NCBI RefSeq assembly: GCF_004365355.1 | Contig: NZ_SODP01000002.1 | Location: 1,733,846 to 1,797,845 of the forward strand | From: Kribbella pratensis | Lineage (GTDB): Bacteria > Actinomycetota > Actinomycetes > Propionibacteriales > Kribbellaceae | Direction: 5' to 3' | Length of the DNA stretch: 64,000 bases | In this document: positions 1-64,000 of the stretch, in pieces | Numbering within the stretch: position 1 is the first letter of the stretch | Layout: every line of letters begins with the position of its first letter | Notes under the pieces: model-generated | Told to the model about the DNA's origin: nothing | What the model saw: only the letters and a program-made list of their open reading frames with translations | The model's database searches: none | Translations under genes and position numbers: made by a program

Positions 1-332
1 CGGGGCGCCGGGACGGGGCGGGACGCCGGTGCAGCGCGGGACGCGAGTGCGGCGCCGCAGCACGGCGCCGCAGCACGGGAGACGGGTCCGGCGCGGGACG
101 CCGGGACGGGGCGGGGCGCCGGGACGGGGCGGGGCGCCGGTGCGGGACGGGATGCGGGTACGACGTCGCGGTGCGGAGGCGGGTGCGGAGGCGGGTGCGG
201 CGTGGGGTGTCGGCGGGAGGGATGCGGGCTGCCGGGGAGTGGGGCGGGACAGGTTGCCGGCGGATGCGGGGCCCGGGGTGCTGGGCGGGCGTGCTGAACA
301 GGGGCGGGCCGCAGGGCGGGGCGTGGGAGTGG
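1..332. repeat. GC-rich low-complexity tract without a convincing gene
   Basis: This stretch is built almost only from short G and C runs around units such as GGGACGGGGCGGGGCGCC, repeated imperfectly at about 1-30 and 100-160. Open frames exist on the plus strand, but their products are nothing but Gly/Arg/Ala and look like by-products of composition. No RBS-start combination or domain is visible. It lies just past the stop codon of the minus-strand cyclase, so it may act as a transcription end or simply be a slippage-prone spacer. Confidence 0.6.
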
Positions 333-1331
333 TTATGGGGTGGTCGCGCGTTGGATGGCGTAGGGGACCAGGTGGCGGTAGCCGCGGACCGACACCCGGC
401 GGAGGCGGTGGAGGTCGTACGCGGGGTGGCCGTCCAGGGCGGCGGCCAGTTCGCGGTCGGCGAGGACGCGGCCGGGTTTGCACTCGGTGGTGAGGCGGGC
501 GGCCAGGTTGACGACCTCGCCATACACGTCGCCGAGCCGGATCAGGATCGTGCCGTAGGCGAGCCCGATCCGGAGCTCGGGCAGCCCCTCGTCCGCGTTC
601 ACAGCGTCCTGCAGGGCCAGCGCGACCGCGGCGCCCTGGGCGGCGGTGTCGGCGACGAACAGCACTTCGTCGCCAATCGACTTGATCACCCGCCCACCGT
701 TCAGCGCGACGACATCGGCCGCCGTACCCTCGAACCGCTCGATCAGTTCGCCGAGCTCTGCCTCCGTCAGCCGGCGGGTCAACCGCGTGTAGCTGACGAT
801 GTCCGCGAACCCGACCGCGCGCACACCCCGCGCCAGCTCGTCGGACCCGGCCACCGACCGCCCAGCGGCCGCGGCGAGATGCCGGCGCCAGACGTAGGTC
901 TGCAACCGCTCCATCGCCGGCAGCAGCAGTCCCGCGACCTCGATCGCCTCGTCCGCCGAGAGGTTGGAGCTAGAGAGGAAGTCCAGGAACATCGCCGACT
1001 GCCAGGACGCCAGCCGCGACTGCGTCTGCCCGAGCTTCCGCGCGAGCGAGGACTCCATCTCGGGCTCGATGAACTTGTCGTCCTCGAGCGCCGCGACCAG
1101 CCGCAACGCCTCGACGTCGTCGTCGGTGAAGGCCACCTCGTCGTCTGGCACGGTTGCGAACCCGAGCGCGTGCCACATCCGCTCGGCGCGCTGGATCGAG
1201 ATCCCTGCCCGCTCCGACACCTGCACCCGGGTGAACTTCCGCTCCCCGCCCAGCAGCGTCCGCTCGAAATCCTGAGCCAACGCGGCCAGATCCGGCGCCC
1301 CAGGGTCAGTGGCCCCAGGGTCAGTGGCCAC
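333..1331 (-). CDS. Class III adenylate/guanylate cyclase with N-terminal regulatory domain
   Basis: The 332-residue protein makes a cyclic nucleotide from ATP or GTP. Residues 1-165 form an alpha-helical regulatory part with a winged-helix-like stretch (about 37-80), as in the mycobacterial Rv2212/Rv1264 type. The cyclase homology domain follows from about 172. It holds the metal-binding aspartates D177 (GFADI) and D221 (SIGDE), the lysine K217 expected for purine recognition, and the signature GDVYGEVVNLAARL (268-281) with the transition-state Asn and Arg. All catalytic positions look present. No membrane segment is seen, so it should be cytosolic. Its ATG lies inside the end of the upstream cyclic-nucleotide-binding gene (11-nt overlap), so the two are translated together. 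Whether the product is cAMP or cGMP cannot be told from sequence. Confidence 0.9.
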   Translation of the reverse strand: MATDPGATDPGAPDLAALAQDFERTLLGGERKFTRVQVSERAGISIQRAERMWHALGFATVPDDEVAFTDDDVEALRLVAALEDDKFIEPEMESSLARKLGQTQSRLASWQSAMFLDFLSSSNLSADEAIEVAGLLLPAMERLQTYVWRRHLAAAAGRSVAGSDELARGVRAVGFADIVSYTRLTRRLTEAELGELIERFEGTAADVVALNGGRVIKSIGDEVLFVADTAAQGAAVALALQDAVNADEGLPELRIGLAYGTILIRLGDVYGEVVNLAARLTTECKPGRVLADRELAAALDGHPAYDLHRLRRVSVRGYRHLVPYAIQRATTP

Positions 1332-1719
1332 CGCGGCGCTCGGCGATGGTGGCGTCGATGGCGTCGCGGAACGCCGGCAGCCGGCGGGTCAGGTCGTCGA
1401 ACTTCTCCCGGGTGAAGTGCAGCAGCTGCAGCCGCGACTTCGCCGTGACGGTTGCCGTCCGCAACGTGTTCTTCCGGACCGCGACCTCGCCGGCGATATC
1501 GCCCGGGCCGAGCGTGGCGATCTCCTGGCCCTTCTCCCGGACCGCCGCGGTGCCGCTGAGGATCAGGTACGCCGCGTCGGGCGGCGTCTGCTCCAGGATC
1601 AGCGACCAGCCGGCCGGCACCGAAACTTCCTCACCGGCCCGGAAGATGTCCCTGATGTCCTTTCCGGACAGATCCGCGAACAGCGGGAGATCCCGTGGGG
1701 ACGTCCTACCCAGTGCCAC
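1321..1719 (-). CDS. Single-domain cyclic nucleotide-binding protein
   Basis: A 132-residue protein that is little more than one Crp-type cyclic-nucleotide-binding domain. The phosphate-binding cassette is intact: GEVAVRKNTLRTATV at about 77-91, with E78 for the ribose and R87 for the cyclic phosphate. No DNA-binding helix-turn-helix or kinase domain follows, so it must act through a partner. The GTG start is supported by an AGGAG box 5 nt upstream. It is the first gene of a two-gene unit with the cyclase, overlapping it by 11 nt. This suggests a sensor that reads the product of its own cyclase. Confidence 0.85.
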   Translation of the reverse strand: MALGRTSPRDLPLFADLSGKDIRDIFRAGEEVSVPAGWSLILEQTPPDAAYLILSGTAAVREKGQEIATLGPGDIAGEVAVRKNTLRTATVTAKSRLQLLHFTREKFDDLTRRLPAFRDAIDATIAERRGGH

Positions 1720-1801
1720 GTCGCTCCTCCTCGTCGGCCCTGTCTGGCACGGTGCCCGCCGGTCGAACCCGGCGATCCGCCGATGTTTCCAGTCGGTAAC
1801 T

Positions 1802-3184
1802 CTAACGGCTCGTAGACGCCGTGGTCACCCTCTGATCCGAAACACGCCCGATCTGCGGTACTGCGGCCTCCGGATCGTCGGTTGCCCACCGCACATACCC
1901 GTCCGGCCGGACCAGGATCCGCGCCGCCGGGAGGTCCCCGCCCTCGAGCAGCACGAACCGCCCATCCCGAAGACGCTCAGCCACCGTCGTACCGTCGGTG
2001 AGCGTCAGATCCGGCATCCGCCGACCGACCAACGGATGCTCACCGGCCGCATAGGCAAGCCCGATCCCCGAGATCGCGCCGGCCAGCCGCCGATTCGCCT
2101 CCGGTACGCCGAGCAGGTCGACGAACGTCTCGCGCAGGCACGCTACGTCGTCGTCCGGCACCATCAGCACGCCCTGCGCCCGCGTGTTCGCGAGTACGGC
2201 GCTCGCGGCGGGATGCCGTTCGTCGTGGTAACTGTCCAGCAGGTCGTCGTCCGCATCGCCCCGCACGACCGCGCCGAGCTTCCACCCGAGGTTGAACGCG
2301 TCCTGCAGTCCGAGGTTCATCCCCTGACCACCGGTCGGCGAGTGGATGTGCGCCGCGTCGCCCGCCACGAAGACCCGGCCGACGCGATACCGGTCGGCCT
2401 GCCGGGCGGCGTCGGTGAAACGCGAGCCGTACCGGAGCTCACGCAGTACGACATCCTCGCCGTACCAGGACTGGAGCGCGGCGGCGACCTCACCGAAGGT
2501 GACCGGCTGATCCTTGGGCAGATTTTGTTGCTCCGGGCCCGTGAACAGCGCACGGTGAACGCCGTCCTCCAACGGCACCATCGTCATCACCGCACCATCA
2601 CGTGGCACCAGCGCCGGCAACTCCCATCCCGGCTCGACACCGGAGACGACGACGTCGGCAACGACCGCGCTGAATCGCCCGTCGCGTCCGGGGAAGCCGA
2701 TCCCAGCCAGCCTCCGCACCGCGCTCCGTGCCCCGTCGCAGCCGACGACCCACCCCGCCCGGATCGTCGCATCAGCGAACGACGCCACGATGCCGGCCGA
2801 GTCCTGCCGGAGGCCGGTCAGCTCGAGACCTCGCCGTACTACGATGCCCTGCGCAACCAAATGATCCTCGAGCAGTTGCTCGATGCGCCGCTGCGGAATC
2901 CCAAGCTGGTAAGGGAATCTGGTATCCAGCGCGGTGTAGTCGAGCGGGACCGGCAGCCCCGCGAAGTGCCCGGCCGGCAACCGCGGCGCGTCATCGAGCA
3001 GAGATCCGAGAAGGCCACGGGAGTGCAGGATCTCCACCGATCGCGGCTGCAGCGTCAACGCCTTCGACTGCCCCGACCGCTCGCCGGCCTTGTCGACCAG
3101 CACGACCTGCGCGCCTGCGAGGGCGAGCTCCGACGCCAGCAGGAGCCCGGTGGGTCCGGCGCCGACCACCAACACATCGGTCAT
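1802..3184 (-). CDS. FAD-dependent monooxygenase (aromatic hydroxylase, PheA/TfdB/Rox type)
   Basis: About 460 residues with the p-hydroxybenzoate-hydroxylase fold. The N-terminal dinucleotide motif VVGAGPTGLLLASE (about 5-18) binds FAD, and DAAHIHSPTGGQGMNLGLQDA carries the second flavin contact typical of the family. Such enzymes hydroxylate phenols or inactivate drugs such as rifampicin; the substrate here is unknown. The ATG at 3184 overlaps the upstream membrane-protein stop (ATGA), which fixes the start; longer readings extend into that gene and are rejected. It is the last gene of the TetR-controlled operon, so it is probably induced by the ligand of that regulator. Confidence 0.9.
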   Translation of the reverse strand: MTDVLVVGAGPTGLLLASELALAGAQVVLVDKAGERSGQSKALTLQPRSVEILHSRGLLGSLLDDAPRLPAGHFAGLPVPLDYTALDTRFPYQLGIPQRRIEQLLEDHLVAQGIVVRRGLELTGLRQDSAGIVASFADATIRAGWVVGCDGARSAVRRLAGIGFPGRDGRFSAVVADVVVSGVEPGWELPALVPRDGAVMTMVPLEDGVHRALFTGPEQQNLPKDQPVTFGEVAAALQSWYGEDVVLRELRYGSRFTDAARQADRYRVGRVFVAGDAAHIHSPTGGQGMNLGLQDAFNLGWKLGAVVRGDADDDLLDSYHDERHPAASAVLANTRAQGVLMVPDDDVACLRETFVDLLGVPEANRRLAGAISGIGLAYAAGEHPLVGRRMPDLTLTDGTTVAERLRDGRFVLLEGGDLPAARILVRPDGYVRWATDDPEAAVPQIGRVSDQRVTTASTSR

Positions 3185-3825
3185 GCGAGCAGGTCGTTCT
3201 TCCGCGAGTAGATCATCATGAAGCCGTAGAGCAGGGCGAACACGACGATCCATTGGACCGTCGTCACGCCGGGGACGGCGTCGAGCGGCAGCACGTAGGC
3301 GATCACGACGCGGACGACCGCGTCGAGGACGAGACCGACGCCCCAGACGATCGTGATCAGGCGGATGCCGTGCCGGAAACGCGGCTCGCGGTCCCAGCGG
3401 CTCGCCCAGACCTCGCCACCGCCCTTGCCACGCTTGGCTTCCGCGATGCCACGTCCGATCGACAGCAGCAGAGGTTTGCCGAGGGCAACGGTTCCGAGCA
3501 TCCACGCGCCGCACAGCGCGGTGATCACGCCGTCCTTGGCGAGCAGCATTCGCGGGCTGTGCATCGCCAGCGACGCGATCGTGCCGACCGCGAGCGCGAT
3601 GATCATGAAGACGGCCATCCAGTCGACCGTGCGGCCCCGGACGATCGAGTACGCCGTACGCACGACCGGGATCACGGATCCGGCCAGCGTCGCGCCGACC
3701 ACGCCGACGCCGGACTGGCGGAGGCCGTAGAAGATCAGCAGCGGCACGACCAGGTCGACCAGGACCGGAGCGAGCACCGCACCCCAGCGCGCTTTGGGCT
3801 TCGCATCCAGCGCCATCGCCATCAT
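3181..3825 (-). CDS. VC0807-family integral membrane protein
   Basis: The 214-residue protein has about five or six hydrophobic segments (starting near residues 14, 38, 68, 100, 150 and 185) separated by short loops with Arg/Lys, and resembles the VC0807 family of membrane proteins of unknown function. Actinobacterial members often sit beside a TetR regulator. Both ends show ATGA overlaps, with TetR at 3822-3825 and with the monooxygenase at 3181-3184, so the three genes form one translationally coupled operon. An alternative in-frame ATG one codon downstream is equally usable. Confidence 0.8.
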   Translation of the reverse strand: MMAMALDAKPKARWGAVLAPVLVDLVVPLLIFYGLRQSGVGVVGATLAGSVIPVVRTAYSIVRGRTVDWMAVFMIIALAVGTIASLAMHSPRMLLAKDGVITALCGAWMLGTVALGKPLLLSIGRGIAEAKRGKGGGEVWASRWDREPRFRHGIRLITIVWGVGLVLDAVVRVVIAYVLPLDAVPGVTTVQWIVVFALLYGFMMIYSRKNDLLA

Positions 3826-4415
3826 CGCTCCACTCGGGTCGCTCGGTCGAAGGTCTCGATCAGTTCGCGCGCACAGTCCGCGGCGTCGGCGCCGCCGATC
3901 AGGCGGCCGGCCACCGCATCGATGGCGGCGCGCAGGGCGACCGCCATCAGCAGGGAGTCGAAGCTGCGGAACACACCGGCCTGCTGGCCGGACTCGAACA
4001 GCGCGACCAAGCGGGCGAGAGCGCTGTCGGCCTCCTCCGACGGCACCTGGGCGCCACCGAAGACGATCTGCTGCACCGCGCGGACATGATCCGGCCGGGC
4101 CGCGATGAACTCGACGTTCGACCGGATGTAGGCAGCGAGCTTCCCCGGCAGCTCGTCGGCAGCCTCGATCGCCGGCCGCATCGCCTCGGCCGCATCCGTG
4201 GTCACCCGGCGCAGAACCTCCGCCAGCAACTCGTCCTTGGTGCTGAAGTGGTACGAGATCAGCCGCTTGCTGCTCAGCCCGGCCACCTCACAGATCGCGT
4301 CGTACGACGTTGCCGCATAGCCGCGCTCGGCGAGCACAGTGATCGTCGCCGCGACGATCTGGTCGCGACGAGCCGCCGTGCTCCGGGCACGGTCGGTGCT
4401 CTGATTTATCCGCAT
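3822..4415 (-). CDS. TetR/AcrR family repressor
   Basis: 197 residues. The first about 60 form the TetR helix-turn-helix (repeated helices around TAARRDQIVAATITVLAERGYAATSYDAIC, then the recognition segment AGLSSKRLISYHF). The C-terminal ligand domain is variable and gives no ligand. The gene leads a three-gene operon with a VC0807 membrane protein and a flavin monooxygenase. A near-palindrome sits between the -35 and -10 boxes of its own promoter, so autorepression is expected. Confidence 0.92.
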   Translation of the reverse strand: MRINQSTDRARSTAARRDQIVAATITVLAERGYAATSYDAICEVAGLSSKRLISYHFSTKDELLAEVLRRVTTDAAEAMRPAIEAADELPGKLAAYIRSNVEFIAARPDHVRAVQQIVFGGAQVPSEEADSALARLVALFESGQQAGVFRSFDSLLMAVALRAAIDAVAGRLIGGADAADCARELIETFDRATRVER

Positions 4416-4421
4416 GAGTAA

Positions 4422-4450
4422 AAGTTACCCAGGTGGATAACTACCGTCAA
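4422..4450 (-). promoter_or_regulatory. Promoter of the TetR operon with embedded operator
   Basis: Read on the minus strand, TTGACG (4450-4445) and TAACTT (4427-4422) are separated by exactly 17 nt, a near-consensus vegetative promoter 6 nt before the TetR ATG, which would give a nearly leaderless mRNA. The 18-bp near-palindrome GTTACCCAGGTGGATAAC (4424-4441) fills the spacer and part of the -10. This is the classic geometry for a repressor that blocks polymerase. Confidence 0.75.
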
Positions 4451-4483
4451 GCGTGACTGCGTCACGGTGACGAGCAAGGAGAG

Positions 4484-5830
4484 CTAGCTGCTGGTACGGC
4501 GTCGCCGGCGTGGTCGGGCTGTCCGGCGCCGGACCGGGCGCCGTGGGCCTACCAGGCGGGGGCCCGCGAGGCGGTCTTCGAGGCGACGGGCCTCGCGGCG
4601 GATCGGCTGGGCGAGGTACTCGCCGAGGATCAGGCCGGAGGCGAGGGCGACGCCGATGGCGACCGCGGTGCCGAGGCTGACGATGCCGATCAGGTTGCCG
4701 AGGCCCATCAGCTCGTAGAGGCCCTTGTAGATCGTGAGCCCCGGCAGCAGCGGAATCGAGCCGGCGACGACCACGACCAGAGGCGGTACGCCGACGCGAC
4801 GCCCGACGGAGTAGCTGCCCAGCCCGACGACACACGCCGCCGCGGCCGTCGACCAGGCCGGGCCGAACGACGCCCGCGTCATCAGCGTGAAGACCAGCGA
4901 GCCCAGCCCGCCCATGACGGCGACCGGCAGCAAGGCGCGGAGAGGTGCGTACGACGCATAGGCGAACGCGACCGCCATCACCGCACCGGAGAAGACCATG
5001 ATCGGAAGGTTCCCGAGCTGGATCGTCTCCGCCTCGATGCCGACGTGCAGCCCGAGCTTCAGTCCCAGCGCGAGCCCGAGCGAGACCCCCGCGATGATCC
5101 CGCCGGTGAGCAGCATCGCTTCGAGGCTTCGGGCCGCGGCGGTCACGTAGTACCCGGTGATCGCGTCCTGGACGGCGCCGGTCAGCGCGATCCCCGCCAG
5201 CAACATAATGATGCCTGCGGCAACGACCAGCGATGGTTTGACCGGCGCATGGACGGCGTACAGGATCAAGGCAACCGCGGTCGCGACGAAGGCGCCCGCG
5301 ACCTGTTGGTAGAAGGCGGGCAGCCTCTGCCGGTTGAACCAGCGGTTGCTGACATCGATCACGATGGCGGTGAGCACTGCCACCAACGTGATCAGCCAGC
5401 CGCCGCCGAGCAGGAGCGTCGCGCCGCCCGCCATTGCGCCCCAGGCGAGTACGGCGCTCCACCGCGGGTACGGCGGACCGGCCGACGTCAGGCGGGCCAG
5501 CTCGCGCGACGCTTCCTCGCGGGTGACGTCGCCGCGCGCGAACCGTCGTACCAGCTGATCGACGTCGGTCAGGCGGGAGAAGTCCTGCGAGCGGTACCGG
5601 ACCAGCCGGATGTGCGTCTCGGGCGCGACGTCGGGCGCGGCCTGGTACGAGACCGCCATCGAGGTGAACGTGATGTCGACCTCGCAGCCGCGCAGTCCCC
5701 CGGCCGCGGTGACGCCGAGGATCGTCGCGGTCGCGTCCGCCGTGCCGGCGCCGCTCGACAACAGCACCTCACCGACCCGCAAGGCCAGGTCGATGGTCGC
5801 GTAGACCTCCCGCTGCTCGTCAGTCTGCAT
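4484..5830 (-). CDS. ThrE-like threonine/serine exporter family membrane protein
   Basis: 448 residues. The soluble N-terminal half (to about 150) carries the DUF1212 core, with SSGAGTADATATILGV and the conserved pattern around SMAVSYQ. About ten hydrophobic helices follow in two blocks of five, as in Corynebacterium ThrE. The last about 35 residues are a highly basic Arg-rich tail. ThrE proteins export threonine and serine with proton coupling; the substrate here is unproven. The ATG directly abuts the TAG stop of the SorC regulator (no spacer), so they are co-translated, an unusual pairing of a sugar-responsive regulator with an amino-acid exporter family. Confidence 0.85.
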   Translation of the reverse strand: MQTDEQREVYATIDLALRVGEVLLSSGAGTADATATILGVTAAGGLRGCEVDITFTSMAVSYQAAPDVAPETHIRLVRYRSQDFSRLTDVDQLVRRFARGDVTREEASRELARLTSAGPPYPRWSAVLAWGAMAGGATLLLGGGWLITLVAVLTAIVIDVSNRWFNRQRLPAFYQQVAGAFVATAVALILYAVHAPVKPSLVVAAGIIMLLAGIALTGAVQDAITGYYVTAAARSLEAMLLTGGIIAGVSLGLALGLKLGLHVGIEAETIQLGNLPIMVFSGAVMAVAFAYASYAPLRALLPVAVMGGLGSLVFTLMTRASFGPAWSTAAAACVVGLGSYSVGRRVGVPPLVVVVAGSIPLLPGLTIYKGLYELMGLGNLIGIVSLGTAVAIGVALASGLILGEYLAQPIRREARRLEDRLAGPRLVGPRRPVRRRTARPRRRRRTSS

Positions 5831-6805
5831 CTACTGCTCGAGCAGCCGATGGGCCATCGCGAGGTCGGTGATCAGGATGTTGACCCAGCCGCCGAGCATC
5901 GCGGCCCGGATCGCGGAGTACTTGCGTTCACCGCCGGCGACCCCGATCCGCCGCGGCACCGCCAGCAGTTCCTTCGCGGTCACCCCGATGACCCGCTGGT
6001 CGAACGTCGAACGCACAAGCCTTCCCTCTTCGTCGAAGAACCGGAAACACACGTCCCCGACGGCACCGAGCCGGCGCAGCTCGTCCTGGTCGGCCTCCGC
6101 GACCGCGTTCCCGCTGCGCTGCAGCAGCGGCGAGGGCTCGAGACTGCCGATCCCGACCAGGGCGTCGGTGAGCTGTCCCCACGTGCCCAGAACGTCCCGA
6201 ACCGACACGTCGTTCATCATCGCCCGGCGTACGGCGGGTGTCCCGACCAGACCCGGCGCCGGCAGGTAGACCGGCATCCCGCCGGTCAGCTCGGCGAACC
6301 GCGCGGTCAGCCGGGTGGCCTGCATCTGCACCGCCGCATCGCCGAGGCCGCCGACGATCTGGACCACCTTGTCCACGACCGGCACGCTCTTGCGCGGCAT
6401 CCGGTCGACGGCGCTGATCAGCGTCTCGCTCCAGGACGAGATCCCGACCACGTGGCCGCCGGTCAGTGTCATGTCCAGGTACGCCGCCGCGCCCGAACCG
6501 AGTGCCGGCAGGACGTCGTCCCCGACGCCGAGGGTGTCGACGACGACCGCGTCCCGCAGCCCGTACCGCCCCTGCAACTCGTCCTCGAGATCGCTGTGTA
6601 CGCCGCTCGGCATGGTCACCACGGTGTGCACGATGCCGACGTCGACGGCCTGCTTGAGCATCCGGGACACCCGCGCCTGCGACAGGTTGAGCTCGGCGGC
6701 GATCTGCGGCTGGCGGATGCCCTTCTCGTGGTACATCCGCGCAACCTTCGCGAGCAGCCGCAGCTCGTCCAGCCCCGGCTGGCGTACTGCGCGGTTCGCG
6801 TTCAC
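5831..6805 (-). CDS. SorC-family sugar-binding transcriptional regulator
   Basis: 324 residues: an N-terminal DNA-binding helix-turn-helix (about 25-55, with QPQIAAELNLSQARVSRML) and a C-terminal SorC/CggR-type sugar-phosphate-binding domain (about 70-320). Family members respond to phosphorylated sugars or deoxyribonucleosides. It lies 30 nt after the stop of the DUF4038 hydrolase gene and abuts the ThrE-like gene, all on the minus strand. Together with the transketolase and kinase genes nearby, this makes it a candidate regulator of the local sugar pathway. Confidence 0.9.
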   Translation of the reverse strand: MNANRAVRQPGLDELRLLAKVARMYHEKGIRQPQIAAELNLSQARVSRMLKQAVDVGIVHTVVTMPSGVHSDLEDELQGRYGLRDAVVVDTLGVGDDVLPALGSGAAAYLDMTLTGGHVVGISSWSETLISAVDRMPRKSVPVVDKVVQIVGGLGDAAVQMQATRLTARFAELTGGMPVYLPAPGLVGTPAVRRAMMNDVSVRDVLGTWGQLTDALVGIGSLEPSPLLQRSGNAVAEADQDELRRLGAVGDVCFRFFDEEGRLVRSTFDQRVIGVTAKELLAVPRRIGVAGGERKYSAIRAAMLGGWVNILITDLAMAHRLLEQ

Positions 6806-6835
6806 TCGACCCCCTCGAAACGTCAGGAATACGGA

Positions 6836-8326
6836 CTATAGGTCAGGCAGACAGAGGTACACCCGTGGTGATCCACCGGGGTCGGGGATCGGGGCGTTCC
6901 AGGTGTCCCGCTTGCCGGAGGCGACGATCGAGCCGTCGCGCGGATCGACGACCGTGTACGCGAGCGGGACCGTGTCGTCGAACACCATCACCGGGCCGCC
7001 GTTCTCCCGGTAGACGATCAGCATCCCGTCCGCGCCGCTGAGCGCACGCCCGGAGATGACGCGGGTCCAGTCCGGCACCATGTCGGTGGTCGGCAGGCCC
7101 GCCACAATCTTGCCGAGCATCCCGACGTACGTCGAACCCTCGAAGCCGACCGCCTCGCGCCAGCCCGCCCCCGGCGCCAGGAAGAACTCGGAGTGCCCCG
7201 GCTCCTCGGGATGCAGGCGCCACTGCCACAGGCTGCCCGCGCCGTAGACGACACCCATCGTCCCGCCCGCGCACAGGTTGCTCCACGCTTCGTGGCCTTG
7301 CCACCAGCCTTCGGCGACGCCTGTCCGGCCTGTGTGTTCGTAGGTCGGTTCGCCGTTCGCGACGGCCTTGACCGGCTCGTTGCGCCACATGTCCGCGACT
7401 CGTTCGGGGACGTGCTCGCCGGTGTGACCGGTCTGGCACCACTGGAAGTCGAGCCAGTCGGCGTCCTGGTGGGCGTTCGCGCGGATGTGCGGGCGGTAGT
7501 GGATACCGGTCGGCTGCCCGTAGCAGTCGACGGCGTGCACCTCTGCCCCACCCGTGGCGGTCTGCGGCTCGTCACCTGAGCCGTCGCCGCCGACCAGGTA
7601 GATCGCCGGCCTCGCCCCGTATCGCGCAACGAGGTAGCGGCAGTAGGCGGCGTACTCGGCTGGAGGTACGACGGTGCCGGCGACGTCGAGGCCCTTCCAG
7701 CCGAAGCCCTGGAAGACGGGCTGCAGCACCGGGGCCAGGCCGTGCTCGACCAGGATGTCCAGCAACACGTCCAGGTACTGGAAGTACTCGACGTTCAGCT
7801 GGTTGAGATGGCCGTCGGCCAGGTCCTCGAAGCCGACGTCGAAGCCTTCGTCCTGGGTGCGGTCGCGGGGACCGACCGCGTGCATGTCCGGTTGCACCGT
7901 CATCAGCAGGACCGCGTTGAAGCCCTTCGCCTGCCGGTCGGCGGCGTACTCACGGACCTGTTCGGGAGTGGCACGCCACGGAAGCGCCCACGCGGTGTCG
8001 GCGACCAGGATCGCGGGCGTCCCGTCGGCGTGGACCAGGCTGCGGCGGCCGGGCGACATCCGCCAGAACCCATGCCGGTAGAACGGGTTGGGCTCGTCCG
8101 CGCCCGCAGGACGCACCTCGAACTCGCCGCTCTTCCAGCGCCAGCGACCCGCCTCCGGCGGGGCGAAGCGGACCCGCCAGCTGTGCCCGCCGTCCCAGAA
8201 CGCCGGCCGCCGGAGGCGGCGGCCGGACTCGTGCTCGAAGTCCACCCAGACCTCGGTGCCGTGCGAATCGGCGTCCTCGCCGGTCAGCCGGAGTTCGATC
8301 TCGCGCCAGACGGATGAGATGGACAT
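6836..8326 (-). CDS. DUF5060/DUF4038 apiosidase-like glycoside hydrolase
   Basis: About 496 residues. An N-terminal beta-sandwich (about 1-85, DUF5060-like, with VWVDFEHESG and WRVRF) precedes a (beta/alpha)8 DUF4038 domain starting at SLVHADGTPAILVADTAWALPWRAT. GGDGSGDE and NGEPTYEH hold acidic residues in positions where catalytic carboxylates are expected. The characterised relative of this domain is the GH140 apiosidase acting on rhamnogalacturonan II. No signal peptide is visible, so it should work on imported short glycosides. The start at 8326 has GGGAG about 4 nt upstream. The nearby split transketolase and FGGY kinase fit an apiose-type pathway, but specificity is inferred. Confidence 0.8.
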   Translation of the reverse strand: MSISSVWREIELRLTGEDADSHGTEVWVDFEHESGRRLRRPAFWDGGHSWRVRFAPPEAGRWRWKSGEFEVRPAGADEPNPFYRHGFWRMSPGRRSLVHADGTPAILVADTAWALPWRATPEQVREYAADRQAKGFNAVLLMTVQPDMHAVGPRDRTQDEGFDVGFEDLADGHLNQLNVEYFQYLDVLLDILVEHGLAPVLQPVFQGFGWKGLDVAGTVVPPAEYAAYCRYLVARYGARPAIYLVGGDGSGDEPQTATGGAEVHAVDCYGQPTGIHYRPHIRANAHQDADWLDFQWCQTGHTGEHVPERVADMWRNEPVKAVANGEPTYEHTGRTGVAEGWWQGHEAWSNLCAGGTMGVVYGAGSLWQWRLHPEEPGHSEFFLAPGAGWREAVGFEGSTYVGMLGKIVAGLPTTDMVPDWTRVISGRALSGADGMLIVYRENGGPVMVFDDTVPLAYTVVDPRDGSIVASGKRDTWNAPIPDPGGSPRVYLCLPDL

Positions 8327-8372
8327 GACACTCCCGGGATGCTCGTTGCCGTTAAGCTGATCATGAAAGACA

Positions 8373-8504
8373 CACGTGCTCTGGGGTCGGTGAAATTCCG
8401 AGCCGGCGGTGACAGTCCGCGACCCGTGACTTCGCGAGAAGAAGCGGTTGACCTGGTGGAACTCCGGGACCGACGGTGAAAGTCCGGATGGGAAGACGCA
8501 CGTG
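8373..8504 (+). promoter_or_regulatory. FMN riboswitch (RFN element)
   Basis: The classic RFN conserved blocks occur in order: GGTCGGTGAAATTCCGA, CCGGCGGTGACAGTCCGCGA, TGGTGGAACTCCGGGACCGA and CGGTGAAAGTCCGGATGGGA. Helix P1 closes perfectly between CACGTGC (8373-8379) and GCACGTG (8498-8504). It lies upstream of ribB, a riboflavin gene commonly under FMN control; binding of FMN should lower ribB expression. Confidence 0.95.
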
Positions 8505-8511
8505 GCAGCTT

Positions 8512-8540
8512 CACGTTTCCTGCGCGAAAACAGGAGCGTG
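8512..8540 (+). promoter_or_regulatory. ribB: Expression-platform hairpin sequestering an AGGAG box
   Basis: CACG and TTCCTG on the left pair with CAGGAG and CGTG on the right around a CGCGAAAA loop, just downstream of the riboswitch P1 helix. The AGGAG at 8532-8536 lies in the right arm and is 8 nt from an in-frame TTG at 8545. This looks like a translational off-switch rather than a terminator, since no U-run follows. Confidence 0.6.
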
Positions 8541-8595
8541 AGGTTTGTCGTTGCCCCGGAGTGCTGTCCAGAGCACTGCCGAGAGGACACCGACC

Positions 8596-9210
8596 GTGAA
8601 CACCATCACCAGCCTCGACACCGTCGAACGCGCCGTCGCCGAGATCGCCGCCGGACGGCCGGTCGTGGTCGTCGACGACGAGGACCGCGAGAACGAGGGC
8701 GACCTGACCTTCGCCGCGAGCCTGGCCACCCCTGAGCTGATGGCGCTGCTCGTGCGCCACACCAGCGGATACGTCTGCGCGCCCGCGGCGGCGGAGCTGC
8801 TTGACCGCCTCGAGTTGCCGCTGATGGTGCCGGACAACCAGGACAGCTTGCGGACGGCGTACACGATCTCCGTGGACGCGGCGACCGGTGTCGGCACCGG
8901 CATCTCCGCGGCCGACCGGGCGCGGACCGTCCGCGTGCTGGCCGACCCCACGGCGCAGCCCGCGGACCTGATCCGGCCCGGTCACATCCTTCCGTTGCGC
9001 GCGGTCGACGGCGGAGTCCGCCAGCGCCCCGGTCACACCGAGGCCACTGTCGAACTCGTCCGGCTGGCCGGCCTGTCGCCGGTCGGCGTGATCGGCGAAC
9101 TCATGAACGACGACGGAACGCTGATGACCGGCACGGACCTGCGCGCCTTCGCCGACGCTCATGACTTCGCGATGATCTCGATCGCCGATCTCGTCAGCTA
9201 CTTGTCGTGA
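8596..9210 (+). CDS. ribB: 3,4-dihydroxy-2-butanone 4-phosphate synthase
   Basis: RibB converts ribulose 5-phosphate to formate and 3,4-dihydroxy-2-butanone 4-phosphate for riboflavin. The metal- and substrate-binding motif [17 protein letters not shown] appears about 25 residues in, and [10 protein letters not shown] and [16 protein letters not shown] follow. The protein is about 204 residues, a stand-alone RibB without the GTP cyclohydrolase II domain of RibBA. I chose GTG 8596 (GAGAGGA 8 nt upstream), which matches the usual family N-terminus. TTG 8545 would add 17 residues and has its AGGAG box inside the riboswitch hairpin, so it may be the regulated start. The 3' end overlaps the convergent transketolase gene by 17 nt. 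Confidence 0.93.
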
Positions 9211-10162
9211 CGAGCTTGCGGGCGGCGTCGGCGATGCCCTCGGGAGACAAGCCGTACCGGTCCAGCAGGTAACCGGCCGACCCCGTGGGCGCGAACTCGG
9301 GGAACCCGAGGATCGACACCCGCGCCGGATGATGCTGTACGACGGTCTCCGCGACCGCCCCACCGAGACCGCCACCGGAGACGGCCTCCTCGGCGGTCAC
9401 GATGCCGGCCGTCTCCCGCGCGGCCGCAACCACGGCGTCGGTGTCCAACGGCTTCACCGTCGGCATCGACAGCACCCTGGCCGAGATTCCTTCCTCGGCG
9501 AGCCGCTCCGCCGCGGCGAGCGCGCGCCACAGGACCGTGCCGTTGCTGATCACCGTGACGTCGTTGCCTTCGCGAACCGTGATCGCCTTGCCGAGGTGGA
9601 ACTCGTAGTCCTCCGGGTACACCTTCGGCACGCTCATCCGGCTGACCCGGATGAACACCGGGCCCTCCGAGGCCGCCGCCCAGCGCAGCGCTGCCGCAGT
9701 CTCGATCGGGTCGGCCGGCACGATGATCCGGATCCCGTCGATCGCCCGCAACCAGGCGATGTCCTCGACGGAGTGGTGCGTCGGGCCGAGTTCGCCGTAC
9801 GCGACGCCTGGGCTCATACCGCAGAGCTTCACGTTGGTGTGCGAGTACGCGACGTCGGCCTTGATCTGCTCCAGGGCGCGCGCTGTGAGGAAGCAGGACG
9901 CCGCCGAGACGAACGGGATCCGGCCGCCGTTGGCCAGCCCCGACGCGACGCCGACCATGTCCTGCTCGGCGATCCCGACATTGATCAGCCGATCCGGGAA
10001 CGCCTTACGGAAGCTGTTCAGCTTGCTGGAGCCGACCGAGTCGTTGACCACGCCAACGATCCGGTGATCGGCCTCGGCGAGCTGGGCCAACGTCTCGACG
10101 TACGCGTCCCGGCAGTCGTAGCGCGGCTGGTCGGCGATCGAGGCAGTGTGGACGACGGTCAT
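9194..10162 (-). CDS. Transketolase, C-terminal subunit (pyrimidine-binding and C domains)
   Basis: 322 residues covering the second half of a transketolase. The catalytic glutamate motif is [18 protein letters not shown] (about 80-97), and substrate-phase histidines appear in [14 protein letters not shown]. The C-terminal domain runs from about 190. Together with the preceding gene (ATGA overlap at 10159-10162) it makes a two-subunit enzyme transferring a two-carbon ketol group. Such split pairs occur in specialised sugar pathways, for example the AptA/AptB enzyme acting on apulose 4-phosphate. The location at the end of an ABC-sugar operon favours a dedicated pathway role over the housekeeping pentose cycle. 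Confidence 0.92.
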
Positions 10163-11037
10163 GCGAGCTCCTTGAGGGCCTGGTCGAACTCGGCGTCGTC
10201 GGGGACGCGGTGATGCCAGGCGACGTTGTTGCTCATGAACGAGATCGGGTGGCCCTTGTGCGTGTGGGCGATGACGAACGTCGGCTTGCCCGGCCGGAAC
10301 GGTACGGCGGACAGCACGTCGAGCAGCTCGCCGTGATCGTGGCCGTTCACCTCGACCACCGCGAACCCGAACGCGGCCGCCTTCTCCGGCAACGGATCGA
10401 GGTCGTTGGTCTCCTTGGTGGTCGCGCCCTGCTGCAGCCGGTTCCGGTCGACGATCACGGTCAGCCGGTCCAGCTGGTACTGCGAGGCCGCCATCATCGC
10501 CTCCCAGTTCGAACCCTCCTGCAACTCACCGTCCCCAACGAGCACATACGTACGGCGCATCGAGACGTCGAGCTTTGCCGACAGGGCATGCCCGACGGCG
10601 ATCGGCAGACCGTGCCCGAGCGGACCGGTGTTCGCCTCGACGCCGGCCACCTTCGTCCGGTTCGGGTGACCGTTCAGTGCGGACAACGGCTTGAGGAACG
10701 TCGCAAGCTCCTCGACCGGCAGGAACCCGAACGCCGCGAGCGTGGTGTAGAGCGCGCCGGCGACGTGGCCCTTGCTCAGGATGAAACGGTCCCGCTCGGG
10801 ATCGTTCACGGTCGCGGGCGAGATGTCGAGCACAGCGCCGTACAGCGTGGCCAGGATGTCGATCGCGGAGAAGTCACCACCGATGTGCCCGGCTCCGGCG
10901 TAATGGACCAGCTTGAGGTCCTGGATCCGGATCTGTTTCGCGGCCTCGGCGATGTGCGCGATCTGCTCGGTCCGGCTGCTGTGAGCAGGCAGCCGTCCGA
11001 GCACCGGCAGTGTCGCGTGCTCGACGGTCAGAGTCAT
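10159..11037 (-). CDS. Transketolase, N-terminal subunit (thiamine diphosphate-binding)
   Basis: 292 residues. It holds the N-terminal transketolase half: [16 protein letters not shown] and [14 protein letters not shown] near the front, then the thiamine-diphosphate/magnesium motif [13 protein letters not shown] with the closing Asn at [14 protein letters not shown] near the end corresponds to the substrate-channel histidine segment. It overlaps both neighbours by ATGA (10159-10162 and 11034-11037), so isomerase and both transketolase halves should be made in equal amounts. Metabolically it should act on the ketose phosphate produced by the local kinase and isomerase. Confidence 0.92.
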
Positions 11038-12029
11038 GCGATCTCCGACATCGAGCTCAGCAGCACCTTCTGGACGAGCCGCTGCGCGGCCAGCGCGTCG
11101 TGCGAGGCCTGCGCGGCGGCGAGAGCGTCGTCGTCCAGTACGTCGAGGGCATGGTGGACCGCCTTGAGGAAGCGGATCGCCTGCTTCGCGGCCTCGACGC
11201 TATCCTCGCGGAACGGGAACTGGTCCAGCTGCCAGACGCCCTCCCAGTTGTTCTTCCGCAGCGTGTGGAAGAACTCGAACGTCTCGACCAGGTGCACCGA
11301 GCCGACGACCATGTCGTCGTCCCAGCCCTTCATGTTGTCGTTGACGTCGATCGCGAAGAGCCGGTTGTAGTCGATCGCGAGCTGTGCCGCGTCGGCCGGC
11401 GTCTCCTGACCGTACAGCGAGTGCCCGAAGTCGAGCAGGATGCCCAGGTTGGGCAGGCCGATCTTCTCGATCCCGAGCAGCGTCCGGGCGACGTTCGGGA
11501 AGATGATCTTCACCCGCGGCTCGCGCGGTTTGTACTCGATCACGAAGTTGATGTCCGGGTGGGCCGACACCAGCTCCTTCAGGCCGTCGAGAGCGAGGTT
11601 CCAGATGTCGTGGTAGTCGACCTGGAACGGGTAGTCCCAGCCGTCCTGACCCGGCCACAGCTTCACGTACGAGCAGCCGAGCTCCTTCGCCAGCTCGGTT
11701 GCCTGGTGCAACAACTCCATCGCCTGCTTGCGAACGCCGGGGTCCGGGTTCGTGAAGGAGCCCTTGACGAAGTCGCGGGTGTAGATCTCCGGCGTGATGG
11801 CGATCGCCTTGAGGTTGTTGCGTTGCAGAGCGGCCTTCACCTCGTCGAGCGTTCCGTCGTACCCGGCGAACGGCCAGTTCAGGTCGACGACGGACAGGTC
11901 GCCGACGGCGCCGGCGCGGTCGATCTGCTCGATCAGTGTGACCGGATCGCCGTACCCGTCCGTGGCGTAACGGTCCTTGTAGGTGGCGAAGTGCCAGATA
12001 CCCGCGCCGAAGACCGGCATGTCAGTCAT
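11034..12029 (-). CDS. Sugar (phosphate) isomerase/epimerase, xylose-isomerase-like TIM barrel
   Basis: About 331 residues. The barrel starts at [15 protein letters not shown] and carries metal-ligand-type acidic and His positions: the Glu of [25 protein letters not shown] and the segment DQFPF. The ATG at 12029 has GGATAGGAA about 8 nt upstream; upstream in-frame codons belong to the permease gene. It lies directly before the transketolase subunits with an ATGA overlap. In an apiose-like scheme this would be the aldose-ketose isomerase feeding the kinase. An epimerase or erythrulose-type activity is equally possible from sequence alone. Confidence 0.85.
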
Positions 12030-12037
12030 AGGTGTTC

Positions 12038-12928
12038 CTATCCTTTGAGGGAGCCGGCGGTCAGACCGCCGACGATCCAGCGCTGGAGCAGGGTGTAGGC
12101 GATGAGGATCGGGACCACCGCGATCAGGATGCCCGCGGCGAGCCCGGTGTTGTTGTTCGCGAACTGGCCCTGGAAGTTCAGCAGCCCGACCGGGATCGTC
12201 TTGTGCGCGTCGGAGTTCAGCAGGATCAGCGCGAACAGGAACTCGTTCCAGGTCGCGACCGCGTCCAGGATCGCGACCGTCACGAGTGCGGGCACCGACA
12301 GCGGCAGGATCATCGTGAAGAACACCCGCCAGTCGCCGGCGCCGTCGACCTTCGCGGCCTCGATGATCTCGTCCGGGATCTGCCGGAAGAACGACTGCAG
12401 CACCAGCACCTCGAACGGGATGCCGAAGGCCAGGTACGGCCCGATCAGTCCGAAGATGCTGTCGGTGGCGCCGAGTGAGCGCATCATGATGAAGACCGGG
12501 ACGATCGTGATGTAGATCGGGATCGTCAGCCCGAGGAACACCGCGAACATCACCGTCCGGCGGAACTTCATCCGCAGCTTGGCCAGCGCGAACCCGAGCA
12601 TCGCCGACACCAGGACACCGAGCGGCACCTTGATCGCGGCCAGGATCGCGCTGTTCTTGTACGTCGTGGCGAAGTTGCCGATGTCCCAGGCGTCCTTGAA
12701 GTTCGTCCAGGTGAGGTGGTCGGGCCACGAGAGCGGACCGTTGCCGATGAAGTCCGCGAGCGGGCGTACGGCGGTGATCACCAGGAGGGCAAGCGGAGAG
12801 ATCCAGAAGAGTGCGACGACGATCAGGACGAGGGTCATCACCAGGCCTCGGCGTCCCTTGGGCCCGGGACTGGCGGGCTCGGCCGTGTCGAGCGGGAGGT
12901 CCACGGCGGCTGGAGCGGTGAGCGTCAT
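12038..12928 (-). CDS. Carbohydrate ABC transporter permease (MalG type)
   Basis: About 296 residues with six membrane helices. The first is at about 28-50 ([26 protein letters not shown]), and the EAA loop motif that docks the ATPase is [22 protein letters not shown]. It overlaps the first permease by ATGA (12925-12928) and ends 8 nt before the isomerase start. No ATPase gene is present in the operon, so a shared MsiK-like ATPase elsewhere is expected, as is usual for actinobacterial sugar importers. Confidence 0.92.
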
Positions 12929-13827
12929 GACGCCTCCCTCGTCTGCGAGCGGACGTACGGGATGCCGACCGCGATGGCCACCAGTGTGATGACGACGGCG
13001 ATCGCGGTGCCGTAGCCGGCTTGGTAGTACTGGAAGACGTTGAAGTACATCCACGTTCCCATCACCTGCGTCGACGTACCAGGGCCGCCGTACGTCATCG
13101 CATAGATCATGTCGAAGACCTTGAACGAATCGATCAGCGACAGAGCGATCACGATGTAGTGCGCGGGCCGCAGGCTCGGCATCGTCACGTGCCAGAACTG
13201 TTGCCACTTGGTCGCACCGTCGACGGTCGCGGCTTCGTACAGCTCGTTCGGGATCCCCTGCAGCGCGGCCAAGTAGAGCAGCATCGGGAAACCGGTCCGC
13301 AACCAGATCGCCGGCACCATCACCGCCCACAACGCGGTCGAGTCCTGACCGAGCCACGGCTGTGCCAGCCCGTCCAGCCCGATCAGGCGCAGGAACGAGT
13401 TGATCGCGCCGTACTGCGGGTTGTAGAGCCAGCCCCAGATGCTCGCGATGGACACGAGCGGCAGAACCGCGGGTGTGTAGAAGATCAGCCGCAGGATCGG
13501 CTTCCCGTGCACCTTGCCGTTCAGCGCGATCGCCAGCAGCAGGCCGATGATCGTCGGCACGGCGATCGTGACCACGGTCCAGATCAGGTTGTTCCGGACC
13601 GCCGTCACCACGACCGGGTCGTGCGGCAGCTTGAAGTAGTTGTCCAGGCCAACGAACTTGTACGTCGCGCTCAGGCCGTCCCAGTTGGTCAGGCTGAACC
13701 ACAGCGACGACACCGCCGGGTACACCAGGAACCCGACGTACACCAGGAGCGCGGGCAGGGCGAACAACCACGGGGACCACCGGCCGCCGCGTTTGGGCTG
13801 CTTGGCAACAGCGACTGTCGTTGCCAT
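12925..13827 (-). CDS. Carbohydrate ABC transporter permease (MalF type)
   Basis: 300 residues with six predicted membrane spans. The first, [20 protein letters not shown], follows a basic cytoplasmic N-terminus. The EAA motif is [24 protein letters not shown]. It lies between the binding protein (3-nt gap) and the second permease (ATGA overlap). With these it forms a CUT1-type sugar importer; the substrate is presumably a glycoside or free sugar processed by the same operon. Confidence 0.92.
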
Positions 13828-13830
13828 CGG

Positions 13831-15126
13831 CTAGCTCTTCGCCCAGGCGGAGATGATCTCCTGCATCTTCTTCGACGCCGCGTCCGGGGCGACCTTGCCT
13901 TGCAGCAGGTCGCTCTGCACGCTGAAGTACTGGTCGGCCTGCTTCTTCGGGAACGCCTGGTCCTGGATCGTGTAGAACCCGTTCTTGCCGTACTTCTGCG
14001 ACCACTCCGCCGACAGCGGCAGGGACTTCGGGTCCGGCTCGGCGCCCTTCACCGTCGAGGCGGTGATGTTCATCGCCTTCTGCGCCGCGGGCTGCACGAT
14101 GAAGTCGATCAGCGCGGCCGCCTTGTCGGCGTTCCCGGTCTTGGCGTTGACCATGTAACCCTCGACGAAGCCCGAGTGCCGCGCGGGCGACTTATCCGTC
14201 GGCAGCTCGAAGTTGCCGAACCCGGCGGGGCTCTTCTTCGCGGCCAGGATCGCGCCGGCCTCGGTCCACTGACCGGCGATGGTGTACGCCGTCTTGCCCT
14301 GCACGTACCACGGTTCGACATCGGACGGGTCGAGGGCGAGGGCACCTTGCGGCAGCCACTTCTTGTCCTGCCACTTCTTGAACAGCGTGAACGCCTCGAC
14401 CACCTCGGGCCGGTCCCAGCTCTCGGCGCCGGTCAGCAGCTTGTCGTGCAGCTCCGGCCCGGAGGTGTGCTCGAGCAGGTACTCGAACAGGCGCATGATG
14501 TCCCAGCCGTACTTGCCGCCGAGCCCGCACGGCGTGACCCCGACAGCCACCAGCTTGTCGTTCAGCGCCTCGAGCTCGGCGTACGTCGTCGGCGGCGCGC
14601 TCACACCGGCCTTGGCGAACAGCGACTTGTTGTACCAGGCACCTAGTCCGAGCTGCACGAACGGGACGCCGGACTTCACCCCGTCGAAGGTCATACCGCT
14701 GATCGCGGTGGTGTTGAGCTTGGAATCCCAGCCGTACTTGTCGTAGTACTTGCTCAGGTCCAACGCCTGCTTGGCCTTCGCGAACGGGCTGCCGATCTGA
14801 CCGCCCCAGATCCGCCAGACGTCCGGGCCCTTGCCGCCGAGCAGCTCAGTCCGCAGCTTGTCCGGGTACACCGCCGCGCCGGAACCGGGCAGGCTGTCGA
14901 CGGTGGTCGTCGTACCGTTCTGCTCGTCGAACTTCTTCACCTGGGCCTTGAGCAGGCCGATGGTCGAGTCGTCCTCGTAGGTGAACAGGCGCAGGTTGTT
15001 CGACGCCGCCTGCGTGGCTCCCCCGCCCGTCGACGTACCACCGCCGGTGCAGGCGGACAGGCCGGCGCCGAGTGCGGCGGCGGACGTGAGGCCGAGGAAA
15101 CCGCGGCGGGTGAACGACGTGCTCAT
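13831..15126 (-). CDS. Extracellular sugar-binding lipoprotein of ABC transporter
   Basis: About 431 residues. The N-terminus has twin arginines (FTRRGFLGL) and a lipobox ending at LSAC, so it is probably a Tat-exported lipoprotein anchored to the membrane. A Gly/Thr-rich linker precedes the bilobal solute-binding domain (family 1). The ATG at 15126 overlaps the stop of the upstream hydrolase gene (ATGA at 15123-15126), which decides the start. It should capture the sugar or glycoside for the two permeases that follow. Confidence 0.92.
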   Translation of the reverse strand: MSTSFTRRGFLGLTSAAALGAGLSACTGGGTSTGGGATQAASNNLRLFTYEDDSTIGLLKAQVKKFDEQNGTTTTVDSLPGSGAAVYPDKLRTELLGGKGPDVWRIWGGQIGSPFAKAKQALDLSKYYDKYGWDSKLNTTAISGMTFDGVKSGVPFVQLGLGAWYNKSLFAKAGVSAPPTTYAELEALNDKLVAVGVTPCGLGGKYGWDIMRLFEYLLEHTSGPELHDKLLTGAESWDRPEVVEAFTLFKKWQDKKWLPQGALALDPSDVEPWYVQGKTAYTIAGQWTEAGAILAAKKSPAGFGNFELPTDKSPARHSGFVEGYMVNAKTGNADKAAALIDFIVQPAAQKAMNITASTVKGAEPDPKSLPLSAEWSQKYGKNGFYTIQDQAFPKKQADQYFSVQSDLLQGKVAPDAASKKMQEIISAWAKS

Positions 15127-16016
15127 GAGTTGCTCCTTTGGCGGGCAAAACGGCGGATCTTGGCGAACATGTCCTCGAGCAGGAAGCGGACGTCCACCTG
15201 CTCGCAGACCTGGATGGGGTTGTCGGTGCCCGGCAGATACCAGCCGTCGACACCGAAACGCGGCGCCGGACGGGTCCGGAAGTTGCCGCTGTGCGGGTAG
15301 AGCATCAGGGAGATCGCAGGCGAGTCGCCGAGGGAGCGGGACTCGATCGGCTCGCCGTGGTACGTCGCGTTCCACTCGACCAGCTGGTCGATCAGGTAGC
15401 GACCGAGCGGGCCGGCGTCGCCGATCTTCTCCTCGAGCTCCGCGTAGCTGACCGAAACCTTCGTGTAGACGTCACTCGGGACCTGCCAGACGGTGATGCC
15501 CGAGCCGAACACGACGTTCGCGGCGTGGATGTCGTTCGACAGGTTGAACTCCATCCGGTGATCGGCCGCGTAGCCGTTGTAGCCGCGGCCGCCGATCCAG
15601 ACCACGATCACGTCCCGATTCACCAGATCGGGCTCGAGCAGGATCGCCGACGCCATATCGGTGATCGGCCCGAGGAACGCCACGAATAGCGGGTCGCCCT
15701 TCGAGGCCAGCTTCGATTCCTCGATGATCAGCCGCGCACCGGGCGAGTCGAGCGGGGTCTGCTCGTCCGGGATGCCGGTCGTCGCGCCGTTCGCGACCGG
15801 GACCTTGCCGGTCAGGTCGAGCAGGTCCAGCAGCAGGTCGATCTCCTCGCGGGACTCCTCCATGCTCCGGTCCGACCGGTGGGTGCCGAAGTGGGCGGGG
15901 ATCAGTCCGCGGATGTCGAAGGTCGGCGACAACAGCCCGTGCACGATCGCGAACTGGTCGTCGGCCTCGTTCTTGGCATCGGTGTTGATGATCACCCGGC
16001 GTCTGCTCGGCTTCAC
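15123..16016 (-). CDS. Nucleoside hydrolase-like protein
   Basis: 297 residues of the inosine-uridine nucleoside hydrolase fold. The N-terminal calcium-binding motif is altered to NTDAKNEADDQFA (11-23) from the usual DTDPGxDDA, but the key aspartates D13, D19 and D20 remain. Family enzymes split N-ribosides into base and sugar. It is the first gene of the ABC/isomerase/transketolase operon, with a GTG start and GAGGAG upstream, and an ATGA overlap with the binding protein. The natural substrate may be an N- or O-glycoside rather than a normal nucleoside. Confidence 0.8.
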   Translation of the reverse strand: MKPSRRRVIINTDAKNEADDQFAIVHGLLSPTFDIRGLIPAHFGTHRSDRSMEESREEIDLLLDLLDLTGKVPVANGATTGIPDEQTPLDSPGARLIIEESKLASKGDPLFVAFLGPITDMASAILLEPDLVNRDVIVVWIGGRGYNGYAADHRMEFNLSNDIHAANVVFGSGITVWQVPSDVYTKVSVSYAELEEKIGDAGPLGRYLIDQLVEWNATYHGEPIESRSLGDSPAISLMLYPHSGNFRTRPAPRFGVDGWYLPGTDNPIQVCEQVDVRFLLEDMFAKIRRFARQRSNS

Positions 16017-16033
16017 TCGCGCTCCTCATCCCT

Positions 16034-16053
16034 TGAATATGAATAGATATTCA
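16034..16053. promoter_or_regulatory. AT-rich inverted repeat between divergent sugar operons
   Basis: TGAATAT (16034-16040) and ATATTCA (16047-16053) form a perfect inverted repeat with a 6-nt spacer, striking in DNA of this GC content. It lies 18 nt before the GTG of the hydrolase-led operon and about 80 nt before the kinase start. It is a likely operator for a regulator controlling one or both operons, possibly the SorC protein. Confidence 0.6.
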
Positions 16054-16132
16054 CTAGTGCATAGCCTGTCGCCATGAGTGTCACCACGACGCTAGAGTCG
16101 CGTCAAGGGTTCAGTTGAAAGTTGGAGGGCGG

Positions 16133-17542
16133 ATGGTCCAGGCGGTGCTCGCGATCGACCAGGGCACGACCAACTCCAAGGCGATCCTGGTTGACGCCGA
16201 CGGGCGGGTACTTGGGACCGGGTCAGCCCCCGTCGCGCTGTCCACTCCGCGCCCCGGCTGGGTCGAGCAGGACGCCGACGACCTCTGGCAGAGCGTGCTG
16301 CAGGCGATCGCCACCTGCCTCACCGCCGCGACCTCGGCGGTCGACCTCGTTGGGATCGGGCTCTCCACTCAGCGCGAGTCCGTCGTCGGCTGGAGCAAGT
16401 CGGGCCGGCCGGTCGCCCCTGTCCTCGGCTGGCAGGACACCCGCACCGCCGCCTGGTGTGCCCAACTGCCTTCCGGTGTTGGCGATCTGGTCCGTCGACG
16501 GACAGGGCTCCGGGTGGACGCGATGTTCTCGGCGCCGAAGATGCGCTGGCTCCTCGATCGGTCCGACGCCCTCGTCGGCACGGTCGACTCGTGGCTGATC
16601 CATCGGCTAACTGGTTGCCGCGAGCATCTGATCGAGGCCGGGAACGCCTCACGGACCTTGCTTTTCGACGTTCAGGAATTGGACTGGTCGACGGAGTTGC
16701 TCGACGCATTCGGCGTACCGCGGTCGGCGCTGCCCGACGTACGGCGGTCCGACGCGGGCTTCGGCGTGACCGCAGGCGTGCCGGGTCTGCCGGACGGGAT
16801 CCCGATCATCGCCGTCCTCGCGGACTCGCACGCGGCGATGTACGGCCAGGGCTGCACGCAGCCGGGGATGGTGAAGGCGACGTACGGCACCGGATCGTCG
16901 GTGATGACGCCAGTGGACGGCTTTACCGAAGGCGGTTGCACGCTGGCCTGGTTGACGGATCGGCCGGTCTACGCGCTCGAAGGAAACATCGTGTCGTCCG
17001 GCGCGGCCCTGGCGTGGACGGCCGACCTGCTCGGCCTGCCCGACGTCGGCGGCCTGGTCGCCCTCGCCGCAACCGTGCCGTCGGCGGAAGGCGTCGTACT
17101 CGTGCCGGCCTTCGCCGGACTGGGCGCGCCGCACTGGGACCGCGAGGCCCGCGCGGCGTTGACCGGGATGAACAGCTCGACGACGCGCGCTCACATCGCC
17201 CGCGCGGCCGTCGACGCGGTCGCCCATCAGATCTGCGACATCACCGACACCATCCCGGGCGGAGTCAAGAGCCTGCGCGCCGACGGCGGGGCGACCGTGT
17301 CGGAGCTGCTGATGCAGACCCAGGCGGATCTGCTCGGCCGACCGGTCGAGGTTGCCGACGTACCGGAGGCGTCTGCCTTGGGCGCGGCCGAGCTCGCCTG
17401 GACGACCTTGGGCGCAACGACCGGCTGGGCCGCGCGACGTTCGTACCGGACGTTCGAGCCCCGGCTCGATGCCGCCGCGCGGGCCGAGCTACGGACGCAA
17501 TGGGCCGGAGCGGTCGCGTCCGTCCGGGGCCGGTCGGCCTGA
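16133..17542 (+). CDS. FGGY-family carbohydrate kinase
   Basis: About 469 residues. The N-terminal phosphate-1 motif AIDQGTTNSKAILVD and the catalytic region around LADSHAAMYG and YGTGSSVM are typical of FGGY kinases (glycerol, xylulose and apulose kinases). LRADGGATVSELLMQTQADLLG is the C-terminal nucleotide-binding stretch. The ATG at 16133 is chosen; GGAGGG lies 3-4 nt before it, which is close, and a TTG at 16115 is an alternative. It is divergent from the transketolase operon and about 270 nt before the cupin-led run. It would phosphorylate the ketose made by one of the isomerases. Confidence 0.9.
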   Translation: MVQAVLAIDQGTTNSKAILVDADGRVLGTGSAPVALSTPRPGWVEQDADDLWQSVLQAIATCLTAATSAVDLVGIGLSTQRESVVGWSKSGRPVAPVLGWQDTRTAAWCAQLPSGVGDLVRRRTGLRVDAMFSAPKMRWLLDRSDALVGTVDSWLIHRLTGCREHLIEAGNASRTLLFDVQELDWSTELLDAFGVPRSALPDVRRSDAGFGVTAGVPGLPDGIPIIAVLADSHAAMYGQGCTQPGMVKATYGTGSSVMTPVDGFTEGGCTLAWLTDRPVYALEGNIVSSGAALAWTADLLGLPDVGGLVALAATVPSAEGVVLVPAFAGLGAPHWDREARAALTGMNSSTTRAHIARAAVDAVAHQICDITDTIPGGVKSLRADGGATVSELLMQTQADLLGRPVEVADVPEASALGAAELAWTTLGATTGWAARRSYRTFEPRLDAAARAELRTQWAGAVASVRGRSA

Positions 17543-17809
17543 TCCGGTCGATGCCGTCGGCAAAGACCTTGCGCCCGGCGTTCTGGCCGGTCGTCTTGTC
17601 GTAGCCGGGGCTGTTTGTGTTTTGCCGGCGAGCTGCGACGGACGGCGCTGCGGCACGGTTTCGGCCGGCCGGGGTGCGGCGTACCTGTCAGTGACCGGTT
17701 GTGTTCGGAGATCGCTTTCCGTGACAGGTTGACTCGGTCCGGGCGCCCACCTATGGTTACGGGCACAGGCTGCGGAAAGCCCTTTCCCAGGCTCAGGAGG
17801 GAGGCGTGC
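17543..17809 (+). promoter_or_regulatory. Intergenic region with spaced inverted repeat
   Basis: No gene is seen in these 267 bases. ACCTGTCA (17683-17690) is inverted as TGACAGGT (17722-17729), with TGACCGG-like sequence close by, which could form a regulator site or a long-loop hairpin. A strong AGGAGGGAGG box (17795-17804) precedes the cupin ATG. A promoter for the cupin-led operon is likely here, but no clear -35/-10 pair stands out. Confidence 0.35.
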
Positions 17810-18538
17810 ATGTGTGAGTTCGAACCCGGACCGGCCATGCCGCTACCGGGTGGGATCGGCATCTCGAAGCTGACGGTGTACGACGCCGAGGCCTCCGACG
17901 GCCTGGTCGGCGGTACTCCGCACGTGCACCTGGCCTGCTCCGAGGGGTATTACGTGCTCGCCGGCGACGGCGCCGTACAGACACTCTCCACGAAGGGCTA
18001 CAGCGAGACCCCACTGCAGGTCGGCGCGGTGGTCTGGTTCGGCCCCGGAACGATCCACCGGCTCATCAACCGCGGAGGTCTTCAGATCCTCGCCCTGATG
18101 TCGAACTCCGGACTCCCTGAGGCCGGCGACGCCGTGATGACACTGCCGCCGGAGTACCTCGTAGACCGCGAGACCTACGTGAAGGCGACAGCACTCGCCG
18201 ACGGCGCGCGGACGCAGTCGGCGATGGCCCGGCGCGACCTGGCCGTGCAGGGGTACGCCGTACTGCGTGAACGGTACGAGTCGGAGGGACCGTCCGCGCT
18301 TGAGGACTTCTATGCGGCCGCGATCCGGCTCGTGCAGCCGCAGCTCGCGGACTGGCGGAAGCGCTGGGAGCAAGGCGCGCGACGCCTCGCCGACGAGACC
18401 GGCGCCGCGCTGGACGCCCTGGAGGCCGGCGCCGCCCCGCACCTGGAATCAGCTGAGCTGCACCAACTTCCCGCCCCTACTGAGTCCGGCCTGCACGGCA
18501 TGTGCGGCCGCCTCGACGTTTATGACACTCGAGCGTGA
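17810..18538 (+). CDS. Cupin-domain protein of the sugar operon
   Basis: About 242 residues. The cupin barrel covers roughly 15-105, with GTPHVHLACSEGYYVLAGDGAVQTL as motif 1 (two His, one Glu) and GPGTIHRLINRG as motif 2. The remaining 130 residues are mostly alpha-helical and Arg/Ala/Glu-rich. The start has an AGGAGGGAGG box 5 nt upstream. The stop overlaps a GTG of the next gene. A role as sugar or keto-sugar isomerase, or as a metabolite sensor, is possible; function is unknown. Confidence 0.82.
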   Translation: MCEFEPGPAMPLPGGIGISKLTVYDAEASDGLVGGTPHVHLACSEGYYVLAGDGAVQTLSTKGYSETPLQVGAVVWFGPGTIHRLINRGGLQILALMSNSGLPEAGDAVMTLPPEYLVDRETYVKATALADGARTQSAMARRDLAVQGYAVLRERYESEGPSALEDFYAAAIRLVQPQLADWRKRWEQGARRLADETGAALDALEAGAAPHLESAELHQLPAPTESGLHGMCGRLDVYDTRA

Positions 18539-18549
18539 GAGGTACGACA

Positions 18550-19710
18550 GTGAACGAGCGACGCATCGGCATCGTGATGAACGGCGTCACCGGCCGGATG
18601 GGCCTGCGCCAGCACCTCGAGCGTTCCATCGTGGCCATCCGGGAGCAGGGCGGACTGCCCGCCGCCGACGGCACGATGATCATCCCCGAACCGATCCTGG
18701 TCGGCCGTAACGAGCTCAAGCTGCGCCGAATCGCCGAGCAGTACGGGTTGGAGCGGTGGACCACCGACCTGGCCGAGGCGCTGGCCCAGCCGGATGTCGA
18801 GATCTACTTCGACTCCCAGCTCACGCAGCTGCGCGAGAAGGGCGTCCGCGCCGCGGTCGAGGCCGGAAAGGCCATCTACTGCGAGAAGCCGATCGCCGAG
18901 AGCCTGGACGCAGCGGTCGATCTGGCCCGGACAGTGATCGACTCCGGGCTGAAGAACGGCGTCGTGATGGACAAGCTGTCACTGCCCGGGCTGCGGAAGC
19001 TGAAGCGGCTGGTCGACGGCGGGTTCTTCGGCCGGATCCTGTCGGTCCGGGGCGAGTTCGGCTATTGGGTCTTCGAGGGCGACTGGCAGGAGGCGCAGCG
19101 GCCGTCGTGGAACTACAAGTCCGAGGAGGGCGGCGGCATCATCCTCGACATGTTCTGCCACTGGCGGTACGTGCTCGACCAGACGTTCGGTCCGGTCAAG
19201 TCCGTGTACTGCCAGGGTGCGACGCATATCCCGACGCGGGTTGACGAACAGGGCGACAGGTACACCGCGACCGCGGACGATGCGGCGTACGGCGTATTCG
19301 AGCTCGAGGGCGGGATCGTCGCGCAGATGAACTCGTCGTGGGCGACGCGGGTCTTCCGGGACGAGCTGGTCGAGTTTCACGTGGACGGGACGGAAGGGTC
19401 GGCTGTCGCTGGGTTGCGGCGGTGCCGGGCGCAGCACCGGTCGGCTACGCCCAAGCCAGTGTGGAACCCGGATCTGCCGGCCACGGAGAACTTCCGCGAG
19501 CAGTGGGCCGAGGTGCCGGACAACGAGCCCTTCGACAACGGCTTCAAGGTCCAGTGGGAGATGTTCCTGCGCCACGTCGTCGACGACGCTCCGTTCACCT
19601 GGGACTTCGTCGAGGCAGCCAAGGGTGTGCAGCTGGCGGAACTGGGCCTCCAGTCGTGGCACGAGGGCCGCAAACTCGAAGTCCCCAAACTCGACATCGA
19701 GGCCAAGTAA
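18550..19710 (+). CDS. Gfo/Idh/MocA-family oxidoreductase
   Basis: About 386 residues. The NAD(P)-binding Rossmann start is IGIVMNGVTGRMG, and the family lysine motif is YCEKPIAES (about 113-121). The C-terminal half is the alpha/beta domain that binds the sugar or inositol. Enzymes of this family oxidise a sugar hydroxyl to a keto group. GTG 18550 is favoured by GAGAGG 7 nt upstream; GTG 18535 (overlapping the cupin stop) would add five residues. The stop TAA and the next ATG share a base (TAATG), coupling it to the DUF993 gene. Confidence 0.9.
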   Translation: MNERRIGIVMNGVTGRMGLRQHLERSIVAIREQGGLPAADGTMIIPEPILVGRNELKLRRIAEQYGLERWTTDLAEALAQPDVEIYFDSQLTQLREKGVRAAVEAGKAIYCEKPIAESLDAAVDLARTVIDSGLKNGVVMDKLSLPGLRKLKRLVDGGFFGRILSVRGEFGYWVFEGDWQEAQRPSWNYKSEEGGGIILDMFCHWRYVLDQTFGPVKSVYCQGATHIPTRVDEQGDRYTATADDAAYGVFELEGGIVAQMNSSWATRVFRDELVEFHVDGTEGSAVAGLRRCRAQHRSATPKPVWNPDLPATENFREQWAEVPDNEPFDNGFKVQWEMFLRHVVDDAPFTWDFVEAAKGVQLAELGLQSWHEGRKLEVPKLDIEAK

Positions 19711-21197
19711 TGGCGCTGGAACTCAAGCTACCTACAAGCGCCGGAGCCTCCGGCGTGCCCACCTCGGCCAGCGGCGCAGAAAGCGGTGGTGGTGCGCGGC
19801 CGGATGCCTCGAACGGCGGGGCAGGTGCAGCGCCCGGCGCGCGCGGATCGGCGGCGAGCGGCGGCTCGCCCGGCGCGGCACGCGCTTCAGGCGGCGGCTC
19901 GCCGGGCGCGGCACGGGGTCCAGGCGGCGACTCGCGGGGCGCGGAAGGTGAGCTGGGCGGCAGCGGCGCGGGGAGGGTCGCGGGTGGATCAGGCGGCGGC
20001 TCGCGAGGTGTGGAAGGTGGGGTGGGCGGTGGCTCGCGGAGTGGGGTGAGTGGCTGGGCTGGGTCGGCTGGTGGTGGGGTGGAGACTTATCGGTTGGTTG
20101 GGCAGCCGGTTGCTCAGGGTGCCTGTTTGCCGGCGGCTTCTCGGGTGGCGTTTGCGGCGGCTCATGTTGTCGCCGACCCCCTGGGGGACAACTCGCCGGG
20201 GGCGCCGGCGGTGGTGGATTGGGAGCATACGCTGGGGTTTCGGCGGTATTTGTGGTCGCTGGGGTTGTCGGTTGCCGAGGCGATGGATACTGCGCAGCGC
20301 GGGATGGGGCTGGATTGGGCGGCTACCCAGGAGCTGATTCGGCGGTCGGCGGCTGAGGCGCCTGATGGGCGGATCGCGGTGGGCGCCGGGACGGATCAGC
20401 TTGCTGCTGGCAAGCATTCGCTGGAAGACGTGATCTCGGCGTACGAAGAGCAGTTTGCGGTGGCGGAAGCGGCCGGCGCGCAGCCGATCATGATGGCCAG
20501 CCGGGCTTTGTGCGCGGCTGCTGAATCCCCCGACGACTACCGAAAGATCTACGACCGCCTTCTCACGCAGTCCACCAGGCCTGTGATCCTCCACTGGCTA
20601 GGTCCCATGTTCGATCCCGCGCTGGACGGCTACTGGGGCAGCGGATCGTTCGACTCCGCCGCCGACACGGTCGTTGCCCTGATCAACGATCACGTGGCGA
20701 AGGTCGACGGGATTAAGATCTCGTTGCTCGACGCATCGTATGAAGTTGCCTTGCGCAACCGACTCCCCGAAGGCGTCCGGCTCTACACCGGTGACGACTT
20801 CAACTATCCCGAGCTGATCCGCGGCGACGAGAACCGGCACAGCGACGCCCTCCTCGGGATCTTCGCAGCTATCGCCCCGGCGGCCGCGGCCGCGCTGAAA
20901 GCCCTGGACGCCGGCGATTCGGCGGAGTACGAGCGGGTGTTCGCACCAACCGTCCCGCTCGCGCGGCAGATCTTCTCCGCGCCGACGTACTACTACAAGA
21001 CTGGAATCGCCTTCCTGGCTTGGCTGAACGGGCACCAACCCGGCTTCACGATGGTCGGCGGCCTGCAGACGGGACGGTCGCTACCGCACCTCGCCGACAC
21101 GTTCCGGCTGGCCGACCAGGCCGGCGTACTCACAGACCCCGAACTCGCCGTCGACCGGTTCCGTCAGCTGTTGCGCGTGAGCGGTGTCGACGCATGA
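19710..21197 (+). CDS. DUF993 family (dihydrodipicolinate synthase-like) protein with large low-complexity insertion
   Basis: 495 residues. From about residue 124 the sequence is a typical DUF993 protein, a TIM barrel related to N-acetylneuraminate/dihydrodipicolinate aldolases: ASRVAFAAAHVVADPL, ILHWLGPMFDPALDGYWGS, VDGIKISLLD and YTGDDFNYPELI. The lysine in GIKIS occupies the likely Schiff-base position. The short first strand MALELKLP is cut off from its partner VETYRLVG by about 115 Gly/Ser/Ala/Arg residues, absent from the family as I know it. It is coupled upstream (TAATG) and downstream (ATGA) to the oxidoreductase and the isomerase. A retro-aldol step on a keto sugar is a reasonable guess. 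Confidence 0.85.
   Translation: MALELKLPTSAGASGVPTSASGAESGGGARPDASNGGAGAAPGARGSAASGGSPGAARASGGGSPGAARGPGGDSRGAEGELGGSGAGRVAGGSGGGSRGVEGGVGGGSRSGVSGWAGSAGGGVETYRLVGQPVAQGACLPAASRVAFAAAHVVADPLGDNSPGAPAVVDWEHTLGFRRYLWSLGLSVAEAMDTAQRGMGLDWAATQELIRRSAAEAPDGRIAVGAGTDQLAAGKHSLEDVISAYEEQFAVAEAAGAQPIMMASRALCAAAESPDDYRKIYDRLLTQSTRPVILHWLGPMFDPALDGYWGSGSFDSAADTVVALINDHVAKVDGIKISLLDASYEVALRNRLPEGVRLYTGDDFNYPELIRGDENRHSDALLGIFAAIAPAAAAALKALDAGDSAEYERVFAPTVPLARQIFSAPTYYYKTGIAFLAWLNGHQPGFTMVGGLQTGRSLPHLADTFRLADQAGVLTDPELAVDRFRQLLRVSGVDA
19734..20078 (+). repeat. Low-complexity insertion in the DUF993 gene
   Basis: The segment encodes repeating peptides of the kind GSPGAARASGG, GSPGAARGPGG and DSRGAEG. The DNA units are about 33 nt around GGCGGCTCGCCGGGCGCGGCACG. 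The reading frame stays open throughout and joins two conserved strands. Past about 20030 the coding style is also looser, with more G/T-ending codons than in neighbouring genes. Confidence 0.8.
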
Positions 21198-22009
21198 ACA
21201 GGTACAGCCTCAACCAGGCGACAACGAAGTACTGGCCGCTCGAGGATGTCGTCGCTGCTAGTGCCACCGCGGGCCTGGAGTGGATCGGCCTGTGGCGCGA
21301 GCCCATCCAGGAGTACGGCGTCGACCAAGCGGCCAAACTCGTCGCCGACGCCGGCCTGAAGGTCTCGTCGCTGTGCCGGAGCGGGTTCTTCACGTCGACC
21401 GACCCGGCCGAGCGCCAGGCGAAGATCGAGGACAACCGGCGCGCGATCGACGAGGCAGCGACCATCGGTACGTCGGTACTCGTCCTCGTCAGCGGCGGGC
21501 TGCCCGCGGGTTCACGTGATCTCGACGGTGCGCGCGGCATGGTGCGCGACGGGCTCGCCGAGCTTGCGCCGTACGCCGAAGAACGTGGCGTGAAGCTCGC
21601 GGTCGAGGCGTTGCATCCAATGTTCTGCTCGGACCGCTGCGTAGTGTCGTCGCTCGGCGGCGCGCTCGACCTGGCCGAGCAATTCCCGGCCTCACAGGTC
21701 GGTGTGGTCGTGGACGCATACCACCTGTGGTGGGACGCGGACGTGTACCGGCAGATCGAGCGGGCCGGTGAGCGGATCCTGTCGTACCAGGTCAGCGACT
21801 GGGTCGTCCCGCTTCCCGAGGACACGCTGCTCGGGCGCGGCATGATGGGCGACGGTTCGATCGAGTTGCGCCGGCTGCGCGAGGCGTGCGACGCCGCGGG
21901 GTACGACGGGCCGATCGAGGTCGAGATCTTCAACCAGCAACTGTGGGACGCGCCCGGCCAGCAGGTCTTCGACCTGGCACTGGCGCGCTACGAAGAACAC
22001 GTCATCTAG
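21194..22009 (+). CDS. Sugar phosphate isomerase/epimerase (TIM barrel)
   Basis: About 271 residues of the AP-endonuclease-2/xylose-isomerase-like barrel. Expected metal ligands appear in LAVEALHPMF (Glu), VVVDAYHLWWD (Asp, His), SYQVSDW and EVEIFNQQLW (Glu). The ATG is set by an ATGA overlap with the DUF993 stop at 21194-21197. It probably interconverts epimers or aldose/ketose forms of the sugar handled by the neighbouring oxidoreductase. Confidence 0.88.
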   Translation: MNRYSLNQATTKYWPLEDVVAASATAGLEWIGLWREPIQEYGVDQAAKLVADAGLKVSSLCRSGFFTSTDPAERQAKIEDNRRAIDEAATIGTSVLVLVSGGLPAGSRDLDGARGMVRDGLAELAPYAEERGVKLAVEALHPMFCSDRCVVSSLGGALDLAEQFPASQVGVVVDAYHLWWDADVYRQIERAGERILSYQVSDWVVPLPEDTLLGRGMMGDGSIELRRLREACDAAGYDGPIEVEIFNQQLWDAPGQQVFDLALARYEEHVI

Positions 22010-22028
22010 CGAACGAGGAGCTGTCTGT

Positions 22029-22775
22029 ATGACTATTCCCGCCGACGGGATCGGGATGCACCTCTACACGATGCGGGACGTCCTGGCCGAGGACTACCCG
22101 GGCACGCTCAAGCGCCTGGCCGGCATCGGTTATCGGACGGTCGGCGTGAGCGGCCGGTTCGACCACAGCGCCGAGGAGATCCGGTCGTACGCCGACGACG
22201 CCGGGCTGAAGATCGTGCTCGAACACGTCGGGTACAAGCGGCTGGCCGACGACTGGGCGGGCGCGCTCGCCGATGTGAAGACGCTCGGCGCGCAGTGGGC
22301 CGTCGTACCGTCGATCCCGTCCGAGCAGCACTCGGTCGAGGGCTTCAAGGCTGCGGCGGCCGCCTTCACCGAGGCCGGAAAGGCGGCGCGCGACGCTGGG
22401 CTGAAGCTGCTCTTCCACAACCACGGGCGCGACTTCGACGAGGTCGGCGGGCAGGTGCTGTACGACATCCTGCTGGACGTGGACCCGGAGCTGCTCGGCT
22501 TCGAGCTGGACCTGTACTGGGCGGTCGACGGCGGGCACGACCCGGCGAAGCTGTTCCAGGAGCACCCCGGCCGGTTCCCCGCGCTGCACGTCAAGGACAT
22601 GGCCGAGGACGGCTCGTGGGAGGACGTCGGCGCCGGGAAGCTCGACTTCGGCGCGATGTTCGAGCACGCCCGGGCGGGCGGCGTGGAGCAGTGGCTGGTC
22701 GAGCACGACAAGCCCACCGACGCCTGGAAGTCGGCCGAACGCAGCTACCGCGGCCTCACCGAAATCCGGTACTGA
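22029..22775 (+). CDS. Sugar phosphate isomerase/epimerase, second copy
   Basis: 248 residues and a second TIM-barrel isomerase, clearly different from the preceding one: GIGMHLYTMRDVLAEDYPG at the start, LLFHNHGRDFDE, FELDLYWAVDGGHDP, LHVKDMAEDGSWEDVGAGKLDF and WLVEHDKPTD carry the metal-ligand Glu/Asp/His set. GAGGAG lies about 8 nt before the ATG, 19 nt after the previous stop. It closes the plus-strand sugar operon. Members with this layout often work on keto sugars or inosose-like compounds. Confidence 0.88.
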   Translation: MTIPADGIGMHLYTMRDVLAEDYPGTLKRLAGIGYRTVGVSGRFDHSAEEIRSYADDAGLKIVLEHVGYKRLADDWAGALADVKTLGAQWAVVPSIPSEQHSVEGFKAAAAAFTEAGKAARDAGLKLLFHNHGRDFDEVGGQVLYDILLDVDPELLGFELDLYWAVDGGHDPAKLFQEHPGRFPALHVKDMAEDGSWEDVGAGKLDFGAMFEHARAGGVEQWLVEHDKPTDAWKSAERSYRGLTEIRY

Positions 22776-22778
22776 GCA

Positions 22779-22826
22779 GTTCTCAGGATTGTGAGAACCA
22801 ACGCTTAACCGGGTCAATTCCGGTTA
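22779..22826 (+). terminator. Two consecutive hairpins after the isomerase operon
   Basis: GTTCTCA/TGAGAAC (22779-22785, 22792-22798) and TAACCGG/CCGGTTA (22806-22812, 22820-22826) are perfect 7-bp stems starting 3 nt past the stop. No U-run follows either, so they may terminate weakly, or the second may be an operator for the GGDEF gene. Confidence 0.45.
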
Positions 22827-22854
22827 CGTCTGCTCACGTGTGGTGAGATCGGCC

Positions 22855-22869
22855 TATTCTCAACGGGTG
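22855..22869 (+). promoter_or_regulatory. -10 box for a leaderless GTG start
   Basis: TATTCT (22855-22860) ends 6 nt before GTG 22867. There is no Shine-Dalgarno sequence near that GTG or near the alternative GTG at 22840. The spacing places the transcription start on the GTG itself, as in leaderless actinobacterial mRNAs. Confidence 0.5.
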
Positions 22870-24306
22870 CAGAACGATCCAACGGTGCGGCTGAGTGCCG
22901 TCCGTCGACTGTACGAAGTGAGCGCTCGGATGGGCGCTGGGCGCAGCCTTGCCGAAACGCTGCAGGCCGTGGTCGACGGGGTCGTGAACGGGCTCGGCTT
23001 CGGGATCGCCGTACTGAACCTGCGGCACGCGGACGGGAAGTTCGAGGTGATCGCGGTCGCAGGTTCACCCGAGGCGCGCGAGGCGCTGCTCGGGCGGGTG
23101 AGCGCGCCGGACATCTTCGACACCGAATTCGCAATCGCGGACGCGTGGGGCAAGCTCCGGTTCGTACCGCACGAGCGTCTGCCCGAGGGTGAGGTCGTCG
23201 GCTGGGTGCCCGACGTACCGGTGTCCGACGATCCGGGCGCGTGGCATCCGCTCGACGCGCTGTTCGCGCCGCTGTACTCCTCCGACGGCGAGCTGGTCGG
23301 GATGCTGTCGGTCGACCTGCCCGAGGACCACCGGCGGCCCGGGCCGATCCACCGGGAGCTGCTGGAGATCTTCGCGACCCAGGCCGGGCTGGCGATCGAC
23401 AAGGCGCGGCTGACGGATCAGCTGATGGCCGAGAAGACGCGGCTGGAGGCGAGCGAGGCGACGTTCCGGCTGGTCTTCGAGGGCGCCGGGAACGGCATGG
23501 CGACGATCGGGTTCGACGGCCCTGAGCGCGGTCGGATCCTGCGCGTGAACGACGCGTTCTGCCGGATCACCGGGTACGTCGCCAGCGATCTCCTCGGGGC
23601 CCGGTTGGCGCAGTTCCTGCGTGACGAGGAGCCGGGGTCGACCCGGTCCGACCTGGAAGATGTTGCTGCTGGCAACGGTACGTACCGGTTCGAGCGGGTG
23701 TTCACGCAGCCGAGCGGGAACGCGATCTGGCTGGGCGGTACGGCGGCGATCGTCGAACAGGGCGTCGAGCGCCCGCGGATCCTGCTGATCCAGATCGACG
23801 ACGTGACGGCACGCAAGGACGCTGAGCGGGAGCTTCGTCACCATGCGGCGCACGATCCGCTCACCGGCCTGCCGAACCGGCGGCTGCTGCAGCATCGGTT
23901 CACGAAGGTGCTGGAAAGGACGCGTACGACGGGACGCCCGGGGGCGCTGCTCTTCTGCGACCTGAACCACTTCAAACTCGTGAACGACGGGTACGGCCAT
24001 GAAGCCGGCGACCGCGCGTTACGCGAGATCGCGAACCGGCTGTCCACAGCCGTCCGCCACGGCGACACAGTCGCCCGGCTCGGCGGCGACGAATTCGCCG
24101 TACTAGCCGAAGACATCGCCGGCGACGACCTGACTACATTGATTGCGCGCCTGGAGTCCGCCGTCAGCCTCCCGCTCCCCAACATCGCCGTACGGGTAAC
24201 CACCAGCGTCGGTACCGTCCCCATCACCCCCCACTCATCCGACCTGGACACCCTCCTCCACCAGGCCGACCAGGCCATGTACATGGCCAAGAACCGCCGC
24301 AGCTGA
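22867..24306 (+). CDS. GAF-PAS-GGDEF diguanylate cyclase
   Basis: About 479 residues. Order of domains: GAF (about 10-190), PAS (about 195-320, EATFRLVFEGAGNGMATIG through the PAC-like end LLIQIDDVTARKDAE) and GGDEF (about 325-479). The active site reads RLGGDEFAVL, so c-di-GMP synthesis should be possible. An RxxD inhibitory site before it is not obvious. No EAL domain and no membrane span are seen, so a cytosolic ligand is sensed. GTG 22867 is preferred because of a well-placed -10 box; GTG 22840 would add nine residues. Confidence 0.9.
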   Translation: MQNDPTVRLSAVRRLYEVSARMGAGRSLAETLQAVVDGVVNGLGFGIAVLNLRHADGKFEVIAVAGSPEAREALLGRVSAPDIFDTEFAIADAWGKLRFVPHERLPEGEVVGWVPDVPVSDDPGAWHPLDALFAPLYSSDGELVGMLSVDLPEDHRRPGPIHRELLEIFATQAGLAIDKARLTDQLMAEKTRLEASEATFRLVFEGAGNGMATIGFDGPERGRILRVNDAFCRITGYVASDLLGARLAQFLRDEEPGSTRSDLEDVAAGNGTYRFERVFTQPSGNAIWLGGTAAIVEQGVERPRILLIQIDDVTARKDAERELRHHAAHDPLTGLPNRRLLQHRFTKVLERTRTTGRPGALLFCDLNHFKLVNDGYGHEAGDRALREIANRLSTAVRHGDTVARLGGDEFAVLAEDIAGDDLTTLIARLESAVSLPLPNIAVRVTTSVGTVPITPHSSDLDTLLHQADQAMYMAKNRRS

Positions 24307-24421
24307 TCCATCGGACTACGGTCGGCCCCACGCGGATTGCATGAAGCTGCAGCTCATGTGTCTTGATGGGGAGGGTGGGCTGTGGTTCAAATGGGGCTTA
24401 TTGACCTGGGGGGAACTGCAT

Positions 24422-25495
24422 ATGCACCGCACTCTCATGAGCGGGCCCATATGGGTCTCTTATGCGCAGATCTACGTAGAGAGCAGCGGGGACTTCTCAT
24501 CGATGGAGGAGTGTTTTGCGGGGCAGCGGAACGGGCTGTGTGGGGCTGCCGTAGCGGGGAGGTTGTTTCTTCTGACCGGGCTGCACTCGGGACAGGTCGC
24601 GTTTGCGGTCGAGTTGTACGACGACGAGCCGGCGATCGACGACAGCTGGGAGGAGATCGTCGAGGCGTCGTACCGGCCGCTCGGTGACGCCGTCCTGGTG
24701 GAGTGGGGCGGGGGTCCCGGCGCGTGGGAGTTGGATCTTCAGCCGCAGGTCGACTACCGCGTCCGGTACTGCGGCTCGGGCATGGACGCGGCTCACCAGC
24801 ACGGGCAACCGGAGGGCGAGCCACCCGTGGACCACTACGTCCTGCAGTTCTGGCCAGCACCGCCCGCGCCCGATCGGGTGGTAAAGGTAACGAGCCGACA
24901 GGCGGCGTACTCGCACGAGAGCGTGCGGACCGCGCCGCCACCACCGACCGCGGAGCAGAAGGCGCGAGCCGCCGAAGAACTCAAGCGGATTGAGGAGATG
25001 AACGGGCAGGTCACGGTCCTCCCAGCGTGGGGCGGCAGTCTGCTGGGTGTCCGCGAAATCTGGCAAGCCAACGACCTGGCGCGGCTCGATGGTCCGCTGC
25101 TCGAAGCACTCGAGCGCGCCGACGAGGACACGCAGTACGCCGTGGCAAGGTGGTCGGCGCGGCGTGCCTGTCGCGCGGCCGGTCTGGAAGAGATCGCCTG
25201 GATTGCGGCCGCGCTTGACGGCATGGACCGCGGACTCGCGGTCCACGACGCGTTTCATCCACCGCCCGGAGCGTTCGGCGACGGCCCATACGCGGTCGCC
25301 ACCACGGGTGACTGGGATCCCGCGCGCAGCGGCCCTGTGCAGGCGATGCTGGTGATCAGAACAGCCGGGCTCGACGATCCGCTCGCCGCGGCCGTCGGCT
25401 CCCTCTGGCTGGCGATCGGTGCCACAGGCAACGATCTGGCGCTGGTCGACGAACTCCGTCAAGCCTTTCCCGAACTCAGGAGCCCGGCTTCATGA
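24422..25495 (+). CDS. Uncharacterised protein, first of a tandem paralogous pair
   Basis: About 357 residues, not recognised. The first half contains YAQIYVES, ECFAGQRNGLCGAA, LFLLTGLHSG and DYRVRYCGSGMD, and reads like a beta-rich domain. A charged helical linker (about 175-200) leads to a helical second half with RWSARRACRAAGLEEI. It is the duplicate of the next gene, aligning along its whole length. The start at ATG 24422 matches the start of the paralogue; an earlier ATG at 24341 would add 27 unmatched residues. No membrane span or signal peptide is visible. Confidence 0.7.
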   Translation: MHRTLMSGPIWVSYAQIYVESSGDFSSMEECFAGQRNGLCGAAVAGRLFLLTGLHSGQVAFAVELYDDEPAIDDSWEEIVEASYRPLGDAVLVEWGGGPGAWELDLQPQVDYRVRYCGSGMDAAHQHGQPEGEPPVDHYVLQFWPAPPAPDRVVKVTSRQAAYSHESVRTAPPPPTAEQKARAAEELKRIEEMNGQVTVLPAWGGSLLGVREIWQANDLARLDGPLLEALERADEDTQYAVARWSARRACRAAGLEEIAWIAAALDGMDRGLAVHDAFHPPPGAFGDGPYAVATTGDWDPARSGPVQAMLVIRTAGLDDPLAAAVGSLWLAIGATGNDLALVDELRQAFPELRSPAS

Positions 25496-26583
25496 CGATG
25501 CGCACACTGATGAACGAACCGGCCAGGGTCGCGTACGCGCAGATCTACGTCCAGAGCGGAGAGGACTACGCCGACCTCGGTGAATGTTTCGCCGGGCAGC
25601 GAAACGGATTGTGCGGCGCGGCGGTGCCGGGGAAGCTGTTTCTGGTGACCGGCCTGCACACGGGCAGGGTCGGCTTCACCGTCGAGTTGCACGACACGAT
25701 GCCCTCGGTCGAGTACAGCGCGGAGGACGTCGTCGAGGCGCCGTACCGGCCGATCGGTGACGCCAAGCTGGTCACCTGGGGCGGAAGCGCCGGCCCGTGG
25801 TCGCTGGCGCTCGAACCCCAGACCGACTACCGCGTCCGCTACTCGGCCTGGGGCATGGACGAGGGACACCAGGCCGGCCCGCCGATGGACGGCGAGCCGC
25901 TCGTGGATCGCTATCTCCTGCAGTTCTGGCCGGCTCGGCCTGCACCTGATCGGGTGGTGAAGGAGACCAGTAAGCAGGCGGCGTACTGGCACAAGTTCGC
26001 CCGTCAGCAGCCGACACCCGCCCAGCTCGCCGCACTGAAGCAGGAGAAGGCGCAACAGGAGGAAGAGCGACGACTGGCCGAGCGGGTGGCCGACTGGGGT
26101 GGTGCGCTGCCGTCCGAGCGAATGGAGCGCACTCGATTCAGCCGGGAGCTGTCGTACCTGGATCGGGCTTTGGTGGACGAGCTCGAGCAAGCCGACCCGC
26201 AGACGTTGCGTTCGGTCGCTCGCTGGGCGGCCCGACGCGCGTGCGAGGAGGCTGGGTACGCCGACGACGAGCGCATCGCCGGCATCCTCGACCGTATGGA
26301 CCGCGGCGCCGACTGGTTCGAAACCCTCAACGGTCCCCGACCTCCAGCCGAACCGGGAACCAAGCCCCGCGAGGTCGTCGCCCAACTCGGCATCCAAGCA
26401 CACGGCTGGTTCGATCACCGCACCCCCTACGAGAACACCACGACGGTCGTCACCCCAACCTTCAACGAGGACCCATTCAGAGCCGTCATCGAAACGATCT
26501 GGCTGGCAACAACCCCGTTCACAGACAAACACCAACTACTGGCCGAGCTCCGCGACCGCTTTCTTACGAACCCAGTTTTGTGA
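25492..26583 (+). CDS. Uncharacterised protein, second of a tandem paralogous pair
   Basis: 363 residues, overlapping its paralogue by ATGA (25492-25495). Shared landmarks are RTLM, YAQIYV, ECFAGQRNGLCGAA, LFLVTGLHTG, EAPYRPIGDAKLV, LQFWPARPAPDRVVK and RWAARRACEEAGY, so about half of all positions agree by eye. The linker is a long Gln/Glu/Arg helix (about 175-200). The function is unknown; the conserved Cys and Asn in GQRNGLCG could be catalytic or structural. The 3' end overlaps the convergent acetyltransferase gene by 20 nt. Confidence 0.72.
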   Translation: MTMRTLMNEPARVAYAQIYVQSGEDYADLGECFAGQRNGLCGAAVPGKLFLVTGLHTGRVGFTVELHDTMPSVEYSAEDVVEAPYRPIGDAKLVTWGGSAGPWSLALEPQTDYRVRYSAWGMDEGHQAGPPMDGEPLVDRYLLQFWPARPAPDRVVKETSKQAAYWHKFARQQPTPAQLAALKQEKAQQEEERRLAERVADWGGALPSERMERTRFSRELSYLDRALVDELEQADPQTLRSVARWAARRACEEAGYADDERIAGILDRMDRGADWFETLNGPRPPAEPGTKPREVVAQLGIQAHGWFDHRTPYENTTTVVTPTFNEDPFRAVIETIWLATTPFTDKHQLLAELRDRFLTNPVL

Positions 26584-27046
26584 GGGGCTCGTCGGTTAGG
26601 CGGTAGACGGTCCAGTCTGCCTGGGGTTTGGCGCCTAGGGACTTGTAGAAGTCGATGGCGGGGGTGTTCCAGTTGAGGACGGACCATTCGAGGCGTTCGT
26701 AGTTGTTGGTGACGCATTCTTGGGCCAGTGCGGTGAGGAGGGCTTTGCCCAGGCCGGTGCCTCGGGTTTCGGGGCGCACGAAGAGGTCTTCGAGGTAGAT
26801 GCCGTGGACGCCGCGCCAGGTGGAGAAGTTGAGGAACCAGATCGCGCAGCCGGCGATCTCGCCTTCGTGTTCGGCGACATGGCAGAAGACCGCGGGGTTC
26901 GGCCTGAAGAGTGCGGTTTCCAGTTGGTCGGCGGTCAGGTGGCACTCGCCGGGGGCGCGCTCGTACTCCGCCAACGCATACACGAGCTCTACGAGCGCCG
27001 GGATGTCCTCCGGCCGGGCACGGCGAATCCGTTCGTCGGTCTGCAT
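26564..27046 (-). CDS. GNAT family N-acetyltransferase
   Basis: About 160 residues, a complete GNAT domain. IRRARPEDIPALVELVYALAEYE starts the fold, and LFVRPETRGTGLGKALLTALAQE is motif A that binds acetyl-CoA. The final strand is LEWSVLNWNTPAIDFYKSLGA, a pattern common in polyamine and amino-acid acetyltransferases. The ATG at 27046 has CAGGAT 7 nt upstream and may be leaderless. The acceptor is unknown. Confidence 0.88.
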   Translation of the reverse strand: MQTDERIRRARPEDIPALVELVYALAEYERAPGECHLTADQLETALFRPNPAVFCHVAEHEGEIAGCAIWFLNFSTWRGVHGIYLEDLFVRPETRGTGLGKALLTALAQECVTNNYERLEWSVLNWNTPAIDFYKSLGAKPQADWTVYRLTDEPLTKLGS

Positions 27047-27127
27047 ATGGCCTATCCTGCACCGCCCGAGGCCGAGCCCGACCAGGCGCGATGCCGCCAC
27101 CCACCAAGGGGAGGTAGGTAACCGGGT

Positions 27128-27928
27128 TCAGTCGTCGCGTTCGGTGTCCTGGTCGGCTTCTTGGGCTACGGCGTACGTCTCGGGCCGCTCGCCCAGCCCC
27201 GCGTTCTCGTCCGGGCCGTCGGCGTCGACGCCGGCGTACGTCGAGCTCTGCAGCTGTAAAGCCATGGCCAGCTCGGGATCTGCCCGGACCACGGAGCCTC
27301 GTTCGACCGTGATCTTGTCGAAGACGGCGTACATCTTGCGCGGGTCCGGGTCGGTGCTCTTCTCCAGGTCCTCCGGGTACGCCGCGCTCGACGCCGCGTT
27401 CCACTCGTCCCGCTCGACGCGGTCGAAGTCGAGGCGGTACGGCGACATCTCGGCGACGTGGCTCATGAACACCTTGCCCGCGGCACCGTTTCCCTCGCGG
27501 AACGGGTGGGTGAGGTTCTGGTAGCTGTACACCTCGGCGATGCTCTGGACGAACTCGTCCCGCGACATCGTCGACCAGTCCTTGTCGTTGATCTTCGCGC
27601 TGACCTTGCCGGTCCACTTGTCCAGCAGCTCGGCCGGCACGAACGTCTTGCCCTGTTTGGTGATACCGACGTTCCGGAACTCCCCGGCCCAGTCGTACAC
27701 GTCCTGGAGCAGGTGTTTGTGGATCGCCTGCACGTGCGCCTTGTCGTACGTGCGCGGGATCTCGACATCGCCGCGATCGATCTCGCCTTGCCGCAGGGAC
27801 CGCAGCCGGTACTCGGCGAAGTGCAGCTCGACGGGGTTCTTGATACCGAGCTTGTTCCGCAGACAGCCGCCGGGCTCCCAGAGATACGCGTCCCAGCGTT
27901 GCTTCTCCGGTGAGACCGGTTCGGTCAC
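27128..27928 (-). CDS. fic: Fic-domain protein (class I toxin) with degenerate active-site motif
   Basis: 266 residues. The Fic core runs from about 30 to 190: IPRTYDKAHVQAIHKHLLQDVYDWAGEFRNVGI is the helix-flap region and HPFREGNGAAGK (141-152) is the catalytic loop. Fic AMP transferases normally have HPFxxGNGRxxR; here His141, Phe, Glu and GNG remain but both arginines that hold the ATP phosphates are Ala149 and Lys152. It overlaps the small upstream antitoxin gene by ATGA (27925-27928), as in VbhA/VbhT-type modules. The tail after 200 is acidic and variable. AMPylation may be weak, altered or lost. Confidence 0.88.
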   Translation of the reverse strand: MTEPVSPEKQRWDAYLWEPGGCLRNKLGIKNPVELHFAEYRLRSLRQGEIDRGDVEIPRTYDKAHVQAIHKHLLQDVYDWAGEFRNVGITKQGKTFVPAELLDKWTGKVSAKINDKDWSTMSRDEFVQSIAEVYSYQNLTHPFREGNGAAGKVFMSHVAEMSPYRLDFDRVERDEWNAASSAAYPEDLEKSTDPDPRKMYAVFDKITVERGSVVRADPELAMALQLQSSTYAGVDADGPDENAGLGERPETYAVAQEADQDTERDD

Positions 27929-28155
27929 ACCGGGTCTCCGCCGGTCACCTTCGACATCGTGCGGCGGATGTACTCCGCGGTGTCGATCCGGCCCGCCTCG
28001 CGGTCGGCCAGGTCGGCGACGTCGTCGCGTTGCGGCTCCCAGCCTTCCAGCCGGTTGTTCGCGAGCGCGTCACTGACCCGTTGCTTCTGGTCATCGTCGA
28101 GCGATTCGAACAACTCCGGCCAGCGCTGGGCGTAGCGGCACGGTTCGTAGGCCAT
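27925..28155 (-). CDS. VbhA-like antitoxin of the Fic module
   Basis: 76 residues, placed directly before fic and overlapping it. The segment VSDALANNRLEGWEPQRDD resembles the inhibitory helix of VbhA antitoxins, whose motif is [S/T]xxxE[G/N]. The Glu-Gly pair is kept, but the Ser/Thr position is Asn. The rest is the typical short helical bundle ending DTAEYIRRTM. The ATG and size fit the class. It would block the ATP site of Fic through the glutamate. Confidence 0.75.
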   Translation of the reverse strand: MAYEPCRYAQRWPELFESLDDDQKQRVSDALANNRLEGWEPQRDDVADLADREAGRIDTAEYIRRTMSKVTGGDPV

Positions 28156-28283
28156 CAGTCAGCTCCCCGAGTAGCTAGCAATCGGGCCAGCGTAGCGAAG
28201 TCCGGGGATTCAGTAGCCGGGCTGCTGAGTGTGTTCGGATATTCCTGTTGGAATTCGTAGTGTTCGCGCGGGAGGTTGGACGT

Positions 28284-29162
28284 ATGGCAGCTGACACGAA
28301 CAAGACCCGCCGGATCGGTGACGTCGAGGTATCCGCGATCGGGCTCGGCGGGATGCCGATGTCGATCGAGGGCCGGCCCGACGAGGCCCGGTCGATCGCG
28401 ACCATCCACGCCGCACTGGACGCCGGGATCACCCTGATCGACACGGCCGACGCGTACCACCTGACCGCCACCGACGACGGCCACAACGAGAGCCTGATCG
28501 CCAAGGCGCTGGCGTCGTACGGCGGTGACACGTCCGACGTACTCGTCGCGACCAAGGGCGGCCACCTGCGGCCCGGCGACGGCAGCTGGACGCTCGACGG
28601 CTCTCCGAAGCACATCGCCGAGGCGGCCGAGGCGTCGCTGAAGCGGCTGGGCGTGGAGGCGATCGGGCTGTACCAGTTCCACCGGCCCGACCCGAAGACG
28701 CCGTACGAGGACTCCGTCGGCGCGATCCGCGACCTCCTCGACGCCGGCAAGATCCGGATGGCCGGCATCTCGAACGCGAACCCGGCCCAGATCAAGCAGG
28801 CCAACGAGATCCTCGGCGGCCGGCTCGTCTCGGTCCAGAACCAGTTCTCGCCGAAGTTCCGCTCGAGCGAGCCGGAGCTGGAGCTGTGCGACGAGCTGGG
28901 CATCGCGTTCCTGCCGTGGTCCCCGCTCGGCGGGATCTCCAACGCCGGCGAGCTCGGCGCGAAGTACCCGGCCTTCCAGACCCTCGCGGCCGAGCTCGGC
29001 GTCAGCCCGCAGAAGCTCACGCTGGCCTGGATGCTCGCGAAGTCGCCGGTCGTCATCCCGATCCCCGGCGCCAGCCGTCCGGAGACCATCCGTGACTCCT
29101 ACTCCGCCGTGGACCTGCAACTGACGGCCGACCAGGTCGCAGTACTCGACGCCTCGGAATAA
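28284..29162 (+). CDS. Aldo/keto reductase
   Basis: About 292 residues of an NADPH-dependent TIM-barrel reductase. The catalytic set is visible: Asp and Tyr in LIDTADAYHL, Lys in VATKGGHL and His in LYQFHRPD. The cofactor-binding end reads IPIPGASRPETIRDSY. The ATG at 28284 has GGAGG about 9 nt upstream. It is transcribed away from the Fic module. It should reduce a small aldehyde or ketone; the substrate is unknown. Confidence 0.92.
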   Translation: MAADTNKTRRIGDVEVSAIGLGGMPMSIEGRPDEARSIATIHAALDAGITLIDTADAYHLTATDDGHNESLIAKALASYGGDTSDVLVATKGGHLRPGDGSWTLDGSPKHIAEAAEASLKRLGVEAIGLYQFHRPDPKTPYEDSVGAIRDLLDAGKIRMAGISNANPAQIKQANEILGGRLVSVQNQFSPKFRSSEPELELCDELGIAFLPWSPLGGISNAGELGAKYPAFQTLAAELGVSPQKLTLAWMLAKSPVVIPIPGASRPETIRDSYSAVDLQLTADQVAVLDASE

Positions 29163-29191
29163 CGACTGCCGGGTACGGCGTTCTGCGGCGC

Positions 29192-29536
29192 GTGGAGGAT
29201 ATGCGTGCACTGAGCTACGGACTGGGACAGCAGTACTTCGAGGAGCGGGACTATCGCGGGGCGATCCGGGCATTGAAGCCGGTTGTCGACGAGACGCCGG
29301 ACGATGTCGGGACGCGGCTCTTGCTGGCGCGGGCGTACTACCACGCGGCGCTGCTGAAGCCGGCGGAGGAGCATCTGCTCGAGGTGATCGAGCGGGAGCC
29401 GACCGAGTACTACGCCCACCTGATGCTGGCGCGGACGCTCGAGCGGCAGTCCCGCCGGGACGAGGCCGGGAAGCATCGGCGCATCGCCGCCGCGCTGACC
29501 GGTGACGACGAGATACTCGAAGCTCACACACACTGA
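29192..29536 (+). CDS. Small tetratricopeptide-repeat protein
   Basis: 114 residues with about three TPR units: YGLGQQYFEERDYRGAIRAL, ARAYYHAALLKPAEEHLLEV and YAHLMLARTLERQSRRDEA. No other domain or signal peptide is present, so it is a protein-protein adaptor. The GTG at 29192 is used; the ATG at 29201 has its GGAGG only 2 nt upstream. It follows the reductase by 29 nt and ends before a strong terminator, so the two are probably one transcript. Confidence 0.8.
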   Translation: MEDMRALSYGLGQQYFEERDYRGAIRALKPVVDETPDDVGTRLLLARAYYHAALLKPAEEHLLEVIEREPTEYYAHLMLARTLERQSRRDEAGKHRRIAAALTGDDEILEAHTH

Positions 29537-29548
29537 TCGACGACACTG

Positions 29549-29582
29549 AAGGCCCGCGATCCACACCTGGATCGCGGGCCTT
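29549..29582 (+). terminator. Strong intrinsic-type hairpin
   Basis: A 15-bp perfect stem, AAGGCCCGCGATCCA paired with TGGATCGCGGGCCTT around the loop CACC, lies 12 nt past the TPR gene stop. There is no long U-run, as is usual in GC-rich actinobacteria. It should end the reductase/TPR transcript before the LLM promoter. Confidence 0.85.
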
Positions 29583-29625
29583 CGGCGTACCTGGGCCGGA
29601 ATGACTGGCCAGTGGTCGGTGTTAT

Positions 29626-29645
29626 GTAGTTTAATTGTGAACTAC
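29626..29645. promoter_or_regulatory. Inverted repeat upstream of the LLM gene
   Basis: GTAGTT (29626-29631) and AACTAC (29640-29645) form a perfect dyad with an 8-nt AT-rich centre, just before the GGAGGAG box at 29652. The left half TAGTTTAATTG resembles the MarR-type half-site TAGTTTGATTG found at 63132. It is probably a repressor site controlling the oxidoreductase pair. Confidence 0.5.
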
Positions 29646-29663
29646 TTAGACGGAGGAGAGCCG

Positions 29664-30809
29664 ATGCAGTTCGGGGTGTTCAGCGTTGGGGACGTGACCG
29701 AGGACCCGACGACCGGGGTCACGCCCACCGAGGGTGAGCGGATCAAGGCGATGGTGGCGATCGCGCTCAAGGCCGAGGAGGTCGGGCTGGACGTGTTCGC
29801 GCAGGGTGAGCACCACAACCCGCCGTTCGTGCCGTCGTCGCCGACGACCCAGCTCGGGTTCATCGCGGCGCAGACGTCGAAGATCATCCTGTCCACCTCG
29901 ACGACCCTGATCACGACCAACGACCCGGTGAAGATCGCCGAGGACTACGCGATGCTGCAGCACCTGGCCGACGGCCGGGTCGACCTGATGATGGGTCGCG
30001 GCAACACCGGCCCGGTGTACCCGTGGTTCGGTCAGGACATCCGCAACGGCATCGCGCTCGCCGTCGAGAACTACGCGTTGCTCCGCCGGCTCTGGCGCGA
30101 GGACGTCGTCGACTGGGAAGGCAAGTTCCGTACGCCCCTGCAGGGGTTCACGGCCACGCCGCGGCCGCTGGACGGCGTACCGCCGTTCGTGTGGCACGGG
30201 TCGATCCGGTCGCCCGAGATCGCCGAGCAGGCGGCGTACTACGGTGACGGGTTCTTCCACAACAACATCTTCTGGCCGATCTCGCACACCAAGCAGATGA
30301 TCGAGCTGTACCGCCGGCGCTTCGAGCACTACGGACACGGGGCCGCCGACCAGGCGATCGTCGGCGTCGGTGGTCAGGTCTTCATGCGGAAGAACTCGCA
30401 GGACGCGGTCCGCGAATTCCGTCCGTACTTCGACAACGCGCCGGTCTACGGACACGGGCCGTCGTTGGAGGACTTCACCCGGGAGACGCCGTTGACCGTC
30501 GGCAGCCCGCAGGAGGTTATCGAGCGGACGCTGTCGTTCCGGGAGCACTTCGGTGACTACCAGCGGCAGCTGTTCCTGATGGACCACGCCGGCCTGCCGT
30601 TGAAGACCGTGCTGGAGCAGCTGGACATCCTCGGCGAAGAGGTTGTTCCGGTACTGCGGAAGGAGTTCGCCGCGCTGAAGCCGGCGCACGTGCCGGACGC
30701 ACCGACCCACGCGTCTTTGAAGGCTGCAGCGGAGCGTGCACGCCAGTTGGAGACCATTGACGAGCCGGCCGTGGTGGCCGAGCCGACCGCCGAGGAGTCG
30801 ACGCGATGA
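29664..30809 (+). CDS. LLM-class flavin-dependent oxidoreductase
   Basis: About 381 residues of a luciferase-like TIM barrel: MQFGVFSVGD at strand 1, GLDVFAQGEHH, TTLITTNDPVKIAEDYAMLQHLADGRVDLMMGRGN for flavin contacts, and the C-terminal TVGSPQEVIERTL. GGAGGAG sits 5 nt before the ATG at 29664. The next gene, an FMN reductase of the CE1759 type, overlaps by ATGA, so the pair is a classic two-component monooxygenase that uses reduced FMN. The substrate is unknown. Confidence 0.9.
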   Translation: MQFGVFSVGDVTEDPTTGVTPTEGERIKAMVAIALKAEEVGLDVFAQGEHHNPPFVPSSPTTQLGFIAAQTSKIILSTSTTLITTNDPVKIAEDYAMLQHLADGRVDLMMGRGNTGPVYPWFGQDIRNGIALAVENYALLRRLWREDVVDWEGKFRTPLQGFTATPRPLDGVPPFVWHGSIRSPEIAEQAAYYGDGFFHNNIFWPISHTKQMIELYRRRFEHYGHGAADQAIVGVGGQVFMRKNSQDAVREFRPYFDNAPVYGHGPSLEDFTRETPLTVGSPQEVIERTLSFREHFGDYQRQLFLMDHAGLPLKTVLEQLDILGEEVVPVLRKEFAALKPAHVPDAPTHASLKAAAERARQLETIDEPAVVAEPTAEESTR

Positions 30810-31408
30810 ACGAACGCGTGATTGCTGTGGTGACAGCTGGGCTGACGACACCGTCGTCGTCCCGGCTGCTCGCCGACCAACTGTCGGCTGCGGTCGCGGA
30901 CGAGTTGTCCGGTCGCGGGATCAGCTCCCGCATCGAGACGATCGAGGTCCGCGACCACGCGCACGACCTCACCAACAACCTGCTCACCGGCTTCCCGTCG
31001 GCCGAGCTGCGCGAGGTCCTCGAGACGGTCGAAGCGGCGGACGCCCTCATCGTCGTCAGCCCGACGTTCAGCGCGTCGTACTCCGGTCTGTTCAAGATGT
31101 TCTTCGACGTACTCGACGACCAGGCCCTGGCCGGCAAGCCCGTCCTGCTGGCCGCCACGGGTGGCACTGAACGCCACTCGCTCGTCCTGGACTTCGCCCT
31201 CCGCCCCCTCTTCGCCTACCTGAAGGCCCTACCGGTGCCCACCGGCGTCTACGCCGCCTCCACCGACTGGGGCCCGAACGCCGCCGGCCTCCGCCCCCGC
31301 ATCACCCAGGCAGCCGGCGAACTGGTAGCCGCCCTCCACCACGAAACCCCCACAAAGTCCGACCCCTTCACCAACCCCACCCCCTTCGAAGACCTACTCA
31401 ACAGCTGA
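30806..31408 (+). CDS. NAD(P)H-dependent FMN reductase (CE1759 type)
   Basis: 200 residues with a flavodoxin-like fold. The FMN phosphate loop lies at VTAGLTTPSSSRLLADQL, followed by VVSPTFSASYSGLFKMFFDVLD and AATGGTERHSLVLDFALRPLFAYL. It should supply reduced flavin to the LLM oxidoreductase encoded just before it (4-nt overlap). The match to the CE1759 family, which accompanies LLM proteins, is good over the whole length. Confidence 0.92.
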   Translation: MNERVIAVVTAGLTTPSSSRLLADQLSAAVADELSGRGISSRIETIEVRDHAHDLTNNLLTGFPSAELREVLETVEAADALIVVSPTFSASYSGLFKMFFDVLDDQALAGKPVLLAATGGTERHSLVLDFALRPLFAYLKALPVPTGVYAASTDWGPNAAGLRPRITQAAGELVAALHHETPTKSDPFTNPTPFEDLLNS

Positions 31409-31429
31409 TCCTGCGGGATCATCGGTCCC

Positions 31430-31873
31430 GTGTGGAACTGGTTGCTGGAGCGGCGCTGGGCGCTGGGCTTTCTCGCCTGGTCGGCCCTGGCATTCACCAT
31501 CGCCTACTGGAATCACGACGAGAACCAGCGTCTCGACAATGCTCCGACAGCGCCTGCCGTCATCACGCACATCAACCGGTGGACGAAGGGCGGGCCCGAA
31601 CTCGAGTTGGACATCAAGCTGCCTGATGGGCGCACCGTGACCGGTCAGACCAACAACTTCAACGACGTTCATCGGACCGGCGAGCGGATCCTCGTCCAGT
31701 ACGCGCTCGACGGACGCGACGTGTACGTGCGAGAAGCCGGTCAGGGGCCGGATCACACGGGAGTCTGGGGCTGGATGGCCGCCGGATCGGGAGCGACCCT
31801 AACCGGCTTGACCCTGATGGTCCTGCGCACGCGCAGAAACAAGCTGCGTGAGGCCGTCGAGGATGGTGGTTAG
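31430..31873 (+). CDS. Small membrane protein, DUF3592-like
   Basis: 147 residues with two hydrophobic helices (about 9-27 and 108-126) around a small beta-rich soluble domain (about 40-100, APAVITHINRW, LDIKLPDGRTVTG, VQYALDGRDVYVRE). This is the DUF3592 plan of unknown function. Start is GTG. The last 75 nt are also the 3' end of the convergent TetR gene on the other strand; both readings look genuine. Confidence 0.7.
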   Translation: MWNWLLERRWALGFLAWSALAFTIAYWNHDENQRLDNAPTAPAVITHINRWTKGGPELELDIKLPDGRTVTGQTNNFNDVHRTGERILVQYALDGRDVYVREAGQGPDHTGVWGWMAAGSGATLTGLTLMVLRTRRNKLREAVEDGG

Positions 31874-32587
31874 GCCGAAGGTTAGGGCGTGGGCTGGGTC
31901 GAGGGCGGACTGGAAGTGTTCGCCTACGGCAGTGCCTACGCGGCCGGCGACGGGGAAGTGGGTGCCAGACATGACTGCGGTGAGGGTCGGGGAGATCTGA
32001 CGCCACCACTCCTCGTCGGTGAGGCCTGAGTCGCGTTGGGTGCGGAGTTGTTCGGCGCCGGCGCGGGCAGTGCCCTGGACGTGCGTGAGGACGAGCGTCA
32101 GCGCCGAGTCCATCTCGACGTCGGTCAGTCCCAGCCCGTCGAGCGGGCGTAGCTCCGCCTCGTACTTGCGGGTGATGTTCGGGCCGAGCGCCGTACGCAT
32201 CGTCGGGACCTCGTGGATCCACGGATGGGCGGTCAGGATCTCCCAGTTGCGGCGGGCAATGAATTCGAGCGCGCCGCGCCAGCCGCCGGGCTGCTTCGAC
32301 GGCTCGTCGGCGTCGGCGTACAGGTCGCCGTACACCCGGTCGAACATCAGGTCGGTCAGCTCACCCTTGCCGGGAACATGCGTGTAGAGCGACATCGTGC
32401 CGACCTTCAGACGATCGGCGACCATTCGCATCGAGAGCGCCTCGAGGCCTTCCCCATCGGCGAGCTCGATGGCGGCGTCGACGATCGCGCGCACGGTCAG
32501 ACCGGAGCGGCCGGGTTTGGAGTGGCTCCCCCACAGCAGCGCCAGACTGCGCGCCGGATCGGGCGCAGCCGCCTTCCTTCCCGCCAC
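31799..32587 (-). CDS. TetR/AcrR repressor with TetR_C-type ligand domain
   Basis: 262 residues, longer than the minimal repressor because of an N-terminal extension. The helix-turn-helix is LTVRAIVDAAIELADGEGLEALSMRMVADRLKVGTMSLYTHVPGK. The C-terminal domain belongs to the tetracycline-repressor-like group with WILTAHPWI and LTLVLTHVQGTARAGAEQ. It is divergent from the ABC exporter genes, with a 15-bp palindrome between them, so it most likely represses that exporter and responds to a drug. Confidence 0.92.
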   Translation of the reverse strand: MAGRKAAAPDPARSLALLWGSHSKPGRSGLTVRAIVDAAIELADGEGLEALSMRMVADRLKVGTMSLYTHVPGKGELTDLMFDRVYGDLYADADEPSKQPGGWRGALEFIARRNWEILTAHPWIHEVPTMRTALGPNITRKYEAELRPLDGLGLTDVEMDSALTLVLTHVQGTARAGAEQLRTQRDSGLTDEEWWRQISPTLTAVMSGTHFPVAGRVGTAVGEHFQSALDPAHALTFGLTTILDGLTQLVSARAQDHQGQAG

Positions 32588-32632
32588 CGGAACCTTCTTC
32601 CACCGCTCGTCGTTGAACGCATCGTACCCGAG

Positions 32633-32647
32633 CCGTACAATGTACGG
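32633..32647. promoter_or_regulatory. TetR-type operator between repressor and ABC exporter
   Basis: CCGTACAATGTACGG is a perfect 7+1+7 palindrome, followed by TACACTCTACGG which repeats part of the half-site. It lies 46 nt upstream of the repressor start and 35 nt upstream of the ABC ATPase start, where it could control both divergent promoters. Confidence 0.7.
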
Positions 32648-32681
32648 TACACTCTACGGCTCTACAACCCGAGAGGTGGGA

Positions 32682-33629
32682 ATGACTACCGAAACAGTGA
32701 TCGAGGCCGTCGGCGTACGGAAGAACTACAGGGGCGGCAGGGAGGGTGCGGGGCTCAACGGCTTCGACCTCGAGGTCACGGCCGGCACGGTGACGGGGCT
32801 GCTCGGCCCGAACGGCGCCGGCAAGACGACGGCGGTGCGGATCCTGTCCACCCTGCTGGAGCTGGATTCCGGTACGGCGACGGTCGCGGGGTACGACGTC
32901 CGCCGGCAAGGCGCGGAGGTACGCCGTCGGATCGGGCTCGTCGGGCAGTACGCCGCGATCGACGAAGTACTCACCGGGCGGCAGAACCTGGTGATGTTCG
33001 GGCGGCTGAACCATCTGAGGAACGCCAAGGGCCGGGCCGACGAGCTGCTGGAGCGGTTCAGCCTGACCGAGGCGGCCGGGCAGGCGGTCAGCAAGTACTC
33101 CGGCGGGATGCGCCGGCGGCTGGATCTCGCGGCGAGCCTGATCGTGGCGCCGCGAGTGCTGTTCGTGGACGAGCCGACGACCGGGCTGGACCCGGCCGGG
33201 CGGCTCGAGGTGCGGTCCGCCGTACGGCAGCTGGTCGACGGCGGTACGACGGTGTTGCTGACGACGCAGTACCTGGAGGAGGCGGATCAGCTGGCGAACC
33301 GGATCTCGATGCTCAAGGCGGGGAAGGTCGTTGCCGAGGGCACCCCTGACGAGTTGAAGACGCAGCTCGGGTCGGACCGGCTGGAGATCGTGCTCGCGGA
33401 TCCGGCCGACGTACCGCGGGTGGTGCAGCTGGCGGGATCGTTGGCGGACGGGGAGATCCGTGTGGTCGACGTACGGGTGAGTGTGCCGGTGAAGGATCGG
33501 ACGAAGGCGTTGGTGGTAATGGCGAACTCGTTGCATGAGGCAAGGATCGAGCCGGAGGACATCACGTTGCGGCGGCCGACGCTGGACGAGGTCTTCCTGC
33601 ACCTGACCGGGGCGGAGGTGGCAGCGTGA
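32682..33629 (+). CDS. DrrA-like daunorubicin-resistance ABC transporter ATPase
   Basis: About 315 residues. The Walker A motif is GPNGAGKTT, the signature is YSGGMRRRLDLA, and Walker B reads VLFVDEPTTGLDPAGR. A C-terminal extension (about 225-315) is typical of DrrA-type exporter subunits. The ATG at 32682 has GAGAGGTGGG 1-10 nt upstream. The stop overlaps the permease start (GTGA). It energises drug or lipid export and is probably controlled by the divergent TetR. Confidence 0.93.
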   Translation: MTTETVIEAVGVRKNYRGGREGAGLNGFDLEVTAGTVTGLLGPNGAGKTTAVRILSTLLELDSGTATVAGYDVRRQGAEVRRRIGLVGQYAAIDEVLTGRQNLVMFGRLNHLRNAKGRADELLERFSLTEAAGQAVSKYSGGMRRRLDLAASLIVAPRVLFVDEPTTGLDPAGRLEVRSAVRQLVDGGTTVLLTTQYLEEADQLANRISMLKAGKVVAEGTPDELKTQLGSDRLEIVLADPADVPRVVQLAGSLADGEIRVVDVRVSVPVKDRTKALVVMANSLHEARIEPEDITLRRPTLDEVFLHLTGAEVAA

Positions 33630-34411
33630 TGTGGGTGCTGGCCGACAGTTGGACGATCGCGCGGCGGACGTTGACGCACTGGCGGAACCAGCCCGGGCTG
33701 GTGATCTTCCAGTGGTTCTTCCCGGTGTTGATGCTGTTGATGTTCGGCGGGCTGCTGGGCGGGGCGATGGAGTTCCCGGAGGGTTCGTCGTACTACGAGT
33801 TGCTGGTGCCGGGGATCTTCGCGCTGGCGATGCTGTTCGGGCTCGAGGGCACGATGACGGCGGTCACCACGGATGTGTCGAAGGGCGTGACGGACCGGTT
33901 CCGCTCGCTCCCGATGAGCTCGACGGCTGTCGTGCTCGGCCGATGCATCGCGGACATGCTCGACTCGGCGGTGACGCTGCTCGTCCTGGTCGCAACCGGC
34001 CTGGCGCTCGGTTGGCGCTGGCACGAAGGCCTGCCGTCCGCGCTGGCCGCGTTCGGGTTGTTGTTGCTGCTGAGGTTCGCGCTGTTGTGGGTTGGCATTT
34101 TCATCGGTCTCACCGTGAAGAACGCCCAGAGCGTGACGATGGTCCAGGTCGTGGTCTGGCCCATCGGCTTCCTCTCCAGCACCTTCGTAGCCACGTCCAC
34201 GATGCCGACCTGGCTGGGCACCATCGCCCAGTGGAACCCCCTCTCCTCCACCGCCACAGCCGCCCGCAACCTCTTCGGCAACCCCGACCCCTCATCCACC
34301 GCCACCTGGATAGGCACCCACGCACCCCTGGCCGCCGTCATAGCCCCCCTGCTCCTGACCGCCGTCTTCCTCCCCCTCAGCACCCACCGCTACCGAACGC
34401 TGTCGCGTTAG
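33626..34411 (+). CDS. DrrB-like ABC-2 type permease
   Basis: 261 residues with six hydrophobic helices. GLVIFQWFFPVLMLLMFGGLLGGA is the first, followed by LVPGIFALAMLFGLEGTM and the conserved DRFRSLPMSSTAVVLGR amphipathic stretch. The C-terminal NPLSSTATAARNLFG is the ABC-2 signature region. The GTG overlaps the ATPase stop (GTGA at 33626-33629); an ATG immediately after is an equally good start. With the ATPase it forms a two-subunit exporter. Confidence 0.9.
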   Translation: MMWVLADSWTIARRTLTHWRNQPGLVIFQWFFPVLMLLMFGGLLGGAMEFPEGSSYYELLVPGIFALAMLFGLEGTMTAVTTDVSKGVTDRFRSLPMSSTAVVLGRCIADMLDSAVTLLVLVATGLALGWRWHEGLPSALAAFGLLLLLRFALLWVGIFIGLTVKNAQSVTMVQVVVWPIGFLSSTFVATSTMPTWLGTIAQWNPLSSTATAARNLFGNPDPSSTATWIGTHAPLAAVIAPLLLTAVFLPLSTHRYRTLSR

Positions 34412-34414
34412 CCC

Positions 34415-34722
34415 TCACCAGAGTCGCCGCAGGCTTCCACCGCGGGTAGGCAGCCTGACAGGCTCATCGGGCTCTGGTGGTGGCAGTTTCACCACCAGAG
34501 CCCGCTGCACCTCCAGATCCGCAAGAGCTGCCGCCTTGCTCGGATAGCGGATCTTCCGGTAGCGCCCGTTGGCGTGCAAATGGAGCGTCCACCCGCCGCG
34601 GAAAACGAGCACGTGCGTGAGCAGGTTTCCGACGAACGCGACCAGGTGATCAGGTGGTCGAGGACGTAGTCGTAGGCCCACTCCGTGAACCCGGACCGGC
34701 GTAGCTCGAAGTCCTCCTCCAT
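34415..34722 (-). pseudogene. Small hypothetical gene broken by an 8-bp tandem duplication
   Basis: From ATG 34722 the frame reads MEEDFELRRSGFTEWAYDYVLDHL. It then leaves frame, while the neighbouring frame continues with VAFVGNLLTHVLVFRGG, RYRKIRYPSKAAALADLEVQRALV and ends at 34415. The switch point holds AGGTGATC (34644-34651) directly followed by AGGTGGTC (34652-34659). Removing one 8-bp unit restores a single frame of about 99 residues with a sensible join (DHLVAF). No family is recognised. It is either a true pseudogene or a sequencing-level slip. Confidence 0.65.
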
Positions 34723-34781
34723 CCTTCGAGTATGCCTTTGCGGCACGCGCCACCCTTCGCGCTCCGGGACCAACAAGTTGT

Positions 34782-35549
34782 CTAGGGCGTTAGTTGGCCG
34801 CCGTTGATTTCGATGATTTGGCCGGTGACGTAGGACGACATGCGCTCGGAGGCGAGGAACAGGATCGTGCCGACGCACTCGTGCGGCGTGCCGGTGCGGC
34901 CCATCGGGATGGTGGCGAGCATGGCCTGCATCTGGGCGTCGGCGGTGTGGCGCTCGTGGAACGGGGTTTTGATCACGCCCGGCGCGATCGCGTTCACCCG
35001 GATGCCTTCCGGGGCGAGCTCCTTGGCCAGGCCGCGGGTGAAGGTGCTGACGGCGCCCTTGCTGGTCGCGTAGATGACCGACCCGCCGGCACCGCCCGTC
35101 CGCCCGGCGATCGAGGTGACGTTGATGATCGAGCCGCCGCCCTGTGCGCGGAACACCGGCACGATCCGCCGGCTCAGCGCGAACACCGAGGTCAGGTTCA
35201 CGTCGAGGATCCGGTGGAATTCCTCGTCCGGTACGTCGGCGATCGGCGACCGGTGGACCAGGTCGCCGGCGTTGTTCACGAGTACGTCGATCCGCCCGTG
35301 CTGCGCGAGGACCTCGTCGATGAACGCGTCCGCCGACTTCGGGTCAGCCAGATCCGCCTGGTGCAACGACGCCGTACCGCCGGCCGTCTGCACCGCGCCC
35401 ACGGTGTGCTTCGCGCCCTCCTCGTTCTGGTGGTAGTGGAGCGCGACCGTAGCCCCGCTCTCCGCGAACCCCACCGCCGCCGCAGCCCCGATCCCACTAC
35501 TGGCCCCGGTCACCACAACAACCTGATCCCTGAAATCCAGATATCCCAT
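34782..35549 (-). CDS. SDR-family NAD(P)-dependent oxidoreductase
   Basis: About 255 residues of a classical short-chain dehydrogenase. The cofactor motif is VVTGASSGIGAAAA (about 12-25), followed by VNNAGDL, the Ser of NVTSIAG and the catalytic Tyr-x-x-x-Lys in YATSKGA. C-terminally it has LASERMSSYVTGQIIEINGGQ. Substrate unknown, with 3-oxoacyl or sugar alcohols the usual range. The ATG at 35549 faces the next gene across only 18 nt, with a -10-like GAGGAT 7 nt upstream, so it is probably leaderless. Confidence 0.93.
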   Translation of the reverse strand: MGYLDFRDQVVVVTGASSGIGAAAAVGFAESGATVALHYHQNEEGAKHTVGAVQTAGGTASLHQADLADPKSADAFIDEVLAQHGRIDVLVNNAGDLVHRSPIADVPDEEFHRILDVNLTSVFALSRRIVPVFRAQGGGSIINVTSIAGRTGGAGGSVIYATSKGAVSTFTRGLAKELAPEGIRVNAIAPGVIKTPFHERHTADAQMQAMLATIPMGRTGTPHECVGTILFLASERMSSYVTGQIIEINGGQLTP

Positions 35550-35567
35550 ACGCCCTATCCTCTCCCA
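35550..35567. promoter_or_regulatory. Overlapping divergent leaderless promoters
   Basis: Only 18 nt separate two divergent start codons. On the plus strand TATCCT (35556-35561) ends 6 nt before GTG 35568. On the minus strand GAGGAT (35562-35557) ends 7 nt before ATG 35549. The two -10 boxes share nearly the same base pairs, so only one direction can be initiated at a time. Confidence 0.5.
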
Positions 35568-35927
35568 GTGCCACGTTCCGTTCTGCACGCCGCGTATGTC
35601 GCCTGGCCCGCCGCCGTCGTGGCTATGCGCCTGCTGACGCACGTCCGCAGGCGATGCCTGATCGTCACTGGCCTGGGCTACGTGATCGCGCTCGCGCTGG
35701 CGACGACCGCCACGCCGGCGTCGGTCGCCGTCCCGTTGGGACTGTTCGTCGGCGGGCTGGTCGCCGTGGGCGGTTGCCTGGCGACGGCGCGTGGGGTGAC
35801 GTTCACAGTCGATCAGGACACGACTTATTGGCAGTACGACGGGAAGATTCCGGTGGGCGACCGCCTCGTGGAGGTCCTGGGTGTACTGGTCGGCATCGTC
35901 GGACTCGTGGCGATGCCGTGGGACTGA
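35568..35927 (+). CDS. Small integral membrane protein of unknown function
   Basis: About 119 residues with three or four hydrophobic helices: HAAYVAWPAAVVAMRLL, CLIVTGLGYVIALALATT, VPLGLFVGGLVAVGGCLA and EVLGVLVGIVGLVAM. Short basic loops (HVRRR) point inward. No family is recognised. The GTG start with a -10 box 6 nt upstream suggests a leaderless mRNA. A much longer reading on this strand is only the antisense of the SDR gene. Confidence 0.6.
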   Translation: MPRSVLHAAYVAWPAAVVAMRLLTHVRRRCLIVTGLGYVIALALATTATPASVAVPLGLFVGGLVAVGGCLATARGVTFTVDQDTTYWQYDGKIPVGDRLVEVLGVLVGIVGLVAMPWD

Positions 35928-35977
35928 ACGCGCCGTGTGTGGGGTCGTTGGTCCGGGGCCGGCGGTAGATTCGATGG

Positions 35978-36517
35978 ATGGGATACGCGCTCGGGGAGCT
36001 GGGGCTGCGGCGGTGGCGGACCGGTGATGCGTTGCGGCTGGCCGCGGCGCATGCGGATCCTGAGATGGTGAGCCAGGGCGGGATCGTGGATCGGGCGTCC
36101 GCGGTCGACTGGATCGGGCGGGTCGCGGACCTGGACAACGGGCACGTGTACGCCGTGGTCGACGCCGACGATCACCCGATCGGCTGCGTCGGGGTGACCA
36201 ATATCGACCGGCATCGGGTCGGCTGGACCTGGTACTGGACGCTCGCCGACGTGCGCGGCCACGGTGTCGCCCGGGACGCCCTCCGCGCGCTGGCCGGCTG
36301 GGCGCACGAGCACGCCGGGCTGTACCGGCTCGAGCTTGGTCACCAGTTGAACAATCCGGCATCCTGCACGGTCGCCGCCCGAGCCGGCTTCCTGTCCGAA
36401 GGCATCGAACGCCAACGCCTCGCCTTCGACGGCGCGCGGTACGACGTGGAGCGCCACGCCCGCCTCGTCACCGACCCGCTCACGCCACCAGCCCGCCCCG
36501 TCCACATCACCGACTAA
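35978..36517 (+). CDS. GNAT family N-acetyltransferase (RimJ/RimL-like)
   Basis: 179 residues. LRRWRTGDALRLAAAHADPEM is the family start, WYWTLADVRGHGVARDALRALAGWAHE is acetyl-CoA motif A, and RLELGHQLNNPASCTVAARAGFLSEGIERQ is the RimJ/L signature. It probably acetylates a protein N-terminus or an amine. TAGATT lies 6 nt before the ATG with no ribosome-binding site, another leaderless start. Confidence 0.88.
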   Translation: MGYALGELGLRRWRTGDALRLAAAHADPEMVSQGGIVDRASAVDWIGRVADLDNGHVYAVVDADDHPIGCVGVTNIDRHRVGWTWYWTLADVRGHGVARDALRALAGWAHEHAGLYRLELGHQLNNPASCTVAARAGFLSEGIERQRLAFDGARYDVERHARLVTDPLTPPARPVHITD

Positions 36518-36561
36518 CTACACGCCACCCCGCCCCGCCCGCACGCGCCACAACTGCCGGG

Positions 36562-36662
36562 ACTGGAACGTCTCAGGGGTCAACCCCGCAGTTGGTCGGT
36601 TCGGCCGCCAGATTCTGAGGGGCCAACCGACCATGTCCGGGGTTGACCCCTGAGACGTCCCG
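36562..36662. repeat. Palindromic repeat element, copy A (intergenic)
   Basis: Outer arms of 20 bp are perfectly inverted (36568-36587 with 36639-36658, core CAGGGGTCAACCCC and GGGGTTGACCCCTG). Inner arms GGTCGGTT and AACCGACC pair as well, giving a cruciform-capable unit of about 95 bp. The same central sequence (GGTTCG, AGATTC, GGGGCCAACC, ACC, then GGGG-T-ACCCC-GAGA) recurs at 39462-39546 inside glxK. Here it lies between convergent genes and may also end transcription. Confidence 0.75.
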
Positions 36663-36693
36663 AAGGCCGGACGCGTGGGGGAGGTCGGGGGGG

Positions 36694-37509
36694 TCAGAGG
36701 GTGAGTTTGGGGTGGCGGTTGACGTCCTTGTAGAGCAGGTAGCGGAAGCGTCCCGGACCACCGGCGTAACAGGCCTGCGGACAGAATGCGCGGAGCCACA
36801 TGAAGTCGCCCTCCTGCACCTCGACCCAGTCCTTGTTCAGCAGGTAGACCGCCTTCCCCTCCAGCACATACAGGCCGTGCTCCATCACATGCGTCTCCGG
36901 GAACGGGATCACCCCGCCCGGCTCGAAGCTGACGATGTTGACGTGCATGTCGTGCCGTACGTCGTCCGGGTCCGCGAACCGCTGCGTCTTCCAGCGTCCC
37001 TCGGTGCCCGGCATCTCGCGGCCCTCGACCTCCGCCTCGTTGGTGACGAACGCCGGGGGTACGTCGATCCCGTCGATCCGCTCGTACGCCTTCCGCACCA
37101 GGTGGAACGTCGCGACCGCCTCGCTCGTGTTCCGCACCGTCCAGTCGCCGCCCGGCGGCAGGTAGGCGTACCCACCTTCGGTCAGCGTGTGCTTCTCCCC
37201 GGCGACCGTCAGCACAATGTTGCCTGAGACAACGAACAGCACGGCCTCGGCGGCCGGGTCGGTCTCGGGCTTGTCGCTGCCACCGCCAGGCCCGACCTCG
37301 ACGATGTACTGCGAGAACGTCTCCGCGAACCCGGACAGCGGACGGGCGATCACCCACAACCGCGTGTCGTCCCAGAACGGCAGCCGGCTGGTGACGATGT
37401 CCCGCATCGTGCCGCGCGGCAGGACGGCGTACGCCTCGGTGAAGACCGCGCGGTCGGTGGTGAGGTCGGTCTGCGCGGGCAGCCCGCCTTTCGGGGCGTA
37501 GTAGCTCAT
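36694..37509 (-). CDS. allE: (S)-ureidoglycine aminohydrolase
   Basis: 271 residues of a bicupin. It releases ammonia from ureidoglycine to give ureidoglycolate, the step after allantoate hydrolysis. The N-terminal cupin includes [23 protein letters not shown]. The C-terminal, metal-binding cupin has [27 protein letters not shown] with the Glu/His ligand set and a final [15 protein letters not shown]. The start overlaps the allB stop by ATGA (37506-37509). It is the last gene of the hyi-led operon. Confidence 0.92.
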
Positions 37510-38846
37510 CGTTCTCCTCGGGTCAGCAGGCGTCCGAGCGGGTCGACGGCGATGTCGACGAGCCGGCCGCGGAGCCAGGTACTCCGGACGACGCCGGTCA
37601 GTGTGCGTCCGTCGTACGGCGTGATGGCGTTCTTGTGCTGGAGCTGCGTCGCGTCGACGGTGAAGCCCTCGTCCGGGGCGAGCACGCAGAAGTCGGCGTC
37701 GTACCCGACCTCGACGGCGCCCTTGGTGGTCAGGCCCGTCTGCCTGGCGGGGGCGGCGGACATCCAGCGGACGACGTCCGAGAGAGTGAACGCGCGGCGG
37801 CGGGCCTCGGTCCAGACGGCAGGCAGGCCGAGCTGGAGTGACGCGATCCCGCCCCAGGCGGTGCCGAAGTCGCCGGTATCGAGGTGCTTGAGGTCGATCG
37901 TCGACGGCGAGTGATCGGAGACGACCAAGTCGATCGTGCCGTCGCGCAGACCGTCCCAGAGGAGCTCGCGGTTGGCGGCCTCACGGATCGGCGGGCAGCA
38001 CTTGTACTGCGTGCCGCCGTCGGGGATGTCCTCGGCGGTGAAGCTCAGGTAATGCGGGCAGGTCTCCGCGGTGATCCGTACGCCGTCCGCGCGGGCCTTC
38101 GCGAGCAGCGGAAGGACCTCGGCACTGGACACGTGCAGGATATGGACGCGGCAGCCGGTCTCGCGGGCCAGGTCGATGACACCCGCGACGGCCTCGTTCT
38201 CGGCTGCGCGCGGGCGGGAGTTGAGGAAGTCCAGGTAGCTCGCGCCGTTCGGCGGGACGGCTTCGTCGATGCGGTGGGCGTCCTCGGCGTGCACGATGAG
38301 CAGACCGTCGAAGCTGCTGATCTCACGCATCGCGGCCTCGAGCTGTGCGTGATCGAGCGGCGGGAACTCGTCGACGCCCGAGTGCAGCAGGAAGCACTTG
38401 TAGCCGAACACGCCGGCCTTGTGGAGTGGGCGCAGGTCGGGGACGTTGCCCGGGATCGCGCCGCCCCAGAATCCGACGTCGACGTACGCCTGGGTCTCGG
38501 CGGTTTTGCGTTTGAGCCTGAGCGCCGGCACGTCGCAGGTCGGCGGGATGCTGTTGAGCGGCATGTCGATGATCGTGGTGACACCGCCGCGGGCCGCTGC
38601 CTTGGTCGCTGACGTGAAGCCTTCCCAGTCGGTCCGGCCGGGGTCGTTCACGTGGACGTGGGAGTCGACGAGGCCCGGGAGCAGTACTTCGTCGTCGCTG
38701 AGGCGTACGTCGGCGGCCGCCCGGAGGTCGGCGTCGTACGGCGCGATCGCCACGATGCGCCCGTCTCGTACTCCGATCGCACCCGGCTGCTCGCCCGCGG
38801 GGCGCACGACTCGCCGGGCCCGGATGACCAGATCAAGAGCGTTCAT
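37506..38846 (-). CDS. allB: Allantoinase
   Basis: About 446 residues of a cyclic amidohydrolase opening allantoin to allantoate. Binuclear metal ligands are clear: [10 protein letters not shown] (HxH), the carboxylated lysine in [11 protein letters not shown], further His in IVHAEDAH and ILHVSSAE, and the Asp of VVSDHSPST. The ATG at 38846 has GAGAGGG 5-10 nt upstream; the earlier in-frame reading adds 19 unrelated residues. It follows glxK by 22 nt and is coupled to allE. Confidence 0.95.
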
Positions 38847-38868
38847 GCGATCCCTCTCTCCCTTCTCG

Positions 38869-40170
38869 TCATCGTAGGTGCTCGACCGCGATCCGTTCGC
38901 CAAGCTGTTCGAGCAACGGTTTGGGCTCGGCGATGCACCGCTGGACGTCCGGCTCGAGCTCGGTGAGCGCGTACGCCGCTCGGACGCCGGCTTCCTGTAG
39001 CTGGTTCGACGCCAGCCGGTTGATGCCGCATACCGCGACCACCGGGATGCCGGCCGCCTTCGCGGCTACTCCAGCCACGGCCTTCCCGTGCAGGGTCTGT
39101 TCGTCGAGCGCCCCTTCGCCGGTGATCACGAGGTCGGCACCGGCAAGCTGCTCGTCGAACCCGACCATCTCCAGCACCAGCTCGATCCCCGGCCGAAGCT
39201 CCGCGTCCAGCAGCGCGAGAGCCGCGAAGCCGACCCCGCCCGCGGCTCCAGCACCCGGCACATCCCGCAGATCCCGCCCGGTCAGCTCGGCCACCTGGTC
39301 GGCCCACGCGCTGAGCCTGCCGTCGAGCTCGACCACTTGCGCCGGCGTGGCACCCTTCTGCGGTCCATAAACCACCGCCGCACCCCGGGCTCCCGTCAGC
39401 GGATTGTCCACATCACAAGCCACCACCACCCGCACCCCGCGCAGCCGATCCCGCAGGGCGAGGGTTGACCCCTGAGATGGCGGGTTCGCACCCGAGATTC
39501 CGGGGGGCCAACCCACCAGCTGAGGGGTCACCCCCGGAGATTGCGACATGCCGGCGATGAGGCCGGCGCCGCCGTCGGTGGAGGCGCTGCCGCCGATGCC
39601 GAGGATGATGCGGGTGCAGCCGGCGGCGACGGCTGCGGCGATCAGTTCGCCGGTGCCGTACGACGTGGCTGTCAGCGGAGCTGGAACGCCGCCGGGGAGC
39701 CGTACGAGGCCGGAGACGTCCGCGAGTTCAACCACCGCGGTGTCGCCCCGGCGGGCGTAGCCGGACTTCACCGGCTCACCCGTGGGGCCCGAGGCAACAA
39801 CCGGCACCAACTCGTACCCGGCGCCGACAGCGGCGGCAAGAGTCCCGTCGCCACCATCAGCCACCGGGACGGAGACCACGGTCGCGTCGGGGTGAACTCG
39901 CCGCACGCCGGCACCAACCGCGGCCGCCACCTCCGAACTCGTCAAAGTCCCCTTGAACTTGTCAGAGGCAACCACCACCCGAAACCCCGCCCCTCGCTCC
40001 GCTCGGGGCGGGGGGATTGGGCGGGCGTCCCGCATCCGGGGTGAGGGGATTGAGCGGCCGTCCCCCGCCCGGGCCGAGGGATCGGGGCGGACCGCGGCAC
40101 CCGCCGGCCCACGGGTGCCGTCCCACTCCCCTAGCGCGGGGACGGGGCCGGGGCGAGTTGGGTCGGTCAT
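38869..40170 (-). CDS. glxK: Glycerate 2-kinase carrying a repeat-derived insertion
   Basis: About 433 residues. The enzyme phosphorylates D-glycerate from the glyoxylate salvage. Core motifs: [19 protein letters not shown] (about 65-83), [36 protein letters not shown] and [18 protein letters not shown]. Two oddities: about 64 Pro/Arg/Gly-rich residues precede the usual N-terminus, and residues about 209-236 ([19 protein letters not shown] and on) derive from a palindromic repeat that replaces the variable segment family members have after STDGGAG. TGATG overlap with gcl sets the start. Activity cannot be assumed. Confidence 0.88.
39462..39546. repeat. Palindromic repeat element, copy B (in frame inside glxK)
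   Basis: This copy shares its centre and right side with the intergenic copy at 36562-36662 and keeps GGGTTGACCCCTGAGA on the left. It is an open frame in glxK, adding about 28 residues. The other copy read on the same strand gives a similar peptide (SQGSTPDMVGWPL against [15 protein letters not shown]), showing a common origin. Confidence 0.75.
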
Positions 40171-41945
40171 CAGTCGAGGAGGGCCAGTGCTGTTGGCGCG
40201 TCTTCGGGGGAGATGGCCAGGTCTTCGAATTCGATGATGTTGTCGATCTCGACGCCCATGGAGACGTTGGTGACGCGCTCCAGGATGACCTCGACGACGA
40301 TCGGGACCCGGTGCTCGACCATCAGCTTCTTCGCCTGCTCGAGGACCGGCAGGATCCCGTCCGGCTCGGACACCCGAAGTGCCTTGCAACCAAGGCCTTC
40401 CGCGACCTTCACGTGGTCGACGCCGTACCCGTCGACCTCCGGGCTGTTGATGTTGTCGAACGCCAGCTGCACGCAGTAGTCCATGTCGAAGTTCCGCTGC
40501 GCCTGCCGGATCAGCCCGAGGTAGGAGTTGTTCACGACCACGTGGATGTACGGGATGTTGAACTGCGCCCCGACCGCCAGCTCCTCGATCAGGAACTGGA
40601 AGTCGTAGTCGCCCGACAACGCCACCACCGTGCTCTCCGGGTCCGCGACCGCAACCCCAAGCGTCGCCGGCACGGTCCAGCCGAGCGGCCCGGCCTGGCC
40701 CGCGTTGATCCAGTGCCGCGGACGGTACACGTGCAGCATCTGCGCGGCCTGGATCTGCGACAGCCCGATCGTGCTGACGTACCGGACGTCCGGTCCGAAC
40801 GCGCGGTTCATCTCCTCGTACACCCGCTGCGGCTTGATCGGCGTGTTCTCGAAGTGCGTCTTCCGCTGCAACGCCGTACGACGTTCGCGGCATTCGGCGG
40901 CCCAGGCGTTACGGTCAGCCAGCCTGCCGTCGGCGGCCCACTCGCGCGCCACCTCGACGAACACCTGCAGTGCGGCGCGGGCGTCCGACACGACCGAGTA
41001 GTCAGGCGCGAACACCCGCCCGATCTGCGTCGGCTCGATGTCGACGTGGATGAACTTCCGCTCACCGCGATACACATCCAGCCCGCCCGTGTGCCGGTTC
41101 GCCCACCGGTTGCCGATTCCGAGCACGACGTCGGACGCCAGCATCGTGGCGTTCCCGTACCGGTGCGAGGTCTGCAACCCGACCATTCCGGCACTCAGCG
41201 GGTGGTCGTCGGCGATCGAACCCCATCCCATCAGCGTCGGTACGACGGGAATGCCCGTCAGCTCGGCGAACTCCACCAGCAGATCGCTCGCGTCCGCGTT
41301 GATCACGCCGCCACCGGCAACGATCAGCGGCTGAGCGGCAGCGCCGAGCATCTGGAGCACCCGCTCCGCCTGCGCCCGGGTGGCCGCAGGACGCGACACC
41401 GGAAGCGGCTCGTACGTGTCGATGTCGAAATCGATCTCCGCAAGCTGTACGTCGAGCGGCAGGTCGATCAGCACCGGACCCGGACGGCCTTCGCGCATCA
41501 CCTGGAACGCCTTCTGGAACGTGCCCGGCACCTGCGCGGCCTCCATCACCGTGACCGCCCACTTCGCGACCGGCTTGGCGATCGACGAGATGTCGACGGC
41601 CTGGAAGTCCTCCTTGTGCAGCTTGGCGACCGGCGCTTGGCCGGTGATGCACAGGATCGGGATCGAGTCCGCCGCCGCGGAGTACAGGCCGGTGATCATG
41701 TCGGTTCCGGCCGGGCCCGACGTACCGATGCAGACGCCGATGTTGCCGGCGCGGGCCCGGGTGTAGCCCTCGGCCATGTGCGAGGCGGCCTCGACGTGGC
41801 GGGCAAGGACGTGCTTGATCCCGCCGTGGGCACGCATCGCGCTGTAGAACGGGTTGATCGCCGCGCCGGGCAACCCGAACGCCTGCGTCGACCCCTCCTT
41901 CTCCAGGATCAGTACTGCGGCGTCAACCGCGCGCATGCGGGCCAT
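40170..41945 (-). CDS. gcl: Glyoxylate carboligase
   Basis: 591 residues of a thiamine-diphosphate enzyme that joins two glyoxylates into tartronate semialdehyde with loss of CO2. It tracks the E. coli enzyme closely: [17 protein letters not shown] carries Val51 in place of the glutamate found in other ThDP enzymes, a hallmark of Gcl. [17 protein letters not shown] and [17 protein letters not shown] follow. The C-terminal cofactor motif is [35 protein letters not shown]. It is coupled to glxR and glxK by single-base TGATG overlaps. Confidence 0.97.
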
Positions 41946-42829
41946 CAGCCGATCTCCTTCCCGGACAGCCGCTCGACGCCACGCAGCAGAGCCGAATGGT
42001 CGAGGCCACCGTCACCGTTCGCCCGCGCCGACGCGACGAGCTGCGCCACCAGAGCACCGAGCGGTACGACGACACCCGCCTCGCGCGCGGCCGCCGTGAC
42101 GATGCCCATGTCCTTGTGGTGCAGGTCGATCCGGAACCCGGGCTGGAAGGAGCGCGACAGCATGTTCTCCTTCTTCTGGTTCAGTACGGTCGAACCGGCG
42201 AGACCACCACCGAGGACCTCGAGCGCCGCCTTGGTGTCGACGCCGTACGCCTCCAGGAAGACAACAGCCTCGGCGACTGCCTGGATGTTCGCGGCGACAA
42301 TCAGCTGGTTCGCGGCCTTCACCGTCTGCCCCGAACCACTCGGGCCGACGTGGACGACGGTCTTGCCGACCACGTCGAACAGCGGCTTGGCCTTCGCGAA
42401 GTCGTCTGCGTCACCACCGACCATGATCGACAAGGCGGCGTTCTTGGCACCTGCCTCGCCGCCGGACACCGGGGCGTCGAGCAGGTGGAAGCCGAGCGCC
42501 CGCGCCCGTTCGGCGAGCTGCTGCGTGACGTCCGGCCGGATGCTGGAGAAGTCGATGATCAGCGTGCCGGTCTCGGCCAGCTGGAAGACTCCGTCCTCAC
42601 CCTCGAGCACGTCCTGGACGTCCGGCGAGTCGGGCACCATCACGCAGATCACGTCGGCGCCCTTGACCGCGTCGGCGAGCGAGGTCGCGGCCCGGCCGCC
42701 GGCGGCGACCAGGTCCTGGGCCCGCTCCGGGCTGCGGTCCAGCCCGGCCACGGTGTGGCCGGCGTTCGCGAGGTGGACGGCCATCGGGTTGCCCATGATG
42801 CCGAGGCCGATGAAGGCGATATTCGTCAT
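41945..42829 (-). CDS. glxR: 2-hydroxy-3-oxopropionate (tartronate semialdehyde) reductase
   Basis: 294 residues of the beta-hydroxyacid dehydrogenase family. The NAD(P) loop is [20 protein letters not shown] at the N-terminus; the substrate motif is [15 protein letters not shown], and the catalytic lysine lies in [12 protein letters not shown]. It reduces the Gcl product to glycerate. Its stop shares bases with the gcl start (TGATG), and hyi ends 18 nt upstream. Confidence 0.95.
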
Positions 42830-42847
42830 TTCACGTCTCCTAGATGG

Positions 42848-43660
42848 TCAGCGGCGCTCGAACGGCAGCCAGCCGAAGCTTTCGTCTGAGGTGGTGGACG
42901 GCTTGTACTCGAGTCCGACCCAGCCGGAGTAGCCGTTCGCCTCGAGGGCGGTCAGCTGCTGGTCGAGCGGGAGCGTGCCGGTGCCGGGCTCGTTGCGCCC
43001 GGGCGCGTCGGCTATCTGCACGTGGGCGACCCAGTCGGTGCTGTCGGCGATCACCTTGCTCACGTCGTCGCCGTTGACCGCGAGGTGGTAGAGGTCGGCG
43101 AGCAGGCCGACGTTCGGTACGTCGTACGCCGTCTGGACGCGGTCGATCACGGCGAGGGCGTCGGCGGCCGTCTTGAGCGGATACCGCTCTGCGCCGCTGA
43201 CCGGCTCGACCAGGATCGTGGCGCCGATCCGCGCCGCGGCCCGAGCGGCGAGGGCGAGGTTCTCGACCGCGAGGTCGTCCTGCTCCTGCTCGCTGCTGCC
43301 GTCGACGCGGTTGCCGTACAGCGCGTTGAAGCCCGGGGTGCCGAGTCGCTCACCGATGCCGACGGTGACGTCGACGTTGTCGCGGAACTCGCTCGACCGC
43401 TTCGGCCAGGACACCAGCCCGCGGTCGCCGCCGGGCATGTCGCCGGCGAAGAAGTTGAGGCCGGTCAGCTGGACACCGGCATCGGTGATCGCGCCGACGA
43501 ACGCGTCGACCTGCCGGTCCGGCGGGACCGCCTCGACGAACGGCCACCAGAACTCGACCGCGCTGAACCCGGCCCGCCGGGCGGCCGCCGGTCGCTCCAG
43601 CAGAGGCAACTCGGTGAAGAGCAACGAGCAGTTCACCGTGTACCGCAGTTGGTGGCTCAT
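42848..43660 (-). CDS. hyi: Hydroxypyruvate isomerase
   Basis: About 270 residues of a TIM barrel. RYTVNCSLLFTELPLLERPAAARRAGFSAVEFWWPF is the typical Hyi start, followed by FFAGDMPGGDRGLVSWP, the metal ligands ILVEPVSG (Glu), LLADLYHLAVNGD (Asp, His) and VQIADAPGRNEPGTG, and WVGLEYKPS (Glu). It interconverts hydroxypyruvate and tartronate semialdehyde. First gene of a six-gene operon (hyi-glxR-gcl-glxK-allB-allE) preceded by two TTCCG-type sites. Confidence 0.93.
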   Translation of the reverse strand: MSHQLRYTVNCSLLFTELPLLERPAAARRAGFSAVEFWWPFVEAVPPDRQVDAFVGAITDAGVQLTGLNFFAGDMPGGDRGLVSWPKRSSEFRDNVDVTVGIGERLGTPGFNALYGNRVDGSSEQEQDDLAVENLALAARAAARIGATILVEPVSGAERYPLKTAADALAVIDRVQTAYDVPNVGLLADLYHLAVNGDDVSKVIADSTDWVAHVQIADAPGRNEPGTGTLPLDQQLTALEANGYSGWVGLEYKPSTTSDESFGWLPFERR

Positions 43661-43672
43661 CCTGACTCCAAT

Positions 43673-43708
43673 TTCCGTATTGCGGAAGTTCGTTTCTGTT
43701 CTGCGAAA
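43673..43708. promoter_or_regulatory. Paired IclR-type operators upstream of hyi
   Basis: TTCCGTATTGCGGAA (43673-43687) is a palindrome with 5-bp arms; TTCTGTTCTGCGAAA (43694-43708) is a weaker copy. Their centres are 21 bp apart, the same phasing as the pairs before the DUF6986 and iclR genes. The first site ends 13 bp from the hyi ATG, suited to repression. Confidence 0.7.
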
Positions 43709-43813
43709 ACCATAGGTTGGCCTGCCCGACAGCGTCAAGGTCTGGGTTCGCGACGGCGAGGGGGTGTCTCACGTGGGCGCGCGCGTTGTACGTTCCTCTA
43801 AAGGAGGTGCGCC

Positions 43814-45346
43814 GTGCTGCTGTCCGAGCTGCTGGATGCGCCCGAACTCGGGCTGCGGTTGCTGCATTCGGCGGGCGGCGTTCTGGATCGCCCGATCGGG
43901 CGGCTGGTCACCACCGACCTCCTCGAGCCGGGCCGCTACCTGAACGGCGGCGAGGTGGTGCTGACCGGGCTGGTCTGGCGGCGAAGGCCGATGGACAGCG
44001 AGGTGTTCGTGGCCTCGATGGCGGGGCGTGGAGCGACGACGATCCTGGCCGGCAGGGCGCAGTTGGGCGACGTGCCGGCGGACCTGATGGATGCGTGCCG
44101 CCGACACGAGGTGACGCTGATCGAGGTGCCGGTCGAGATCGCGTTCGCGGACGTGACGGAGTACGTCGCGGCGGCCGGATCGGCGGAGACCGGGGCCCGG
44201 CTGTCGGCGAGTCTCGTCCGGCAGCGGCAACTGTTGTCGTCGATCGCAGCCGGGCGCAGCCTCGACGAGTTGGCGGCGCGGATCTCGGCGGAGATCGGGC
44301 ACGACTGCCGCGTCCTGACCCCGACCGGGCGCCATGTCGTACCGGGGCCGGGCGAGCTCGACGCGGCCGCGATCGACGCGGTGACCCGCAAGTTCCTGAC
44401 CGCGGATCGCACGCCTGCGGTCGCGATGACCATCGATGCGTCGTACAGCCTGTTCCCGGTCGGCTCCGGGCTGGGGAACCGCCTGACGGCGTGGGTGCTG
44501 GTGATCGAGGGCGACCACAACGAATGGTCCCGCGACCACGTCGAGGCGGTGCACGAGCTGTGCGCGATCGCGGCGCTGGACCGCGCCCGTCGCGACGAGG
44601 GCCGCCGGGCGCTCCGCCCGCTGGTCGCCGACGCACTGGCGCTGGTCGAGTCCGGCGCTCCACAAGCCGAAGTCGCGGCGCGGCTCAAGCAGGCCGGGTC
44701 GCACTCGGAGCGACCGATGGTCGTCGCGGTCGCCGAGCTCCGCGACGACGGACCGAGCGAAGTCGCACTGAGCCTGCTCGAGGACGTAGCGCTGACGGTC
44801 GGCCCGGCGGTCGTCGCGCCTGGACGCGACGGTTTGCTGGTCGGCTTCCTCCCCTACACACCGGAGCTGCCCGAGCATGTACGTCGGAGCTTCAGCCGTC
44901 TCGCTCCGGGTCTGAATCGAGGTCGGCTCGCGGTCGGAATCAGCGGCGAGACGTCGGTCGACGCACTCGCCGGCGCACTGGAAGAAGCCCGCTTTGCGCA
45001 GCGTGCAGCCGGGGCCGGGCGTGCACCGGTATCGGTGGTCACCTCGGACGAGGTCGCCTCCCACGTCCTGCTGCTCGCCACCCTGCCCGACGACGTACGG
45101 CGTACCTACACCAACCGTGTCCTCGGAGCGGTCCTCGAGCACGACCGCCGTACCCATGCCGACCTGCTCACCACGCTCCAGGCGTTCCTCGCCTGCTCGT
45201 GTTCCTGGACCCGTACCGCGGAGTCGCTGCACCTGCACGTGAACACCGTTCGCTACCGGATCGAACGCGTTGAGCAACTGACCGGTCGCGATCTGTCGAG
45301 CCTGGAGGACCGCGTCGACGTGTTCCTGGCGCTCAAATCGCTCTAG
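43814..45346 (+). CDS. pucR: PucR-family purine catabolism regulator
   Basis: 510 residues. The N-terminal PucR domain (about 1-125) starts LLSELLDAPELGLRLLHSAGG and includes VLTGLVWRR. A GGDEF-like middle region follows, and the C-terminal helix-turn-helix is WTRTAESLHLHVNTVRYRIERVEQLTGRDLSS, diagnostic of the family. PucR of Bacillus activates purine catabolism in response to allantoin-type signals. AAGGAGG lies 6 nt before the GTG start. It is divergent from hyi and directly upstream of the permease/xdh/guaD genes. Confidence 0.93.
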   Translation: MLLSELLDAPELGLRLLHSAGGVLDRPIGRLVTTDLLEPGRYLNGGEVVLTGLVWRRRPMDSEVFVASMAGRGATTILAGRAQLGDVPADLMDACRRHEVTLIEVPVEIAFADVTEYVAAAGSAETGARLSASLVRQRQLLSSIAAGRSLDELAARISAEIGHDCRVLTPTGRHVVPGPGELDAAAIDAVTRKFLTADRTPAVAMTIDASYSLFPVGSGLGNRLTAWVLVIEGDHNEWSRDHVEAVHELCAIAALDRARRDEGRRALRPLVADALALVESGAPQAEVAARLKQAGSHSERPMVVAVAELRDDGPSEVALSLLEDVALTVGPAVVAPGRDGLLVGFLPYTPELPEHVRRSFSRLAPGLNRGRLAVGISGETSVDALAGALEEARFAQRAAGAGRAPVSVVTSDEVASHVLLLATLPDDVRRTYTNRVLGAVLEHDRRTHADLLTTLQAFLACSCSWTRTAESLHLHVNTVRYRIERVEQLTGRDLSSLEDRVDVFLALKSL

Positions 45347-45362
45347 TTGTGTGATCGCACAA
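45347..45362. promoter_or_regulatory. Dyad between pucR and the purine permease
   Basis: TTGTGTGATCGCACAA is palindromic apart from the two positions next to the GATC core. It starts right at the pucR stop and lies about 140 nt before the permease start. It could be a PucR site for the permease/xdh operon or a short terminator of pucR. Confidence 0.45.
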
Positions 45363-45501
45363 AACAGGGTGTTCTCCGGTCGTTCATCTTCGGAGGTTCA
45401 CCGGGTGCAATCCGGGGCGCGGTGAGCAGATGCTCAAGGGCAGGTTCAAATCCCCCGTTCAGCCTGCACAGGCCCCACGCAGCCCGAGGAGCGTGTCCCC
45501 G

Positions 45502-47415
45502 ATGAAGGCAAACCTGCGGTCCAGCCGCCACCCCGTCGATCAGGTGCTGCCACCTGGCAAGCTCGCGGTGTACGGCGCCCAGCACGTGCTGGCGTTCTAC
45601 GCCGGGGCCGTGATCGTGCCGATTCTGCTCGCCAGTGCGATCGGGCTCACCACCGAGCAGCTCATCCACCTGATCAACGCGGACCTCTTCACCTGCGGCA
45701 TCGCCTCGATCATCCAGTCGGTCGGGTTCTGGAAGGTCGGCGTCCGGCTGCCGCTGCTGCAGGGCGTCACGTTCACGGCGGTCTCGCCGATGATCGCGAT
45801 CGGGCTCGCGGCGGGCGGCGGTACCGACGGTCTGCTGGTGATCTACGGCGCCGTACTGGTCGCCGGGCTGGCCACGTTCTTCATCGCGCCGTACTTCAGC
45901 AAGCTGATCCGGTTCTTCCCGCCGGTGGTGACCGGCTCGGTGATCACGATCATCGGTCTGGCTCTGCTGCCGGTCGCGGCCGGGGACGCGGTCGGCGGGG
46001 CGGGACCGACGGCGGCGCCGACCAGCGGCAAGAACATGGCTTACGCACTCGGCACGCTGGCCCTGATCGTGCTCATCCAGCGGGTGTTCAAGGGATTCAT
46101 GGCGACCATCGCCGTACTGATCGGACTGGTGGCCGGGACGCTGGTGGCGTGGGCGTTCGGCGACGCGCACTTCGGTGCGGTGCACGACGCGGCGTGGGTC
46201 GGCGTGACGCAGCCGTTCTACTTCGGCTGGCCGAAGTTCTCGGTGGCAGCGATCATCTCGATGGTCGTGGTCATGCTGATCACCGCGGTCGAGACCACCG
46301 GTGACGTCTTCGCGACCGGTGAGATCGTCGAGAAGCGGATCGGCCGCGAGGACATCGCCCGGGCGCTGCGGGCCGACGGTCTGGCGACCACGATCGGCGG
46401 CGTCTTCAACTCGTTCCCGTACACCTGCTTCGCCGAGAACGTCGGCCTGGTCCGGCTGACCCGGGTCCGCAGCCGCTGGGTGGTCGCAACCGCGGGAGCG
46501 ATCATGATCCTGATCGGGCTGCTGCCGAAGGCCGGTGCGATCGTGGCCGGCGTACCGCACCCGGTCCTGGGCGGTGCGGCGCTGGCGATGTTCGCGACCG
46601 TCGCGGTGGTCGGCTTCCAGACTCTGACGAAGGTCGACTTCCACGATCACCGGAACGTCGTCATCGTCGCGACGAGCGTCGGCCTGGCCATGTACGTGAC
46701 CGCGCAGCCGCAGGTCGCGCAGGCCGTGCCGGACTGGGCCGAGATCATCTTCGGCAGCGGCATCACGCTCGGCAGCCTGACCGCGATCTTCCTGAACATC
46801 TTGTTCCACCACGTCGGCAAGAGCTTCGGCCCGGCGGTCGCGGGACAGCCGGGTGACTCCGTGCGGCTGGACCAGGTGAACAACATGACCCGCGAGGAGT
46901 TCGTCGAGACGTTCGGCGGCCTGTTCCAGGGTCCGCGCTGGGCCGTCGAGCGAGCCTGGGACATGCGGCCGTACGCCGACACCCACGCGCTGCGACGTTC
47001 CTTCCAGGAGGCGTTGTTCTCCGGCTCACGCGATGAGCAGCGCGATCTGGTCCAGGCGTACCCACAGCTGGGGTCGCAGTTCGTTGCCGATGGCCTCAGC
47101 GGCGAAGCCTCGCTGCGGGACCAGTCGGACAAGGGGCTGACGTTCCTGGGCGATCCGGAGCGCGACCAGCTGGCCGCCATCACGTCGGAGTACGAGCAGC
47201 GGTTCGGATTCCCGTTGGTGATCTCGGTGCGCGACGCCGAGTCGTACGACCGGATCGTCGAACAGGGCCGCGAGCGGCTCGGCAACTGCGAAAACCAGGA
47301 GCACGCCGCCGCGCTGCTCGAGATCGCGAAGATCGCCGGCTATCGGTTCGACGACCTCGTCTCCGACGCCAACCCGATCCACAGCGCACGAACCCGTTGG
47401 AGCAGCAACCGATGA
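45502..47415 (+). CDS. Nucleobase:cation symporter-2 fused to an inactive-looking UraD domain
   Basis: About 637 residues. The first 440 are an NCS2 xanthine/uracil permease with 12-14 helices: QHVLAFYAGAVIVPILLASAIGL, the substrate region FTAVSPMIAIG, TTGDVFATGEIVEK and FPYTCFAENVGLVRLTRV. From about 465 a complete OHCU-decarboxylase-like domain follows: NNMTREEFVETFGGLF to GFPLVISVRD and LEIAKIAGYRFDDLV. The catalytic His of UraD is Tyr520 (QAYPQLG), and the usual Glu in the next motif is Asp540. A functional uraD lies at 57155-57649. ATG 45502 has GAGGAG 10 nt upstream; ATG 45430 is the alternative. ATGA overlap with xdhA. Confidence 0.9.
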   Translation: MKANLRSSRHPVDQVLPPGKLAVYGAQHVLAFYAGAVIVPILLASAIGLTTEQLIHLINADLFTCGIASIIQSVGFWKVGVRLPLLQGVTFTAVSPMIAIGLAAGGGTDGLLVIYGAVLVAGLATFFIAPYFSKLIRFFPPVVTGSVITIIGLALLPVAAGDAVGGAGPTAAPTSGKNMAYALGTLALIVLIQRVFKGFMATIAVLIGLVAGTLVAWAFGDAHFGAVHDAAWVGVTQPFYFGWPKFSVAAIISMVVVMLITAVETTGDVFATGEIVEKRIGREDIARALRADGLATTIGGVFNSFPYTCFAENVGLVRLTRVRSRWVVATAGAIMILIGLLPKAGAIVAGVPHPVLGGAALAMFATVAVVGFQTLTKVDFHDHRNVVIVATSVGLAMYVTAQPQVAQAVPDWAEIIFGSGITLGSLTAIFLNILFHHVGKSFGPAVAGQPGDSVRLDQVNNMTREEFVETFGGLFQGPRWAVERAWDMRPYADTHALRRSFQEALFSGSRDEQRDLVQAYPQLGSQFVADGLSGEASLRDQSDKGLTFLGDPERDQLAAITSEYEQRFGFPLVISVRDAESYDRIVEQGRERLGNCENQEHAAALLEIAKIAGYRFDDLVSDANPIHSARTRWSSNR

Positions 47416-48844
47416 CTACCCAAGCACTGCGCGCCCCTGCTGTGACGGTGAACGGCGAGCTCACCGCGCTCGGCGACATTCCCGTCCACACCACGGTCCT
47501 GGACTGGCTCCGCGACCGCGGCCTGACCGGCGCCAAGGAGGGGTGCGCCGAGGGCGAGTGCGGCGCATGCTCGATCCTCGTCGCCCGCGCCGGCACCGAC
47601 ACCCCGACCGAGTGGACCGCGGTCAACGCATGTCTCCTGCCGATCGCCTCGCTAGACGGCCAGGAGCTGGTCACATCGGAAGGCCTCGGCTCGCCGGCCG
47701 AGCTTCACCCGGTGCAGCGCGAGATGGCCGTCCGCGGGGGTTCGCAGTGCGGCTACTGCACACCAGGATTCGTCTGCAGCATGGCAGCCGAGTTCTACCG
47801 CCCGGGTCGTGCGTGCGGCGAGGGCGATCACGAGCACGGCCCGAACGGGTTCGACCTGCATTCGCTGAGCGGCAACCTGTGCCGGTGCACCGGCTACCGC
47901 CCGATCCGCGACGCGGCCTACGCCCTCGAGGATCCGGCCGAGAACGACGCTCTCGCCGTACGCCGTGACGCGCCGCCGCCCGCGCCGGCACCGACCGGCA
48001 TGGTCTCGCCCGAGGGCGAGTTCATCCGTCCGAGCTCGCTCGACCACGCACTGGCTGTTCTGGGCGAACGCAGCGATGCGGTGGTGGTCGCCGGTTCGAC
48101 CGACCTCGGCGTACAGGTGAACATCTTCGGCTCCCGCCCGCCGCTGACGATCGCGATCGACCGCCTGGAGGAGCTGCGCGAGTTCTCCTTCGGCGACGAC
48201 GAGGTCCGGCTGGGTGCGGCGCTGACGCTCACGGAGATCGAGCGGCGGCTGGCGGGACGGGTGCCGTTGCTGGCCGAGCTGTTCCCGCAGTTCGCGTCGC
48301 GGCTGATCCGGAACGGCGCGACGATCGGCGGGAACCTCGGGACCGGCTCTCCTATCGGAGACGCGCCGCCCGCGCTCCTGGCACTGGACGCTCGCCTCGT
48401 GCTGGCGTCATCGCGGGGTGAGCGTGTGGTGCCGTTGGCGGAGTACTTCACCGGGTATCGGCAGACGGTGAAGGCGGCCAACGAGCTGATCAAGACGATC
48501 GTGATTCCGTTGCCCCTGGCACCGATGACCGCGTTCCACAAGATCGCCAAGCGCCGGTTCGACGACATCTCCAGCGTCGCGATCGGGTACGCCGTCGACG
48601 TACAGGACGGTGTGGTGCGGGAGGCGAAGATCGGGCTCGGTGGTGTCGCGGCTACCCCGCTGCGGGCCCGCGAGACTGAGGCCGCGTTGATCGGTCGGCC
48701 ATGGAACGAGACGACCGTGCGGACCGCCGCCGGAGTGATGGCCGCGGAGGGTACGCCGATGGACGATCACCGCGCGAGTTCGGCGTACCGCTCGGCGATG
48801 CTCGGGCAGTCGTTGTTGCGGTTCTACTTCGAGGGGGTCGAGGC

Positions 48845-48848
<4 letters not shown>
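47412..48848 (+). CDS. xdhA: Xanthine dehydrogenase small subunit (2Fe-2S and FAD domains)
   Basis: About 478 residues. Two [2Fe-2S] domains are complete: GCAEGECGACSIL with the fourth Cys in NACLLP, then QCGYCTPGFVCSM and CRCTGYRPIRDA. The FAD domain follows an Ala/Pro linker near 195, with VVAGSTDLGVQVN and TIGGNLGTGSPIGD as FAD contacts, and ends in a CO-dehydrogenase-flavoprotein C domain. It passes electrons from the molybdenum subunit to NAD. Overlaps permease and xdhB by ATGA. Confidence 0.96.
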
Positions 48849-51271
<2,423 letters not shown>

Positions 51272-51276
51272 GGTCG

Positions 51277-52143
51277 ATGGAGTGGGTCAAAGCTGTTCAG
51301 CGGTTGCGGGCCCGCCGGCAGGCCGGAGTGCTCGTCACCGTGATGTCGGTGCGTGGGCATGCGCCGCGCGAAGCGGGCGCGAAGATGGTGGTTGCTGCTG
51401 ACAACGTCTGGGCGACTGTTGGCGGCGGCAACCTCGAGGCACTAGCGGTCGAGCGTTCGCGCGAGATGATCGCGCGCGGGATCACGGTTCCTGAGGTGTT
51501 GACGGCTGCATTATCGGACAAAGCGCCGTACCAGCACGGGGTTCAGTGTTGTGGTGGAGAGGTGAAGCTGTTGCTGGAACCACTGCCGGTGGTGCCTTCG
51601 GTCGCGATCTTCGGGGTCGGACACGTCGGACTCGAGCTGGCGCGGATCCTCGCGCGGCATGACATCGAGCTGCACCTGGTCGACTCGCGGCCGGACCAGC
51701 TGACCGCGGATCGTCTTGCTGTCTTGGACGATGCGGTGGCGCAAGTACACGTGCACAACGTGCCGGTGCTCCCTGAGCTCGTCGTCGGTGAGCTGCCGCC
51801 AGGCACCCACGCCCTGATCATGACCCACGACCACGCCGAGGATGCCGCGCTCTGCGATGTTGCCATCCGCAACGACGAGCTGGCCACAATCGGCCTGATC
51901 GGGTCCAGCGCCAAGTGGACCCGCTTCCAGCGCAAGCTCGCCGAGGACGGCAACTCCGCGGAAGCGATCGCCCGGATCACCACACCGATCGGCATCCCCA
52001 GCGTGACCGGCAAGGAGCCGGCCGTCATCGCGGTCGGTGTTGCCGCCTGGTTGCTCGAACGTTTTACCGCCGAACGGCATCCCGTGTCGGCCCAATCTGC
52101 CGAGCGTCGCACCGCCTCGGCTCATCGTGAGGCGAAGGCATGA
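51277..52143 (+). CDS. xdhC: XdhC molybdenum-cofactor insertion/sulfuration protein
   Basis: About 288 residues. XdhC binds and sulfurates the molybdenum cofactor before insertion into xanthine dehydrogenase. The N-terminal domain has VLVTVMSVRGHAPREAGAKMVV and TVGGGNLEALA, with the Cys pair VQCCGGEV. The Rossmann half has VAIFGVGHVGLELARIL and ALIMTHDHAEDAALC. ATG 51277 fits family starts; a GTG at 51268 overlapping the xdhB stop adds three residues. ATGA overlap with guaD. Confidence 0.93.
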   Translation: MEWVKAVQRLRARRQAGVLVTVMSVRGHAPREAGAKMVVAADNVWATVGGGNLEALAVERSREMIARGITVPEVLTAALSDKAPYQHGVQCCGGEVKLLLEPLPVVPSVAIFGVGHVGLELARILARHDIELHLVDSRPDQLTADRLAVLDDAVAQVHVHNVPVLPELVVGELPPGTHALIMTHDHAEDAALCDVAIRNDELATIGLIGSSAKWTRFQRKLAEDGNSAEAIARITTPIGIPSVTGKEPAVIAVGVAAWLLERFTAERHPVSAQSAERRTASAHREAKA

Positions 52144-53417
52144 CTATCTTCCGTGGCACGTTCATCGACACGCCGGAGAACCCGTTCGACGGCGGGAACC
52201 TGCGCGTGGACAGCGACACGGGGCTCCTGGTCCAGGACGGCGTGATCGTTGCTCGTGGCCCGTTCCTGGAGATCCGGAGCGCGCACCCAGCGGAGCAGGT
52301 CGTCGACCTGACCGACGGCGTCGTACTCCCGGGCTTCGTCGACACGCACGTGCACTTCCCGCAGATCCGCGCCGTCGGTGGCCTCGGGCTGCCGCTGCTC
52401 GAGTGGCTCGACCGGTACGCGCTCCCGGAGGAGGCGCGGATGGCGGACGTCTCCTATGCCACCAGCGTCGCCAACGAGTTCGTCCGCGGCCTCGCAGCGG
52501 CTGGTACGACGTCCGCGCTCGTCTTCGGCGCGCACTACGTAGACGCCGTCGACGCGCTCTTCAACGCCGCGTCCGGCGTCGGTCTGCGAGTGACGAGCGG
52601 TCTCGTGTTGAGCGACAGGTTGCTCCGTCCGGAGCTCCTCACCACCCCGGTGCGTGCGTACGCCGAGTCGCTCGCCCTCGCGAACCGCTGGCACGGTGTC
52701 GGCCGCAACCGGTACGCCGTGACGCCCCGCTTCTCGCTGTCCTGCACCGACGATCTCCTCGCCACCTGCCGCGAGCTGATGGACGCGATCCCCGGCGCGC
52801 TGTTCACGTCCCACGTGAACGAGAACGAGGCCGAGATCGCGTCGGTGGCCGACCTGTTCGGAGGCGCCGACTACGTCACGACATACGACCGGCACGGCCT
52901 GGTGGATCGCCGTACCGTGCTCGCTCACAACGTCCACCCAACGGACGTGGAGCTCAAGATGCTCGCCACCAGCGGTGCGACCGTCGCCCACTGCCCGACG
53001 AGCAACGCGGCGCTCGGCAGCGGCCTGTTCCCGTTGAGCCGCCACCTGCAGTACGGCGTACGCGTGGCCCTGGGATCCGATGTCGGCGCTGGCACGGGCT
53101 TCTCGCTCTTGAAGGAGGGCCTGCAGGCGTACTTCTGCCAGCAACTCCTCGCCGACCAGGGCCGCCCGTTGACCGCGGCCCACCTGCTGTACCTCTCCAC
53201 CGCAGCCGGCGCGGAGGCCCTGGACCTGCCGCGCGTCGGCCATCTGAGCGTCGGACAGCACTTCGACGCCCAACTCCTCCGTCCGGCGGACGGCTCGCCG
53301 CTGGCCGTCGCCATCACCCACGCCGAAGACACCGAAGAGGCCCTGGCCCGCATCTTCACGCTGGGAACCCCGGCGGACGTGCAAGCAGTCTGGATCAACG
53401 GCACCCTCCTCCACTGA
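52140..53417 (+). CDS. guaD: Guanine deaminase
   Basis: 425 residues of a zinc amidohydrolase turning guanine into xanthine. GVVLPGFVDTHVHFPQIRAVGGLGLPLLEWLDRY carries the HxH ligands and the guanine-specific context. Further metal ligands lie in FTSHVNENEAEI, LAHNVHPTD and the Asp of VALGSDVGAGTG. The final gene of the permease-xdhABC-guaD operon, coupled to xdhC by ATGA, it supplies xanthine for the dehydrogenase. A large hairpin begins 2 nt after the stop. Confidence 0.95.
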   Translation: MTIFRGTFIDTPENPFDGGNLRVDSDTGLLVQDGVIVARGPFLEIRSAHPAEQVVDLTDGVVLPGFVDTHVHFPQIRAVGGLGLPLLEWLDRYALPEEARMADVSYATSVANEFVRGLAAAGTTSALVFGAHYVDAVDALFNAASGVGLRVTSGLVLSDRLLRPELLTTPVRAYAESLALANRWHGVGRNRYAVTPRFSLSCTDDLLATCRELMDAIPGALFTSHVNENEAEIASVADLFGGADYVTTYDRHGLVDRRTVLAHNVHPTDVELKMLATSGATVAHCPTSNAALGSGLFPLSRHLQYGVRVALGSDVGAGTGFSLLKEGLQAYFCQQLLADQGRPLTAAHLLYLSTAAGAEALDLPRVGHLSVGQHFDAQLLRPADGSPLAVAITHAEDTEEALARIFTLGTPADVQAVWINGTLLH

Positions 53418-53418
53418 C

Positions 53419-53466
53419 CACCGGCCGGCCTCGGACAAGCTGCTACTTGTCCAAGGCCGGCCGGTG
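53419..53466 (+). terminator. Large hairpin after guaD
   Basis: Left arm 53419-53439 and right arm 53446-53466 pair over 21 positions with one mismatch (core GGCCGGCCT, GGACAAG / CTTGTCC, AGGCCGGCC), loop CTGCTA. It is a probable terminator for the xdh operon. Its GGACAAG...CTTGTCC core recurs in two further hairpins around the DUF559 gene. Confidence 0.8.
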
Positions 53467-53492
53467 CCGTTGAGCCGCGGACTCCCGCCGGG

Positions 53493-53524
53493 GACCTCGA
53501 ACAAGCTATTGCTTGTCCAAGGTC
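53493..53524. repeat. ACAAGC/GCTTGT hairpin at the 3' end of the DUF559 gene
   Basis: Arms GACCTCGAACAAGC and GCTTGTCCAAGGTC pair around TATT with two mismatches. The right arm codes the last residues and stop of the DUF559 protein, so the palindrome forms its 3' end. Confidence 0.65.
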
Positions 53525-54468
53525 TCGGCGGCCTGTCCACGCAACCCGCGCCACAGCCGATCGGCCGTGGCGCGGGGCCGGTCGAGGTCGGCCCAGCCCA
53601 CGCGGATCATGCGATACCCACGCTCCCGCAGCCGGTCCTCGCGCCACTTCTCCGCGAGCACGGCCTCGCCAGTGCCGTACTTCAACGCCCCGTCGAACTC
53701 GACGATCAGGCCACCAGGCAACAGGAAGTCGACCCGCGCGATCAGCCGGCCGTCCTCGTTGTGGATCTCCACCTGCAGCCTCGGCGTCGGCAGCCCGTGG
53801 TTCGCCATCAACACCCGGAGACGCGACTCGCCCACCGACTCGCTCAGTCCGTCGGCGAACAGGACGGCGGCCCGCGCGGCAGCAGCGCCCCGCCAGCGCA
53901 GATGACGCAGTACGACGGCACGCAGCCGCTCGGGAGTCGTCAGGCCGCGACTGAGCGCGGCGTCGGCCAGCACCACGCCAACCTCGTACGACGATCCGCA
54001 CGTGGTCTCCACGATCGCGCGCTCGACGCTGATCGTCGCCAGGCCACCCACGTCGGCAATCTCGTCGACCGCGATCGGCGACAAATGCACCCGGACCGCC
54101 CGACCCACGCGACCGCGCCCCGCCCCGGGACGGGTGAAGTGCGCTCTGGCGAGGTCGAGCCCCCAAATCGGCAGCCCGTGAAGTACTGCGGCCGACTGAT
54201 GACTGACCACGACGTCGCCGAGTCGTTCGCTCGCCATCCGCACGCTCAGCCGATGCAACCGGATCGCGCGATCCCACGGCGGCTCATCGGCCGGCCAGTC
54301 CCGCGTTTCGACGTACGAGTTGTAGCTCAGCCTGCGCCATTGCCCACTGCGCAGGCGTCGCCGCAGCTCATTGTCGCTGTACCCCGCGGCCATGACGTCG
54401 GCACGGGTGAACCACCCGCCGCGTTCGGCCGCGATCACTTCCAGTCTCTTGTTCACGCCAGAGAACAT
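53506..54468 (-). CDS. AbiEi-like/DUF559 protein (Vsr-type nuclease fold)
   Basis: About 320 residues. The N-terminus GGWFTRADVMAAGYSDNELRRRLRSGQWRRL is the AbiEi-antitoxin-like winged helix. The C-terminal third is DUF559, related to very-short-patch-repair endonucleases: LIARVDFLLPGGLIVEFDGALKYG holds the acidic metal ligands, and EKWREDRLRERGYRMIRVGWADLDRP finishes the fold. Actinobacterial genomes carry many such genes, and no cognate toxin is seen next to it. It sits alone between two convergent catabolic genes and is bracketed by related hairpins, so it looks like an inserted cassette. ATG 54468; longer readings run into the deaminase gene. Confidence 0.85.
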   Translation of the reverse strand: MFSGVNKRLEVIAAERGGWFTRADVMAAGYSDNELRRRLRSGQWRRLSYNSYVETRDWPADEPPWDRAIRLHRLSVRMASERLGDVVVSHQSAAVLHGLPIWGLDLARAHFTRPGAGRGRVGRAVRVHLSPIAVDEIADVGGLATISVERAIVETTCGSSYEVGVVLADAALSRGLTTPERLRAVVLRHLRWRGAAAARAAVLFADGLSESVGESRLRVLMANHGLPTPRLQVEIHNEDGRLIARVDFLLPGGLIVEFDGALKYGTGEAVLAEKWREDRLRERGYRMIRVGWADLDRPRATADRLWRGLRGQAAETLDKQ

Positions 54469-54534
54469 GCACCGCGCACGCCGTACCCGGACGGCCCGAG
54501 CGCCGATCTGTGGAAACCTCGGACCCTCACCGGT

Positions 54535-54566
54535 GACCGCGGACAAGCAATAGCTGGTCCGCAGTC
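54535..54566. repeat. ACAAGC/GCT-GGT hairpin upstream of the DUF559 gene
   Basis: GACCGCGGACAAGC pairs with GCTGGTCCGCAGTC around AATA with two mismatches, and CGCTTGTCCG follows at 54572-54581. This mirrors the hairpins at 53419-53466 and 53493-53524 on the other side of the gene, in DNA without coding capacity. Confidence 0.6.
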
Positions 54567-54587
54567 CCCATCGCTTGTCCGACGTGC

Positions 54588-55931
54588 TTACGCCAGGAGG
54601 CGGGCCTGCGTGCGTGCGACTTCGGCGGCCAGGGTCACCTCGTCGACCGTGAGCAGTACGTCGTTCTCTACGACAGGTCGTCCGTTGACGAGAAGGAGAG
54701 CGAGCGGCGGGGGCGTGCTGAGGACCAGGGCGGCTACCGGGTCCGGGATGCCGGCGTGGGGCAGCGTGTTCAGGTTCCACACGGCCAGGTCGGCCAGCTT
54801 GCCGGGTTCCAGCGAACCTATGTGGTCCGAGCGTCCGAGGATGCGGGCGCCGTCCAGCGTCGCCATTTCCAGAGCGTCCCGGACCGTGAGGGACTGCGGC
54901 CCGCCTCGGGCTCTGGCGAAGAGCAGGGCGTGGCGAACTTCCTCGACCAGGCTGCCCGATTCGTTGCTGGCAGCACCGTCTACACCCAGCCCTACGGGAG
55001 CGCCGGCTGCGCGGAGGTCGGCGGTACGGGCGATGCCTGCGCCCAGGCGAGCGTTGGAGCTCGGACAATGCGCTACGCCGGTGCCGGTGCTGCCGAGGTG
55101 CTTGATCTCGCTGTCATCGAAGTGGATGCCGTGCGCGAACCACACGTCCTGCCCGGTCCAGCCCAGGCCGTCGGCGTACTCGAGCGGCGTGCAGCCGTGG
55201 GTGTCGCGGCACCAGTCGGTCTCGTCCGTGGTCTCGGCGAGATGAGTGTGCATCCGTACGCCGCGGCGCCGGGCCAGCTCGGCCGAGTCGCGCATCAGTT
55301 CGCCGCTCACGCTGAACGGCGAGCACGGCGCGACCACGAGCTGCAGCATCGAGTCCGGCGACGGATCGTGCCAGCGGTCGATCGCGGCTTCGGTCGCGGC
55401 GAGGATCTCGTCGCGGTCCTCGACCACGGAGTCCGGCGGGAGACCGCCGTCCTTCTGACCACGATCCATCGACCCACGAGCGGGGTGGAAGCGCAGCCCG
55501 ATCTCGGCCGCCGCGGCGATCTCCGCGGCGAGCAGATCGCCGCCCTCACGGGGGAAGACGTAATGATGGTCGGCGGCCGTCGTACATCCCGTCCGAGCCA
55601 GTTGGGCGAGCGCCGCCCGCGCCGCGACGTACACAGTCTCCTCGGAGATCCGCGCCCAGACCGGGTACAGCGTCGTCAGCCATTCGAACAGCGTCGCGTC
55701 CGCGGCGAGACCACGCGTCACCCATTGGTACAGATGCTGATGCGTGTTCACGAAGCCCGGTGTGACAAGGCATCCCGAGCCGTCGATGACCCGAGCGCCG
55801 TCGTACGCCGGTCCCGGACCGGGGCCGACAGCAACGATCTGCTTGCCTTCAACAACCACATGCCCGATGAACTCGCGCCGGGACGGATCGAGGGTCGCTA
55901 CGTGGGCGCCCTCGATCACGATCCTCGACAT
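54588..55931 (-). CDS. 8-oxoguanine deaminase / TrzN-AtzB-like amidohydrolase
   Basis: About 447 residues. LVTPGFVNTHQHLYQWVTRGLAADATLFEWLTTLYPVW is the N-terminal metal motif, with HTHLAETTDETDWC, WFAHGIHFDDSEI and GLGVDGAASNESGSLVEEVRHALLF as the other ligands. The ASNES stretch is typical of 8-oxoguanine deaminases, which make urate. It follows uricase by 2 nt, which suits the delivery of urate to the same route. Confusion with hydroxyatrazine or S-adenosylhomocysteine deaminases is possible. ATG 55931 is preferred to a start ten codons upstream. Confidence 0.88.
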   Translation of the reverse strand: MSRIVIEGAHVATLDPSRREFIGHVVVEGKQIVAVGPGPGPAYDGARVIDGSGCLVTPGFVNTHQHLYQWVTRGLAADATLFEWLTTLYPVWARISEETVYVAARAALAQLARTGCTTAADHHYVFPREGGDLLAAEIAAAAEIGLRFHPARGSMDRGQKDGGLPPDSVVEDRDEILAATEAAIDRWHDPSPDSMLQLVVAPCSPFSVSGELMRDSAELARRRGVRMHTHLAETTDETDWCRDTHGCTPLEYADGLGWTGQDVWFAHGIHFDDSEIKHLGSTGTGVAHCPSSNARLGAGIARTADLRAAGAPVGLGVDGAASNESGSLVEEVRHALLFARARGGPQSLTVRDALEMATLDGARILGRSDHIGSLEPGKLADLAVWNLNTLPHAGIPDPVAALVLSTPPPLALLLVNGRPVVENDVLLTVDEVTLAAEVARTQARLLA

Positions 55932-55933
55932 GC

Positions 55934-56839
55934 TCAGCAGAACCCGGGGACGGCGTGCCACGCACTGCCGGCGTCGCTCGCGTCGTCGCGCGTCACGGTC
56001 GCCTCGATGAGGCCGTAGGGCCGGTCCGCGGCGATGAAGACCTCGCCCGGGTTCTCCACCCCGAACGGCGAGAGATCGACCAGGAAGTGATGCTTGTTCG
56101 GCGCGGAGAACTTGATCTCGGCAACCTCAGGGTGCTGCTCGAGCACGGCCTCGCCCATGCCGTACAGCGTCTGCTGCAGAGCGAGACTGTGGATCGTGGC
56201 GAACCGCGAGAGCAGCAGCGCCTTGATCTGATCGTACGACTTGTCCCAGTCGACCTCGGTGTGGTCGTAGCGCCACCGCGCGACCAGCGACGTCGCGAGG
56301 ATCCGGTCGTTCGTCTCCGGCAGCGTCGTGTACTTGTCCTTGAGGAACCCGTGGAACTCCGACCCGGTCGACTTCAGTACGACGAGATCGCTGATGCCGG
56401 AGATGACGTACGACTTGCGCTCCGCGCCGCGACCCTCGACGTTGACGACCGTCGTACGCACACCGCCGCCGGTCCGGACGAACGAGTGGTCGTGCTCCTG
56501 GCCGTCGACCTGGATGCGGTCCCAGGCGTACTCCTCGACCTCGATCCGCGCGCCCTCGGCAGCCGGTGACGCCTCGAGGAAGTGTGCGCCGAGCGTCAGT
56601 GCGTAGTCCTCGATCGCCCCGACGCCCTTCTCCTTCGCGAAGGCGAACGCGGTGTTCTTCTGCGTGTCGGTCGGCAGTACATCGCTCTGGTCGCCGGTCG
56701 TGTGCGCGGCCTCGAAGTTGCCGCGCAGAGCGGTCGAGACGTTCAGGTCGCGGATCTGGTGGCGGGGCGTGTCACGGTAGATCCGGACAACGCGGCTCTC
56801 GGCTTTGCCGTACTGGTTGGCGCCCAGGTGGATGGCCAT
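55934..56839 (-). CDS. Urate oxidase (uricase)
   Basis: 301 residues of the cofactor-free T-fold enzyme oxidising urate to 5-hydroxyisourate. The catalytic Lys-Thr pair is visible: YGKAESRVVRI near residue 11 and VLPTDTQKNTAF near residue 57. Later landmarks are FVRTGGGVRTTVVNVEG, STGSEFHGFLKDKYTTLPETNDRILAT, LQQTLYGMGEAVL and FSAPNKHHFLVDLSPFG. Ends lie 2 nt before the deaminase and 4 nt after the hydroxyisourate hydrolase stop, within one operon. Confidence 0.97.
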   Translation of the reverse strand: MAIHLGANQYGKAESRVVRIYRDTPRHQIRDLNVSTALRGNFEAAHTTGDQSDVLPTDTQKNTAFAFAKEKGVGAIEDYALTLGAHFLEASPAAEGARIEVEEYAWDRIQVDGQEHDHSFVRTGGGVRTTVVNVEGRGAERKSYVISGISDLVVLKSTGSEFHGFLKDKYTTLPETNDRILATSLVARWRYDHTEVDWDKSYDQIKALLLSRFATIHSLALQQTLYGMGEAVLEQHPEVAEIKFSAPNKHHFLVDLSPFGVENPGEVFIAADRPYGLIEATVTRDDASDAGSAWHAVPGFC

Positions 56840-56843
56840 CGGG

Positions 56844-57158
56844 TCAGCTCCCTCGGTAGGTGGAAAACGCGAACGGGCTGAGCAGCAGGGGGACGTGGTA
56901 GTGCCGCTCGTCGGCGACCGTGAAGGTCACGGAGACCTCGGGAAAGAAGATGTCCTGACCAGTCGCTTCGGCGTACGACGTGACGTCGAACCGCAGCCGA
57001 TAGGTGCCTGGTTCGAGCGTCGGGGTGAAGGCGAACCGCCCGTCGTCGTTCGTCGCACCCGTCGCGAGTACGACGTCGCCTTGGTGGAGCTGCACCGGAA
57101 CACCCTGCGCCGGCCGGCCCAGCGAGGTGTCGAGCACATGGGTGCTGAGAGAACTCAT
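56844..57158 (-). CDS. uraH: 5-hydroxyisourate hydrolase (transthyretin-like)
   Basis: About 104 residues. It hydrolyses 5-hydroxyisourate to OHCU. The N-terminal motif LSTHVLDTSLGRPAQGVPV has the active-site His, and RLRFD and HYHVPLLLSPFAFSTYRGS carry the rest, including the diagnostic YRGS end. No periplasmic signal is present. ATG at 57158 overlaps the uraD stop (ATGA). Confidence 0.97.
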   Translation of the reverse strand: MSSLSTHVLDTSLGRPAQGVPVQLHQGDVVLATGATNDDGRFAFTPTLEPGTYRLRFDVTSYAEATGQDIFFPEVSVTFTVADERHYHVPLLLSPFAFSTYRGS

Positions 57159-57649
57159 CCGTCCACCACCTTGGCCAGCCGGAGCAGCGCGATCTTGCGC
57201 AGCTCCTCGTGAACGACCTTCGCTTCGGTCACGTCGTCGTGCATGAGGCGCTCGCGGAGATTCGTGAGCATGTCCTGCGCGGACAACCCGGTGGCGCAGA
57301 TCAGGAACACCCGGCCGAACCGCTCCTCGTACTGACGGTTGCCTTCGGCAAGCTCTCGGCGGGCGCCCGGGTCGTCGCCGACGCCGGACTGCTCCTTCCG
57401 CGACCAGGACGCCTCGGTGCTCACGCCCTGGGCCCGGTCTCCGATCCGCGGGTGCGCCTGGAGAGCACGATCGACCTCGTCGTCGTCGAGCTCCCGCAGC
57501 GACTGGTCCGCGACCGCGGTCAGTGCGGCGACGTCGCCGTACGGCCGCTTGGCCAGGATTCCTTCGACCCACTCGGGCACGTCACAGCAGGCCGCCAGGG
57601 CCGGCCGCAGCCGGTCGGCCGGAGTGGAGTTGAACTCCTCCAGGTCCAC
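57155..57649 (-). CDS. uraD: OHCU decarboxylase
   Basis: 164 residues. The enzyme decarboxylates 2-oxo-4-hydroxy-4-carboxy-5-ureidoimidazoline to (S)-allantoin. Active-site elements are intact: the His in ALQAHPRIGDR and the Glu in SWSRKEQSGV, in contrast to the permease-fused domain at 45502-47415. Start is GTG. It leads the uraD-uraH-uricase-deaminase operon, with TTCCG-type sites at 57662-57698 just upstream. Confidence 0.93.
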   Translation of the reverse strand: MDLEEFNSTPADRLRPALAACCDVPEWVEGILAKRPYGDVAALTAVADQSLRELDDDEVDRALQAHPRIGDRAQGVSTEASWSRKEQSGVGDDPGARRELAEGNRQYEERFGRVFLICATGLSAQDMLTNLRERLMHDDVTEAKVVHEELRKIALLRLAKVVDG

Positions 57650-57661
57650 GGATCACACACC

Positions 57662-57698
57662 TTCTCGAATCCCGAAATCGACTTTCCGTATGACGAGA
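57662..57698. promoter_or_regulatory. Possible paired IclR-type sites upstream of uraD
   Basis: TTCCGTATGACGAGA (57684-57698) matches the TTCCGTAT half exactly; TTCTCGAATCCCGAA (57662-57676) is a weak partner. Centre spacing is 22 bp, close to the 21 bp of the stronger pairs. Weaker evidence than at hyi or iclR. Confidence 0.45.
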
Positions 57699-57740
57699 GC
57701 GTGACATCCGACCCGCTCGGCGTCAACAGTTTGTTGAAAA

Positions 57741-58172
57741 TCAGCGGGCGCGGTTCAGGTAGTTGTAGACGGTGAAGCGGGTGACACCGAGCGCCTCGGC
57801 CACGATCTCGGCCGACTTCCGGAACTCGAACGCACCGCGCGCCTCGAGCATCAGCACCGCCTGCTGCTTGTCACTCCGCGAGAGCCGATCGAGCGGACCG
57901 CCCAGCTCGTCGGCGACTTCCGCCAACAGCCCTTGGACGCCCGTCGAACCCGTGGCGCCGGCCGCGGCGCCCGCAGCTCCCGCTCCCGCGGCCGCGGCGG
58001 CTGAGCTGCTGACGGGGGCGGGAGCGAGCAGGCGTACGGCGATCACCGGTTCGCCTTCCCACGCCAGGCAGATGTCATCGGCGCGGGCGTCTGCAGGCGC
58101 GACCAGCTCCGCGTTCAGCCGCTCGACCAGTGGTGTGATCGCCTCGACGAGCGGGTGCGGCTGCTCAGGCAT
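57741..58172 (-). CDS. Small helix-turn-helix regulator (YheO/DauR-like C-terminus)
   Basis: 143 residues. The C-terminal about 50, LSRSDKQQAVLMLEARGAFEFRKSAEIVAEALGVTRFTVYNYLNRAR, is an HTH_22-type DNA-binding domain like that of YheO/DauR. A short N-terminal part (1-50) may be a remnant sensor. Between them lies an Ala/Gly stretch (about 56-80). It overlaps the thiamine-binding-like gene by 8 nt and is the last gene of the DUF6986 unit, so it may regulate the nearby purine genes. Confidence 0.7.
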   Translation of the reverse strand: MPEQPHPLVEAITPLVERLNAELVAPADARADDICLAWEGEPVIAVRLLAPAPVSSSAAAAAGAGAAGAAAGATGSTGVQGLLAEVADELGGPLDRLSRSDKQQAVLMLEARGAFEFRKSAEIVAEALGVTRFTVYNYLNRAR

Positions 58173-58404
58173 CGCGCCGTACCTGCAAGGTCACCTGACT
58201 CGCGCCGCCCGCGAACGCCGCCTCCAGCACCTTCGGGAGCGCGGGCAGCAACAGATGCTGCTCGCCACTCACCTGCGTCCCGAGCGGGCCGAAGTCGCAG
58301 TCGAGACCGGCCTCCTCGGCCGCCCGCAACGCCTCGGTCGCATGTGCGGGCGGCGAACCCTCGACATCGAAGGGCTCCGTGGTGAACTCCGCAACGAGTC
58401 TCAT
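58165..58404 (-). CDS. Small thiamine-binding-like (DUF77/MTH1187) protein
   Basis: 79 residues. LVAEFTTEPFDVEGSPPAHATEALRAAEEAGLDCDFGPLGTQVSGE and the final GASQVTLQVR match the ferredoxin-like DUF77 fold, whose members bind thiamine or related pyrimidines. It lies 9 nt after the DUF6986 stop and overlaps the regulator gene. What it binds here is unknown, but binding a catabolic intermediate is possible. Confidence 0.65.
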   Translation of the reverse strand: MRLVAEFTTEPFDVEGSPPAHATEALRAAEEAGLDCDFGPLGTQVSGEQHLLLPALPKVLEAAFAGGASQVTLQVRRDA

Positions 58405-58413
58405 ATCGCGAGG

Positions 58414-59616
58414 CTAGCTCTCGGGGACCTGCCTGCGGGCCAGTTTGGCGAGGCCGGTGGTGTCGAACTCCGTCGTATCGATCGCGCCGCACTCGATCCC
58501 GCGCAGTACGAAAGCGGCGAGCGCCGTTGCCGTGGCCGGTTCGTCGAGGTAGCCGGACTCGCCGTCACCCAGGTACGCACGCAGTCGGCGCGCCGCCTGG
58601 TCGAAGCCTTCTCGGTAGAACAGATACGTCGCCGCGAAACGCGTCGGGAGTTGGGCGGGATGCATGTCCCAACCCTGATAGATGCCGCGGGCGAGCGAAC
58701 GCCGTACCAGCCGGAAATGCAGTCGCCACGCATCGTGTACGGCGTCACCGACCGGGAGAACGTTGGTCGAACCATCGGACACGAAGACGCCGGTGCCGGC
58801 CGCGGCCAGCTGCATCACATCCTTCGCGTGGTCGGCGACCGGGTGCTCCATGCTCTGGTACGCCGCCGCGACTCCGAGCGAAGCGGAGTAGTCGTAGGTG
58901 CCGTAATGCAGCCCGGTGACGCGATCGCCGCCGGCCTTGACCATCCGGGCGATCAGCGCGGTGCCGTCGGCGCCGAGGATCGCCTGCGGGGTCTCGACCT
59001 GGATCTCGAACTTCAGCCGCGGTACGCCGTACTGCTGCTCGAGGGTCTCGAGGATCAGCACCATCGCCTCGACCTGCTCGACCGACGTCACCTTGGGCAG
59101 CGTGATAACGAAGCCGTCGGTGATCGTGGCTTCCTTGACGAACAGCTCGAGCGTGCGGACCGCGCGACGGCGGGTCGGGGCCTCGAGCGACTTGATCCGC
59201 AGCCCGTGGAAAGGCGTCGCCGGGTCGGTGTGCGCGGCCAGGACTCGGGCGGCGGCGATCGCGGCGGCGTCCTCTTCGTCGTCCGGGCGGTTGCCGTAGC
59301 CGTCCTCGAAGTCGATCCGCAGGTCCTCGATCGGTTCGCGCTCCAACTTCGCCCGCACCCGGTCGTACACGTCGTCCGCGAACTCGGCCGGGAGATCCAG
59401 CACCTTCGCGAGGTCCGCGGCCGATCCGCCGTACTCGTCGAGCGCTGCGCGCGCTCGCGCACCCCAGTCGCCTACCGTGCGTACGTCGTACCGATCGGCC
59501 GGCACATACACCGTGTGGATCGGCTGGCGGACGCCGCGATCGCCGCGGTAATCGGCGGCGAGGGCCGCGTCCGCGACGGCCAGGCGCCGGTCGAGCTCAG
59601 CAAGCAGGTCGTCCAT
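58414..59616 (-). CDS. DUF6986 aldolase/citrate-lyase-like protein
   Basis: 400 residues of a pyruvate/PEP-type TIM barrel related to HpcH/HpaI and citrate lyase beta. Conserved positions include LRIDFEDGYGNRPDDEE, GLRIKSLEAPTRRR, FVITLPKV, LKFEIQVETPQAILG (metal Glu) and VTGLHYGTYDYSASLGV. Such genes often accompany allantoin or glyoxylate genes in actinobacteria. Because glyoxylate is made nearby, an aldolase or malate-synthase-like C-C step with glyoxylate is a fair guess, but is not proven. Two TTCCG-type sites precede the start. Confidence 0.8.
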   Translation of the reverse strand: MDDLLAELDRRLAVADAALAADYRGDRGVRQPIHTVYVPADRYDVRTVGDWGARARAALDEYGGSAADLAKVLDLPAEFADDVYDRVRAKLEREPIEDLRIDFEDGYGNRPDDEEDAAAIAAARVLAAHTDPATPFHGLRIKSLEAPTRRRAVRTLELFVKEATITDGFVITLPKVTSVEQVEAMVLILETLEQQYGVPRLKFEIQVETPQAILGADGTALIARMVKAGGDRVTGLHYGTYDYSASLGVAAAYQSMEHPVADHAKDVMQLAAAGTGVFVSDGSTNVLPVGDAVHDAWRLHFRLVRRSLARGIYQGWDMHPAQLPTRFAATYLFYREGFDQAARRLRAYLGDGESGYLDEPATATALAAFVLRGIECGAIDTTEFDTTGLAKLARRQVPES

Positions 59617-59627
59617 AAGGCCTCCTT

Positions 59628-59663
59628 TTCCGTATTGTGGAGACTAATGTCTACAGTGCGGAA
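59628..59663. promoter_or_regulatory. Paired IclR-type operators upstream of the DUF6986 gene
   Basis: TTCCGTATTGTGGAG (59628-59642) and GTCTACAGTGCGGAA (59649-59663, the other half better conserved) lie 21 bp centre to centre, 12 bp from the DUF6986 start. TTCCGTATTG is identical to the site before hyi. Confidence 0.65.
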
Positions 59664-59681
59664 GATACAAGCATCTAGTAT

Positions 59682-59717
59682 TTCCGCGATCTGGCGCTAA
59701 ACTTCCGTCATCCGGAA
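59682..59717. promoter_or_regulatory. Paired IclR-type operators upstream of iclR
   Basis: TTCCGTCATCCGGAA (59703-59717) is a perfect palindrome with a 5-nt centre; TTCCGCGATCTGGCG (59682-59696) is a weaker copy, 21 bp away centre to centre. Position 12 bp before the regulator ATG points to autoregulation. Confidence 0.7.
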
Positions 59718-59728
59718 AGGCGGTCTTC

Positions 59729-60493
59729 ATGGCGGAGACGAACGGCACCAAGGGCCGTACTGGCAGTGTGCAGTCCATCGAGCGTGCCTTCGGTCTGCTC
59801 GAGACCATGGCCGACGCGGGCGGCATGATGGGCCTGTCCCAGCTGGCCACGGCCTCCGGCCTGCCGCTGCCGACGATCCACCGACTGGTCCGAACCCTGG
59901 TGGACCTCGGCTACCTGCGTCAAGAGCCGTCCCGGCAGTACGTGCTGGGCCCGAAGCTGATCCGGCTCGGCGAGAGCTCCTCACACATGCTGAGCGTGTT
60001 CGCCCGCCCGCACCTCGCGCACCTCGTCGACGAACTCGGCGAATCCGCCAACATGGCCATGCTCGACGGCGACCAGATCGTGTACCTCGCGCAGGTCCCG
60101 TCGAGGCACTCGATGCGCATGTTCACCGAGGTCGGCCGGCGCGTGCTCCCGCACTGCACTGCCGTCGGGAAGGCGATCCTGGCGCAGTTCCCGGAGTCGG
60201 AGGTCCGCGACCTGCTGCACCGCACCGGCATGCCGAAACACACCGACAACACGATCACCACCCCCGACGCCTTCACCACCCAACTCCACCAGGCCTCGGA
60301 CCACGGCTACGCCATGGACGAAGGCGAACAGGAAGTCGGCGTCCGCTGCGTAGCGGTCGCCGTCCCCGACGCCCCCACCCCCCTCGCCATCTCCATCTCA
60401 GGCCCCGCCGGCCGCCTGACCGAAGACCTCGTCCACCGCGCCGTCCCCCTCCTCACCCAGGCCGCGAAGTCCTTGTCAGAAGACCTCCACTAG
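59729..60493 (+). CDS. IclR-family regulator of purine/glyoxylate catabolism (AllR-like)
   Basis: 254 residues. The N-terminal winged helix is SVQSIERAFGLLETMADAGGMMGLSQLATASGLPLPTIHRLVRTLVDLGYL. The effector domain includes MLDGDQIVYLAQVPSRHSMRMFTEVGRRVLPHCTAVGKAILA and GYAMDEGEQEVGVRCVAVAV. AllR of E. coli, in this family, senses glyoxylate and represses allantoin genes. It is divergent from the DUF6986 gene; the shared operator type upstream of four units makes it their likely regulator. Confidence 0.92.
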   Translation: MAETNGTKGRTGSVQSIERAFGLLETMADAGGMMGLSQLATASGLPLPTIHRLVRTLVDLGYLRQEPSRQYVLGPKLIRLGESSSHMLSVFARPHLAHLVDELGESANMAMLDGDQIVYLAQVPSRHSMRMFTEVGRRVLPHCTAVGKAILAQFPESEVRDLLHRTGMPKHTDNTITTPDAFTTQLHQASDHGYAMDEGEQEVGVRCVAVAVPDAPTPLAISISGPAGRLTEDLVHRAVPLLTQAAKSLSEDLH

Positions 60494-60495
60494 GT

Positions 60496-61074
60496 CTACT
60501 CGGGTGAGTAGGTTCGCCACTGTTCGGTGAGTTGGTAGCCGAGGGACTGGCTGGCGCGGAGGCTGGCTTGGTTGGCGGCGGCGCCGCCGGTGGAGAAGCG
60601 GGTGATGCCGATGTCGAGGAACGCGAGGATGGACGCTGCCTTGACGGCTTGCGCGACCCCGCGGCGGCGATGGGTGGCGAGGACCGAGGTGAAGGCGGTG
60701 TCGCCGAAACCGTTCTTCTCGGCGATGACCGTCGCGCCGACCAGCCGGTTGCCGTCGAAGGCGCCGAACACCCGGTTGCCCGGCCACAGCGCGCGGGTGT
60801 CGACGAGCTCACCCACGACCCGATGCGTCGCCGGGGTGTACGGGTAGTCGTCCTCGTTCGCCTTCTCGAGCTCGTGCAGGACCTCGGCCGATTCAGGTCC
60901 GAGCTCGCGGATCGTCAGCCCGCCGGCGGTGGCCCGGCGTACGGCGGACTCGAGTAACTCCCGATCCGGATCGAACAGCCGGACCGCCCACGACTCGGCG
61001 ACCACGCGGTAGCCGGCTGCTTCCAGCTCGGCGCACCGCGGGTCGTCGTCGCGAACGATTTGATAGTCGGGCAC
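60496..61074 (-). CDS. GNAT family acetyltransferase
   Basis: 192 residues. A short N-terminal part precedes the GNAT domain, with LTIRELGPESAEVLHELEKANEDDYPYTPATH, then VFGAFDGNRLVGATVI and the acetyl-CoA motif VLATHRRRGVAQAVKAASILAFLDIG, and FSTGGAAANQASLRASQSLGYQL at the end. Start is GTG at 61074. It is convergent with iclR with a 2-nt gap. Acceptor unknown. Confidence 0.85.
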   Translation of the reverse strand: MPDYQIVRDDDPRCAELEAAGYRVVAESWAVRLFDPDRELLESAVRRATAGGLTIRELGPESAEVLHELEKANEDDYPYTPATHRVVGELVDTRALWPGNRVFGAFDGNRLVGATVIAEKNGFGDTAFTSVLATHRRRGVAQAVKAASILAFLDIGITRFSTGGAAANQASLRASQSLGYQLTEQWRTYSPE

Positions 61075-61105
61075 TCGCTGATTGTCAGCTGCCTGACTCC
61101 TCAGC

Positions 61106-62110
61106 TCAAGACAGTTTGCGCAGCAAGGGCAGAACGTCTTCGGTGAACTGCGTCAGGAACCGCTCCTGGTCGTTCCCCGGACCGTGTACGACGAAGTGGT
61201 TGAAGCCGGCCTCCAGGTACGGCTGGAACTGCTTCACGACCTCCTCCGGGTCCGACGCCACGATCCACCGCTTCGCCACCTGCTCGATCGGCAGCTCGTC
61301 GGCCAGCCGCTCCATCTCGGTCGCGCTGGTGACGCTGTGCTTCTGCTCCGGCGTGAGCGACAGCGGCGCCCAGAACCGCGTGTTCTCCAGCGCCTGATCG
61401 GCGTCCCGGTCGTACGAGATCTTCACCTCGAGCATCCGGTCGATGTCGTCGAAGTTCTTCCCGGCCTTCTCGGCGCCTTCGCGTACGGCGGGCATGAGCT
61501 TGTCGGTGTACAGGTCCATCCCCTTGCCGGACGTCGCGATGAACCCGTCGGCCGCGCGCCCGGCGTACTTCGCGACCAGCGGCCCGCCGGCGGCGACGTA
61601 CACCTTGATCGGCGTCTCCGGGCGGTCGTAGATGAACGCGTCGACGGTCTTGTAGTACGGCCCCTCGGAGCTGACGCCGTCCTTCGTCCACAGGTCGCGG
61701 ATCAGCTGCACCGACTCCCGCAGCCGGGCGAAGCGCTCCTTGAACTCGGGCCACTCCATCCCCGACACGGCGATCTCGTTCAGCGCCTCACCGCTGCCGA
61801 CGCCGAGCATGACACGCCCGGGGTACAGCACGCCGAGGGTCGCGAACGCCTGCGCGATCACGGCCGGGTTGTACCGGAACGTCGGCGTGAGCACCGACGT
61901 ACCGAGCAGCACCCGGTTCGTCCGCTCGCCGACCGCCGCCATCCAGGCGAGCGCGAACGGCGCGTGGCCGCCCTCGTGCCGCCACGGCAGGAAATGGTCC
62001 GAAACGGTCACACTGTCGAGCCCGAGCTCCTCGGCCCGGACGGAGTACTCCACCAGCTCCCGCGGCCCGAACTGCTCCGCCGAAGCCTTGTACCCGACTC
62101 GAATGCTCAC
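61106..62110 (-). CDS. fgd: F420-dependent glucose-6-phosphate dehydrogenase
   Basis: About 334 residues, matching the usual Fgd length. It oxidises glucose 6-phosphate to 6-phosphogluconolactone with coenzyme F420. The luciferase-like barrel starts [50 protein letters not shown] and contains [35 protein letters not shown] and [12 protein letters not shown], all typical of the enzyme. GTG at 62110 has GGAG about 9 nt upstream. Its presence supports an actinobacterial host with F420. Confidence 0.93.
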
Positions 62111-62201
62111 CCTCTGCTCCAAACGTCGTCTGCGCGTACTCCGGAGGACAACCGCGTCCAGGTCCGACTTTATGCCGCCGGTGGTCGCTACCATCCTTCG
62201 C

Positions 62202-62543
62202 GTGTATACGGACGACGCCCGAGTGCTGGGTCTGATCGGTACGACGTTCCGCGCGGCCGGGCTGCCCTCGATCCGGGTCACCGTGCCGGCTGCCCTTGCG
62301 GAACGCGCCGTCGCCGCCTGGGAAGAGGACGGTGCAAGCGAGCCGGACGACGCCTGGGTGCCGCCGCGGTCCGACGACCCGGCCGCTCGTCTACAACAGC
62401 GCCGGGCCGGAGCGCTGGCGCTGATCGGCCTGTCGATCACGGAGTCCGGCAAGCTGGACGCCGACGGGAACACGGTCGTCGACCTCAGCCCGGAGCTGGT
62501 CGGCGTAGCCATGGACGCAGCCAGCGACCACCTGCGCCGCTAA
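62202..62543 (+). CDS. Small hypothetical protein
   Basis: About 113 residues, not recognised. [43 protein letters not shown] suggests an alpha/beta core; the C-terminal half is helical. No membrane span. GTG 62202 has the -10-like TACCAT 7 nt upstream with no ribosome-binding site and may be leaderless. Divergent from fgd with a 91-nt gap. Confidence 0.6.
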
Positions 62544-62644
62544 CCGCCTTAACTGAAGTCGCCGACCGGCTGCGGCTGCGGCAGAAGTAATCGCGTCCGA
62601 GCGTTCCGTCCTCCAGGTCGAGGGCGCCGTCGTCGCCACTTCGG

Positions 62645-63091
62645 TCAGGAGAGGGAGTCGGTGACGGCGCGCATGGCCCGTCCGATCGCCTGCAAGTCGG
62701 CGGTCTCGACAACGTCGACGAAGTGCTCCCGGACGGACCGCAGATTGTCGGGCGCAGCGCGCTCCAGTAGTGCGAATCCGGTGTCGGTCAATGTGGCCAC
62801 CACGCCGCGCCCATCATCGATCGCCGTCTTGCGGCGCACGAGCTGGCGATCCTCGAGCCTCCGGATCCGGTGCGACAACCGGCTCCGCGAGTAGTACGCG
62901 AGGTCCGCCAGTTCAGCCATACGCATCGACCGCCCAGGCGCCTCGGACAACCGGACGAGGATCTCGTACTCAGCCAGCGTCAGCTCGTGCTGTTCGCGGA
63001 GCCGCGCGTCGAGCAGGTCGATCAAGCGGATCGAGCCCTCGATGAAGGCGCGCCAGTCCCGCTGCTGGTCGGCGTCAAGCCACTCGGTCAC
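62645..63091 (-). CDS. MarR-family regulator
   Basis: About 148 residues. The winged helix is LTLAEYEILVRLSEAPGRSMRMAELADLAYYSRSRLSHRIRRLEDRQLVRRKTAIDDGRGVVATLTDTG, with the wing Asp-Arg pair. GTG 63091 is preferred: TACTCT (63104-63099) ends 7 nt before it, a leaderless arrangement. A TTG at 63121 would add ten residues but lies inside the operator palindrome. It is divergent from a cupin gene and surely binds the two palindromes between them. Confidence 0.88.
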   Translation of the reverse strand: MTEWLDADQQRDWRAFIEGSIRLIDLLDARLREQHELTLAEYEILVRLSEAPGRSMRMAELADLAYYSRSRLSHRIRRLEDRQLVRRKTAIDDGRGVVATLTDTGFALLERAAPDNLRSVREHFVDVVETADLQAIGRAMRAVTDSLS

Positions 63092-63106
63092 AACCGGAAG
63101 AGTAAC

Positions 63107-63160
63107 AGTTGACGCCGTCAACTATCACCAGTAGTTTGATTGAAGGCTTCAATCAAACTA
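63107..63160. promoter_or_regulatory. Two MarR operators between marR and cupin gene
   Basis: AGTTGACGCCGTCAACT (63107-63123) is a 7+3+7 palindrome. TAGTTTGATTGAAG (63132-63145) and CTTCAATCAAACTA (63147-63160) form a perfect 14-bp inverted repeat around one G. The first overlaps the marR promoter region, the second abuts the GAGGGGG box of the cupin gene. Confidence 0.85.
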
Positions 63161-63175
63161 GAGGGGGATCGTGCC

Positions 63176-63676
63176 TTGACCACACGACTCATGAGTTGGA
63201 TCCAGCGCGCCCAGGATGCGGAAACCGTCGAGAATCCGTCGCTCTGGCTCCTGGCTGACGGGGCTCACACCGGCGGAGCGCTCGGGGCCAACCGCCTCCG
63301 GCTGGCGCCTGGGACGGCCGGGGCACTGCCGCACGTCCATCACCTGTCCAGTGAGGCGTTCTACGTCCTCGATGGGACGCTCGAGATGCTGGTCGACGAG
63401 ACCGTCCACGTCTTCGGACAGGGCGACTATGTGGTCGTGGCGCCCGGTGTCAGCCATGCATTCGGCGCGGCGCCGGACGCGAGCGCGGATCTGTTCATCA
63501 CGATCGCGCCCGGCATCGACCGATTCCCGTACTTCCGCCTGCTGCCCCGAGTGCTGGCCGGAGAACTGTCCGACGCGGATATCGCCAGAATCCACACGGA
63601 GTACGACGTCCACTTCGTCGAAAGTCCCGCATGGAACGACCGGGGTGAGCGACCGGGCGCCCAACGCTCGAGCTAG
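63176..63676 (+). CDS. Cupin-domain protein controlled by MarR
   Basis: About 166 residues. The cupin barrel has motif 1 in LPHVHHLSSEAFYVLDGTLEML (His, His, Glu) and motif 2 in VVVAPGVSHAFGAAP (His). TTG 63176 is chosen, as GAGGGGG lies 8 nt upstream; ATG 63191 would be 23 nt away. Such MarR-linked cupins often are quercetinase-like or bind aromatics; the function is unknown. Confidence 0.85.
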   Translation: MTTRLMSWIQRAQDAETVENPSLWLLADGAHTGGALGANRLRLAPGTAGALPHVHHLSSEAFYVLDGTLEMLVDETVHVFGQGDYVVVAPGVSHAFGAAPDASADLFITIAPGIDRFPYFRLLPRVLAGELSDADIARIHTEYDVHFVESPAWNDRGERPGAQRSS

Positions 63677-63912
63677 CCAGCCCGCACGCCTATTTGCTCC
63701 GTCGCGCTGCCCCGGCGGCGAGTTTGATTGACTCCGGCGCGGGGACTCGGACAAGATATGGGTCCGGCGCGGCCCGCGCCTCACCTTCGTCGACCGGCCC
63801 CAGCGCGGTCACAGTGAGAAGGCAAAGGGACTTCCTGTCTCGGGCCGCTCGTCCTGGTCAGCCGCCTCGACGGGATCGCTGGGGGATCGCGTGCGAGTGC
63901 GTGGAAGGCCAG
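63677..63912 (+). promoter_or_regulatory. Intergenic region before the edge gene
   Basis: No convincing gene is seen. AGTTTGATTG (63721-63730) repeats the MarR half-site. TTGACT (63728-63733) and CAAGAT (63752-63757) at 18-nt spacing form a possible promoter for the following gene. A 71-codon minus-strand frame (63781-63996) has Arg/Pro/Gly-rich content without any domain and is not called. Confidence 0.35.
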
Positions 63913-64000
63913 ATGACAGCGCACAGGAACTTCAAGCAACGGGTCCGAGCCCGCGCCGCGAAAACCGGTGAGTCCTACACGTCTGCCCTCCGGCACTTCC
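63913..64000 (+). CDS. N-terminus of a protein cut by the window edge
   Basis: ATG 63913 has GGAAGG 4 nt upstream. The 29 visible codons give MTAHRNFKQRVRARAAKTGES followed by YTSALRHF, a basic amphipathic start of the KxRVRARxAKTGESYTxAxR type found on several actinobacterial proteins. The rest is outside the window, so no function is given. Confidence 0.7.
   Translation, partial: MTAHRNFKQRVRARAAKTGESYTSALRHF

Follow-up and report, generated by a model that had tools for sequence, protein, structure and literature searches.

The gene and its hairpins

The window, a stretch of 64,000 nucleotides of the Kribbella pratensis genome (G000 among the genomes compared below), carries on its reverse strand an AbiEi/DUF559 gene encoding 320 amino acids (53506-54468, with the ATG at 54468), flanked by guaD on the forward strand and by a second amidohydrolase gene on the reverse strand. 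The initial annotation placed the gene alone between two purine genes; the placement is right, and the purine names must be taken as inferred, because Pfam matches both neighbours to amidohydrolase families only.

Three hairpins with a common core lie around this gene, as had been noted from the start. H1, a strong hairpin at 53419-53466, follows guaD. H2 (53478-53537), the downstream terminal hairpin of the element for which we argue below, comprises a 58-nt palindrome unit (53480-53537) and an inverted-repeat arm (53478-53524) and, just as first proposed, overlaps the gene end and supplies its last codons and stop. H3 (54522-54581), the upstream terminal hairpin, has its 58-nt unit at 54522-54579 and its arm at 54535-54581; its core repeat starts at 54537, which puts it 68 nt ahead of the ATG (a distance originally given as 67 nt). 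Together the arms of H2 and H3 form an imperfect inverted repeat of 47 nt that is 77% complementary. Fold z-scores on the two strands are -7.5/-8.6 for H1, -2.9/-4.4 for H2 and -5.5/-7.7 for H3. The core, GGACAAGC-N4-GCTTGTCC with at most one mismatch, is found at three places in the 8.37-Mb genome, and these are H1, H2 and H3 only, so that the cluster is not a matter of chance. The same three places reject GGACAAGC as a genome-wide repeat, and its occurrences at window positions 14856 and 18969 are without a visible hairpin partner. This core is special to the window genome and its nearest relative, other orthologues having other cores. Sigma-70 and U-tail terminator scans gave no match, and the only known RNA family matched is an FMN riboswitch located elsewhere in the window (8372-8505; Rfam RF00050, 88.6 bits).

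AbiEi/DUF559 genes are hugely abundant in actinobacteria, where they are labelled as antitoxins or as unknown. Structure comparison of a predicted model of the window protein (pLDDT 91.4, pTM 0.88) shows a resemblance between residues 2-206 and the Streptococcus agalactiae AbiEi antitoxin (Z 10.6, rmsd 7.0), as well as between residues 1-298 and Rv2827c (Z 8.1). Further along the chain, residues 211-314 come close to the I-Bth0305I catalytic domain (3r3p_A; Z 12.5, rmsd 2.3 over 95 residues), and the same nuclease part also resembles Vsr (Z 10.1). The protein is accordingly modelled as an AbiEi-like N-terminal part (2-206) joined to a putative Vsr/EDxHD-like nuclease (209-315) with D247, E257 and K263. 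These two domains fill the chain, and a DDE, HuH, serine or tyrosine transposase is absent from it. Among 42 aligned homologues, Pfam finds AbiEi_4 in all, DUF559 in nine and the Y1 transposase family in none; the window protein itself matches nothing in NCBIfam, nor any solved structure when these are searched by sequence. A DUF559 gene has been assigned earlier to the EDxHD homing family (PMC9403480) and there is a study of a DUF559 protein as a Vsr-like repair enzyme (PMC12907096); the accessible portions of these two papers do not mention palindromic repeats.

Matched repeats and the proteins they flank

In 12 of 38 Kribbella genomes, among the matches listed, guaD and the deaminase gene have this gene between them, and one genome (G002) has a truncated copy at this locus. 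Elsewhere, as in G032, G006 and G015 (among others), the gene is absent and its two neighbours are adjacent; G032 has an unrelated hairpin at the gene-less locus. Hairpins flank the gene in all twelve genomes; their core varies from genome to genome, and within one genome the two hairpins are alike. H1, which the initial annotation had made part of the bracket, falls outside the unit: it is common to G000, G019 and G034, and since G000 and G034 share it even though their inner hairpins differ and their DUF559 proteins are 69% identical (when guaD reaches 98% and the second deaminase 93%), H1 is not a unit boundary. An alignment of the guaD-locus palindromes as 58-nt units (24 flanking and three solo copies) has 81.3% of its cells base-paired, compared with 31.9-48.8% when slid, and 20 of its 27 pairs have changes on both sides.

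For the genus at large, the 220 nt upstream of each gene were compared with the 220 nt downstream (Smith-Waterman, with a threshold of at least 25 that was chosen in this analysis). The sample is of 94 homologues of at least 41% identity from 35 Kribbella genomes, among the matches listed: 29 genomes other than G000 contribute their best locus each, G000 contributes five genes, and 60 further near-full-length matches complete the set. Partial matches (some near contig ends) and several further matches were left out, and L018 (a second copy of the window locus) and L024 (which gave no match) were dropped. Upstream and downstream repeats match in 78 of the 94 (median score 38). Control ORFs, taken from 20 arbitrary stretches of 20 kb, do so in 11 of 215 cases, with a median of 17. 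A divergent DUF559/AbiEi lineage (L017, L165-L184), present in most Kribbella genomes, has few repeats: one of 23 divergent homologues reaches the threshold. Wider windows raise the counts to 82 of 94 and two of 23. Mismatched upstream-downstream pairs drawn from the 94 reach the threshold in 13% of 2000 cases, which exceeds the control because lineages share palindrome families. The 16 genes scoring below 25 in the 220-nt windows include the window gene (19) and its nearest orthologue, L026 (19); for the window gene the low score probably reflects the fact that part of H2 is inside its coding end. A consistent inverted orientation is not evident within Kribbella, whose repeats are palindromes: of 82 loci, 46 have them inverted and 34 direct, with two ties. 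The initial annotation had expected the same hairpins at other DUF559 genes of this and related genomes. As far as sequence comparison goes, what these loci have in common is the mutual match of the two hairpins of each; the hairpin sequence itself differs between loci.

Over 3825 non-syntenic pairs, protein identity and palindrome similarity are correlated with a rho of 0.42, a value reached by none of 999 label permutations (the largest gave 0.07). Palindrome scores of at least 25 are found for 0.5-1% of pairs below 50% protein identity, for 24% at 55-60%, for 38% at 60-65%, for 36 of 51 (71%) at 65-70%, for nine of ten at 70-80% and for all five above 80%. Gene copies that are 80-84% identical and reside at unrelated loci have similar DNA that starts at the outer edge of the upstream palindrome and continues through the gene, and little or no match in their outer flanks. 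Judged by these alignments, hairpin sequences differ from one gene lineage to another, and at unrelated loci they follow the similarity of the proteins.

The order to which Kribbella belongs has a homologue (E at most 1e-40) in 144 of 196 genomes. A second family of the order, f3, was sampled at 30 loci (one of them, L321, left out because its flank is too short). At all 29 testable loci the upstream and downstream repeats match, with scores of at least 39 and a median of 63, and the best orientation is inverted every time; f3 cross-pairs score at least 35 in 3.2% of 812 cases, and a within-locus control has a median of 25.5 and a maximum of 38 (n=28), with 35 reached in three of 28. Nine f3 loci that were examined closely have inverted repeats of about 75-125 nt with hairpins within. 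Nine other regions score 35-93, seven inverted and two direct (three of the nine recur among the 30 loci of the f3 set). The flanks of L301 and L303, from other genera, have several copies of a repeated unit and are more complex than one inverted pair: L301 has a direct repeat scoring 92 and L303 has TTCATCAAGGGATGCAG units.

The residues D247, E257 and K263 are kept in 93 of the 94 Kribbella repeat-group genes, in all 30 f3 genes and in none of the 23 divergent-group genes, most of which are without repeats. This links the repeats to an intact nuclease, although some caution is called for because a single lineage makes up most of the divergent group.

Empty, solo and occupied sites

The empty sites that the initial annotation proposed to look for do exist, and at one site, that of the paralogue L019, empty, solo and full states are found in different species. 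In G012 and G032 the site is empty (...CTAGATTACT joined to CAGCGGC...); in G019 a single palindrome of about 87 nt is inserted exactly at that junction; and in G000 and G034 the junction is occupied by palindrome-gene-palindrome, the G034 gene being truncated. A target-site duplication at this single junction would be of at most 2 bp. L016 is absent in G012 and G034 and in G019 seems, from its sequence, to be reduced to a remnant of the gene; L022 is absent in G012.

Solo palindromes far outnumber gene copies. One of them, of family A, lies within the window at 39462-39534, in frame inside a glycerate kinase reading frame. Searched against its own genome, the family A palindrome yields 77 match pieces, both strands and fragments counted, and the paralogue L020 has a family A piece just downstream and a palindrome of the same type upstream. 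The glycerate kinase spot is occupied by family A in G032 also, by palindromes of the guaD-locus DUF559-flanking family in G013, G022, G024 and G033, and by another hairpin-like insert in G029, G021 and G011; inspected by eye, it has no palindrome in G019, G012, G034, G026, G023, G004, G006 and G016. Site L079 has family A in G000, G013 and G032, another palindrome in G019 and G034, and a plain short hairpin in G012; site L076 has family A in G000 only, among six genomes. At G000:C1:2971100, 2971274 and 2971447 there are three alike palindromes about 174 nt apart, with the core ACAAGCAATACCTTGT.

The initial annotation took hairpins without the gene to count against a cassette. They occur, as REP-like dispersed solos, and are commoner where a related gene is present: for the guaD-locus family the median count is 45 in the 24 genomes that have a homologue of at least 55% identity and 3 in the 14 that do not (one-sided p 2.6e-5, phylogeny being ignored and identities being taken from among the matches listed). 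These counts cover both strands, with at most 146 candidates scored per genome by a model built partly from the same genomes. Three genomes without a gene of at least 55% identity (G003, G009 and G015) still have 32-36 palindrome matches.

A palindrome family with its own nuclease?

The gene and its two flanking hairpins quite probably make up a single element, about 1.1 kb long, which is the member of a REP-like palindrome family that carries the gene. Matched terminal repeats, concerted change of repeat and protein, precise presence and absence and dispersed solos are all seen in the sequences, as are the company of repeats and intact nuclease and a lineage with a degenerate nuclease that mostly lacks repeats. 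Present or absent as a unit, gene and hairpins look like an undescribed kind of mobile DNA. The hairpin-delimited cassette of the initial annotation is to that extent supported; its spread by its own enzyme, that is, that the nuclease itself moves the hairpins, is something we infer.

The nearest known arrangement is REP/RAYT (the REPtron), in which a gene has palindromes of its own kind and many short palindromes lie elsewhere, palindrome and protein co-evolving, as they do here (PMC8266576, as far as its accessible text goes). Here too own-family palindromes flank the gene and solos are dispersed, yet the enzyme class differs: the REP/RAYT enzyme, TnpA-REP, is a HuH protein close to the IS200/IS605 transposases, whereas a HuH/Y1 transposase is not found here and AbiEi plus a Vsr/EDxHD nuclease stands in its place. 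The units are also unlike those of REP/RAYT in being about 58-110 nt long and, in f3, inverted; a GTAG or CGTC tag at the foot of the palindrome is a further REP/RAYT feature, going by the title of PMC3733652. Insertion sequences are resembled in the single gene, the size of 1.1-1.45 kb, the precise empty site and the terminal inverted repeats (in the window element and at 29 of 29 testable f3 loci), but a known transposase domain is not found, there is one copy per lineage and genome, and a clear target-site duplication is not seen at the one resolved junction. The highest identity among 115 within-genome gene pairs is 67%; no recent transposition is seen, therefore, and a simple insertion sequence is disfavoured for want of recent duplicates. 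The nuclease domain has the fold and the conserved acidic residues of the EDxHD homing endonuclease I-Bth0305I, but unlike such enzymes it is encoded outside any intron or intein, between hairpin repeats, and is joined to an AbiEi-type part. That part shares the N-terminal fold of the AbiEi antitoxin and Rv2827c, from which the protein differs in lacking an adjacent toxin partner gene in the window and in having a C-terminal nuclease. Searches of open-access literature turned up no link between a DUF559 or AbiEi gene and either palindromes or inverted repeats.

Another enzyme might instead move the repeats in trans, leaving the AbiEi-nuclease as cargo or as a host factor that polices palindromes. 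That each lineage has one gene copy in a genome, with no recent duplicates, and that solos are so much more numerous would suit such an arrangement; we consider it unlikely, since the repeat sequence changes along with the AbiEi-nuclease protein, the repeats accompany an intact nuclease, and no further gene is seen inside the palindrome-gene-palindrome unit in the window or its guaD-locus relatives. Rather less likely is it that the hairpins are ordinary bidirectional terminators, homogenized within the genome by gene conversion, and that the gene merely finds itself between two of them. H1/H2 and H3 do follow the 3' ends of guaD, the DUF559 gene and the second deaminase gene, and at several sites solo palindromes fill convergent-gene slots that hold plain short hairpins in other species, so that a terminator role is also likely. 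Against terminators as such stand the rarity of matching flanks among control genes, the palindromes that track the protein at unrelated loci, the long inverted repeats at every testable f3 locus, the copy in frame inside glycerate kinase and the divergent homologues that mostly lack the repeat pair. An AbiEi-type regulator (an antitoxin or defence gene) that uses the upstream palindrome as its operator, the downstream copy being incidental, is very unlikely despite the resemblance of the N-terminal half to AbiEi antitoxins: the two copies are equally regular, the neighbours in the window are amidohydrolases and not an AbiEii-like toxin gene, dispersed solos would be unexpected, and a fixed GTTRTCCACAG motif is the better operator candidate.

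The local form of this DnaA-box-like motif, GTTTCCACAG, is at 54508-54517 on the reverse strand, with TCCACAG beginning 46 nt ahead of the start codon. Among the 94 repeat-group genes, 82 have TCCACAG, mostly as part of GTTRTCCACAG, beginning 44-47 nt ahead of the start codon; among 223 control genes, two have it anywhere within 120 nt upstream. Its presence 44-46 nt before the start codon of 21 of 23 divergent genes means that it is not specific to repeat-bearing genes. Table 1 of PMC4285127 gives TTGTCCACA and TTATCCACA as high-affinity DnaA boxes of Streptomyces coelicolor/Mycobacterium tuberculosis and E. coli.

If the element does belong to its nuclease, the protein would bind its own palindrome, whose two-fold symmetry might accommodate a dimer, and the Vsr/EDxHD domain would nick or cut DNA there. 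Repair would then copy or delete, at other sites, either the palindrome by itself or palindrome-gene-palindrome; solo copies could arise by copying of a lone palindrome or by recombination between two flanking ones. I-Bth0305I dimerizes on a target of nearly 60 bp (PMC3943268, in its accessible portion), which by analogy would fit the 58-nt two-fold palindrome. Through putative binding of DnaA, the motif fixed some 45 nt upstream may couple expression with replication. The broader proposition is that AbiEi/DUF559 proteins serve as enzymes for a distinct class of mobile palindromes, with a Vsr/EDxHD nuclease guided to its own palindrome, copying it and co-evolving with it, a DnaA-box-like switch, and a domesticated lineage that has lost nuclease residues and palindromes; we would put this at an even chance. 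If true, it would provide a function and a dispersal route for one of the commonest unexplained actinobacterial gene families, explain families of intergenic and in-frame palindromes, and constitute a second, unrelated solution of the RAYT/REP type, with a homing-endonuclease-type nuclease in place of the HuH transposase. It makes testable the dissemination of DNA by a nuclease without a known transposase domain. The divergent lineage, possibly domesticated, offers with its missing nuclease residues a natural comparison for domestication; several of its members are reported with a TAG inside the match.
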